A DNA stretch of 37,461 nucleotides from a virus, in IMG/VR virus record IMGVR_UViG_3300006805_000072, positions 1 to 37,461 of that record; one strand, given 5' to 3'. The translations under genes were made by a program, and so were the position numbers. Under the pieces are notes generated by a model, which was not told where the DNA came from, did no database searches, and was given only the letters and a program-made list of their open reading frames with translations. The first letter of the stretch is position 1. Every line of letters begins with the position of its first letter. This document shows positions 1-37,461 of the stretch, piece after piece.

Positions 1-169
1 CGATGTCGATTGAGAACAGCACGACATGGCGGTATCAGACTTTGATCTTCCCGTCACCTTCGGCGGGAACGCTGTCCATTGTGTTCACGTCTGTCGCTGC
101 CTATGAGCCATCGATTGACATTGATGACTGTTATGTAGGCCGCGCCCGCAACGTAGGCAGCACGCAGCT
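1..169 (+). repeat. Near-identical 169-bp fibre module, left copy
   Basis: Bases 1-169 match 36845-37013 with only two mismatches (position 102 t versus g, giving Tyr versus Asp; position 146 c versus t, silent). Homology stops abruptly after the GSTQLI codons. The copy may extend left beyond the window. It encodes the end of the jelly-roll-like domain shared by the two fibre genes. Confidence 0.9.
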
Positions 170-1430
170 AATCAGTGAGTGGAAATCATACACCACGACG
201 CTATCTTGGACATCTGGTGTCGGTTCATACGCGGCGAAGAGCCGTCGTGTCGGTGATTCAGAAGAAATGTTCATCTATGTTCCGATTACTGGAACACCAA
301 CGACAGCTACCTTTACCTTCACGCCGCCAACAACTTGCGTTGTCGATACAGCAAAGCTAGCCGCTGGAACAATCACCAATCTTGAATCGCTTGGAACAGC
401 TACGCTGTTTGATACGTCGACATCGACCAGATACCTTGGTGGCGTTACGATGGGTTCGACATCAAGTACGCTCAGGGTCATCCACGATGTCTCTACGTCG
501 CAAGTTACACAAGCTGTTCCGTTCACGTGGGCCAATGGTGACTTTTTAGAGATTCATGCAACGGCCCCATGCGTTGGGTATCGAGCACAAACGACAGCCT
601 CAATTGACGCCATCTCGAAACGTGGGTCGATTTATTTCGCTTCTGGTTCTGCGTCAGTGACGAGTGGGTCGGCCACAACATTTAACGTCGCAGGCTTTGG
701 CACCAATACTCTCGAGGGACAAGCTCTTGCTCCGACAACTGCAAATGACCTCGGAATCAGAATGACCGGCGCTACAGCCGGGGCGTATGAAGTGAACGTA
801 ACTGGTGTTTTTTACTCACACAGGAACTCTGGACAGAGTGGAACAAACTGCACTTACGATCTTTATGACGGGACAACGTCTCGAGGAAATCTCGTTGCCG
901 GCGCACCGAACGTATCAGGAGTATCGACTCTTGACGGGATTGGTGGTTTGTCCGGCACGTTCACTCTCTCTTCTGCCGGTACAATCAATGTCGTCGTCAG
1001 GGGCCAGAGGACGTCTGGAGATGGAACGTGCTATGCCGACGGGCCTATCAGCATCTCGATCAAGAACGTGTCGCAGAATAGTCCTGCGCTTGTGATCGCC
1101 AACAGCGTTTCGACAGGCACTGTGAATGGAGACAAAATAGGTCGCGCCACTATAGCGAACTCTGGTTCGGCCTCAATTACGTCGCAGTCTACAGGTTTTC
1201 TTTCGTCGGTAAGCTATGTTTCAACTGGCGTCGTGGATACATTCTTTACTGCTGGTTATTTCTCCGCAGCTCCTAGCTGCACATGTACTGCTAGGCTCGG
1301 GGGACGACTGTGCGCCATAGATAATACAACACCACCGTCAACCAGTGGCGCAAGGTTTTGGACCGGACTGGCGAATACGGCAGCGGAGGCCAATGTCGAA
1401 TTTCAAATCATCTGCGTAGGCCCACGCTGA
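1..1430 (+). CDS. Tail fibre / receptor-binding protein, 3' part (gene starts before the window)
   Basis: The frame is open from the left edge, so this is the C-terminal part (about 475 visible residues) of a longer protein. Residues 1-57 are the end of a jelly-roll-like (galactose- or carbohydrate-binding type) domain closing with SIDIDDCYVGRARNVGS. Residues 58-120 carry a W-x-x-Y-T...RRVGDS module, and about 172-195 carry PFTWANGDFLEIHATAP. I know such modules from environmental phage fibres and Bdellovibrio-type surface proteins. The rest is Ser/Thr/Gly-rich beta structure ending in a Cys-containing tip. The first 169 bases are nearly identical to a segment of the fibre gene at the right edge, where a signal peptide and the rest of the first domain are seen; this protein may begin the same way. 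Role inferred: host-surface binding. Confidence 0.7.
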   Translation, partial: MSIENSTTWRYQTLIFPSPSAGTLSIVFTSVAAYEPSIDIDDCYVGRARNVGSTQLISEWKSYTTTLSWTSGVGSYAAKSRRVGDSEEMFIYVPITGTPTTATFTFTPPTTCVVDTAKLAAGTITNLESLGTATLFDTSTSTRYLGGVTMGSTSSTLRVIHDVSTSQVTQAVPFTWANGDFLEIHATAPCVGYRAQTTASIDAISKRGSIYFASGSASVTSGSATTFNVAGFGTNTLEGQALAPTTANDLGIRMTGATAGAYEVNVTGVFYSHRNSGQSGTNCTYDLYDGTTSRGNLVAGAPNVSGVSTLDGIGGLSGTFTLSSAGTINVVVRGQRTSGDGTCYADGPISISIKNVSQNSPALVIANSVSTGTVNGDKIGRATIANSGSASITSQSTGFLSSVSYVSTGVVDTFFTAGYFSAAPSCTCTARLGGRLCAIDNTTPPSTSGARFWTGLANTAAEANVEFQIICVGPR

Positions 1431-1681
1431 TGAAGGCACACGTCGAATGGGTCACTGGAGTCATAAGGGCTGGACCGGAGTTTAACGACTTCGGCGACCC
1501 GTATGAATTCTCCTGTACGGTCATTCGTCGCGGTGATGAGTGTGAGATCATAGGCGCCAGTGGGAAGTTCACAATTGCGAACTACAAAGCCGTCAGAGAA
1601 GCGCTTGAATCGCAAGGCATCAAGGCCGCACACTGGGAGAGAAGCACTGGCAAACAGGTAACAGCAAAGGGGAGACAATGA
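1430..1681 (+). CDS. Hypothetical small protein downstream of fibre
   Basis: This 83-residue protein starts at an ATG that overlaps the stop of the fibre gene by one base (TGATG), so translation is probably coupled. It has no signal peptide or membrane segment. The N-terminal half alternates polar and hydrophobic residues in a beta-like pattern and the C-terminus is basic (TGKQVTAKGRQ). I do not recognise the family. Position right after a receptor-binding protein would suit a fibre chaperone or fibre-associated protein, but nothing in the sequence proves it. Confidence 0.6.
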   Translation: MKAHVEWVTGVIRAGPEFNDFGDPYEFSCTVIRRGDECEIIGASGKFTIANYKAVREALESQGIKAAHWERSTGKQVTAKGRQ

Positions 1682-1827
1682 GACTTGCTGCGTTGATGAT
1701 TCTGATTCTGACACTTAGCGGATGCGCATCCAATATACTTGTTTCGAACTGCCGCTCGATCCAGATCGAAGGCGAAGATTCTGAGAAGTGGTTGTGTGAC
1801 AAGGGATGGTCTGACTACTGGAGGTAG
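1678..1827 (+). CDS. Small lipoprotein (49 aa)
   Basis: This gene overlaps the previous one by 4 bp (ATGA) and follows the RBS GGGGAGA. The product is a 49-residue lipoprotein precursor: MR start, hydrophobic core LAALMILILTL and lipobox LSGC with Cys at residue 16. The mature part is about 34 residues with two further Cys (residues 25 and 40) and ends in WSDYWR. Size and topology recall outer-membrane spanins (Rz1 type) or small phage lipoproteins that block superinfection, but it lies among fibre-associated genes, about 4 kb from the lysis cassette. Its function is therefore open. Confidence 0.65.
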   Translation: MRLAALMILILTLSGCASNILVSNCRSIQIEGEDSEKWLCDKGWSDYWR

Positions 1828-1828
1828 T

Positions 1829-2197
1829 ATGGCGGCAACATTTGATTTTATCGATGAAGGTCAGGTCCGCCGTGCAGTCTATCGCGGCGAGACGCTTCAA
1901 CGTGTGTTCACTTACAAAGATGCTGATGGAGTGGCGGTTGATCTTACCGGGTACTCAGCATCGATGCAGGTTCGGAAGTCTTTGACTGACGGCGTAGCGC
2001 TTGAGCTTTCGACTGTTAACTCTCGGATTACTCTTGGAGGAGCTGCCGGAACGGTGACGCTTCTTGTGTCGGCCACAGATACGGCGACGATCGATGTCGG
2101 CCAATACTTCTACGACCTTGAGCTGACGAGCGGATCTTCGGTTGTGACTCGTTTGATCGAAGGCCGTCTGCAAGTCAAAGAGGCATACACTCGATGA
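1829..2197 (+). CDS. Phage virion-associated beta-sandwich protein (baseplate/tail accessory type)
   Basis: The product has 122 residues. The RBS GGAGG lies inside the end of the preceding gene, and the ATG follows that stop by one base. The pattern R-G-E-T-L-Q-R-V-F-T-Y-K-D...V-D-L-T-G-Y-S-A-S-M-Q-V-R is typical of a small phage family seen near fibre genes, with a generic 'polymerised beta-sandwich' look (gradient of V/T/S, G-x-A-x-G-T-V-T). It is probably a minor tail or baseplate component. The family assignment rests on my memory of this motif, and the exact structural role is inferred. Confidence 0.65.
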   Translation: MAATFDFIDEGQVRRAVYRGETLQRVFTYKDADGVAVDLTGYSASMQVRKSLTDGVALELSTVNSRITLGGAAGTVTLLVSATDTATIDVGQYFYDLELTSGSSVVTRLIEGRLQVKEAYTR

Positions 2198-2676
2198 GCA
2201 CTGTGACGACCGTCGACATTCAAACGGTTGTGACTGATCTCGGATCATCAGAGGTAGTCGAAACGAGAAGCAATCAAGTCGTATCGACCGTGAATCAGTC
2301 GGTATCGATTATTGAGACCGCTGAGTCTGGGACTATTGTCGAAACTGTCAGTCAATCACACGTCGTCGACAATGGTCCATCGGCTTCATCTGGCTCTGGC
2401 TTAACCCAGTCTGAAGTCGAGGCTTTGATTGAGGAGGCTCTTGTGTTTCAGAACTATCAAGTGAACGATGTCGACACTGTTTCGACAACGACGTACATCG
2501 GCAAAGCGAAGCTTGACGGGACTTGGTTAATTGAGAGAATCGTCGAGAGTGGTGACGACCTGGCGAAAGACTACGCCAATCTGTCGAACAACTCTGGATC
2601 GTCAACATACACAAGTGCATGGTCGAATAGGCTGACGCTGACATTCGGCGAGATCCAAACGCTAACGGGGGTTTAA
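2194..2676 (+). CDS. Phage structural accessory protein
   Basis: This 160-residue protein overlaps the upstream gene by 4 bp. The first 70 residues are low complexity and Val/Thr/Ser/Glu-rich (repeating V-V-E-T and V-S-T-V patterns). A short helical linker LTQSEVEALIEEALVFQ follows, and then a small domain with the pattern TTTYIGKAKLDGTWLIERI. That last motif is common in phage proteins encoded beside tail fibres. The architecture (repetitive stalk, helix, small globular end) suits a fibre-associated or spike-like virion protein. No catalytic motif is visible. Confidence 0.6.
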   Translation: MSTVTTVDIQTVVTDLGSSEVVETRSNQVVSTVNQSVSIIETAESGTIVETVSQSHVVDNGPSASSGSGLTQSEVEALIEEALVFQNYQVNDVDTVSTTTYIGKAKLDGTWLIERIVESGDDLAKDYANLSNNSGSSTYTSAWSNRLTLTFGEIQTLTGV

Positions 2677-3084
2677 ATGTCAAAATCAAATGCAGCAGAG
2701 AACGCGGTCCTTGCCGCGATGTACGTCGGAACAGCTCTACCATGGGCAGCAAACACTGATCTATGGGCAGCGCTCTACACTTCTGATCCAGGTGAAGCGG
2801 GTTCGGCGAACACGAATGAGTGCGCCTTTGGCGGGTATGCTCGAGTCGCAATCACTCGCGCCACTGGTTTTGACTTAGCCGGCAACGTCATCTCAAACGA
2901 TGCGCAAATCTCATTTCCTGAATGTACGTCAGGCACTGAGACCGTGACCCATTGTGCGATTGTTACGACGGCAAGTGGCGCTGGTACGATTCTCCACTCT
3001 GGAGCATTGAGCGCATCGCGAAGTGTTTCGTCTGGTATCACGCTCCAGTTTCCGGCTGCGACCTTCACTGTGACTGAGGATTAA
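2677..3084 (+). CDS. Phage tail-fibre-associated conserved protein
   Basis: This 135-residue protein begins immediately after the upstream stop, behind a GGGGG RBS. It has the conserved layout I recognise from many phages: SKSNAAENAVLAAMY, then LWAALYTSDPGEAG, then NECAFGGYARVAITR, NVISNDAQISFPECTSGTE and VTHCAIVTTASGAGTILHSG. The family is annotated only as a phage or putative tail-fibre protein; its members sit in fibre/lysis regions. Its 1-bp overlap with the next gene (TAATG) indicates a tight operon. Membership in the family is well supported; the function is unknown. Confidence 0.7.
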   Translation: MSKSNAAENAVLAAMYVGTALPWAANTDLWAALYTSDPGEAGSANTNECAFGGYARVAITRATGFDLAGNVISNDAQISFPECTSGTETVTHCAIVTTASGAGTILHSGALSASRSVSSGITLQFPAATFTVTED

Positions 3085-3410
3085 TGGCTGGGTTCAACGG
3101 TGTTCGTGAGATTGTGAACGCTCATCTTGCCGGGGCTGAGAAGTATACTCAGTTCCGTAAGGCGCCGTCGCAAATCACGACTGCCGGGATCTGGTTTGAC
3201 TTAACTTCAAGTGGCGGCAATCCAAAGCCGTTTTACTACGCATCACCTCCGCTTGAGGCAACGGTGATGTCTCAGTCTTCAGCAAGTGGAATGCTTCACG
3301 GCGGCGACGTTTCGCCAAGCCTGAAAGTGATTCGCCGATTGCTTGTGATGTCGTCGTCAGCCACGGGCCTACCGATGCCAATGCGTCTTTGCGATTACCT
3401 TCTTTGTTAG
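3084..3410 (+). CDS. Conserved phage virion protein, copy A, N-terminal part ending at an in-frame amber codon
   Basis: This is the start of the first of two tandem paralogues (copies A and B). The 108 residues contain W-F-D-L...GGNP and GMLHGGDVS, which align with GEWSCLANGGGNP and GILHGGNVS in copy B. Translation stops at TAG 3408-3410 inside MRLCDYLLC*PFCDM. The frame is unchanged beyond the stop and continues to 3947 with full similarity to copy B, where DLLGFYRVTSV stands at this place. The family normally has a tyrosine pair followed by P-F here, so the amber codon sits exactly on a conserved Tyr. This could be a point mutation, a sequencing error or amber readthrough. Confidence 0.6.
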   Translation: MAGFNGVREIVNAHLAGAEKYTQFRKAPSQITTAGIWFDLTSSGGNPKPFYYASPPLEATVMSQSSASGMLHGGDVSPSLKVIRRLLVMSSSATGLPMPMRLCDYLLC

Positions 3411-3422
3411 CCGTTCTGCGAC

Positions 3423-3947
3423 ATGGGCGAAACAGAGGAGCAGGCGACTGTGAACAGCGCTGTGCTTTCTCGGTACACCGATGGCGCAGGGGTTGAGATC
3501 ATGGCGGTCTTGGCGGCGGCAGGAGCAGGCGACCAGACATTCCGAGTTCGGTACACGAACCAAGACGGCGTTGCCGATAGGTTCACATCAACCGTCATCA
3601 TGAATACAGCAACGGCTGTTGGCTCAATCATAAGCGGTCAGAACGCGAAAGCGTCAGCCGCAGGTCCTTTCTTGCCACTTCAAGGAACCGATACCGGAGT
3701 CAGATCAATCGAAGGTGTTCAAATGATTTCAGGTGCCGACGTCGGCCTGTTCCATTTGGTTCTAGTAAAACCTCTTGCGTCGATTCAGGTCATAGAACAA
3801 ACGGCTCCGGTCGAGGTTGACTATCTCACGATGCAGGCAAGTGCTCCGGTAATTAAAGACGGCGCTTATTTGAACTTTATATGTCTACCGAACGGCTCGC
3901 TTTCTGGAGTCAACATCCATGGCGAGCTAACGACACTTTGGAACTAA
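3423..3947 (+). CDS. Conserved phage virion protein, copy A, C-terminal part after the amber codon
   Basis: This is the same reading frame as the fragment ending at 3410. The first ATG after the stop is at 3423, but no convincing RBS precedes it, so independent translation is doubtful. The 174 residues carry the C-terminal domain: LSRYTDGAGVEIMAV, FRVRYTNQDGVA, GPFLPLQGTDTGVRSIEGV, LVLVKPLA, VEVDYLTMQASAPVIKDGAYLNFI and a final IHGELTTLWN. Copy B has the equivalents LPRYTNGAGVQAF, LSITYTDQDGN, GPFIPLASGDSGIRAI and FYGHLDFAWG. With the upstream part it would make one protein of about 287 residues. I know the family from many tailed phages; it is uncharacterised. Confidence 0.6.
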   Translation: MGETEEQATVNSAVLSRYTDGAGVEIMAVLAAAGAGDQTFRVRYTNQDGVADRFTSTVIMNTATAVGSIISGQNAKASAAGPFLPLQGTDTGVRSIEGVQMISGADVGLFHLVLVKPLASIQVIEQTAPVEVDYLTMQASAPVIKDGAYLNFICLPNGSLSGVNIHGELTTLWN

Positions 3948-3956
3948 GGAGACTTC

Positions 3957-4142
3957 ATGGCTGGCTTTACATCAATCGACGACTTCATTCAGGAAGCCAC
4001 GGTCAACGGCAAGTTCACCGCGCTGACTGGAACAAGAACATGCTGCCGACATCGGCGGCTGTTGCTGGTGAATGGTCGTGTCTTGCAAACGGCGGCGGCA
4101 ATCCTGCGGCTGGAACGATCTATAACTCAGGCACTAACTTAG
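3957..4142 (+). pseudogene. Conserved phage virion protein, copy B, N-terminal fragment (frame lost near 4019)
   Basis: Behind RBS AAGGAGA, this ORF begins MAGFTSIDDFIQEATVNGKFT, matching the start MAGFNG of copy A. After about residue 21 (nt 4019) the frame becomes unrelated Arg/Leu-rich sequence ending at 4142. The true continuation is one base back: reading the C at 4019 twice gives FTRADWNKNMLPTS, which aligns with the KYTQFRKAPSQ region of copy A. A single deleted C in ACC(C)GCGC would explain it. No canonical -1 slippery heptamer is present, so an indel in the phage or in the sequence is more likely than programmed frameshifting. Confidence 0.55.
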
Positions 4143-4855
4143 CGTTTCAGGCCACGAGTGATTCAACGGCAGGTGCTGGCGGAATCCTGCATGGTGGTAA
4201 CGTCTCAACTGACACGAAGCACATCGTAAACGCGTCGGCTTTCAGTGCCGCTGCTACCACGATGCCATCGGTATTGATGCTGATCGACCTTCTCGGATTC
4301 TACCGAGTGACGTCGGTAACAACGACCGGGAACCAAGCGACAGACAACACGGTTACACTACCACGCTATACAAACGGCGCCGGAGTCCAGGCCTTCGCAT
4401 TCAATAACTCAACGACTGCGATGGGCGCTGCAACGCCAAACCTTTCGATCACGTACACCGATCAGGATGGGAACACCGGTGCGACAACGCCGACCACTTT
4501 GCCGGCGTGTAAGACCGCCGCAGCAAACGGCTTGATTATGTACTCCGGTACTGGATCGGGAAAGTATGGCCCATTCATTCCACTAGCAAGCGGTGACTCT
4601 GGAATCAGAGCGATCACTCAGATCAACTTGTCGGCGTCGTATGTGTCAGGTACTTTGTCGGTCGCTCTTTGCAAACCTCTCATCACGATGCCAATGACGA
4701 CGATTGGTGTGGCGGCTGAGCGTGACTTCCTAAACCAAGTCCCATCATTGCCTCGTGTGTACGACGGCGCAAACCTTCATTGGTTGATCTATCACGGGGC
4801 AGCGACGCCAGTTAACTCGGCATTCTACGGTCATCTTGACTTCGCGTGGGGTTGA
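4040..4855 (+). CDS. Conserved phage virion protein, copy B, main part after frameshift
   Basis: Homology to copy A starts at about 4019 in this frame; the first usable ATG is at 4040. The frame stays open upstream to 3881, but that stretch overlaps copy A and the true N-terminus and has no credible start. The 271 residues hold the entire conserved core: GGGNP, GGILHGGNVS, LMLIDLLGFYRV, LPRYTNGAGVQAF, YTDQDGNTG, GPFIPLASGDSGIRAI and FLNQVPSLPRVYDGANLHWLIYH. Joined to the 3957 fragment it gives a protein of about 299 residues, close to copy A in length. It is probably a virion accessory protein; the role is unknown. Confidence 0.65.
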   Translation: MLPTSAAVAGEWSCLANGGGNPAAGTIYNSGTNLAFQATSDSTAGAGGILHGGNVSTDTKHIVNASAFSAAATTMPSVLMLIDLLGFYRVTSVTTTGNQATDNTVTLPRYTNGAGVQAFAFNNSTTAMGAATPNLSITYTDQDGNTGATTPTTLPACKTAAANGLIMYSGTGSGKYGPFIPLASGDSGIRAITQINLSASYVSGTLSVALCKPLITMPMTTIGVAAERDFLNQVPSLPRVYDGANLHWLIYHGAATPVNSAFYGHLDFAWG

Positions 4856-4858
4856 TCT

Positions 4859-5608
4859 GTGGCATTGATTGGCAACTATTCAGTCTTAAATAAGACAGCG
4901 GGCAGTTTCATCACTGGCCCGTCGATTGCCGATACTCGTGCGAACTATAACAAGGCAAACCGAATGCGGCGGGCCTTTCTTTCGCTTCCGACATACTCGT
5001 CAATACCGATGGGCTATGAGCCTCCAGGGTCTTGGCTGATCGCGCAGAAAGGCGGCGGCCTTTCGTCGTTCACACAGATCCGCGGCAGCGCTACGGTCTC
5101 AGCGTCACCGCTTAATGTTCGATTGAGCGCTGCTGATTTAACTGGAGATGGCACGGTCGCGAGCGCAGCACTTAGTCAGTTGATTCAAATGGCTGCTGAC
5201 CTTAACGGCCAAGGTCTCATCACAGACGCTGAGCTTGCTGCTGTTTCAAGTCTTGCTGCCGCACTGAGCGGAGTCGGCACTATATCGTCACAGCTTAGCG
5301 CGCTTGTTCCTATGGATGCCGCGCTATCTGGACTCGGTGCAATCGTTGCGAACCTTAAAGGCAGCGGCCGGCTTGGTGCCGACATCACGCCGTTTACTGA
5401 TTTGAGTCCTGAGAATTTGGCGGCCGCCGTGTGGGATAAGCAACTGTCAGATCATCAAGACGTAGGCACGGCCGGTAAAGCGTTGACCGATGCCGGCGCG
5501 GCTGGGAACCCTTGGTCGGCAGAGCTTACGTCAAATATTGATCCTGGAACTTTTGGCGAACACGTTCAAAAGCTTTTAACCAAGATATTCTATCTGGGGT
5601 CAAAATGA
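4859..5608 (+). CDS. Phage virion protein with alanine/leucine heptad-like repeats
   Basis: The product has 249 residues from a GTG start four bases after the upstream stop. The N-terminus (residues 1-70) has aromatic and proline-rich segments. Residues about 80-175 form a repetitive stretch in which LSA/ADL/AALSG-x-G-x-I/V units recur about every 20-25 residues, suggesting a beta-helix or coiled fibre shaft. The C-terminus has LAAAVWDKQLSDHQDVGTAG, an A-A-A-V-W...G-T-A-G motif common to phage proteins next to tail fibres. Its stop overlaps the next ATG by 4 bp. It is likely a fibre or tail accessory protein of unknown exact role. Confidence 0.55.
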   Translation: MALIGNYSVLNKTAGSFITGPSIADTRANYNKANRMRRAFLSLPTYSSIPMGYEPPGSWLIAQKGGGLSSFTQIRGSATVSASPLNVRLSAADLTGDGTVASAALSQLIQMAADLNGQGLITDAELAAVSSLAAALSGVGTISSQLSALVPMDAALSGLGAIVANLKGSGRLGADITPFTDLSPENLAAAVWDKQLSDHQDVGTAGKALTDAGAAGNPWSAELTSNIDPGTFGEHVQKLLTKIFYLGSK

Positions 5609-5835
5609 CATTCTCATTAAATCAAATCGATTGGTTCGCTGGGTTGACTGCATGCATCGCATTTATCGTTTGGCTCGTGCGTCTAGAGGGACAGGTCGGG
5701 TTCCTAAAGAAGCAGGTTGACGAGCTCACAATCAAACATGACGCTTTGGATTCGCAACTTGTTCAAAAGCTATCACGCCTCGAGACTGCAATCGCTAGAA
5801 TCGAAGGGTACTTGAAAGCAAAGAAAGAAGGATAA
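5605..5835 (+). CDS. Membrane-anchored coiled-coil protein (holin or XhlA-like candidate)
   Basis: This 76-residue protein overlaps the upstream gene by 4 bp. Residues about 10-26 (WFAGLTACIAFIVWLVRL) form one transmembrane helix. The rest is a charged coiled coil (VGFLKKQVDEL...LSRLETAIARIEGYLKAKKEG). This architecture is usual for small phage membrane proteins beside endolysins (haemolysin XhlA-like or class III holin-like), though XhlA has the membrane helix at the C-terminus, unlike here. As first gene of the 5605-7431 lysis block it is a holin or holin-accessory candidate. Confidence 0.55.
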   Translation: MTFSLNQIDWFAGLTACIAFIVWLVRLEGQVGFLKKQVDELTIKHDALDSQLVQKLSRLETAIARIEGYLKAKKEG

Positions 5836-5840
5836 TAGTC

Positions 5841-6146
5841 ATGGCGAAAGAATTGAAAGAATCAAAAGAGATCCTGTTGGCAGTTGCCTATGTCGGCGTC
5901 AAAGCAATCCAGGCTTACAAGCAAGCGAAGGCTGATGACAAGATCGACCTAAGCGACGTTGGTGTTGCGTTTGGTTTCTTGATGGACCCAGTCTTGAAGG
6001 CAAAGGTTGAAGCTGCAATCGAAGGCGCTGACAAACTCGGCGAAGACTTCGCAGGTGCAAACATCTTCGACATCGTGAAAGCGCTTGTTGAAGTTGAGCC
6101 GCAAGTGATGGAGCTCGTGAAAGAGATCGAAGGACTCAAGGCTTAA
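5841..6146 (+). CDS. Small phage protein in lysis block
   Basis: The product has 101 residues, helical and acidic towards the C-terminus. ILLAVAYVGVKAIQAYKQAK (residues about 10-30) is moderately hydrophobic but not a clear membrane helix. Later segments such as DLSDVGVAFGFLMDPVLKAKVEAAIEGADKL look amphipathic. Similar Ala/Lys/Glu-rich proteins of about 100 residues occur next to holins in phages and are annotated as hypothetical. Spacing of 5 and 3 bp to the neighbours shows it belongs to the lysis operon. A holin or antiholin role is possible but unproven. Confidence 0.55.
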   Translation: MAKELKESKEILLAVAYVGVKAIQAYKQAKADDKIDLSDVGVAFGFLMDPVLKAKVEAAIEGADKLGEDFAGANIFDIVKALVEVEPQVMELVKEIEGLKA

Positions 6147-6149
6147 CCG

Positions 6150-6401
6150 ATGTCTTACCTGAAGATCATTCTCGAAATTGCAAAGGCTCTGCCTACCATC
6201 TTCGAACTTTGGAAGAAGTGGGAAGTCGCCAAACTGCGCCGTGAACAGGAACGCGAAGCGGACCGCAAGAAACAGCAGATCGAGGATGGAATCAATTCAG
6301 GAAACTCGCTTCCTCTCGAGGAGGCGATCGGGCATTCAACTCCTGGGCGTCCAGCAGAACATCACGCTGGCGTCCAGTCTCGACCGAATAGGAATCGATG
6401 A
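6150..6401 (+). CDS. Small charged helical protein in lysis block
   Basis: This 83-residue protein starts 3 bp after the previous stop and overlaps the following lipoprotein gene by 4 bp. Residues 1-22 (SYLKIILEIAKALPTIFELW) form a hydrophobic or amphipathic N-terminal helix. Residues 23-47 are highly charged (KLRREQEREADRKKQQIEDG), and the tail is polar and rich in Pro/His/Arg. An N-terminal membrane-associated helix followed by a charged helix next to a lipoprotein gene has the layout of an inner-membrane spanin (Rz-like). It is short for one, and the membrane helix is marginal. Confidence 0.5.
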   Translation: MSYLKIILEIAKALPTIFELWKKWEVAKLRREQEREADRKKQQIEDGINSGNSLPLEEAIGHSTPGRPAEHHAGVQSRPNRNR

Positions 6402-6745
6402 GATACGCCGCGTTACTTTTATGCATTTCGTTTTGCATAATCGGAGCATCAAGCTGTTCGCGAAAGAAGGATGATCTTTTTAGAAAGGTCGACGCTGACG
6501 TTTGGCTTCATGAGCAGATCCCGGCTGATCTCTGTACTGCAGAGATCTCCTCATTCGGACTTTACCGAAAGGTGATTTGCAACGAGTCGGCGCGCGTTGC
6601 TGGACTTTGCGGACCTGAAGACAAGACCTACGAAGAGTTCATTCCGTACTGTGACAAAGAGATCAAGGTCCACGTCGGTATGCATAAGGATCACTTTAAA
6701 AAGTGGGTTGACTTGGCAAAGGAACGCATCGACGAATGCTTCTGA
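6398..6745 (+). CDS. Lipoprotein in lysis block (outer-membrane spanin candidate)
   Basis: The product is a 115-residue lipoprotein precursor. It has MR, hydrophobic core YAALLLCISFCII and lipobox GASSC with the acylated Cys at about residue 20, followed by SRKKDD. The mature domain of about 95 residues has Cys pairs (ADLCTAE, VICNE, GLCGPED, IPYCDK, DECF) that could form disulfides in the periplasm. It lies between the putative inner-membrane partner (6150) and the endolysin and overlaps the former by 4 bp, so an o-spanin is the first hypothesis. The cysteine-rich soluble domain is unusual for spanins, and a periplasmic inhibitor is an alternative. Confidence 0.6.
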   Translation: MRYAALLLCISFCIIGASSCSRKKDDLFRKVDADVWLHEQIPADLCTAEISSFGLYRKVICNESARVAGLCGPEDKTYEEFIPYCDKEIKVHVGMHKDHFKKWVDLAKERIDECF

Positions 6746-6753
6746 GGTGATCG

Positions 6754-7431
6754 ATGTCATTTTTAAAACGAGCGTTTGAATTTGTAAAACAGCTATTTAA
6801 AGCAAAGACTCCGGCCAAGCTTCCGGTTCCGGAAGCTCCAGCCCCACAGCCTGCGCCAACTCCGGCCGGACCTTTGACCCGTGAGTTTCTGACAGGTCTC
6901 TATTTGAACCTCTGTCACAATTCGAGCGGCGGGGTGACACCTTACAAAAAGATCCGCGAGACGGCTGGAAAGAACCGATCGCTTCAGCTAGACGTTTTGA
7001 TCAAAGCTCAAGGCGGCAGCCTCGGTGAACCGTACTGCGTTTATGGACAGCAGCAGGCGATCGATGATCTGTGCTCAATCCTAATGCTCAAGCGCTCAAG
7101 CATCGCCATCCCAGAAGGCGGATCATCACAGCGCGTATTCAAGAAGTCTCCAGATCGATTCAAGAAGTCAAAGCCAGCACCGATGCGCCTCGTTGTTTGG
7201 CAGTACCTATCCGACCCGACACACGGTCACTTCGGAATGTGTTTGAGTGCAGCCGATACAAACGGCTCATTCCAGACATTCGAGTTCAATACAAACCCAG
7301 ACCCAAGTGCCGTCGTTCGCGACGGCCAAGGGGCACACTTCGTAAACCGAAATGTATCTGGAACGCGCACGATGAAGATCATCGGCTACATTGATTTATT
7401 TGAAGCCATGATTGAAGTGGCTAAAGTCTAG
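6754..7431 (+). CDS. Endolysin candidate with CHAP/NlpC-P60-like domain
   Basis: This 225-residue protein follows RBS GAGGTGATCG. Residues 1-18 are an amphipathic or hydrophobic basic helix (MSFLKRAFEFVKQLFKAK), and a Pro/Ala-rich linker spans about 19-42. The rest is a globular domain: GEPYCVYGQQQAIDDLC places a Cys at residue 95 in a G-x-P-Y/W-C context, THGHFGM supplies His-159, and TFEFNTNP would supply the acidic or polar third residue. This order (Cys, His, Glu/Asn) matches amidase/endopeptidase papain-like folds such as CHAP. It is the last gene of the lysis block. Likely role: peptidoglycan cleavage at lysis. Confidence 0.6.
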   Translation: MSFLKRAFEFVKQLFKAKTPAKLPVPEAPAPQPAPTPAGPLTREFLTGLYLNLCHNSSGGVTPYKKIRETAGKNRSLQLDVLIKAQGGSLGEPYCVYGQQQAIDDLCSILMLKRSSIAIPEGGSSQRVFKKSPDRFKKSKPAPMRLVVWQYLSDPTHGHFGMCLSAADTNGSFQTFEFNTNPDPSAVVRDGQGAHFVNRNVSGTRTMKIIGYIDLFEAMIEVAKV

Positions 7432-7649
7432 GAGTCGAAGTTCCCGTCAGTCCTTGAGACGGTCACGACCTGACGCCCAGCACACTGAGCCTCGGCAGCG
7501 AGGAGATCTAACGCAAGCTCCTTGGCTTCGGCGCGTGACAACATCACAGCGAACTCCTCTTGGCCGAGGCTTACGACTATTGTCGGGACCGTCTTTCCGT
7601 TCTCGTCTCGGCCCAGTGCTACTTGAAACGCGGCGCTTTCCTTGTCCAT
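7428..7649 (-). CDS. Small protein of unknown function, minus-strand island
   Basis: The product has 73 residues on the minus strand behind a clear RBS (GAGGAG, then TTCAC and ATG). Its stop codon shares the palindrome CTAG (7428-7431) with the stop of the plus-strand endolysin, so the two genes converge with a 4-bp overlap. The protein has beta-like segments (TVPTIVVSLGQEEFAVML) followed by a helix (SRAEAKELALDLLAAEAQC). Its 5' end overlaps the 3' end of the 259-residue gene by 31 bp, so the two are probably one operon. I recognise no family. Confidence 0.6.
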   Translation of the reverse strand: MDKESAAFQVALGRDENGKTVPTIVVSLGQEEFAVMLSRAEAKELALDLLAAEAQCAGRQVVTVSRTDGNFDS

Positions 7650-8398
7650 GTGAACTCCTCAAGCCATGGCCTCCAAAGTTTCGCTAGGTCCTGATCCCCA
7701 TTGGCTTCTGGCCGATGCTTCCAGAACATCGCACCACTCAGCTTGTTTCCAACTCCAAGCGTACTCGTCCCGAGAGTTTCCGGCATAGCCCAAGAATGAA
7801 AGTACCTCGCGATCAGACTGATCGGTGTCGGCATCCATCGCCACGCAATGAAATGCTGCACGACAGCGTTGTCACAGTCAGAGTCATCCGCTGTGCGTGG
7901 AACAAACCTCATCGTCTCGTGCTTCCATCGGAACGGTGCGGCATCAAACAAGACTCCGATCAGCATCAGAAGATCAGTCAAAAGAAGCATCGGCCACAGT
8001 GGAAGCGTGAGCGGGTACAGGCATCGGATCACGAGCGACGACTGGCCCAGGAGATGGTCCTTCCAGTTCGGCGCAAAGCCAAGGCGAAGAGAAAGCTTTA
8101 AAGCCGTGGCAATCAGTGGCCGCCACGCTGAAGCGAGCCTTGCCACTATAAACGCGTTTAAGAGCTGGTCTCTCGATATCCATTTCGGATCAGACCAGAA
8201 CTCGGCTGCGCCCGCCCGTCCAGGATGTCTTCTCCACTCCCCGCCTCCAACGTAAAGCTGCCTCAGTGCGAACCGCGCAAACGGTTTGGCCGAGATCCCT
8301 TGCGACTCATATCCTGCACACCATGCCCCGGTCCGTTGCAATGTATCCCCGCCATCCATGTCGAGTGCTACCGGCAGACCGTTCTCGTCCTTGAACAT
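7619..8398 (-). CDS. Phage protein of unknown function with hydrophobic central segment
   Basis: This 259-residue protein on the minus strand follows RBS GGAGGTC. The N-terminus has ALDMDGGDTLQRTGAWCAGY, then RHPGR...EFWSDPKWISRDQLLNAF. Residues about 128-160 are strongly hydrophobic (CLYPLTLPLWPMLLLTDLLM), enough for one or two membrane spans. The C-terminus has DSDCDNAVVQHFIAW and SGAMFWKHRPEANGDQDLA. The GGD..R.G and SRDQ motifs recur in uncharacterised phage proteins I have seen. No catalytic family can be named. It is divergent from the methyltransferase gene, with 53 bp between them. Confidence 0.65.
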   Translation of the reverse strand: MFKDENGLPVALDMDGGDTLQRTGAWCAGYESQGISAKPFARFALRQLYVGGGEWRRHPGRAGAAEFWSDPKWISRDQLLNAFIVARLASAWRPLIATALKLSLRLGFAPNWKDHLLGQSSLVIRCLYPLTLPLWPMLLLTDLLMLIGVLFDAAPFRWKHETMRFVPRTADDSDCDNAVVQHFIAWRWMPTPISLIARYFHSWAMPETLGTSTLGVGNKLSGAMFWKHRPEANGDQDLAKLWRPWLEEFTWTRKAPRFK

Positions 8399-8409
8399 CT
8401 AAGACCTCC

Positions 8410-8421
8410 GAGGCTAGCCTC
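8410..8421. promoter_or_regulatory. 12-bp perfect palindrome between divergent genes
   Basis: GAGGCTAGCCTC is a perfect 12-bp palindrome in the 53-bp gap between the minus-strand gene at 8398 and the methyltransferase gene at 8452. It lies beside the minus-strand RBS (GGAGGTC) and upstream of TACTAT (8428-8433), a possible -10 box for the plus-strand gene. An operator controlling both divergent genes is plausible; a chance hairpin cannot be excluded. Confidence 0.35.
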
Positions 8422-8451
8422 TCGAAATACTATCGACCAAAGGGGAGAGCT

Positions 8452-9765
8452 GTGAAAGAAGTTTCAATCCGTTGTGAAGGAGCTCGTTCGATCTCAATCG
8501 ATGAGCTGTTTCCGTTCCAAGACGACATCAAGACCATGAAGCCTTCGACATTAAGGAAGCTCGAGAAGGTGATCCTCGAGCAGGGGTTCTCGGAACCGAT
8601 CGCGGTCTGGGCCAATAGTCCAGACGAGAAGATGTGGATCTTGAACGGGCATCAGCGCATGACGGCACTTCAGAGCTTGAAGTCGAAAGGGTACTTCATC
8701 CCACCGATACCGGTGACGATGGTCCAGGCCGAGGATGAGCAGGAGGCAAGAAAGAAGGTGCTCACTCTCGCCTCGCAGTTTGGGGACTTTGACGGGGATA
8801 ACCTGGCTGAGTTTGTAGCAAAGGCCCAGCTTGATACCGAATGGATCAAAGACAATGCGAGGTTGGCTGCGGGGGATTTTAAACTTCCGATGCTGATGAC
8901 TCCGGTTGACGAAGAACCGCATCCAGAGCCGGAAGCGATTCCAATTGTCCATCGCGGAGAAGTTTACATTTTGGGGAACCATCGATTGATGTGCGGGGAT
9001 TCAACGTCGTCGGATGATTTTGAATTGTTGATGAATGGTTCCCGCGGCGATTTGATGTTCACATCACCGCCATACGGCGTTGGTTTGCAATACAACTCGT
9101 ACAATGACAGTTTTGAAAACACCAAATCAGTCGTCGGAAAAGTCTTGACTTGTGTTCCAAAATTTGTCGATGGCTATGTGTGTCTGAACTGGGGTGACAT
9201 TGTTTCCGGTCAAAAAATCAATGACACGAAGTTCCCAAGTCAATGGTCTTGGTTTCCATTGTATAACGCAAAATTGAATGAAAACGAATTCTGGTTGTGG
9301 GCACAGCGCATTTGGAAGAAACCACACGCGAAAGTCGCCGCACCGTGGTCAGCATCATCAAACCGAAATGCGACCGATTGGGAATATTTGTTCACATGGT
9401 CCAACGGTCTCCAAAAAATGAAGCGTCGGCAAAACGATTCACATTTTGGAATTGTTGATTCGTCGTTAGATGGACAGACAAATGTTTTGGAAAATCACCC
9501 GGGCGCATTCCCAATGGTTGTGGCAAAAAGAATTGTCGAAATTCACACGTTTGAAAATGCCAACGTCATCGATCCATTTTCTGGAACCGGCACAACATTG
9601 ATCGCATGTGAAAAAACAAAACGGCGGGGGTTCATGATGGAAATTGACCCGTTGTATTGCGGCGTAATTATTGATCGATGGGAAAAGTTTGCAGATAAGC
9701 AAGCCATCAGAGAATCAGACGGTAGACTGTGGCTCGACATTAAAGCCGAGGCTCTTTCTACCTAG
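8452..9765 (+). CDS. ParB-like domain fused to DNA methyltransferase
   Basis: The product has 437 residues from a GTG start behind RBS AGGGGAG. Residues 1-120 resemble the ParB/sulfiredoxin-type N-terminal domain, with NGHQRMTAL at about 65-73. After a linker comes a permuted beta-class methyltransferase: YILGNHRLMCGDST, then catalytic motif TSPPYG (204-209), and SAM-binding DPFSGTGTT (374-382) followed by GFMMEIDPLYC. This domain order is known for N6-adenine or N4-cytosine methylases, and TSPPY fits N4-C somewhat better. No restriction enzyme is nearby, so it probably protects phage DNA or marks it. From about 8930 the coding sequence becomes visibly richer in A/T third positions, hinting that the catalytic half has another origin. 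Confidence 0.9.
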   Translation: MKEVSIRCEGARSISIDELFPFQDDIKTMKPSTLRKLEKVILEQGFSEPIAVWANSPDEKMWILNGHQRMTALQSLKSKGYFIPPIPVTMVQAEDEQEARKKVLTLASQFGDFDGDNLAEFVAKAQLDTEWIKDNARLAAGDFKLPMLMTPVDEEPHPEPEAIPIVHRGEVYILGNHRLMCGDSTSSDDFELLMNGSRGDLMFTSPPYGVGLQYNSYNDSFENTKSVVGKVLTCVPKFVDGYVCLNWGDIVSGQKINDTKFPSQWSWFPLYNAKLNENEFWLWAQRIWKKPHAKVAAPWSASSNRNATDWEYLFTWSNGLQKMKRRQNDSHFGIVDSSLDGQTNVLENHPGAFPMVVAKRIVEIHTFENANVIDPFSGTGTTLIACEKTKRRGFMMEIDPLYCGVIIDRWEKFADKQAIRESDGRLWLDIKAEALST

Positions 9766-10222
9766 CTGGGTTCCAATCAAAGACTCGCATCTTCTGGTTC
9801 GAGTCGTAGCTCACCGTTAATTGCTGGCCGATGATTCCGTATCGGCTGGCGGTGCGCATCCATTCGCAAGGAGTGGTGCTCATGTGTGATGGAGTGATTG
9901 CGAAACCGTCAGGCGATGAAACCTGAATCGTTCCAGACTTAGAGTCGCCGCGAAGGACTGCATTGACTGAGCATCGAACAGTTCCGGTTCCAGACGGGTT
10001 CGGATAAGCGAAGATGATTGCAGTCTCTGAGTAAACGCGAACGCCGATGAGTTCCATGCTTTCATTGGTCGTTGAATCAAGCCAGTAGTCCATAATGAAG
10101 GGGGACTTTACGGCGTTGCCATTCACGAGCGCTTCTTGCTGGCCGCAACCAACCGATAGAAGTGCAATCATGGCAAGGAAAGTGAGGATCGCGATACGCA
10201 AGTCATGATCAATGTATTTCAT
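9758..10222 (-). CDS. Lipoprotein of unknown function
   Basis: This 154-residue minus-strand gene converges with the methyltransferase gene (8-bp overlap of the 3' ends). Its N-terminus is a lipoprotein signal: basic start, hydrophobic IAILTFLAMIALL and lipobox LSVGC, with Cys at about residue 26. The mature part looks beta-rich (ELIGVRVYSETAIIFAYPN, GTIQVSSPDGFAI) with Cys in TVRCSVN and TPCEW. Its start overlaps the stop of the upstream gene (ATGA). A host-envelope lipoprotein outside the lysis cassette suggests a superinfection-exclusion or envelope-modifying factor, but that is inference from location and signal only. Confidence 0.65.
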   Translation of the reverse strand: MKYIDHDLRIAILTFLAMIALLSVGCGQQEALVNGNAVKSPFIMDYWLDSTTNESMELIGVRVYSETAIIFAYPNPSGTGTVRCSVNAVLRGDSKSGTIQVSSPDGFAITPSHMSTTPCEWMRTASRYGIIGQQLTVSYDSNQKMRVFDWNPAR

Positions 10223-10449
10223 ACGAACCCGCCTTTCTGACGGTGACGAACAATCGAGGCAGCAATCTCAAGAGGATCGCGGCGAAAGAGCTTTGAGACC
10301 AATTCAACCAGAAGTGTTCCAGCCTGGAGATCGATGTTAAGCCAGTCCTTCTCTTTGATTTGAGGGTCGTGCTTTGCGATAAAGTCGACAGCCTCTCGGT
10401 AGCTTGGTCTTGGGTACGGATCGCGCTTTACTTTCTTTGCCTTCTTCAT
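10219..10449 (-). CDS. Small basic phage protein
   Basis: The product has 76 residues in the minus-strand operon, behind an AAAGG-type RBS. The N-terminus is strongly basic (KKAKKVKRDPYPRP), then REAVDFIAKHDPQIKEKDWLN and an amphipathic helix (LLVELVSKLFRRDPLEIAASI) ending RHRQKGGF. No membrane segment or recognisable domain is present. The basic tail could bind nucleic acid. It overlaps the downstream lipoprotein gene by 4 bp, and only 2 bp separate it from the upstream gene, so these are co-transcribed. Confidence 0.6.
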   Translation of the reverse strand: MKKAKKVKRDPYPRPSYREAVDFIAKHDPQIKEKDWLNIDLQAGTLLVELVSKLFRRDPLEIAASIVRHRQKGGFV

Positions 10450-10451
10450 TT

Positions 10452-10751
10452 TTAACCTTTCGCCTTGGCGATCAGGGCCTCAATTTCCTTTCTGAAAGCA
10501 TTCGTGTCCTCACGATAATGGGACTCATCGTCTGACGCTTGTGCTAAGTCTACTAAGAACGGCAAAGCTTGCTCGAGCGCCTTAAGCATATCGGGGGCAG
10601 CAGCAAACAAATTCGCGTTAGAGACGTTATCTAAAAACGATATTGTGCCGCAATCGAGCATAGCTAGTTCTTTACCGTCACGTGTCTCTATCATCGCGCA
10701 TACGCCATTGGTTCGCGTTTTAACTGTGTACGGCCCGGGTGTGTGACTCAT
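10452..10751 (-). CDS. Conserved small phage protein (SHTPGPW-type)
   Basis: This 99-residue protein starts MSHTPGPYTV and contains NANLFAAAPDMLKALEQAL. Both motifs define a very common but uncharacterised phage protein family (usually SHTPGPW... and ANA.LIAAAP.LLEAL). The first half is a small beta domain (MIETRDGKELAMLDCG), and the second is two helices ending EALIAKAKG. It is encoded in the early minus-strand operon and overlaps the 37-residue gene upstream by 4 bp. Family membership is confident from the motifs; the function is unknown. Confidence 0.75.
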   Translation of the reverse strand: MSHTPGPYTVKTRTNGVCAMIETRDGKELAMLDCGTISFLDNVSNANLFAAAPDMLKALEQALPFLVDLAQASDDESHYREDTNAFRKEIEALIAKAKG

Positions 10752-10861
10752 TTCATACCCCTTAAAATCTTTCTCAGATTTTCAGCCATGCCCCAGGCGC
10801 CCATCGCCTCGAGCCTTTGGATCATTGTGTGAAGCCGTTCAACTGATTCGCTCATGGTCAT
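10748..10861 (-). CDS. Very small helical protein (37 aa)
   Basis: The frame is open further upstream to 11014, but the strong RBS AAGGGAGAG sits directly before ATGACCATG, so the likely start is at 10861 (or the second ATG at 10855). The product is MTMSESVERLHTMIQRLEAM plus 17 more residues, a single helical hairpin or one long amphipathic helix. It is the first gene of the minus-strand operon 9758-10861. No family is recognised. Confidence 0.5.
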   Translation of the reverse strand: MTMSESVERLHTMIQRLEAMGAWGMAENLRKILRGMK

Positions 10862-11045
10862 CTCTCCCTTGTGTGAAACCAGTATCGCACAGCAGGATAG
10901 AAGTTGCCAGTAAAGTTGCCAGTAATCCCAATTTGAGACAGCCATGCGTATATTCGAGATGAGGTCGAATAGGTTTAAGGTCGTGACAGATCTTGTAAGA
11001 TTTACTCGGTGCACCGTGAATTTATTTCAATGGCTCAGAGCGAAA
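10862..11045. promoter_or_regulatory. Divergent control region with tandem 12-mer and dyad
   Basis: This stretch has no credible gene and lies upstream of both the minus-strand operon and the plus-strand RNA/early operon. It contains a perfect tandem repeat of AAGTTGCCAGTA (10901-10924), and the 10-bp palindrome CGGTGCACCG (11007-11016) between a possible -35 TTGTAA (10993-10998) and a weak -10. The longer string ACTCGGTGCACCG recurs with one change at 16070-16082 in another gene-free stretch. The XRE-type regulator encoded at 11892 is an obvious candidate to act here. Promoter calls are weak; the repeats are certain. Confidence 0.45.
10901..10924. repeat. Perfect 12-bp tandem direct repeat
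   Basis: AAGTTGCCAGTA occurs twice back to back, 40 bp upstream of the minus-strand operon start at 10861. It could be a two-site operator or an iteron-like element; two units are few for an origin. Confidence 0.8.
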
Positions 11046-11625
11046 GACCTTACCCTCCCCTTTCGGGGAGGGTTGGATGTGTTTGGCGCAACATCTCAAG
11101 GAATGGCTCAAACTACGGCGGCTAACTCTTAACCGCAAGTGAAAACCATTCCTTGAGATGCGGCACAGCACTGGTCGCCGGTAATAGTCTCGAGTTCAAA
11201 CAAGGCCGCCGATCAGTACGACAGAGAGGAACCCGCAAGGGGGAACCCAGAGCCCATCAGAGCGACGAGCGATGACGAAGGGACAGGGAGCTAATTCTCG
11301 GCTTGAGTGATGCGAGTGACTCGCTATCAACGCTCACCGCTTTGTCGTAACGCTGAAACCAAAAACTGGTAGTGGGATCACTACGTCCTGAATCAACCAC
11401 GATCTTTGTAAAGCGGGTCTTATTGTTCCCGTTTCACCGAACCGTTCTCCACGACCTCCACACTGATCGGCCGCGCGGGGGCCGGTCACGAGCCCCATAA
11501 GCGCAGGCCGTTTCAGTGGTGGTGGGCGGTGGGGAACAGTAGTAAACCAGTCATTCTTCAATCCCTACCGCGCTCCGCTTGGTTTGCTTGCGAGCTCGAG
11601 TACGAGCATCGCCAAGCGTGACGCA
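11046..11625 (+). ncRNA. Large structured RNA candidate (about 580 nt)
   Basis: No gene with an RBS fits here, yet self-complementarity is dense. Helices: 11052-11060/11065-11073 (9 bp, loop TTTC); 11092-11106/11146-11160 (15 bp perfect) enclosing 11118-11125/11129-11136; 11213-11226/11340-11356 (14 bp around a 3-nt bulge) enclosing a CCC-GCAA-GGG tetraloop (11232-11241), 11267-11275/11327-11335 and 11312-11316/11320-11324; 11369-11374/11379-11384; 11410-11417/11428-11434; 11444-11452/11529-11537 enclosing 11464-11472/11480-11488; 11576-11582/11612-11618 enclosing 11591-11598/11603-11611. Three helices (11218 arm, 11444 arm, 11465 arm) need G-U pairs that exist only if the plus strand is transcribed; one (11118) favours the minus strand. 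Size, phage context and complexity recall GOLLD- or ROOL-type ornate RNAs, but I could not match a consensus. Confidence 0.55.
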
Positions 11626-11665
11626 ATGAAATACAAAATTAATCCTTTGAAAATGAAATGAAATG

Positions 11666-11688
11666 CGGTATCGAGGAAAGGCATACCG
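11666..11688 (+). promoter_or_regulatory. Leader hairpin directly before a ribosome-binding site
   Basis: CGGTAT (11666-11671) pairs with ATACCG (11683-11688) around an 11-nt loop. The RBS GGGAGGGG begins at the foot of the stem and the ATG is at 11698. The hairpin may end the long 5' leader containing the structured RNA, or tune translation of the first early gene. Confidence 0.4.
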
Positions 11689-11697
11689 GGAGGGGTC

Positions 11698-11880
11698 ATG
11701 TTCAATTACATATCGATGGCGCTGATAGCGCTGTCACAGATCGCATTGATAATCACGCACGTCAGGTTTCAGAAGTTGGTTGTTCGTTTTCTCGCCAATG
11801 TCTCAAAGACCGAGGACCTGATCCATCAGGTCGTTGAAGATCACGATCAAAGAATCAAGAAACTAGAATCACTCATTTAA
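11698..11880 (+). CDS. Small single-pass membrane protein
   Basis: This 60-residue protein is the first of the early plus-strand operon, behind a very strong RBS (GGGAGGGG). Residues 4-24 (YISMALIALSQIALIITHVRF) are a transmembrane helix. The rest is a cytoplasmic-looking coiled-coil tail (DLIHQVVEDHDQRIKKLESL). It is followed by 11 bp and the XRE regulator. It could be a membrane-targeted host-takeover or exclusion protein; the family is not recognised. Confidence 0.6.
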   Translation: MFNYISMALIALSQIALIITHVRFQKLVVRFLANVSKTEDLIHQVVEDHDQRIKKLESLI

Positions 11881-11891
11881 AGGAGAATGCG

Positions 11892-12176
11892 TTGAAGCTC
11901 ACAGAGTTCGGGCAGAGGCTCGAGACAATCCAGAAACAGAAGTACATCAGTGACCGAGACCTTTCGCGAAAGCTTGGAATCGCTCAACCAAACATCAATC
12001 AGATCAAATACTACACAGCACGCCCAAGGCTTCAGACAATCAAGAAGTACGCAAAGGCCCTTGGCGTTGACTTCGCTGAGCTTGATACCGCCAACGATCC
12101 AATGGTCGCCGGTCACGTAAAGATCTGGATGACGGTTGAAGTTGGGAGCACGTCGAGAAAGATCAGGGTTCTATGA
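11892..12176 (+). CDS. XRE-family helix-turn-helix regulator
   Basis: The product has 94 residues from a TTG start: the nearby ATG at 11887 runs into a stop after two codons, and RBS AAAGGAGA fits the TTG. Residues about 1-62 are a Cro/C1-type HTH: LTEFGQRLETIQKQK, ISDRDLSRKLGIAQPNINQIK, then RLQTIKKYAKALGVDFAEL. The C-terminal 30 residues form a short beta extension (VKIWMTVEVGS). The size is Cro-like, without a cleavable LexA/CI dimerisation domain. It probably controls the early operons and may bind the dyads at 11007 and 16073. No integrase was found, so it is not proof of lysogeny. Confidence 0.8.
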   Translation: MKLTEFGQRLETIQKQKYISDRDLSRKLGIAQPNINQIKYYTARPRLQTIKKYAKALGVDFAELDTANDPMVAGHVKIWMTVEVGSTSRKIRVL

Positions 12177-12397
12177 CGACAAGCCAATCAACCGACATCG
12201 TCATAACCGTTACGATCCCACGTGAGCAGCTTTATAGCGATAGCTCAGTCAATGTATTTGATGAATTGCTTGAAGCTTACAATAAGCTCGAGCGAAAGTT
12301 TGAGCGGTGCAAAGTCCAGCGAAACGCACTCGTCGTATTCCCAGGACTTAAGAACTCAATAGAAGAGCTCGATGAAGAGTTAGCGAGGATCACATGA
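12173..12397 (+). CDS. Small acidic phage protein
   Basis: The product has 74 residues and overlaps both neighbours by 4 bp (ATGA). The N-terminus is beta-like (DIVITVTIPREQLY), followed by helices (ELLEAYNKLERKFERCKVQ and LKNSIEELDEELARIT). No known domain is visible. Its place directly behind the XRE regulator and the coupled starts suggest an early regulatory or anti-host role, without direct evidence. Confidence 0.6.
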   Translation: MTTSQSTDIVITVTIPREQLYSDSSVNVFDELLEAYNKLERKFERCKVQRNALVVFPGLKNSIEELDEELARIT

Positions 12398-12612
12398 AAC
12401 TCTTCTACCCAGGTGACACCGTTGACTGGACTCCGAAGATGTCTCGTCGTGGACTTAACGGTCTCCCCGCCGCGAAAGAAACATGGACCTGCAAGATCGT
12501 TAAAGGCCCATGGCCCAAAGACGGGTACGACTCCTACCAGATCAAGTCGATCAAGTACCACACGATTCACCATGTGAATGTTGATGACCTGATCCTAGTG
12601 AGGCGGGGATGA
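12394..12612 (+). CDS. Small beta-rich phage protein (KOW/SH3-like look)
   Basis: This 72-residue protein begins MKLFYPGDTVDWTPK and ends VNVDDLILVRRG, with alternating strands KETWTCKIVKGPW and YQIKSIKYHTIHHVNV. A 'PGD-V' turn at the start and short strands of this kind occur in SH3-like barrels, but I cannot assign a family. It overlaps both neighbouring genes by 4 bp within the early operon. Confidence 0.6.
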   Translation: MKLFYPGDTVDWTPKMSRRGLNGLPAAKETWTCKIVKGPWPKDGYDSYQIKSIKYHTIHHVNVDDLILVRRG

Positions 12613-12797
12613 AAGAACCAGACGATAAGCAATACCAGCTTCGCTTGAGTCTTGTGGTCGATATCGTTGAGCGATTGACTGCGACCATTGAGAAGCTTCA
12701 AAGCCGAGTTGATCGCCTTGAGTCAAATGAACTTAAAAGGCAGATCAAAGATCTTCAGCAACAGAGCGCAACTAGACTACCAAAGGGGAAGAGATGA
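12609..12797 (+). CDS. Small coiled-coil protein
   Basis: The product has 62 residues, nearly all a coiled coil: LRLSLVVDIVERLTATIEKL, QSRVDRLESNELKRQIKDL, then a basic tail ATRLPKGKR. There is no membrane segment. The gene overlaps both neighbours by 4 bp in the early operon. Function is unknown; short oligomerising proteins of this type are often phage inhibitors or accessory subunits. Confidence 0.55.
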   Translation: MKEPDDKQYQLRLSLVVDIVERLTATIEKLQSRVDRLESNELKRQIKDLQQQSATRLPKGKR

Positions 12798-13195
12798 AGT
12801 CGTTTCTTTTAAAGACTGGACTTAGAGATGCGGTCGACATCTTCTCAGGCTTTACTTCGGCGCGAGAAACGAAGACTCAAACGAACTTTAAGGAGGGGGA
12901 AAATGAAGTATTGAATAGCCTAGCGACGGCGATCGCAATGGCAGAGGGAAAGAAACACCAGGCATCAATCGGTGATATCAGAGAGATCTTGAGAATCATT
13001 GTCGAGTTCGAGGCTAGTTCTATGATGTCTCGCGGAGACAGTCCGCTTTTGGCATTGCGATCGATAGCAATTGAGCGTGCGACAAAGAAGATTATTACTG
13101 GCGGGGTATCATGTGCGAAGCAAGGAGAAGCCAAGGTTTCAAAAAAGAATAAGGTCAAGGCAAGAAGAAATTGCAAGGCTAAGCGTAAAGGTTGA
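12794..13195 (+). CDS. Phage early protein with lysine-rich tail
   Basis: This 133-residue protein overlaps the coiled-coil gene by 4 bp. The middle is helical (LNSLATAIAMAEGKKHQ, then ASIGDIREILRIIVEFEASS, then LALRSIAIERATKKI). The last 30 residues are very basic (KVSKKNKVKARRNCKAKRKG), suggesting nucleic-acid or ribosome contact. An internal RBS AAGGAGGGGG precedes ATG 12903, which would give a 97-residue form in the same frame. That makes 12903 an alternative or second start. No family is recognised. Confidence 0.6.
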   Translation: MKSFLLKTGLRDAVDIFSGFTSARETKTQTNFKEGENEVLNSLATAIAMAEGKKHQASIGDIREILRIIVEFEASSMMSRGDSPLLALRSIAIERATKKIITGGVSCAKQGEAKVSKKNKVKARRNCKAKRKG

Positions 13196-13322
13196 GGAGC
13201 TCGAGACATTGATGCGAAAGCGTGAAGCCGAAGGCGCTTCGAGAACTGAGCTTGATCGTCTTTACATGAGACTCCGAGAACGAAAGAACGATCTCTTTAG
13301 TTGGGGGATAGTCGGTGTGTGA
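13113..13322 (+). CDS. Small coiled-coil protein overlapping the upstream gene
   Basis: The frame is open from 13071, but GTG 13113 preceded by GGCGGGG is the best start, giving 69 residues and an 82-bp overlap with the preceding gene. The sequence is basic at the N-terminus (KPRFQKRIRSRQEEIARL), then a heptad coiled coil (VKVEELETLMRKREAEG, then TELDRLYMRLRERKNDLF). The long overlap lowers confidence, but the coding pattern after 13195 is good. It ends the early operon just before the terminator. Confidence 0.45.
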   Translation: MRSKEKPRFQKRIRSRQEEIARLSVKVEELETLMRKREAEGASRTELDRLYMRLRERKNDLFSWGIVGV

Positions 13323-13342
13323 CATGATATTAAAATGATTTT

Positions 13343-13411
13343 GACCTCCCCGCTCGTCAGCACTGGAAGCTGTAGCGCAACAGAGAACAGGCACGGGCGG
13401 AGAGGTCTTTT
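13343..13411 (+). terminator. Long-stem terminator (or terminator-ended small RNA)
   Basis: GACCTC (13343-13348) pairs with GAGGTC (13402-13407). After one mismatch, CCGCTCGT (13350-13357) pairs with ACGGGCGG (13393-13400), including one plus-strand G-U pair, giving 14 bp in all. The 35-nt apical part holds CAGC/GCTG. TTTTAATTT follows immediately. It closes the early operon 11698-13322. Confidence 0.7.
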
Positions 13412-13553
13412 AATTTGAGGTACCACTGACGCTGAGTCCGTCCGGACCATATCCTGTAACCAATCAGGTGGCAGAGCCGGGTAGCGCACACAAGGATCAG
13501 AGCTGGCCCAATGCGTGGCCCCGGCAACACGGGGCACTTGAGAGGAGTGAGGG
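13412..13553 (+). promoter_or_regulatory. Structured leader of the small-gene operon
   Basis: These 142 bp lie after the terminator and have no gene. They contain small hairpins (GTCC/GGAC near 13440, CCTG/CAGG near 13455) and a perfect 6-bp stem GCCCCG (13518-13523)/CGGGGC (13530-13535). RBS GAGAGGAG and ATG 13554 follow. I found no strong sigma70 promoter. It may be a regulated 5' leader or the body of another RNA. Confidence 0.4.
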
Positions 13554-13790
13554 ATGAAAGACAAAGTTTTATTCAGCGTTACACAAATCACAGATGACGA
13601 CACAGGTGTTTGGACGGTTGGTGATTTAGATTTCTCCATTCACGTCGGAGCACTGGATGACTATCTTCGGTCAGCGCCGATTGAAAAGCGCAACAAAATA
13701 TTTGCGATGATGGGGACTCTTAATTGCATCATTGATAGGTATGCTCGAGATCTTCTGCCTAAAGATCAGGGCAGCGCAGGCGGTTCGTAA
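13554..13790 (+). CDS. Small phage protein
   Basis: This 78-residue protein is the first of the small-gene operon and follows RBS GAGAGGAG. A beta-like N-terminal half (KVLFSVTQITDDDTGVWTVG, then DLDFSIHV) is followed by a helical half (LDDYLRSAPIEKRNKIFAMM, then LNCIIDRYARDLLPK). No family is recognised. Its stop overlaps the following ATG by one base (TAATG). Confidence 0.55.
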   Translation: MKDKVLFSVTQITDDDTGVWTVGDLDFSIHVGALDDYLRSAPIEKRNKIFAMMGTLNCIIDRYARDLLPKDQGSAGGS

Positions 13791-14077
13791 TGAACATAAT
13801 CCAAGCGAGAGAAGCGGCGCTGGAAGGCAAGACGGTGATTAGTCCGAGTGGGCTAAAAGCTACCGCCGTTGATTTCAAACACTTCGACGACTGGACAAGA
13901 GAAGACATTTTCGGCGAGTGGCGCGAGAAACGCGAGCCAAGAGTGCGCTGGATGAACGAGTATTCGAATGGATTCGGGGAGCAGTCGTTCATTTCAAAAG
14001 AGTCCGCCGACAAGAACGCCTGCAAAGACCGCATCGCGTGCGTGAAATTTATTGAGAGTTTAGATGACCAAGCGTGA
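13790..14077 (+). CDS. Small phage protein
   Basis: This 95-residue protein starts MNIIQAREAALEGKTVISPSG. I recognise the 'I.EA..A...GK.V..P.G' opening as usual for small uncharacterised phage proteins that rewrite a field or control value. The central WTREDIFGEWREKREPRVRW is Trp/Arg-rich and the C-terminus is helical (CKDRIACVKFIESLDDQA). The 1-bp overlap upstream and 14-bp overlap downstream show translational coupling. Function is unknown. Confidence 0.6.
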   Translation: MNIIQAREAALEGKTVISPSGLKATAVDFKHFDDWTREDIFGEWREKREPRVRWMNEYSNGFGEQSFISKESADKNACKDRIACVKFIESLDDQA

Positions 14078-14207
14078 ACGACTCGACGGGCTGATGCTAA
14101 TACTCACTATATTTTTCCTTGTGTTCATCGGCATAGTTTTAGCTTTGTGCGCCTTGCGCGGCATATTACTTATTGTCGATTTGTTTTTCTTAGGGGTGCT
14201 GCCATGA
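14064..14207 (+). CDS. Very small two-helix membrane protein (47 aa)
   Basis: ATG 14064 opens a 47-residue ORF with a basic N-terminus (TKRERLDG) and two hydrophobic stretches, LMLILTIFFLVFIGIVLALC and GILLIVDLFFLGVLP. The whole protein is membrane-embedded. It overlaps the upstream gene by 14 bp and the following gene by 4 bp (CCATGA), which supports real translation. Holin-like, pinholin-like or exclusion roles fit the architecture, but it sits in the early region, far from the lysis cassette. Confidence 0.5.
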   Translation: MTKRERLDGLMLILTIFFLVFIGIVLALCALRGILLIVDLFFLGVLP

Positions 14208-14422
14208 AGCATGAAGAGTTTTTGAAGCAGGTGAAGGAGCGGGCATCGAGCGGGAACCAATTTATAATGTGTTCCACTCCAAAAGAGGTGCTTAAGCTCA
14301 TCGCGATAATCGAGAAGTTGAAGGAGCAACGCAGCCGAGAGTATGCATACGACTCTCGAACTAGGGCCGGTATCATTCTTGGTGACGATAAAGAACTCGA
14401 CGAGATTGTGGGGTTGGGATGA
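14204..14422 (+). CDS. Small phage protein
   Basis: The product has 72 residues starting MKHEEFLKQVKERASSGNQF. The frame is open upstream, but the ATGA overlap with the membrane-protein gene and a GGGGTG RBS favour ATG 14204. It is helical, with a possible short beta turn (FIMCSTPKEVLKLIAIIEKL) and an acidic end (DDKELDEIVGLG). No family is recognised. It overlaps the next gene by 4 bp. Confidence 0.55.
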   Translation: MKHEEFLKQVKERASSGNQFIMCSTPKEVLKLIAIIEKLKEQRSREYAYDSRTRAGIILGDDKELDEIVGLG

Positions 14423-14724
14423 GTAATTCCAAGCATGACGAACTGAAATTGAAAGTCAGAAAGCTTATTTACGCGGTTCATCTATTCGAGAAAACAAATT
14501 GTCGAGGATCGTATGTCGTGGCGGCGTACCATCATCCCGATTCTATAACGTGGCGATGGTCGATATGGTACTCACTACCGCGAAAGTTATTTGTGTTGCC
14601 AAAGCTGCAATACTATTCAACGAACGGCTATGGGTATCTGAGTTTGAATGTGCCAATTTTTGGAAGCATTTCGCTCAACACTCAACCGTCTATGTGGAGA
14701 GACGAGATTGTGGGGCATGGATGA
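14419..14724 (+). CDS. Small aromatic-rich phage protein
   Basis: This 101-residue protein has a helical start (KHDELKLKVRKLIYAVHLFE) followed by a Trp/Tyr-rich beta part (AAYHHPDSITWRWSIWYSLP, then LQYYSTNGYGYLSL). It ends MWRDEIVGHG; the upstream protein ends in a similar LDEIVGLG, a coincidence or a small duplicated end. The gene overlaps both neighbours by 4 bp. Function is unknown. Confidence 0.5.
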   Translation: MSNSKHDELKLKVRKLIYAVHLFEKTNCRGSYVVAAYHHPDSITWRWSIWYSLPRKLFVLPKLQYYSTNGYGYLSLNVPIFGSISLNTQPSMWRDEIVGHG

Positions 14725-14945
14725 GCTATACAAACGTGACGGTGCCTGAGATGTTCGACCGCAGCCGTGAACTCAATGAGTCAATTGAGATGCGTGACCT
14801 TCAAATAAAACAACTCAACAGGCGAATTGAACAGTACGACCAAATATTGGACAACATTCCAAAGGCCATCGAAGAATTTGGATATGTTGATCTAAGTTAC
14901 GACATGGGTCGAAAGACAATCAGACTTGTGGGAGCCAAGCCATGA
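14721..14945 (+). CDS. Small coiled-coil phage protein
   Basis: The product has 74 residues, with a start overlapping the previous stop by 4 bp. Nearly all of it is a coiled coil (MFDRSRELNESIEMRDLQIK, then QLNRRIEQYDQIL), followed by a short beta end (YVDLSYDMGRKTIRLVGAKP). The frame is open upstream, but that part overlaps the preceding gene and lacks an RBS. Function is unknown. Confidence 0.5.
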   Translation: MSYTNVTVPEMFDRSRELNESIEMRDLQIKQLNRRIEQYDQILDNIPKAIEEFGYVDLSYDMGRKTIRLVGAKP

Positions 14946-15265
14946 CCGACTTAACGAAGCAGCTAGAACAGGCGTTGAAGTTTGACCGTTGGGCCGGAAT
15001 GAAGACCGACTATGTCGACGGTCGCATATTTGAAAACGCACGACTCGCACCACTCCACGCAGCCCTCCTGAAATGCGTCGAGGCGCTGGGATTTTATGGC
15101 GATAAAAATAACTGGAATCGAGACCTCGACGGGTGGAGACACGACATCGTAGAAAAGGATCTTGATGATGAGACTTTAAATAGATGGGACGGTAGATTCT
15201 CAGGCAGGCGAGCACGAGAAGCCCTCGCCGACCTACGCAAGGCACTTGAAACAGTATCACGATAA
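14942..15265 (+). CDS. Small phage protein (ASTLE-type helical, early operon)
   Basis: This 107-residue helical protein begins TDLTKQLEQALKFDRWAGMK and contains LHAALLKCVEALGFYGDKNN, with a C-terminal ALADLRKALETVS. The arrangement 'L..L...ALK.CVEAL.FY.D......' is frequent in small uncharacterised phage proteins. It overlaps the preceding gene by 4 bp. No catalytic motif is visible, and the function is unknown. Confidence 0.55.
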   Translation: MTDLTKQLEQALKFDRWAGMKTDYVDGRIFENARLAPLHAALLKCVEALGFYGDKNNWNRDLDGWRHDIVEKDLDDETLNRWDGRFSGRRAREALADLRKALETVSR

Positions 15266-15278
15266 GAAAGTAGGACGA

Positions 15279-15635
15279 ATGAGCAAGCCTTTGACAGACT
15301 GGGAAGTAGCAAACGAACTCGTTTCTATTTCTGATTACATGGCCGAAAGAATTGCGGACTTCAGGCTCACTCATCCAGAAGTGTTTGTATTCGTTCAAGA
15401 GCGGCGCTTACAGATCGGTGACTATTTCAACCGAATGAACACCCACGGTTTTGGTATCGCTTCACACGACAACGAGAAGAACGTCAGGCATCGCGATGCG
15501 GTCATCGCCAAGCAGGCGAAGGCGATTGAGGTCCTCAAAGCCTGCATCTTGAAAGAGGACAAGAGGTGCGGCATTTGGCACGATGGCAGGAAAGCGATTG
15601 AACAGGCAGAATCAATTGAGCGAGGTGAGGCGTGA
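15279..15635 (+). CDS. Small phage protein
   Basis: The product has 118 residues with start ATG 15279 behind TAGGAC; the longer open frame begins at a TTG inside the previous gene and is less likely. It has a helical N-terminus (WEVANELVSISDYMAERIAD), an Arg/Glu-rich centre (VFVFVQERRLQIGDYFNRMN) and helices AKQAKAIEVLKACILKEDKR and GRKAIEQAESIE. Cys in the last helix pair (ACILKEDKRC) is notable. It overlaps the next gene by 4 bp. Function is unknown. Confidence 0.55.
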   Translation: MSKPLTDWEVANELVSISDYMAERIADFRLTHPEVFVFVQERRLQIGDYFNRMNTHGFGIASHDNEKNVRHRDAVIAKQAKAIEVLKACILKEDKRCGIWHDGRKAIEQAESIERGEA

Positions 15636-15886
15636 AATACAGAAAGAAACCCGTTGTCATTGAAGCCGTTCAATATAACGGAAACAATTGCTTTGAAATT
15701 TTGAAGTTTATGGGTCGAGCGAGCGACATTTGGGAAGGCGATATTTTGCCTTGCGATATTCCTGTCATCTATACGCTTGAGGGTGATTTAGCCGCCAGTG
15801 TTGGCGATTGGATCATTAAAGGAATCAAGGGCGAGTTTTATCCATGCAAGCCGGACATCTTTGAGGCCACCTATGAGCCAGCATGA
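15632..15886 (+). CDS. Conserved small phage protein (GDWIIKG...FYPCKPDIFEATYE type)
   Basis: This 84-residue protein is a clear member of a very widespread phage family: YRKKPVVIEAVQY at the start, a middle 'LEGDLAASVGDWIIKGIKGE', and 'FYPCKPDIFEATYEP' at the end. It forms a small beta-barrel-like domain. Members occur in early operons of many phages and prophages; no function has been shown, to my knowledge. The gene overlaps both neighbours (4 bp upstream, 14 bp downstream). Confidence 0.8.
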   Translation: MKYRKKPVVIEAVQYNGNNCFEILKFMGRASDIWEGDILPCDIPVIYTLEGDLAASVGDWIIKGIKGEFYPCKPDIFEATYEPA

Positions 15887-16037
15887 CGGCAACATTCACG
15901 TCATTCCAGCCGAAGGCACAATGGAGCACGTCGAAAGCAAAGATTGCTGGTGTGAGCCGACTCTCGTCCAGGCAATTGATGACGAGCACGACAAAGAAGT
16001 GTGGGCCCACAAAGGATATGAGGAGCTAGATCAATGA
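15873..16037 (+). CDS. Small conserved protein with C-W-C-x-P motif
   Basis: This 54-residue protein contains HVIPAEGTMEHVESKDCWCE, a pattern (H...P..D...H....C-W-C-x-P) common in small phage and actinobacterial or proteobacterial hypothetical proteins. Two Cys and the His residues could bind metal. The start overlaps the previous stop by 14 bp in another frame. It is the last gene of the small-gene operon; the next 102 bp hold no gene. Confidence 0.6.
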   Translation: MSQHDGNIHVIPAEGTMEHVESKDCWCEPTLVQAIDDEHDKEVWAHKGYEELDQ

Positions 16038-16139
16038 GGCTCTTATGAGGGAGGCTTTGAAATAGCTTCACTCGGTGCGCCGACAGTTGGCCTGGCGATA
16101 CGTTTACGGTAGTTCTGCCGCAATATATCGGGAGGATTC
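16038..16139 (+). promoter_or_regulatory. Intergenic control region before the ATPase gene
   Basis: ACTCGGTGCGCCG (16070-16082) repeats, with one change, the ACTCGGTGCACCG dyad of 11004-11016. Downstream, TTTACG and TATATC 15 bp apart could form a weak promoter, followed by the strong RBS GGGAGGA before ATG 16140. The shared dyad suggests common regulation of the two early transcripts. Confidence 0.4.
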
Positions 16140-17135
16140 ATGTTTCAACAGGCAAAGAGACAGCAGGCGTTTTTAAAGATGGCACTCACTGGACCAAGCG
16201 GATCTGGTAAAACGATGAGCGCCCTTCTTATGGCAAGCGGATTAGGAAAGAAGATAGCGGTTCTGGATTCTGAGAACGGATCGGCAAGCCTATACTCGTC
16301 AGCAGTCGAGTTCGATACCGCTCCATTGTCACCGCCATTCACTACAGAGAAGTATATCCAAGCAATCCAGTTCGCCGAGAAGAACGGATACGATGTTCTG
16401 ATTATCGATTCACTGACGCACGCGTGGTCTGGTCCTGGAGGTCTGCTCGAACAGAAAGAGCAGATGGATTCAAGGGGCGGTAATTCATTTGCGAACTGGG
16501 CAAAGATCACTCCAAAGCACAACGCGTTGATGTCAGCAATCCTGCACTCAAAGGTTCACGTCATCGCCACAATGAGATCTAAGCAGGACTATGTCCTTGC
16601 TGATAAGAACGGGAAGCAAGTTCCACAGAAGGTAGGTCTTGCACCACAGCAGCGCGAAGGTGCTGAGTATGAGTTCACAACGGTTCTAGATATTGCGATG
16701 AACCATGAGGCCGAGTCGTCTAAGGATCGAACTGGCCTGTTCGACGGGAAGCTGTTCAAGATCAGTAAAGAAACAGGTACTGCAATTAAGAACTGGCTTG
16801 ATAGCGCTGAGCCTGTTCCGGTTGAACCAAAGAAGGCCGAGGTAAAGCCACCGCTACCAGCAGCACAGCCAAAGATCGAAGCTGATCCATCGTTATACAC
16901 GCGCAAGGATATGTTTGATCTTGCGATCAAGCGTGGCTGGCACAATGACGTGTGCAAGCGATTCATCGCCGCCACATTCAAGAAGACAAACTCGAACGAG
17001 CTCACTCAAGCCGAGATCGTTCACATGATCACGTTCATAAAAGAGATGAACGGCTTCGAAGTTACACAGATGTTGGACAGCAATGATCAGCAGGCTATTG
17101 CTGACAGCCAGCCAACGGAAGAAGTTCCATATTGA
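16140..17135 (+). CDS. RecA-like AAA ATPase (Sak4-type recombination factor)
   Basis: The product has 331 residues and follows RBS GGGAGGA. Walker A GPSGSGKT is at residues 18-25 and Walker B VLIID at 86-90, followed by SLTHAWSGPGG and a sensor-like HVIATMRSKQDYVL. This is the layout of phage AAA_24/Sak4-type ATPases, single-strand annealing or RecA-like recombinases encoded by many phages without their own RecA. The C-terminal 110 residues are a Pro/Lys-rich linker (about 215-250) plus a helical domain (LTQAEIVHMITFIKEM). It is the only evident recombination or replication factor here. Its stop codon is part of a TTGACC box. Confidence 0.85.
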   Translation: MFQQAKRQQAFLKMALTGPSGSGKTMSALLMASGLGKKIAVLDSENGSASLYSSAVEFDTAPLSPPFTTEKYIQAIQFAEKNGYDVLIIDSLTHAWSGPGGLLEQKEQMDSRGGNSFANWAKITPKHNALMSAILHSKVHVIATMRSKQDYVLADKNGKQVPQKVGLAPQQREGAEYEFTTVLDIAMNHEAESSKDRTGLFDGKLFKISKETGTAIKNWLDSAEPVPVEPKKAEVKPPLPAAQPKIEADPSLYTRKDMFDLAIKRGWHNDVCKRFIAATFKKTNSNELTQAEIVHMITFIKEMNGFEVTQMLDSNDQQAIADSQPTEEVPY

Positions 17136-17148
17136 CCGATAGTGATCA

Positions 17149-17180
17149 AGCCTCCACGATCTGGTAAAGACGTGGAGGTT
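17149..17180 (+). promoter_or_regulatory. Hairpin sequestering the RBS of the YiiX-like gene
   Basis: AGCCTCCACG (17149-17158) pairs with CGTGGAGGTT (17171-17180), 10 bp with one G-U pair and a 12-nt loop. The Shine-Dalgarno GGAGG (17174-17178) lies entirely in the stem, 6 nt before ATG 17185. TTGACC (17132-17137) upstream with a weak CACGAT 17 nt later could start transcripts lacking the left arm. Confidence 0.6.
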
Positions 17181-17184
17181 CAAG

Positions 17185-17781
17185 ATGAGATCACTGCTTA
17201 AGAAGCTAGCGCTCAAAATACTTTCAACCTATCCAGTTCAATTCTTTCTGTCGCGTATCCTACCGCGAATTCGATTCTCAACATCACCGCCAGAGATCAC
17301 CGGCCAAGAATGGCAAAGCTTCATTGCGATGATCAAGCCTGGCGATCTCGTCTTCTCTGTCGATCGTTCAAAGCTTTCGTCTGTGTTGATTCCTGGAGAG
17401 TGGGATCATGTCGGCATCGTTTCAGAAGACTCGATGATAGTTGAGGCCCACTTTCCGAAGGTTAGAAAGATCCATCCATTCGACTTCTGCCACACGTCCG
17501 ACGCAGTCGGAGTGCTTAGACCATTACCTGCAACAGCCGCGTCAATTGCATCTCGGTGCGACAGCTTCATTGGTATTGGATACGATACGCTATTCAGGAA
17601 AGGAGCTGAGTCGCTTTATTGCTCTGAGCTTGTTTGGCAGTGCGATCAAGATAACACACTTGGCTTTGATACTTCGGACGCCGTAGGCCTTGGCATCGAA
17701 TACCTGTCGCCAGATGGTCTGTGGGATTCAGTGAACAATATCGGCCGCACGAGGATAGGTGAGCTAGATGGCATTCAATAA
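17185..17781 (+). CDS. YiiX/YaeF-like papain-fold hydrolase
   Basis: The product has 198 residues. KPGDLVFSVD (51-60), EWDHVGIV (72-79), VEAH (86-89) and LYCSELVWQ (144-152) give the conserved His-75, Glu-87 and Cys-146 of the circularly permuted NlpC/P60 (YiiX/YebB) family. The first 25 residues are hydrophobic and basic (LLKKLALKILSTYPVQFFLS), possibly membrane-associating. Relatives cleave amide or ester bonds in peptidoglycan peptides or lipids. Unlike the candidate endolysin at 6754, this gene stands between the ATPase and the packaging genes. Its RBS is in a hairpin, so expression is probably restrained. The role (entry, envelope change, host takeover) is inferred. Confidence 0.8.
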   Translation: MRSLLKKLALKILSTYPVQFFLSRILPRIRFSTSPPEITGQEWQSFIAMIKPGDLVFSVDRSKLSSVLIPGEWDHVGIVSEDSMIVEAHFPKVRKIHPFDFCHTSDAVGVLRPLPATAASIASRCDSFIGIGYDTLFRKGAESLYCSELVWQCDQDNTLGFDTSDAVGLGIEYLSPDGLWDSVNNIGRTRIGELDGIQ

Positions 17782-18145
17782 GTTCGGACGTGGTCGAAGG
17801 CGCGTGCCTGGAGAGATGAACAAGACTGAGGCTGCGTACGCCATGCATCTCGAAGCTCAGCGCCGGCTTGGTCTGATTGAATGGTTCAACTACGAAGGCA
17901 TAAAGCTGAAGCTCGCTGACAAGACGTTCTACACCCCGGACTTCGCAGTGATGATGCCTGACGGGATGATTGAACTACACGACGTGAAGGGTACGACCAA
18001 AGACAAGGTGACCAAAGAGTCGAAGCCATTCGTTCACGATGACGGGTCAACCATCAAGATCAAGATCGCAGCAAGCCTCTATCCACTGCAGTTCGCCACC
18101 GTGTGGCTCGATAAGCTCGAAGGATGGAAGCAGATTCGTTATTGA
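17768..18145 (+). CDS. DUF1064-like phage nuclease candidate
   Basis: This 125-residue protein overlaps the previous gene by 14 bp. It follows the DUF1064 pattern: N-K-T-E-x-x-Y, L-E-x-L-K-L-x-DKTFYTPDFAV, G-M-I-E-L-H-DVKGTT, then KIKIAASLYPLQFATVW. The PDF...E...VKG acidic/lysine set looks like a PD-(D/E)XK or Holliday-junction-resolvase-like active site. Family members occur in phage replication/recombination blocks, which fits the Sak4-like ATPase two genes upstream. Its TGA stop forms part of the TTGACA -35 box of the next transcription unit. Confidence 0.75.
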   Translation: MAFNKFGRGRRRVPGEMNKTEAAYAMHLEAQRRLGLIEWFNYEGIKLKLADKTFYTPDFAVMMPDGMIELHDVKGTTKDKVTKESKPFVHDDGSTIKIKIAASLYPLQFATVWLDKLEGWKQIRY

Positions 18146-18170
18146 CAGACATTTTAAGACAGATTGCAAT
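18142..18170 (+). promoter_or_regulatory. Sigma70-type promoter for the packaging/head operon
   Basis: A perfect -35 TTGACA (18142-18147), a 17-bp spacer and TGCAAT (18165-18170; four of six match TATAAT) stand directly before the first virion-block gene. Expected start of RNA is about 18177, 23 nt before ATG 18200. This is the best promoter-like sequence I found in the window. Confidence 0.6.
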
Positions 18171-18171
18171 T

Positions 18172-18192
18172 CTTCCAATAAACCATTGGAGG
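18172..18192 (+). promoter_or_regulatory. Hairpin sequestering the RBS of the first late gene
   Basis: CTTCCAAT (18172-18179) pairs with ATTGGAGG (18185-18192), 8 bp with one plus-strand G-U pair and a 5-nt loop. GGAGG is fully inside the stem, 7 nt before ATG 18200. RNA starting at about 18177 from the adjacent promoter would lack most of the left arm, so only read-through transcripts would be blocked. Confidence 0.6.
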
Positions 18193-18199
18193 TTCTACA

Positions 18200-18844
18200 A
18201 TGTCTGTCCAAGACAAAAAGGCAGCGAGTCGAGAAGTCAGGATCACAAGTGCTGAGCGCGTACCGGCGAAGACTGTTACGAAGTCAGAAGATGCCGCGCC
18301 GCCGCAATCAATCATGCCGTTTAAGCGTGGCGCGCAAGCGGTAACTCATCACCTGTTCAAGGCTGAGGTCGCTCAGTTTTTAAAGAACGATTCATTCAAG
18401 AAGGATAACCCTCTCTTGATCCCAATGGAGCACGCGCACATCTATCACAGTTGTGATTCTCTCGGTCGTCCGATTGCGCACACTGGTTTTGTAGGCGGCC
18501 ACTGCCACGAGGTAAAGATCACCGACCAGCCAGACGGATCGATCTCGGTTGAGTGCGGACCTCCGCTCAAGAAAGAAGTGTTCAAGGGCCGCGACGGCCG
18601 GAAGAAGACTCGCTTTGTTCCCGTCAAGTTCTTCGATAAGTACGCAGGAGAAGACGACGAGAGCGCTACTGGCGGCGAGTGGAAGGTTGATGCCCACACT
18701 CACAAGCTCCGCTACATTGGAACCGAGACATGGTCTGGCGAAGAGATGATGGCTCGCGGCGGTCGCAAGGTAGCTCCGATGGACGATGGTCTTGCTGGGC
18801 TTCACGCGACGATTCAAAAGGCTGGCGTTTCTATCACCGAATAG
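18200..18844 (+). CDS. Histidine-motif protein at the head of the packaging operon
   Basis: This 214-residue protein has a polar Lys/Ser/Pro-rich N-terminus (1-45). Three His clusters then stand out: HAHIYH (78-83), GGHCHE (99-104) and DAHTHKL (164-170), spaced as if to coordinate metal ions in one site. Between them lie basic and Pro-rich strands (KKEVFKGRDGRKKTRFVPVK). I recall similar HAH...GGHxHE proteins next to terminase genes of environmental phages, but no function. It precedes the terminase genes and could be a virion or packaging accessory protein; a metal-dependent enzyme is possible. Confidence 0.65.
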   Translation: MSVQDKKAASREVRITSAERVPAKTVTKSEDAAPPQSIMPFKRGAQAVTHHLFKAEVAQFLKNDSFKKDNPLLIPMEHAHIYHSCDSLGRPIAHTGFVGGHCHEVKITDQPDGSISVECGPPLKKEVFKGRDGRKKTRFVPVKFFDKYAGEDDESATGGEWKVDAHTHKLRYIGTETWSGEEMMARGGRKVAPMDDGLAGLHATIQKAGVSITE

Positions 18845-18954
18845 TTAAAACTGAATAGCCGACTGGTCTGCGTCGTGGTCGTGATCTCTCCCGATTCCAA
18901 CACACGATGCGGACTCAGTTCTGGCATTCTCTCCAAAGATCAAACGGGGGAGTC
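18845..18954. other. 110-bp intergenic stretch before the terminase genes
   Basis: No gene, strong promoter or terminator is visible. The end contains GGGGGAG, the RBS for ATG 18955. The frame of the next gene is open leftward to 18907, but that start lacks an RBS. Confidence 0.4.
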
Positions 18955-19338
18955 ATGGATATCATCTCGACAAGTGCCACGGGCCGAGTCGTTTCACGAC
19001 ACATTGAAGACATCTTTAAAACCAAGCCAGAGCTTGCAAAGTTCTTTCTCAATCATCCGAAGCGGACGAACCTTGAGATGGCACTCGCGAAAGGCCTTCA
19101 AGGCGCTGACGCCCGCAAGGTCTTAAAGCATGGGCCAGAGCACATCGACGAGGTCTCTAGAGAGATCGTCCGGTTCTGGTGCCAGACGATGCTTCAGATC
19201 CATGAGCACAGCCTCCTTTCGCAGAACGAGAAGCGTCGGCTTGAGACTGAGTCTCGCCAACTTGAGGTAGCTCAAGACACAGTTCGCGACATCGTTTCAA
19301 ACATTGATGAGGACGACTTCGACCTTCAGGAGATCTGA
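18955..19338 (+). CDS. Helical protein upstream of terminase
   Basis: The product has 127 residues, with start ATG 18955 behind GGGGGAG. It is mostly helical: EDIFKTKPELAKFFLNHPKR, LEMALAKGLQGADARKVLKH, then HEHSLLSQNEKRRLETESRQ and an acidic end (DEDDFDLQEI). Its stop overlaps the start of the putative small terminase gene by one base. It may be a second DNA-recognition or packaging-accessory subunit; no domain was recognised. Confidence 0.6.
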   Translation: MDIISTSATGRVVSRHIEDIFKTKPELAKFFLNHPKRTNLEMALAKGLQGADARKVLKHGPEHIDEVSREIVRFWCQTMLQIHEHSLLSQNEKRRLETESRQLEVAQDTVRDIVSNIDEDDFDLQEI

Positions 19339-19703
19339 TGTCACACAGTCGCCGGTCAAAGTACAAACCGAAATACTGCGCGATGCTGATCAAGTCGGCA
19401 GAGAGTGGCGAAAGCATCTCTAAGTTCTGCGCCGACATAGGCATATCGATGCCGACGTTCTATGAATGGACCAAGGTCCACGAGGACTTTGATCACGCCC
19501 ATGAGATCGCTGTTGCCAAGGCTGTGGCCTTCTGGGAACAGCTCGGGATCAACCTCATGATCGGGCGCCCGCTTGATCCTGGCTCGAAGAGCAAAGGCGA
19601 TCGCCACGTCTGGATGTTCTTTATGCGCAATCGATTCCGGTCGGCTGGTTATGGAGACGATGACGCGTTCTCGTACGAGAAGAACGACGGATTCGATGTC
19701 TAA
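19338..19703 (+). CDS. terS: Terminase small subunit
   Basis: This 121-residue protein has an N-terminal basic segment (SHSRRSKYKPKY) followed by a clear helix-turn-helix: CAMLIKSAESGESISKFCAD then IGISMPTFYEWTKVHEDFDH. This is the usual DNA-binding domain of small terminases of this type ('G.S...F....G.S..TFY.W....'). A helical oligomerisation part (AVAKAVAFWEQLGINL) follows. It is encoded directly before, and overlaps by 8 bp, the large subunit gene. Likely role: recognition of the packaging site on phage DNA. Confidence 0.8.
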   Translation: MSHSRRSKYKPKYCAMLIKSAESGESISKFCADIGISMPTFYEWTKVHEDFDHAHEIAVAKAVAFWEQLGINLMIGRPLDPGSKSKGDRHVWMFFMRNRFRSAGYGDDDAFSYEKNDGFDV

Positions 19704-20994
19704 GGTCCACATAGATTACGAGAAGCTCCCGTATCAAGACGAGTTCCACGAGGCTACAGAGACCTATGACATTCTCTCGGCTGGATACGGGGCCGGGAAG
19801 ACCTATTCGCTTTGCATGAAAGCGCTAAGGCTAGGGACGATGAACTTCGGTCTCCCCGCCGGCATCCTCTGTCCAGACCTGAAGATGTTTAAGCGTGACG
19901 TCCTTCCTACGTTCGAAGCTATCGCCGAGAAGAACCAGTTCAAGATCAAGTTCCGGCAGAGCTTCTCTGAGCTTCTGATTTATCCATCGAAGACCAAGTG
20001 CTTAGTGTTCCACGCTGAAGATGACGGCAGATCTATTCGCGGACCTAACCTTGCGTGGGGAATCGTTAACGAGGTGACGCTTGTATCAAAGGCAGCATTC
20101 GACGCATTCGATGCGCGCATTCGTTTGAAGCAAGCAAAGCTCCCACAGATCGCAATGAGCGGTACGCCAGAGGGATTCAACTGGTTCTACAGAGACTTCA
20201 TCGAGCGCCATCGCGAAGACGCCCGCGTGGTCTATGGCGACATGAGACAGAACCCCCACCTCCCAGACACCTACGCCAAGCGACTCATGTCGCAGTTCGA
20301 TCCCGTCGCAGCGCAAGCCTACGTCGAAGGTAAGTTCGTCAACATGGTCGGCAAGACCGCCGTTCATTCGTTCTCAAGAAAGAAGCATGGGGTTCGCGGC
20401 ACAACTGTTGACCGAGCATTCCCGATCTGGATCGCTGTCGACTTCAACGTCGACCCAATGGCCGCAAGCATTTGGCAGCCGATTCCAATCGGAAGCGGCC
20501 GGCACAAGCTCATCGGAGTCGGAGAAGTCAAGATTCGTGACGCGTCTACTTACACATTATGTACTGCGTTAACAGAATGGCTCAGATCTAACTCACCGCA
20601 ATATGGATTCCGGGCTGAGGCTCTTTACAAAGACGTGACGGTTTACCCTGACCCCGCGGGCAATGCTCGGTCTACGAAGTCAGATATGTCTGACCATGCG
20701 ATCTTGCGTGAGTGCGGTTTTGAGAACCTGAAGTTCAAGAGACAGCTTTCAGTTCGCGGTTGTATCAACGCTCTCAATACGAAGCTCCACAAGGGAGAGA
20801 TAGAGATTGACCTCGACAAGATGCCAGAGACGATCGCGGATCTTGAGCAAGTGGTCTGGCGTGATGGTACATTCGAACTCGATAAGCGCGACCAGAACCG
20901 TACGCACTGGCTCGACGGTTTAAAGAACATGGTCGATTTTGAGTTCCCGATCGGCGAAGGCCGAGGCGGATGGAGAGAAGACAAGATCAGGTGA
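19696..20994 (+). CDS. terL: Terminase large subunit
   Basis: The product has 432 residues. The frame is open to 19573, but the ATG at 19696 overlaps the small subunit's 3' end and gives a normal N-terminus. The ATPase motor has Walker A SAGYGAGKTYSL (Lys-35, Thr-36), a Walker B-like WGIVNEVTLV near residue 118, and coupling motif IAMSGTPEG. The nuclease domain has WIAVDFNVDPMAA (Asp about 247) and VYPDPAGNARSTKSDMSDHA. It translocates DNA into the prohead and cuts concatemers. Lengths and motif order are usual. A gap of 50 bp precedes the portal gene. Confidence 0.93.
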   Translation: MSKVHIDYEKLPYQDEFHEATETYDILSAGYGAGKTYSLCMKALRLGTMNFGLPAGILCPDLKMFKRDVLPTFEAIAEKNQFKIKFRQSFSELLIYPSKTKCLVFHAEDDGRSIRGPNLAWGIVNEVTLVSKAAFDAFDARIRLKQAKLPQIAMSGTPEGFNWFYRDFIERHREDARVVYGDMRQNPHLPDTYAKRLMSQFDPVAAQAYVEGKFVNMVGKTAVHSFSRKKHGVRGTTVDRAFPIWIAVDFNVDPMAASIWQPIPIGSGRHKLIGVGEVKIRDASTYTLCTALTEWLRSNSPQYGFRAEALYKDVTVYPDPAGNARSTKSDMSDHAILRECGFENLKFKRQLSVRGCINALNTKLHKGEIEIDLDKMPETIADLEQVVWRDGTFELDKRDQNRTHWLDGLKNMVDFEFPIGEGRGGWREDKIR

Positions 20995-21044
20995 TTGACC
21001 GAAAGCCATGACGGGCCAATCATCAACACGGTGAGGTGATCGAT

Positions 21045-22616
21045 ATGCGTATGTTCAACGATGAAGACATTCTGAGCCAAGCCTTCCGAGCGAAGGTAAT
21101 CGAGCAGATCAAGTCCCAGCCGAACCAGGCCCGAAAGCTCGAGGCTATGAAGCGCCAAGACTGCTACCGTGACAACACGATCAAGTGGGTCATGAAGTCT
21201 TTGAAGGAGCTCAACCTTCGACAAGAGACTCTGGACCTCATGCAGAACCACGCATCGAATATCTCGATCGTTAAGAAGGTGATAGGCAAGAAGGCCCGTT
21301 GCTATCGTGGCGGTGTTCTACGTGGAACAGATGATGAGTCGACCACGACCAAAGTAATGGCGCTCGCGTCAGTCTTGAACTCAAACGAGTATTTCAAGAA
21401 GGCCGACAAGCAGTCAGAGCTTCACAATAATTCTCTTGTCGTGACACTCCCTTCAAAGACTCCAGAGGGCCGCGTCCGTTTGAACACGACTGTTCTTGGC
21501 CCATGGCAGTACGACGTTATCGAAGACGCTCGCAATCCAGAGAAGATCGGCTGCCTCATCCTGTCTGAGTGGAACGAAAAGGGTACCGGCCACAGCTTCA
21601 ACCATGACCAGATCCAGGCACTTGATCAGTCGACGTCATCAGACGACCAGATCATTGCGCGCGGTCCATTCAACGCTGATCCAGACGATGGCGAGACATT
21701 CATTTGGTGGACTAACACCTATCACTTCACAACGAACTCAGCAGGCGCGGTCATCGCGAAATACTCACCGCAAGATTCTTTGAACCCGATCAAGATGATC
21801 CCAGCGACATCGATCGATAAGAACCAGGACGGCAACTATTGGGGAGCTGGCGGCGAGGATCTCGTTGACGGTGCCGTGCTCGTCAACCTTCTTTGCTCAG
21901 ACATGAATCACATCATGTACATGCAGGGGTGGGGCCAGCTCGTCATCAGCGGTTCAAACATTCCCGAGACATATCAAGTAGGTCCTGGCGTTGCGCTCAT
22001 TCTCAAGGTTAACGAGGGAATGACTGCTCCAACGGTTGACCTTCTTACTCACAACCCGCCGATCGATTCATGGCTCAAGGTAATCGAGCAGTATGTCGCA
22101 ATGCTTCTCACAACCAATGAGCTGTCGACTTCATCGGTCGCGATGAGCCTCGATGCTTCGACGTTCCCGTCAGGCATCGCGATGCTGATCGACAAGTCTG
22201 AGTCGACAGGGTCAATCGAAGACAAGCGCCACACGTTCGCCCAGGCTGAGCGTCGGTACTGGAAGATCGTATCCAGTTGGCTCAACGCCTACGCTCGCTC
22301 AACGACACCACTCGACAATGAGTTTGCAGCGATTGGTCCGATCCAAGAAGACATCGAAGTCAACGTAAGGTTCCAAAGCGAGGAGCAGGTCGTTACCGAG
22401 AAGGAGAAGCTCGAGATCCTGAAGATGCGTAAAGAGATGGGTCTTGCGACTCAGCTCGACATCATCAAGGCCGACAACCCATCGATGACTGACGACGAGG
22501 CTCAGAAGAAACTTGAGCAGATCAAAGAAGACATGAAGCTGGCGGTAGTCCAGGCGTCTGATGTTGCTGACAAGATGACTCCAAGCAAAGACGAAAGTAA
22601 CTCACAACCGGAGTAG
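21045..22616 (+). CDS. Portal protein
   Basis: This 523-residue protein starts at ATG 21045 behind GAGGTGATCGAT; a GTG at 21036 is the alternative. It lies directly after the large terminase, the expected place for the portal, and has the expected size. Features: helical wing (IKWVMKSLKELNLRQETL), KKARCYRGGVLRG, a beta-rich centre with GPWQYDVIEDARNPEKIG, long hydrophobic helices (LVNLLCSDMNHIMYMQGWG) and a coiled, Lys/Glu-rich C-terminus (EEQVVTEKEKLEILKMRKEM). Twelve copies would form the DNA channel at one capsid vertex. The assignment rests on position, length and overall pattern. Confidence 0.8.
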   Translation: MRMFNDEDILSQAFRAKVIEQIKSQPNQARKLEAMKRQDCYRDNTIKWVMKSLKELNLRQETLDLMQNHASNISIVKKVIGKKARCYRGGVLRGTDDESTTTKVMALASVLNSNEYFKKADKQSELHNNSLVVTLPSKTPEGRVRLNTTVLGPWQYDVIEDARNPEKIGCLILSEWNEKGTGHSFNHDQIQALDQSTSSDDQIIARGPFNADPDDGETFIWWTNTYHFTTNSAGAVIAKYSPQDSLNPIKMIPATSIDKNQDGNYWGAGGEDLVDGAVLVNLLCSDMNHIMYMQGWGQLVISGSNIPETYQVGPGVALILKVNEGMTAPTVDLLTHNPPIDSWLKVIEQYVAMLLTTNELSTSSVAMSLDASTFPSGIAMLIDKSESTGSIEDKRHTFAQAERRYWKIVSSWLNAYARSTTPLDNEFAAIGPIQEDIEVNVRFQSEEQVVTEKEKLEILKMRKEMGLATQLDIIKADNPSMTDDEAQKKLEQIKEDMKLAVVQASDVADKMTPSKDESNSQPE

Positions 22617-22620
22617 GTGA

Positions 22621-23091
22621 GTGGCGATCAAGAAGGTAGCTTTCGAGTTTGATCCATTCGACGAACTTGGCATCACGCCTCCAAAGTCTAGGGCCGAAAG
22701 GCAAGAGGCTCTGGAGCGCGTGGCTGAACTCGTTAAGACCGAGGTCCTTGAGTTCGTAGGCGACGGCAAGAGTCCAGTCCAGGGCGGGCCATGGAAGCGC
22801 GGTCTGTCTCCAGAATACAAGAAGCTGAAAGGCCAAGAATCAAGTGCCACGTTCGCCAACATGGAACTCACTGGAGAGATGCTCGACGCTCTCAATGCAG
22901 TGGTGAAACGTGGCAACAAGATCTCTCTCGAGATCACCGGCTCTCAAGCTCCAAAGGCTGACGGTCACAATAACCACTCCGGCGACTCTTCACTTCCAGA
23001 GAGGCGATTCATTCCTAAGGACGATGAGACGTTCAAGAAGTCGATTTGGTCTGACGTTAAACGCATCCTTCAAGAATACGAGGATGAGTGA
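22621..23091 (+). CDS. Virion morphogenesis / HK97 gp10-like protein 1
   Basis: The product has 156 residues from a GTG start (GAGTAGGTGAGTG context). It has a helical start (SRAERQEALERVAELVKTEV), a short K-S-P-V-x-G-G-x-W segment (VQGGPWKRGLSPEYKKLKGQ), ANMELTGEMLDALNAVV and the ending ERRFIPKDDETFKKSIWSDV plus a helix. The 'V.GG.WK...Y...K......NM.LTG.ML.AL' and 'RRF.P' series is typical of phage head-tail completion proteins (virion morphogenesis type). Its position between portal and scaffold is less usual. It is followed immediately by a second, similar protein. Confidence 0.65.
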   Translation: MAIKKVAFEFDPFDELGITPPKSRAERQEALERVAELVKTEVLEFVGDGKSPVQGGPWKRGLSPEYKKLKGQESSATFANMELTGEMLDALNAVVKRGNKISLEITGSQAPKADGHNNHSGDSSLPERRFIPKDDETFKKSIWSDVKRILQEYEDE

Positions 23092-23738
23092 TGTCGTCGG
23101 CACGCGATCGGAAGTTTAAGTCGGATCTTCAAAAGGCCATCAAAGACACGGTCAAAAAAGATCTCGACCAGAAGATAACCGAAAGCGACCTGACCTCAAT
23201 CGGTGAGCGCGTGATCAGCAAGATGAAACAGCAGATCGCTCGCGGCATTTCGCCAATCATGGAGTGGGGCCGGTTCCCAGAGTACAAATCAAGAACAGCC
23301 AAGCGATCGGCAAAAGAGACTCGCCGACTCGCAAAGAATCTTGGTCGCGCAGCCAAGACCACAAGCAATCGTGAGATCAAGAAGCAGATCAGAGCACGAG
23401 CTAAGACGCTGCGCGGTATTGCGAAAGGCCAATCAAAGAAGGGTTACCCTGACAACCTTCCCGAGATCGTAAAGATCGCGACCGGGAAGAAAGCTCGGCC
23501 GGTGAACTTGAAGTTGTTCGGTGACTTCCTTGATGCGCTTGAAGCTAGGGTGTTCAGCAAGAAACTGCACATCGGGTACTTCGACAAAGACCAAGAGGTC
23601 AAAGAGAAGGGTCACCGCGAAGGTGCAAACGGCCAGTATCCACGCCCAACAATCCCAGATCAGAACGAGCGATTCAATGCTTCGGTCCAGGCCGAGCTTC
23701 TCAAGGCGATTGACCAAGTCCTAAAAAAGCGTCTGTAA
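23091..23738 (+). CDS. Virion morphogenesis / HK97 gp10-like protein 2
   Basis: This 215-residue very basic protein starts at ATG 23091, which overlaps the previous stop by one base. The pattern parallels the preceding protein: GISPIMEWGRFPEYKSRTAK, then a Lys/Arg-rich insertion (about 65-115), VNLKLFGDFLDALEARVF, HIGYFDKDQ, EKGHREGANGQYPRPTIPDQ and a final helix. This matches tail-completion or gp10-like folds. Having two tandem members suggests duplication and specialisation, for example as head-tail connector and stopper. 35 bp separate it from the scaffold gene. Confidence 0.65.
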   Translation: MSSARDRKFKSDLQKAIKDTVKKDLDQKITESDLTSIGERVISKMKQQIARGISPIMEWGRFPEYKSRTAKRSAKETRRLAKNLGRAAKTTSNREIKKQIRARAKTLRGIAKGQSKKGYPDNLPEIVKIATGKKARPVNLKLFGDFLDALEARVFSKKLHIGYFDKDQEVKEKGHREGANGQYPRPTIPDQNERFNASVQAELLKAIDQVLKKRL

Positions 23739-23773
23739 TCTTTACAAATCAATCCCTATCAAGGAGTATTTGT

Positions 23774-24409
23774 TTGGACGATCAGAACAAGACGCCCTCC
23801 GGCACAGATCAAAACACCGGCGAAGCTAACCAGAACGAGCAGCTTGCACTTGAACAAAAGCCACCAGCCGAGACGACTGATGGCCTGAAGCTCGCTCTGC
23901 TCAAGGCAACGAAAGACCTGGAAGCTGTAAACAAGAAGCTGCAAGCCGCTGAAGCCGCAAAGCTCGAGGCGTCTGGTAACTTCAAGAAGCTCTGGGAAGA
24001 CGAGCGAAAGCGCGTCGAAGAACTTGAGGGGAAGCTCAACAGAAACACGGCAGCATTCATCGAGACTCAAAAGCGCACGACGCTCAAAGATCAACTGATC
24101 AAGGCGGGGATGCGAGCAGACGCGATGAAGCTAGCAGACACCATCGGCACCGATGGTCTTGAAGTTGAGGTCACAGACCAAGGCTTTACAGTGCTAGGCG
24201 CTGACACCGTTGTTTCAAAGATGCGCCAAGAGTTCCCGTTTATGTTCTCGCAAGCTGCGCCGAACGTGAACACTGGAACCGGCAACGCACAGGCAGCAAG
24301 CGGACCCTTGTCAGGCAAGGATCTTCTCGCGGTCGAAAAGAAGTTCGGATCAGGCTCCAAAGAATACCGCGAAGCGGTCATGACCTTTATGGGGCAGAAG
24401 AGAAAATAA
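23774..24409 (+). CDS. Scaffolding protein
   Basis: The product has 211 residues from a TTG start behind AAGGAG. A disordered acidic N-terminus rich in Gln/Asn/Thr/Glu (1-40) is followed by a long coiled coil (LKLALLKATKDLEAVNKKLQ, then EDERKRVEELEGKL; about 42-100). A small domain then has KDQLIKAGMRADAMKLADTI and a Gly/Ala-rich linker, ending in a basic helix (YREAVMTFMGQKRK). This layout (acidic coiled coil with a basic C-terminal capsid-binding helix) and position immediately before the major capsid gene are standard for phage scaffolds. Confidence 0.85.
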   Translation: MDDQNKTPSGTDQNTGEANQNEQLALEQKPPAETTDGLKLALLKATKDLEAVNKKLQAAEAAKLEASGNFKKLWEDERKRVEELEGKLNRNTAAFIETQKRTTLKDQLIKAGMRADAMKLADTIGTDGLEVEVTDQGFTVLGADTVVSKMRQEFPFMFSQAAPNVNTGTGNAQAASGPLSGKDLLAVEKKFGSGSKEYREAVMTFMGQKRK

Positions 24410-24427
24410 ATCTCCCAAGGAGGGATA

Positions 24428-25264
24428 ATGGCAGACGCATTCATGAAAGCAGACGTTGAACTCGCGGCAGCAATTCCAGAGATCTGGTCGGCGGCATTCT
24501 ACCCGATACTTCTCGAGAAGCTTCCGTTCGCATCTTCGGTAGCGATGGACTACCAGGGCGAGATCGCTAACCTCGGCGATACCGTCAACATCACATCGTT
24601 CCCTCAGTTCGACGAAGCTGAAGAGATCCTCGAGAGTCAGGCTGTTGAAGCCGAGGCGTCGACGCTGACAAACATCCAGCTTGTCATCAACAAGCAGCTC
24701 GCGAAGGACTTCATTATCACTAAGAAGGCTGACCTCCAGTCTCTCGAAGTGATGAACGCACTACGCGACTTGGCTCTGCACTCGATCTTAAAGAAGATGC
24801 AGAAGATCATCATCGCTGCCATCGTCCCTTCGACAAGCCCCGACCACACGATCGCTTACACTTCTGGAACAACTCTTGCGCTGGCTGACATCTTGGCCGC
24901 GAAAGAGCTCCTGGATAACGCGGACGTTGAAGAGGGTGGCCGCAACATGATCCTCGGCGCAGCTCAGTTGAACGATCTGTTCAACATCAGCGGCGTGACT
25001 TCAACTGACTTCGGTCAGATGGGTTCACTCTCGAGCGGTCAGATCTCGAAGCCGATCATGGGATTCAATGTGAAGTGGACTTCTGAGGTTGGCAATACTG
25101 CCTACTTCATGCATCCGCTCGCAATCGAGATGGCAGTTCAGCAAGACCCGACTCCTTCCGTTCACGATCTCGGCGTCAGCGGTATCCGCGCGATGCGCGT
25201 GAACATGGAAGTTATGTTCGGTCTGAAGCAAGCTTCTGATCTCCGTGTGGTAACAGTAGCCTAA
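24428..25264 (+). CDS. Major capsid protein
   Basis: This 278-residue protein follows a very strong RBS (AAGGAGGG). ADAFMKADVELAAAIPEIWS, then LPFASSVAMDYQGEIANLGD with the G-D-T-V-N-I motif of HK97-fold capsid proteins, then FDEAEEILESQAVEAEASTL, NKQLAKDFIITKKADLQSLE and a C-terminal beta part (VNMEVMFGLKQASDLRVVTV). It is rich in Ala and helices and lacks a cleaved N-terminal delta domain, consistent with a separate scaffold gene. A terminator hairpin follows directly, as expected for the most highly expressed virion gene. Confidence 0.9.
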   Translation: MADAFMKADVELAAAIPEIWSAAFYPILLEKLPFASSVAMDYQGEIANLGDTVNITSFPQFDEAEEILESQAVEAEASTLTNIQLVINKQLAKDFIITKKADLQSLEVMNALRDLALHSILKKMQKIIIAAIVPSTSPDHTIAYTSGTTLALADILAAKELLDNADVEEGGRNMILGAAQLNDLFNISGVTSTDFGQMGSLSSGQISKPIMGFNVKWTSEVGNTAYFMHPLAIEMAVQQDPTPSVHDLGVSGIRAMRVNMEVMFGLKQASDLRVVTVA

Positions 25265-25278
25265 CCAAACCAGTCAGT

Positions 25279-25300
25279 AGGCCCGGACTACTCCGGGTCT
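25279..25300 (+). terminator. Terminator after the major capsid gene
   Basis: AGGCCCGGA (25279-25287) pairs with TCCGGGTCT (25292-25300), 9 bp with one plus-strand G-U pair, loop CTAC, followed by TTGTTCTC. The T-run is short, so partial termination (attenuation) is likely. Confidence 0.65.
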
Positions 25301-25339
25301 TTGTTCTCAGTTTCAAACCCAAATACAGGAGAGTTAAAA

Positions 25340-25882
25340 ATGAAGTTCGTTATGATCTTGATCGCAGCGGCAACGCTGATGCTCGCAGGTGCCGAGAAGG
25401 CAGAAGCGCAAGCTGTAAAGCAGGCGTTCCAGAAGCAGGTTCACTTCGCAGTTACAGGCTGTGCCGCTGGCAATCATGGCACGTCATACGCTGCACCGAA
25501 GTGCTTTGGCGATGTCGACGTGTGGGCGATTCCTGCTGGCGCGGTTATCGAGAAGGTTTACACCATCATCGATACGGCCATCACTGGAACTACAAACTAC
25601 GACATCGGTGACGATGACGATACAAACGGCTTTCTTGATGGCACGCTGTCGCTGACTATCGGCACCGCTGGTATGTACGGCAACAACGCGAAAGTGTCTG
25701 GAGCTTACCTTCGAGTCCAAACTGCTGGAGCGACTGACGCTGCTGACATCTATGTCGTGCCGTCGGCAAAGTACTACTCAGCGTCTGGCAAAGAAGTGAA
25801 GATGGACGCGACTGGAGCTGCAACAGCAGGCCAGGCCCGCATCATCGTTGAAGGTTATTTCGCAGGACCGAAACAGCCCTAA
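25340..25882 (+). CDS. Capsid accessory / decoration protein with apparent signal peptide
   Basis: The product has 180 residues. Start ATG 25340 follows AGGAGAG; the frame is open to 25301, but that start overlaps the terminator. Residues 1-23 are a textbook Sec signal (MKFVMILIAAATLMLAGAEK, Ala-Glu-Ala before the cut). The rest is beta-rich: WAIPAGAVIEKVYTIIDT, IGDDDDTNGFL, VPSAKYYSASGKEVKMD, RIIVEGYF. That pattern belongs to phage structural proteins encoded right after capsid genes. A signal peptide on such a protein is odd, as capsids assemble in the cytoplasm. The gene stands between two terminator hairpins. Confidence 0.7.
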   Translation: MKFVMILIAAATLMLAGAEKAEAQAVKQAFQKQVHFAVTGCAAGNHGTSYAAPKCFGDVDVWAIPAGAVIEKVYTIIDTAITGTTNYDIGDDDDTNGFLDGTLSLTIGTAGMYGNNAKVSGAYLRVQTAGATDAADIYVVPSAKYYSASGKEVKMDATGAATAGQARIIVEGYFAGPKQP

Positions 25883-25896
25883 GTCTTGAATTGATC

Positions 25897-25918
25897 GGCG
25901 GGGGAATAGTCTCCCGCC
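25897..25918 (+). terminator. Terminator after the capsid accessory gene
   Basis: GGCGGGGGA (25897-25905) pairs with TCTCCCGCC (25910-25918), 9 bp with one G-U pair, loop ATAG, followed by TCTTTG. The GC-rich stem is strong and the T-run weak, so it may attenuate transcription into the tail genes. Confidence 0.65.
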
Positions 25919-25938
25919 TCTTTGAATACGGGGTTGAG

Positions 25939-26778
25939 ATGCTTACCGGACAACGCGTCATCTTAAGTGACAATGGAACATTGAGCGATCTCAGTCGTTC
26001 GGTCGGTGACCTATTCTCCAATAACTCAACCCTTGCAATAGTTGCGGCCGAGGATGCGATCTATCTCGGAAGCGATCAGCCTTTCAATCATCGCTACATC
26101 AAAGTTTCAACCGCCAACACAAGCACGGCGTCGGTGTCTGTTTCGATCTGGACTGGATCGGCATTCACGGCAGCGGTTGACGTTATCGACTTCACATCAG
26201 TCGGAGGCAAGACTCTCGCAGCCTCTGGCATCATCCAATGGACTACGAACCGGACATCGGGCTGGGTTCGAGTCAATGACTCAGCCGACGTGACTGGTCT
26301 CACTGGCACTGCCATCTATGACATGTTCTGGGTGAAGCTTACTTTCAGCGCCGACCTTTACGCGTCGACTGCTGTCGCATACATCGGCCAGAAATTTTCT
26401 GACGATTCACTTCTGGGCGGGTATTACCCGGACCTTGTGAGATCAAAGCTCATCATGGCCCACACGTCAGGAAAGTCAGACTGGACCGAGCAGCACGTCT
26501 TGGCCGGTGAAGAACTCGTGAGAGATCTTCGCGTACGCCGATACGTTACGTCCGGCGCTCAGGTATTTGACTGGGAACTGTTTGCAGTCCCGGCCATGCA
26601 CAAGTGCGCTCACATCATCATGTCGGGACTTGGCGAAGATTACTCTGACCGCGCTACCGACGCACAAGAGGCGTACCAGAACGAGCTTGAGAATACGATG
26701 GCGGGGCTTGATCGAAACAAAGATGGTCGACTCAGCCAAGAGGAGCGAAAGCCTGTCGTTGGCCTTCGGAGGGTCTAG
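25939..26778 (+). CDS. Virion connector/tail protein with EF-hand-like loop
   Basis: The product has 279 residues from ATG 25939. The open frame begins at TTG 25891, but that lies in the terminator hairpin. The first 160 residues are beta-rich with repeated small motifs (TASVSVSIWTGSAFTAAVDV, GKTLAASGIIQWTTN), typical of phage neck or tail proteins. A helical part LVRSKLIMAHTSGKSDWTEQ and DYSDRATDAQEAYQNELENT follow. Near the C-terminus DRNKDGRLSQEE (nt 26710-26745) fits the calcium-binding EF-hand loop consensus (D-x-N-x-D-G...E). Position suggests a head-tail connector or tail protein; exact role unknown. Confidence 0.6.
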   Translation: MLTGQRVILSDNGTLSDLSRSVGDLFSNNSTLAIVAAEDAIYLGSDQPFNHRYIKVSTANTSTASVSVSIWTGSAFTAAVDVIDFTSVGGKTLAASGIIQWTTNRTSGWVRVNDSADVTGLTGTAIYDMFWVKLTFSADLYASTAVAYIGQKFSDDSLLGGYYPDLVRSKLIMAHTSGKSDWTEQHVLAGEELVRDLRVRRYVTSGAQVFDWELFAVPAMHKCAHIIMSGLGEDYSDRATDAQEAYQNELENTMAGLDRNKDGRLSQEERKPVVGLRRV

Positions 26779-27239
26779 TGTCGCTTGTATCGACAGCCTA
26801 TGACGCAATGATCGCTCGAGTTGAGGCGCTGTTCCCGGTGACACATGGGAGCTATCAGCGCCTATCAAACACATACGACGTTGAAGCAAACCCGGACATC
26901 TATCTCGACATGGGTTGGGGCGTAGCATTCGGCCAAGCCGTGAACACCAACCGAAACCTTTGCAGTCTTGTGACTACGAAGCGAACAGTGACCGTCGTTC
27001 TCACTCGAACCAATGACGCAACAGATAACGACGACAGTGGTCGAGATACAGTTATCAAGGCACTTCTTGAGGATGGCCGCACTGTGGTCAATGATTTTGA
27101 GCGTGGGTTCCGGCTTGCTGATACCGACATCAACTGCCAGTTCATATCTGATGGCGGGGTTGAAACGGCTGGACCTGATGATTCTTTTTACTATGTTTTA
27201 AGACTTCAGTTTGAGGTCGAATTATTTGATGCGCCCTAG
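26778..27239 (+). CDS. Tail terminator / head-tail joining protein candidate
   Basis: This 153-residue protein starts at GTG 26778, overlapping the previous TAG by one base. SLVSTAYDAMIARVEALFPV at the start and EVELFDAP at the end enclose beta strands (RTVTVVLTRTNDATDNDDSG, NCQFISDGG). Tail terminator proteins are of this length and stand just before the tail tube gene, as here. The sequence motifs alone are not decisive. Confidence 0.55.
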   Translation: MSLVSTAYDAMIARVEALFPVTHGSYQRLSNTYDVEANPDIYLDMGWGVAFGQAVNTNRNLCSLVTTKRTVTVVLTRTNDATDNDDSGRDTVIKALLEDGRTVVNDFERGFRLADTDINCQFISDGGVETAGPDDSFYYVLRLQFEVELFDAP

Positions 27240-27247
27240 GAGGGATG

Positions 27248-28753
27248 ATGGCACTTGGAAGCTCACGATCGAATGTTCTAGGTATCAAAGAAGAAACAAC
27301 CGAAGGCACGCTGATCGATCTTGGTGCAGGTACTGACTACGTTACGCTTCAGCCTGACGTGTCGCTGTCGCCATCATTCGAGGTTCTTTCTAACGACGAG
27401 ATCCGCGCATCGATCGGATCTGCAAAGCCAATCCAGGGTCTTGAGAGTCCAGAGCTTTCGTTCTCTCACTACCTGAAGGGTTCTGGAGTTGAGGGTCAGT
27501 CGCCGGAGATCTCTGAGGTTCTCGAGTCAGGATTCGGAGCACAGACCGTAAACGCTACTGAGCGTGCCACGACTTCATCCTCGACGGTGTCACTCGTAAA
27601 GCTCGCGGCCGGCGGCTCTGACTTCGCTCGTGGTTTTGCGATGCTGATCAAGGATGGAACGAACGGCTACTCGATTCGTAACGTGCTGAGCATGGCGACG
27701 AACGACGCAACACTTGCTTTCAATTTGGCGAACGCGCCAGCAAGCGGCATCAACGTCGGCAAGTGCGTGAACTTCTCGCCTTCGAACTCTGGACATCCTT
27801 CCTTCTCGGCTTGGCTGTACCGGGGCAACGGCCATGCGATCGAGGCGATTGCAGGAGCGCAGACAACACAGATCGGCTTCAACGTAAACGCCGGCCAGTT
27901 GATCAACGCCAACTTCACAGCTCAAGGAACCAAGTACTTCTTCAACCCGATCCGCATCGCTTCTGCTGACGCTTATCTCGACTTCCTCGATGACGCGACA
28001 ACACGAGCGGCAGCGGTAACGGTTAAAGCGTACCGTGATCCATACGAGCTTGCGACTGCACTCCAGGATTCGATGAACTCGCTCGGTTCAACGAACACGT
28101 TCACAGTCACCTACTCGTCGACAACTGGTAAGTTCACATTGGTTTCGGATGGAACAACATTCAGCCTCTTGTGGAGCAGCGGAGCAAACACAGCGAACAC
28201 GATCGGCGACAAGATCGGATTCTCTGTTGCTGCCAACGACACTGGCGCTCTGACCTATACGTCAGACAACGCACAGACGTATGCTGCGCCTTACACTCCG
28301 GCGTTTGATTCAACCGATCCAATCGCTGCGAAGTATCTTGAGATCCTTCTCGGTGACGAGACTGACACGACTTGTTTCTGTGCTCAGACGGTTGACGTGT
28401 CCATGTCGATCACTAAAGCAAACGTGCTTTGCATGTGCGCTGAGAGTGGCGTTCAGCAGAAGCTCGCGACTGGTCGCCAGGTCACAATGACGATCACAGC
28501 ACTCCTCGACAAGTACGAGGCGAAGATGTTCCAGCGCTTCCGGTCCAATACCGAAGTCGCTGCAGCATTCAACTTCGGACCGCGCTCTGGCGGCAACTGG
28601 GTAGCGGGACAGTGCGGCAACTTCTTCTTGCCAAATGCGGTTGTATCGAGCTTTGAGCTGACTGATCTCGATTCAGTGATTGGCCTCAATTTGGAATTGA
28701 CAGCGTTCGTTGACTCGAGTGGCAATGGAGAAGTTTACCTAAACTTCCTCTAG
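27248..28753 (+). CDS. Major tail tube protein with inserted domain
   Basis: The product has 501 residues. RBS GGAGGG abuts the first ATG (27245), so the second (27248) is better spaced. SRSNVLGIKEETTEGTLIDL and LQPDVSLSPSFEVLSNDEIR at the start and LSFSHYLKGSGVEG are standard for siphovirus tube proteins, with C-terminal strands VSSFELTDLDSVIGLNLELT. It is unusually long because of an insert at about residues 235-345 (DPYELATALQDSMNSLGSTN, then FTVTYSSTTGKFTLVSDG and IGFSVAANDTG) that resembles a domain in the protein at 31538. Hexameric rings form the tail tube; the insert probably faces outward. Confidence 0.85.
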   Translation: MALGSSRSNVLGIKEETTEGTLIDLGAGTDYVTLQPDVSLSPSFEVLSNDEIRASIGSAKPIQGLESPELSFSHYLKGSGVEGQSPEISEVLESGFGAQTVNATERATTSSSTVSLVKLAAGGSDFARGFAMLIKDGTNGYSIRNVLSMATNDATLAFNLANAPASGINVGKCVNFSPSNSGHPSFSAWLYRGNGHAIEAIAGAQTTQIGFNVNAGQLINANFTAQGTKYFFNPIRIASADAYLDFLDDATTRAAAVTVKAYRDPYELATALQDSMNSLGSTNTFTVTYSSTTGKFTLVSDGTTFSLLWSSGANTANTIGDKIGFSVAANDTGALTYTSDNAQTYAAPYTPAFDSTDPIAAKYLEILLGDETDTTCFCAQTVDVSMSITKANVLCMCAESGVQQKLATGRQVTMTITALLDKYEAKMFQRFRSNTEVAAAFNFGPRSGGNWVAGQCGNFFLPNAVVSSFELTDLDSVIGLNLELTAFVDSSGNGEVYLNFL

Positions 28754-28761
28754 GAGCTTCG

Positions 28762-29103
28762 ATGGTCATCGATTTCGTGTCTGCATCTATGAAGGCGGGG
28801 GAGAATTCTCCCGCCGAATTCGTTGGAACAATCAAAGTAAAGGTGCCCAGCTTCTCCGAGCGCCTTCGTCTTCAAGCCGAGGTCGCTGGCAAAGATGTGG
28901 GAGCTGATGACATCGCCGGACGTCTAGAAATGGTCGCGGCACTGGCTGAGAAAGTTCTTCCGATGATTCAGGAAGTATCCATCGCGACTGCTGATGGTTC
29001 GGCTGCCGCTAAGACAAGTGAAGAGATGTTTAATAATCCGGCGTTCGATAAGTTAACGGCCGAGATTGCACTCGCTGCACTTCGAGGCTTCGCGGGAAAC
29101 TAG
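28762..29103 (+). CDS. Tail assembly chaperone, short form (gpG-like)
   Basis: The product has 113 residues. Its place between the tail tube and tape measure genes is that of lambda G. The middle is helical (FSERLRLQAEVAGKDVGADD, then LEMVAALAEKVLPMIQEVSI), as expected of a chaperone that coats the tape measure. It ends ...GFAGN and TAG. The codons before the stop form G-GGA-AAC (29094-29100), a canonical -1 slippery heptamer. Confidence 0.8.
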   Translation: MVIDFVSASMKAGENSPAEFVGTIKVKVPSFSERLRLQAEVAGKDVGADDIAGRLEMVAALAEKVLPMIQEVSIATADGSAAAKTSEEMFNNPAFDKLTAEIALAALRGFAGN

Positions 29104-29342
29104 AGCCGGCGATCAGGGCGCAGGTTCGAGCGTTGTACCACAAGCAACGGTTTGAGAACGAAGCGCTCTGGCTGGTCGCCGAGTACAACCAACGTCGAAG
29201 ACTTAAGGCCGTGGGGTTGACGCAAGACATGTCCACGGTTGATGCTTTCAGAGGTGAGGCGTTTCTCATCATCTCTGATGAGATAGATTCGCTCGAGGCA
29301 AAGGCCAGAGAGAAGGCCGAGAAGAGTTCGAAGCGGAGGTAA
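28762..29342 (+). CDS. Tail assembly chaperone, frameshift fusion form (gpGT-like)
   Basis: Slipping -1 on GGGAAAC (29094-29100) bypasses the TAG at 29101 and continues CTA GAG CCG..., giving about 193 residues. The extension is RAQVRALYHKQRFENEALWL and a charged helix with EAKAREKAEKSSKR. Open reading without a start codon of its own, correct phase and conserved site position match the lambda G/GT mechanism (lambda uses GGGAAAG). The product is expected at a few percent of the short form. Confidence 0.8.
29133..29342 (+). CDS. Tail assembly chaperone T-part (read by -1 frameshift)
   Basis: This frame begins behind the slippery site and has only a TTG at 29133 without RBS, so it is probably not translated by itself but as the C-terminal part of the fusion. 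It encodes a helical, charged segment (LVAEYNQRRRLKAVGLTQDM, then DEIDSLEAKAREKAEKS). The T-part normally contacts the tail tube protein during tail assembly. Confidence 0.7.
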   Translation: MYHKQRFENEALWLVAEYNQRRRLKAVGLTQDMSTVDAFRGEAFLIISDEIDSLEAKAREKAEKSSKRR

Positions 29343-29345
29343 GTC

Positions 29346-31541
29346 TTGGCTATCTCAGTACCAGTCGACATAGACCTGCAGATCAAGAAAGCGATTGAAG
29401 ATACAAACGATCTTGTGTCCGGCGTGAACAAGTCTCTCGGCGGTATTGAGAAGCAGGCGAAGGCAACTGGTCTCGCGGTGAGTGGCATCGCCTTCGTTGA
29501 GATCACTCGCGCTGCAATTGATTTCGGCAAGACACTCGTCAGCGTTTTTGAGAAAGCAATCGAAGAAGCGATAGATGCTGACAATGCGATTCAAGGACTT
29601 TCGTCTTCAATGAAGGCGGCGGGGGATTTCTCTGAGCAGAACGTCAGGGTCTTCGAAGACTTGGCAAAGTCATTGGCTGCTGTCTCTAGATTCAGCGACG
29701 AGGCCGTTCTAGATGCATTCAGGATCGGTAAGCAGTTTGGCTTGTCGAACAGAGAGACGGCGAAATTCGGCAAGGCCGCCGTTGAGCTTGCATCGTTTCT
29801 TGGTCAAGACCTTGAGACAACCGCTCGTCAGTTGGGTCAGACTTTCGACGGCACGGCGGGGAGAATAGCAGAACAGGTGCCTGCACTGCGCGGCCTTTCT
29901 GAAGAAGCGCTCAGGGCAGGCGGTGCGCTTGATGTTGTTTTAAAAGTCGCGGGCGGTTCGGCCGTCAGAGATCTCGACAAGTTTTCAGTTCAGGTCGAGA
30001 AGCTGAAGCAGGCCTTCGGTGACATATTTGAGGAGCTTGGTTCATCGATAGTGAAGAACCCAGCGCTTATAAATTCACTGAAGATCATCGGCGGGCTGTT
30101 CAGAGACATCGCCGTTGCAATTGGAGAGAACGACCAGATATTCAGGTCTTTCATATCTGGAAGCCTATCGTCAATGGTGAAGGGCTTCTATGTTGTCTCG
30201 CAAGTCGTTGAGGCTGTGAACAGCGCTTTCTTTAAACTCGCAAAGTTCTTAGAGCCAGCAGTGCAGGCTCTTGAGGCGTTCGACAAGGCAACCGAGGCAT
30301 TGAAGAAAGGCGACATTCGCGGATTTGCAAGATCGCTTGACGTGGTAACAGCCACTCGTGATCGATTCAAAGAGATCGATAAACTCGCCGAAAGAGATGC
30401 GAAGATCTTCGATAAGTTCAACACGGCGCTGTCTGAAGTACAGGCCGCGATTGATAAGGCAGCCGATGGTCAAGAGAGATTGACCAAGGAGGCTGAGAAG
30501 ACTGGTCTGCAGTTTGATAAGAACGGCGACAAGTCAAATCGACAGGCTGAGTCTTACGCCCAGATGATGGAGAGAATCAAGGCCGCTCAAGCTGGTGCGT
30601 TTGAACGTCTCAAGAAGAACACTACTGAACTTGAGAAGCAGACTGAAGAACTGAAGAAGCAGCATGATGCCGAGCGTGAGCGAATTGCCGACATAGTTAA
30701 GAACCCGGTTAAAGCAATATCATCAAACAGAGAGAACACCCTTAAGTTAGATCTTAAAACACAAGAAGCCACAGCCGCCATGACTGGCGTTGTGACAAAT
30801 GCACTTCAGGGAAGACAGGGGGCGGTGAATCTTATCTCAGCCGGGGCTGAAGCGGCCGGCAGAATGCTGCTGGGTGTCCCAGGATTCGGCGAGATTGCCA
30901 AGCTTTTGAGTCAGGGGCCAGAGGCTACTAAGGCAGCCGTTAAGGAGTTTTTAAAGGCAATCCCTGACATCATTGATGCCATCATTGATTCCATTCCAGA
31001 GATTGTAGATGCGTTTATTGAAGAGCTTCCACGTCTCATCGAGAAAGCGATTGAAAGACTGCCGAAGATCTTGGTCGCAGCGTTCAAAAGCTCGGTGATT
31101 ATCAAAGCAATTGCAGCCTTGTTCTCTGATGGATTCAGGCAGGCCGTCGGTCAATTTATCGATGGGGCTGGCCGATTCATAGACGAGCTAGTGCGCGGAG
31201 CTGGAACTTTCATACAGAAGCTCATCGATGAGTTAGTCAAGGCAATTGGCCAGGTAGGCGATGCGCTCAATCCATTCTCTGGAAGCAACAGCGGAGTTGG
31301 TGGATTGGTTGGCGGTATTGGCGACGTGCTCGGAGGAATAGGATCGTCTATTGGAAGTGTGTTTGGATTCAAGGGCGGTGAATCAACCTCAAGTCTCATC
31401 TCAGCTGGATCAGGCTTCCAGTCAAAAGGTTCAGCCGGCGGCGGTTTCTCGCAAGGCCCGCAAGTTGTCAAGGTCCAGATCGGACAGCGTGACCTGGCGA
31501 CGGCGATACTTGATCTCAACAGGCAAGGATTCAGAACATGA
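29346..31541 (+). CDS. Tape measure protein
   Basis: The product has 731 residues from a TTG start behind GGAGG in the end of the chaperone gene. It is helical throughout: DLQIKKAIEDTNDLVSGVNK near the start, a coiled coil at about 398-451 (MERIKAAQAGAFERLKKNTT, then ELEKQTEELKKQHDAERERI), long hydrophobic segments at about 478-638 (KAIPDIIDAIIDSIPEIVDA and similar repeats), and a Gly/Ser-rich stretch near 643-700. Length and composition are normal for a tape measure: it sets tail length and is ejected ahead of DNA. At 1.5 angstrom per residue the tail would be about 110 nm. Confidence 0.92.
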   Translation: MAISVPVDIDLQIKKAIEDTNDLVSGVNKSLGGIEKQAKATGLAVSGIAFVEITRAAIDFGKTLVSVFEKAIEEAIDADNAIQGLSSSMKAAGDFSEQNVRVFEDLAKSLAAVSRFSDEAVLDAFRIGKQFGLSNRETAKFGKAAVELASFLGQDLETTARQLGQTFDGTAGRIAEQVPALRGLSEEALRAGGALDVVLKVAGGSAVRDLDKFSVQVEKLKQAFGDIFEELGSSIVKNPALINSLKIIGGLFRDIAVAIGENDQIFRSFISGSLSSMVKGFYVVSQVVEAVNSAFFKLAKFLEPAVQALEAFDKATEALKKGDIRGFARSLDVVTATRDRFKEIDKLAERDAKIFDKFNTALSEVQAAIDKAADGQERLTKEAEKTGLQFDKNGDKSNRQAESYAQMMERIKAAQAGAFERLKKNTTELEKQTEELKKQHDAERERIADIVKNPVKAISSNRENTLKLDLKTQEATAAMTGVVTNALQGRQGAVNLISAGAEAAGRMLLGVPGFGEIAKLLSQGPEATKAAVKEFLKAIPDIIDAIIDSIPEIVDAFIEELPRLIEKAIERLPKILVAAFKSSVIIKAIAALFSDGFRQAVGQFIDGAGRFIDELVRGAGTFIQKLIDELVKAIGQVGDALNPFSGSNSGVGGLVGGIGDVLGGIGSSIGSVFGFKGGESTSSLISAGSGFQSKGSAGGGFSQGPQVVKVQIGQRDLATAILDLNRQGFRT

Positions 31542-32674
31542 GCGTCAAGGTTTGCTATCCAAATTACTTCTCATCTGAACGCTACTCGACACTGACGGCA
31601 TCGAGCGCAGCTACAGGGTTCGCTGTGACGAATCTTGAGGGAACGACAAGGCGGTCAAAGGTCTGGCGATCTGCCGGATACTTCAACGTCACATCATCGA
31701 ACAATGTGATTCGGTTTCGAGATGCAAGCGGCGGGGCTGACAAGGATGCAACGATTGCCGTCGCCGAGTACACGACAGACGCCGCATTCCTTGCGGCCGT
31801 AGACGCAGCGATGGAAGCTGCCGGGGCCGCGAACTATACCGTGACCAGAGACTCCACATCAAAGAAGCTCACGTTCACATCGGATCTCAGCGGCGGGGCA
31901 TCTGCCTTCGAACTTCGATGTGCAGACGCCGCATTCACCGCAAGGTCGCTGCTTGGTTTTGAGGCAGTTAACACGTCTGGATCTGGAACATACACGACAG
32001 ACAATGTAAGAATTCACACCGATGAGTTCATTGTTCTAGACCTTGGCGTCGCCTTCAATCCGAAGGCCTTTGCTTTGTTCGGGCCAAGGAATGAACCGCT
32101 CCGCATTTCACAGACTGCTACCGTGAAGATCCAAGGCAACGCGACGAACACGTGGACGTCTCCGGCCTACACTTCGACGCTGACACACACTGACTTCGGG
32201 ATGGCTATCTATAGCGCAACAGGCCTGCACACGACTGGTCTTCGGTACTGGAGAGTTCATATCCAGGACGTCGACAACTCACGCGGATACGTTGAGATCT
32301 CATCGCTTCTTCTCGGTGACACGATGACGCTGACTCAAGGCTGTCCGCAATTCCCGCTCGACGTAAATGAGATAGATCTGTCAAAGGTCACTCGCACAAT
32401 GTCGGGCGCGTCGTTCGCAGCCATGATGGGACGGACGATGGAAGTCGGTCTTGATTGGCAGTTTCTTACAAAGTCTGAAATTGAAGCGATGCGTGATCTT
32501 TACGCAGACGTTTCGCTTGGGGTTCCATTCCATCTGATCCTTGATCCTGACGAAGTATTCTCGACCGCGCTGGAGCGTTGGGTTCTTCAGGTTCTTTTCG
32601 CTGAACCAATGCCGTCAAAGCTTGATCGACCGAATCAGTGGTCGTCGGCCTGGACAGTTGTTGAGGACGTATGA
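31538..32674 (+). CDS. Distal tail / minor tail protein
   Basis: This 378-residue protein overlaps the tape measure gene by 4 bp. Residues about 55-160 carry an I-R-F-R-D...A-T-I-A-V-A-E-Y...TVTRDSTSKKLTFTSDLSG...GTYTTDN domain that resembles the insert of the tail tube protein. Then follow FNPKAFALFGPRNEPLRISQ and YWRVHIQDVDNSRGYVEISS, both like discoidin/galactose-binding strands, and a C-terminal TMEVGLDWQFLTKSEIEAMR. Position after the tape measure suggests a distal-tail (Dit-like) protein. This is inferred from order, not from a conserved catalytic motif. Confidence 0.65.
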   Translation: MSVKVCYPNYFSSERYSTLTASSAATGFAVTNLEGTTRRSKVWRSAGYFNVTSSNNVIRFRDASGGADKDATIAVAEYTTDAAFLAAVDAAMEAAGAANYTVTRDSTSKKLTFTSDLSGGASAFELRCADAAFTARSLLGFEAVNTSGSGTYTTDNVRIHTDEFIVLDLGVAFNPKAFALFGPRNEPLRISQTATVKIQGNATNTWTSPAYTSTLTHTDFGMAIYSATGLHTTGLRYWRVHIQDVDNSRGYVEISSLLLGDTMTLTQGCPQFPLDVNEIDLSKVTRTMSGASFAAMMGRTMEVGLDWQFLTKSEIEAMRDLYADVSLGVPFHLILDPDEVFSTALERWVLQVLFAEPMPSKLDRPNQWSSAWTVVEDV

Positions 32675-33162
32675 GCTACGCAGTGGTTGGCGAGGTTTTA
32701 AAGACTGCAGACATGGCGGCTTCGCCTCCAACTTTCTTTCATAGATTCGACGTCAACCGAATGATGGAGCTGAAGGCTGTTCGTCTTCAGGTGGTTAAAT
32801 ATGGAGTACCTTCTCTTTCTTCTCTTGGTCTTGAGCTTCGCTCTGGTTATCAAGCTGGCTCTGGAGGACGCGGGCTTATAGCCACAGCCTCCACCACTTA
32901 TACACTGGCCGGCATCAGCACAGCGAATTACTCGTGCGCTGAGATCTTCTTTGAGTTCGACCAAGCTCCGCTGCTCGCCCCGAATGTCGAGTACACGCTG
33001 AACCTGACAGCGAGCGGATACACCGGCGACGACGACAATCATCTTGCATGGGTTCGGACATATCCTGATCCGATCGTCTCATTCTCTGGCTCAACAACAT
33101 TTGAACAGCTTGGCCGGTTCCCGTTCCATGTGGCGCTGATCACTCGTGAGGTGCGGCGATGA
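32671..33162 (+). CDS. Minor tail protein
   Basis: This 163-residue protein overlaps both neighbours by 4 bp. It is beta-rich (LKAVRLQVVKYGVPSLSSLG, LELRSGYQAGSGG, AEIFFEFDQAPLLAPNVEYT, LNLTASGY). It ends with FPFHVALITREVRR. A jelly-roll or immunoglobulin-like fold is plausible. It lies between the distal tail protein and the large tail-tip protein and is probably part of the tip complex. No family is recognised. Confidence 0.6.
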   Translation: MSYAVVGEVLKTADMAASPPTFFHRFDVNRMMELKAVRLQVVKYGVPSLSSLGLELRSGYQAGSGGRGLIATASTTYTLAGISTANYSCAEIFFEFDQAPLLAPNVEYTLNLTASGYTGDDDNHLAWVRTYPDPIVSFSGSTTFEQLGRFPFHVALITREVRR

Positions 33163-35360
33163 GCTACGCTTCATTTGTAGACCGCGGGGGGAAGGACGTA
33201 TTCGTATTCGCGAAGCTGAGTCGCAAGCGACGCTTCTCCGGTGCCGACATGGTCTTCGATGGCGTCGAATCAAAATACTATCTTTCATTCACACTCGGGG
33301 AAGTCGAGTCCGTTGCGCTAACACCGACAGCCACGTCGGAACCGATGGGCCGGGTTGAGCTGACTGAGGAGTCTAGTCTCGCGGCACTTGGCTCTGGCGA
33401 GTGGTTCTTTGATGAAACGCAAGACCGTCTTTACTTCGGAGCGTTCGTCGATTCAGAAGGCGGCGCGCTCGCCAACGATGTCCTTACCACAATTGTGGTA
33501 GAGTATTGGACCTTCGTCTCAAGTGCAGACATCGGATGGTTTGAAGTTCCAACAGACGACACGACAGAGCAGGTTCGATGGGCCGGCTGTATCTCTGAAC
33601 ATCCAGAGATCACTAAGTCAGCTGCCGATCATTTCGCTGGATTCACTCCGGTCGAGATCTCTCCACTCGTGATCGCATGGCACAATACGGACCTTTTCGA
33701 GAACGCATACTCTGACTCCTATGCCGACTGTTCGGCCGAGATCTGGACAGCGCTCGGATCAATCGACACCACTCGGATCAGAAAGCTCTTCACTGGGAAG
33801 ATCAAAGGCGTTCAGATCACTGACACAGAAATGCGATTCAGTCTGATCGAGGACTCGGCGATCTTTGAGAGGTCATTCGTCGGTAGGCCATACGAGGACG
33901 AATCAACAGCGCTTGATCCAAACGCCACGGGCCAGATGATCCCTTTGATCTATGGACTCACGCGATGGATCAAGGCAGTCAATATCGACTATATCAACGC
34001 TAGCCCAACAACATCTGATAACAGGACGTGGGCCGTTCACGACTGGGAGTTCGGAAGCGCTGAAGCTACCTTCACGCTTACCGGAGCCACGTCTCTTGGC
34101 GGAGGATATTACACTGTAACGATGAGTGCGGCTGATGCTGCGAAGATGATTCACACTCAGCGCGCAAAGCGCAACTCTGGCGGGGAGTGGGTCACCATCA
34201 CCAAGACTGCCGGGGTGTTTGATATGAACACTGGCGGTGCCTTCACTCCTACAAACGGGCAGGTGTTCACGCGGCCAGCGATCCAGGAGTATTACTTCCA
34301 GGTCCCGTCAAAACAGAATGCGGTACAGAACTGGTATCCATCGGCGAGCGGGACGGTTTCAAGCTCAGTGGTTGGCAACTGCCTTTGCGCAGTTCTGACG
34401 ACTGGCTTTGAGGCAGCGGCCACAGCGCTTGGTCTAACGACAATCGATCCAGATGATTTCGAAGTCTGGGTGAAGTGTATCGGTCCAGACGTTGAACAGA
34501 CTTTGGACGGGGCGTACTTCGAAGGCGATGGACCGTCAGAAGTTGGAGCTCTGCTCTGGTACTTGAAGAATATCGTCGGCCTTCCAGACTCAAGAATAAA
34601 CGTCGCGTCATTTAACACGGCTTTGGCCGCCAGAGCGATCAACGCATCGACCGAAGGTAACGTCGCTAACTTCATAACTCCGTTCACTGGATACGAGCCG
34701 GAGAAGCATCGGGATGTGATCGGCCGACTGCTCATGCAGATCGGTGCGGTTGGATACTTCAACGCCGACGGTGAGTTCACGATCAAGTGTCGCGATGCTT
34801 TCGCAACTGCTGACTGGGAATTGACAGATGCTGAGATTGAGGTCGATTCGTTTGAGTACGAGCTTTCGCAGGACGACTGCCGTTCGTTCATATTGAACGC
34901 CGCGACGTCGTACCTTGGGAGCGCGTACACGACGACAACCGCAAAGCCATCAACGACCACGACCAAGATCAGGTTCTCTGACGGGCCAAGCGGCGGTCCA
35001 GTTTCAAGCGATGAGGGATTTTCTTGGATGAATGCTCCAGCTGAGTCGATTGAACTCTACGACGTGAACAAAGACACGCAGGCCTCTGGCCGGTATCTTG
35101 GCCGGTATGGTCTAGATCGAATCGCGACGTACTACGGTGCACGGAGGGGGATCGCAAGACTTCGGGCGTTTGGTGAGATCATCGATGCTGTTCCTGGCGA
35201 GACGGTTTCGATCTCCCGCGAGATCATGCCTGGCTTTGCTTACGTTCCAGGAACTTTGCGCACTCGACAATTCTTTATCCTCGAAGTTCGGCGAACCGGA
35301 GACATGGTTGAAATGCTGATCGAGGATCAATACTCTATCGAAGAAGCTGGGGGATTTTAA
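33159..35360 (+). CDS. Tail tip / baseplate hub protein
   Basis: The product has 733 residues, the largest tail protein besides the tape measure. The N-terminal part is beta-rich (SKYYLSFTLGEVESVALTPT); the middle has AALGSGEWFFDETQDRLYFG, YEDESTALDPNATGQMIPLI and a domain with CLCAVLTTGFEAAATALGLT. The C-terminal part carries GRLLMQIGAVGYFNADGEFT and VPGETVSISREIMPG-like strands that recur in phage hub proteins. It probably binds the distal tail ring and carries the fibres. The next gene begins on its last base (TAATG). Confidence 0.65.
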   Translation: MSYASFVDRGGKDVFVFAKLSRKRRFSGADMVFDGVESKYYLSFTLGEVESVALTPTATSEPMGRVELTEESSLAALGSGEWFFDETQDRLYFGAFVDSEGGALANDVLTTIVVEYWTFVSSADIGWFEVPTDDTTEQVRWAGCISEHPEITKSAADHFAGFTPVEISPLVIAWHNTDLFENAYSDSYADCSAEIWTALGSIDTTRIRKLFTGKIKGVQITDTEMRFSLIEDSAIFERSFVGRPYEDESTALDPNATGQMIPLIYGLTRWIKAVNIDYINASPTTSDNRTWAVHDWEFGSAEATFTLTGATSLGGGYYTVTMSAADAAKMIHTQRAKRNSGGEWVTITKTAGVFDMNTGGAFTPTNGQVFTRPAIQEYYFQVPSKQNAVQNWYPSASGTVSSSVVGNCLCAVLTTGFEAAATALGLTTIDPDDFEVWVKCIGPDVEQTLDGAYFEGDGPSEVGALLWYLKNIVGLPDSRINVASFNTALAARAINASTEGNVANFITPFTGYEPEKHRDVIGRLLMQIGAVGYFNADGEFTIKCRDAFATADWELTDAEIEVDSFEYELSQDDCRSFILNAATSYLGSAYTTTTAKPSTTTTKIRFSDGPSGGPVSSDEGFSWMNAPAESIELYDVNKDTQASGRYLGRYGLDRIATYYGARRGIARLRAFGEIIDAVPGETVSISREIMPGFAYVPGTLRTRQFFILEVRRTGDMVEMLIEDQYSIEEAGGF

Positions 35361-36475
35361 TGGGGACTCGATTCTATGACTTCACGAGCGCCTTCGATCA
35401 GGTGTCTGCTCCTACTGGGTCGACGCCAACAGGCACCTCCGACTTCGTAACTGTGTCCTATGGCGTTTCAAATTACGCACGTTACATCGACACGATCGCC
35501 AACCTGAAGGCTGTATCGGCAAGCTACCGCGCTGACGGTCTTGCAATATGGGTTGATGAATTGCTTGCGTGGTTCTATTTCGACTCAGCTTCCAGTGCGA
35601 CAGGTGACGATGAGAACATCATTACTCCATCGGTAGGAACTGGGCGCTGGCTTAGAATGCAGCTCAAAGGTTTCGGAGCAGTCCAGAACGTAGCGACGTC
35701 GGCCACAATCACAGCGATGGCGTCGAGCACTCCTGTCGTGAGGCTCACTGGCTCGACGGCCACAGATCTTCAAGGGATCACCGCAGGCCTTGGCGAGCAG
35801 CTCCTTGAGCTCTACAACGCATCGAGTGCGTCGGTTACATTGAAGCATGAGAACGCAGGAGCTTCGGCGGCAAACAGGCTTTCGCTTCAGCAGTCAACTG
35901 ATCTTGAGATTAAGGCCGGCGGGGCGATGCTCCTTCGGTACGACAAGACGCTAACGCGTTGGGTTCCGGCAAGCGGTGGCGGCGGTGGTTCGGCAGGGGG
36001 CGGCGCGGCCCTTGAGTGGTTTGAAGATACAGATGCGCCGATCTTCCAAATGCTTTCAAGCCATCCAGTGTGGCGATACAGCTACGGCGTAAGCCAATAC
36101 CTCTACGGTTCGCTTCGCGTGCCTCAAAGCTATGTCGCGGGATCACCGATCAAAGTCTTGTTGCCGGTTCTTTCTCTTCAGTCTGCCGACACCAATTTGA
36201 TGCAGACTCTCGCGACTCTGGTGAGGACCGGGACTGACGCATACACTTCGACGACGAACCAGCGGACCAGTACGAACTCGGCGGTGACCAATACTGGAGG
36301 CACTCAAAACAAGTTCCAAACTGTGACGCTTGATCTGACGAGCACAACAGGCACAATCAATTCCGTAGCGGTAGCTCCCGGAGACTTGATATTGGTTCGG
36401 CTAACTCGCGGCACTGATACGAACAACAATGACATATTTGTTCCAGCATTCTCGGCGGAGGTAACTTTCTCATGA
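35360..36475 (+). CDS. Fibre / tail tip protein with glycine hinge
   Basis: The product has 371 residues. The N-terminal domain has ADGLAIWVDELLAWFYFDSA and GDDENIITPSVGTGRWLRM, a pattern widespread in phage fibre N-termini. A beta domain (TLKHENAGASAANRLSLQQS, then YDKTLTRWVPAS) and a Gly-rich hinge GGGGGSAGGGA follow. The C-terminal domain has LYGSLRVPQSYVAGSPIKVL and DLTSTTGTINSVAVAPGDLI, which I associate with phage and Bdellovibrio-type surface proteins. It is likely a fibre attached to the tail tip. Its stop overlaps the next ATG by 3 bp. Confidence 0.7.
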   Translation: MGTRFYDFTSAFDQVSAPTGSTPTGTSDFVTVSYGVSNYARYIDTIANLKAVSASYRADGLAIWVDELLAWFYFDSASSATGDDENIITPSVGTGRWLRMQLKGFGAVQNVATSATITAMASSTPVVRLTGSTATDLQGITAGLGEQLLELYNASSASVTLKHENAGASAANRLSLQQSTDLEIKAGGAMLLRYDKTLTRWVPASGGGGGSAGGGAALEWFEDTDAPIFQMLSSHPVWRYSYGVSQYLYGSLRVPQSYVAGSPIKVLLPVLSLQSADTNLMQTLATLVRTGTDAYTSTTNQRTSTNSAVTNTGGTQNKFQTVTLDLTSTTGTINSVAVAPGDLILVRLTRGTDTNNNDIFVPAFSAEVTFS

Positions 36476-37461
36476 CGATAGCGTCGAAATTAAAAGGCAT
36501 CATTCTAGCAACGGTACTTCCGTTTGTAGCTCTTGGCGCAATCAGCCAATCAGACAAGCAGGCGATCCCGTACGAGAACCGGGCAGCATCAGTCAATAGC
36601 GGTTTTGAGAACGGAATCGCGAAGTGGGTTTCATCTCCTGCGATCACTCTTGCCGATTCAACTCCGCAAGCTGGTTCAAAGTACGCACAGTGGAACTCAA
36701 CGTCGGCAGCTCAGACTCTGACGCTTGGATCTATTGGCCGACCGGAGGGTAATCTTGAAGTCTCTTGTGCGGTAAGGGTTCCATCCGGAACAGCGACGCA
36801 TACCTTCAGCGTGGTCGAGAGTTCAGGATCGACAACAGTGGCCTCGATGTCGATTGAGAACAGCACGACATGGCGGTATCAGACTTTGATCTTCCCGTCA
36901 CCTTCGGCGGGAACGCTGTCCATTGTGTTCACGTCTGTCGCTGCCGATGAGCCATCGATTGACATTGATGACTGTTATGTAGGCCGCGCTCGCAACGTAG
37001 GCAGCACGCAGCTTATTACAACAATGCCGACTACCACACTAACAGTCGGCGCTGTAACTTCTGGGCCAACAAAAGGCGCTACGTCACTCGATGTTGTAAG
37101 AACGACCCGAGTAGGTGCCGACGCTGTTATTGAGATTGATTATCTCCAGTCAACATCAGGAGCGGCAGCAGGCTCGGGAGTGTATCTATTTACACTTCCC
37201 AACTCAATGACCGCAGACACCAAAAAAGTCAGTGCCAGCGCCACGATAACTAGCGACCAAGGCGACTCTGCCGGGTATATCGGCGGCGGCCAGATTCAGC
37301 GATCGGGCGCACATGGCGGCAGTGTCTCCGCGTACATGTACGATTCAACCCGGTTCTATTTAAAATTTACTGGTGGCCTTCAGGACAATACCAGCACCTC
37401 AAACTCAGCGGACGCCGGAAATGCTTTCAGTTCATCAACCGTAGTTACGTTCGCCCATAAC
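36472..37461 (+). CDS. Tail fibre / adhesin with signal peptide (continues beyond the window)
   Basis: This is a partial gene; 330 residues are visible and the frame is open at the right edge. ATG 36472 overlaps the previous stop. Residues 1-25 look like a Sec signal (TIASKLKGIILATVLPFVAL, then GA-I-S-Q). A jelly-roll-like domain covers about 32-180: NSGFENGIAKWVSSPAITLA, EGNLEVSCAVRVPSGTATHT and final DIDDCYVGRARNVGSTQLI. From residue 126 to about 182 it is nearly identical to the left-edge fibre. It then continues with an unrelated Thr/Ser/Gly-rich beta domain (TTMPTTTLTVGAVTSGPTKG). Likely a receptor-binding protein with a swapped tip; the signal peptide is unusual for a virion protein. 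Confidence 0.7.
   Translation, partial: MTIASKLKGIILATVLPFVALGAISQSDKQAIPYENRAASVNSGFENGIAKWVSSPAITLADSTPQAGSKYAQWNSTSAAQTLTLGSIGRPEGNLEVSCAVRVPSGTATHTFSVVESSGSTTVASMSIENSTTWRYQTLIFPSPSAGTLSIVFTSVAADEPSIDIDDCYVGRARNVGSTQLITTMPTTTLTVGAVTSGPTKGATSLDVVRTTRVGADAVIEIDYLQSTSGAAAGSGVYLFTLPNSMTADTKKVSASATITSDQGDSAGYIGGGQIQRSGAHGGSVSAYMYDSTRFYLKFTGGLQDNTSTSNSADAGNAFSSSTVVTFAHN
36845..37013 (+). repeat. Near-identical 169-bp fibre module, right copy
   Basis: This matches bases 1-169 at 167 of 169 positions, then diverges fully. It encodes the end of the jelly-roll-like domain (from MSIEN to GSTQLI). The two mismatches argue against a simple duplicated contig end. Confidence 0.9.

Follow-up and report, generated by a model that had tools for sequence, protein, structure and literature searches.

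A probable conserved two-hairpin RNA element in the gene-free gap between divergent early operons of an uncultured phage

One question raised by the genome of an uncultured phage (IMG/VR virus record IMGVR_UViG_3300006805_000072, whose 37,461 bases make up the whole stretch analysed and are called the window below) is what occupies the long gap that separates its two divergent sets of early genes. The phage is tailed, with terminase, capsid and tape-measure genes on the right side of the window, and a ParB-like/DNA methyltransferase protein is encoded at 8452-9765. The leftward genes lie at 9758-10858, and the rightward genes start at 11698 on the plus strand, where a 60-aa small protein is followed by a Cro/CI-type helix-turn-helix regulator (11892-12176). 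A sequence-only reading of this DNA had seen no credible gene between 10862 and 11697, and this holds for all 836 nt, as a coding-score scan returned zero ORFs above the cut-off between 10449 and 11892. The gap is best explained as the control region of the leftward and rightward early operons, between which it lies. The same reading had gone further and proposed that the gap encodes a large, ornate RNA reminiscent of the GOLLD and ROOL RNAs of phages, and it is this proposal that the folding and comparative evidence bears on.

Compared with shuffled sequences, the whole gap folds with a z of -7.0 on the plus strand and -5.8 on the minus strand, and three of the five lowest folding z values in a genome-wide scan of 311 windows fall inside it. 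The structure, which had been drawn across the region, is concentrated in two parts: the 5' segment at 11010-11165 (z -8.0 plus, -9.5 minus) and the 3' segment at 11400-11645 (z -5.9 plus, -4.0 minus, with a sliding-window z of -4.9 that is the genome minimum) both exceed shuffles, whereas 10862-11010 (z -1.1) and the middle stretch at 11165-11400 (z -0.6 plus, 0.0 minus) do not. The individual stems that had been named can be found in the sequence. The perfect 15-bp stem 11092-11106/11146-11160 is present, in a gap whose 60 shuffles gave a longest stem of 9 bp, and pairing is confirmed in the sequence for 11444-11452/11529-11537 and 11576-11582/11612-11618, which fall in the nested long hairpin (11444-11537) and the hairpins near 11570-11624 of the 3' segment. 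The 14-bp stem of the middle stretch is also there with its enclosed hairpins, but random sequence of the same composition gives likewise. Two 13-nt stretches, at 11205-11217 and 11462-11474, are 92% complementary; pairing between them would be in competition with local stems and could bring the middle and 3' parts together. G-U pairs had been taken to point to the plus strand, a weak argument given that the minus strand of both segments folds about equally, and folding energies cannot tell the strand.

Evidence from relatives is provided by a single sibling. Relatives were sought through AAA_24, the terminase, the capsid, the methyltransferase and the proteins at 7619-8398 and 5841-6146, and scans of viral contigs and genomes identified one phage with full synteny, IMGVR_UViG_3300016484_000437 (loci L007 and L027), with identities of 79% for the capsid, 68% for the terminase and 45% for the methyltransferase. 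A search of genome contigs yielded no relatives, other capsid relatives have different early regions, and no cultured member was found for the family, which consists of uncultured siphophages. An identical stretch of 13,230 bases, surrounding a distant methyltransferase relative, is shared by the viral contigs L076 and L077, which come from different metagenomes. The sibling has the methyltransferase, leftward genes with their own promoter, a gap and rightward genes in the same arrangement, and its gap, at the syntenic place, is gene-free and about 860 bp long. The two gaps show no similarity to one another by blastn. Searched with blastn in 50,697 phage records, the gap and its 5' and 3' segments returned only short, chance-level matches, as did the gap when searched in 72,556 plasmids and the sibling gap when searched in phage records.

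Homology was detected by a placement test that aligned pieces of the window in turn with all windows of the sibling genome, on either strand (2,774 windows). The top-ranking window for 11010-11165 is the syntenic place on the same strand (z 6.1-6.4), and the leftward promoter segment at 10840-10939 likewise ranks first at its syntenic counterpart, with a z of 6.5. When 100-nt segments across the gap were placed in this way, clear sequence conservation was limited to the leftward promoter and 11000-11139; the alignable plus-strand stretch, 10996-11178, matches sibling L007:626-825 at about 60% identity, and the alignment of the gaps is rich in indels. From ~11178 to 11640 the placement test found no recognisable conservation in the sibling, and the 3' segment at 11400-11645 has no syntenic match there.

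Within the conserved part lie two adjacent hairpins, P2 and P3. P2 (11038-11089, plus strand) is a long hairpin of short stems and small internal loops, with 19 pairs and an apical 9-bp stem capped by a TTTC loop, and P3 (11092-11160, plus strand) consists of the 15-bp stem, an internal loop, a 3-bp stem, a second internal loop and an apical hairpin. Separate folds of the two phage sequences agree on this order of elements, with the short stems and small internal loops of P2 followed by the outer stem, 3-bp stem and apical hairpin of P3; the sibling P3 keeps the layout with an outer stem of 6 bp, and the letters ACTACGG...AACCG...AACCA are conserved in it. The two-sequence consensus fold of P2 has a z between -5.3 and -5.75. 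It contains four compensatory changes that are two-sided and none that are inconsistent, and among 343 same-size control blocks taken from genes that are collinear in the two phages the best z is -4.08 and none has four two-sided changes. Furthermore, an Infernal covariance model built from the window's sequence alone and run unfiltered on the whole sibling genome places its top match at L027 14628-14750, plus strand (21.0 bits, E 0.004, a rough value from a shortened calibration), with the runner-up at 10.5 bits (E 0.75, equally rough). In the model's alignment, which is fitted to the structure and leans towards it, P2 keeps 17 of 19 pairs, five of them with two-sided changes, and P3 keeps 16 of 24, six of them with two-sided changes; seven P3 pairs are missing in the sibling because its outer stem is shorter.

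Because only two sequences exist, the covariation comes from one pair, and covariation in related phages, a check proposed with the sequence-only reading, was obtained for P2/P3 in one sibling and nowhere else. The window-only covariance model gave no match in 60 other records, a profile HMM gave no credible match on the collected loci, and the motif TTTG..GCRCAACA..ACTACGG has 58 matches in viral contigs that, besides the sibling, appear by eye to be chance or repeated protein-coding sequence. Taken with the syntenic homology, the covariance-model match and the compensatory changes make it very probable that P2/P3 is genuine as a conserved, structured element, and support the earlier suggestion of a structured RNA that fits no known consensus for the interval 11038-11160. 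The element is apparently undescribed, as far as Rfam 15 and the searched phage and plasmid records tell, and with its two members it is a plausible new RNA element.

Could the folding be a by-product of a former gene? The gap still has short ORFs that cannot be assigned, as decayed coding sequence would, but there is no coding signal in it, and both the indel-rich alignment with the sibling and the compensatory changes make such an origin highly improbable.

A different possibility is that the hairpins mark a site that works as DNA, and the gap does carry signals of this kind. The leftward-operon promoter (10881-10909, minus strand) has a -10 of GATACT (10881-10886), a 17-nt spacer and a -35-like TGGCAA (10904-10909), with TTGACA-N17-CATACT (10/12) at the syntenic site in the sibling. 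Its -35 is overlapped by an exact tandem repeat of two copies of AAGTTGCCAGTA (10901-10924), likely to be a repressor operator. Directly upstream of the hairpins, at 10993-11030, lies a 38-bp imperfect palindrome centred on GGTGCACC, with arms that are 74% complementary; this is a possible operator, and no such palindrome was seen in the sibling. The sibling gap has a 23-nt direct repeat with a GGAGATTGCGTCCG core (L007 855-877 and 1132-1154, 277 nt apart) that has no counterpart seen here.

Repeats were also encountered at two other places. A second gene-free spot in the window, at 13335-13425, has a long hairpin (ATTAAAA..GACCTC...GAGGTC..TTTTAAT) with a T-run, and its inner part holds AGCGCAACA, which resembles GGCGCAACA beside P2; the sibling has nothing that matches this hairpin significantly. 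The early control gap (L066 15640-16750) of G009, a phage related more distantly through its capsid, contains several GATTTCAACCATTTA-like repeats and a nested inverted repeat of about 110 nt (ATGAAATGGTC...GACCATTTCAT). That gap was considered as a comparable RNA and rejected, since genes and operator-like repeats are present in it alongside the structure.

A DNA-level element, be it a replication origin, a set of operators or some other site at which inverted repeats serve as double-stranded binding sites or extruded hairpins, would suit the position between divergent operons beside a Cro/CI-type regulator gene, the palindrome and tandem repeats nearby, the many operator-like repeats and nested inverted repeat in the early control gap of the distant phage, and the roughly equal folding of both strands. 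We regard it as unlikely, since both hairpins contain internal loops, 39 nt are enclosed by P3, and the pairing of each is kept by two-sided changes as the sequence shifts, which protein-binding palindromes do not need.

The strand of the structured RNA deserves separate consideration. A minus-strand RNA, whether antisense or part of a leader located far upstream of the leftward operon, would be consistent with the fold of the 5' segment, which is as good or better on that strand (z -9.5), and with the terminator-like sites of the gap, all of which are on the minus strand. Set against this, the leftward operon's own conserved promoter lies downstream of the hairpins, the covariance model, built for the plus strand, picks out the sibling site on that same strand, and one P2 pair changes from C-G to a G-U on the plus strand that would be a mismatch on the minus strand. 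A minus-strand origin is very unlikely on balance.

What, then, of the large RNA that was originally proposed? A stand-alone long noncoding phage RNA of the GOLLD/ROOL/ICP1 kind, spanning about 11020-11640, would be transcribed in infection, form one folded body and act in trans or in an RNA-only assembly. Its size and ORF-less setting, the z of the whole gap, the precedent of phage ICP1 (PMC7567579) and folds of both phages that bring the ends together are in its favour, and the strong 3' segment keeps the reading alive. The whole-RNA closing helix seen in the folds of both phages was rejected, however, as 24 of 60 shuffles (of this gap only) do as well, and a whole-length structural alignment of both gaps scores no better than shuffles. 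The Sankoff-type aligner behind that score was dropped because it did not discriminate and left the syntenic site unranked, and it was replaced by the sequence-only placement and Infernal tests. Moreover, the middle is at chance, no conservation is detectable beyond ~11178, and the downstream part of the sibling's gap folds little better than shuffles (z -1.2). Because the closing helix, the whole-length alignment and the sibling's downstream fold are at or near shuffles, what the evidence shows is a two-hairpin module and not a large, ornate RNA; we consider the stand-alone RNA doubtful. A new large-RNA class is only possible. In its more specific form, noncoding phage RNAs of ~620 nt with no relationship to GOLLD or ROOL would be made from the control region of divergent early operons, anchored at the 5' end by the two conserved hairpins and continuing into a structured body that evolves fast; this form is decidedly unlikely.

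The gap was also compared with known RNA classes. HEARO and group I and II introns are associated with an HNH, IscB-like or intron-encoded protein, none of which was found among the scanned genes, and GOLLD is often near phage tRNA genes, of which an ARAGORN search found 0 in the whole window. With Rfam 15, GOLLD, ROOL and HEARO included, cmscan gave no match in the window, in the gap scanned separately under lax filters or, at the gathering threshold, in the sibling. The check with HEARO and group I/II intron models that accompanied the sequence-only reading was run and gave no match in the gap, the sole stretch-wide match being sub-threshold and at 17241. The likeness to GOLLD and ROOL that remains is one of phage setting, long ORF-less gap, many predicted helices and unknown function, without a match to the Rfam models, tRNA genes or conservation past ~11178. 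In GOLLD the 3' region is the conserved part and the 5' region is less conserved (PMC12286853), whereas here conservation is at the 5' end (~125-180 nt) and is not detectable in the 3' part.

ICP1, a phage with no tRNAs, has as its most abundant transcript by RNA-seq an ~800-nt RNA without ORFs, which lies by the lysis cluster in an ORF-less space of ~1 kb (PMC7567579). The two cases share a long gene-free stretch in a phage without tRNAs and with no named RNA class, and differ in that the ICP1 transcript was measured whereas the present RNA is predicted from sequence, and in that the gap here lies between divergent early operons. Regulatory RNAs of the P4/P1/N15 type, also located in immunity or early control regions, are complementary to gene leaders; in contrast, the gap is not complementary to multiple sites elsewhere in the genome, and its one 15-nt match is inside a coding gene.

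The explanation that we favour, tentatively and with rather less than even confidence in the mechanism as a whole, is that the gap encodes a long leader of the rightward transcript with a cis-acting P2/P3 module. Rightward transcription across the gap would yield an untranslated leader of ~600-700 nt, whose promoter-proximal part would fold into P2 and P3 as a functional unit, and the downstream leader would be under much weaker sequence constraint. The module would most likely act in cis on the nascent early transcript, and might do so either by binding a regulatory protein or by attaching to RNA polymerase and helping it to pass pauses or terminators further downstream. A leader is preferred over a discrete trans-acting RNA because the plus strand from the hairpins to the first rightward gene at 11698 showed no site resembling a terminator, and because conservation is confined to the presumed promoter-proximal part. 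Against this explanation, the covariation comes from a single pair of sequences, no sigma70-type promoter was recognised on the plus strand upstream of P2, and the strong 3' segment (z -5.9) is not accounted for.

Antitermination RNAs of the put type bind RNA polymerase at its beta' zinc-binding domain and so cause terminators to be read through, and of known elements that work in such a place put would be the nearest. The put element of phage HK022 is ~70 nt long and consists of two stem-loops in early transcripts that modify RNA polymerase (PMC9378689). Like putL and putR, P2/P3 is a pair of adjacent stem-loops in a phage control region and in a predicted early transcript, and the likeness is one of layout, an analogy and not membership. 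The module here is longer, at ~125 nt, and has several internal loops, and the ~540 nt from P3 to the first gene would be a very long leader for a put-like element. Furthermore, only one plus-strand terminator-like site was found in the right operon, so that little is visible for an antiterminator to overcome.

The analysis thus adds a covariation-supported two-hairpin element to this phage family, and narrows the region of interest from 800 nt to ~125 nt. Structured RNAs in the early control regions of phages set transcription programmes, as nut and put do, or are among the long phage RNAs, which are poorly understood.
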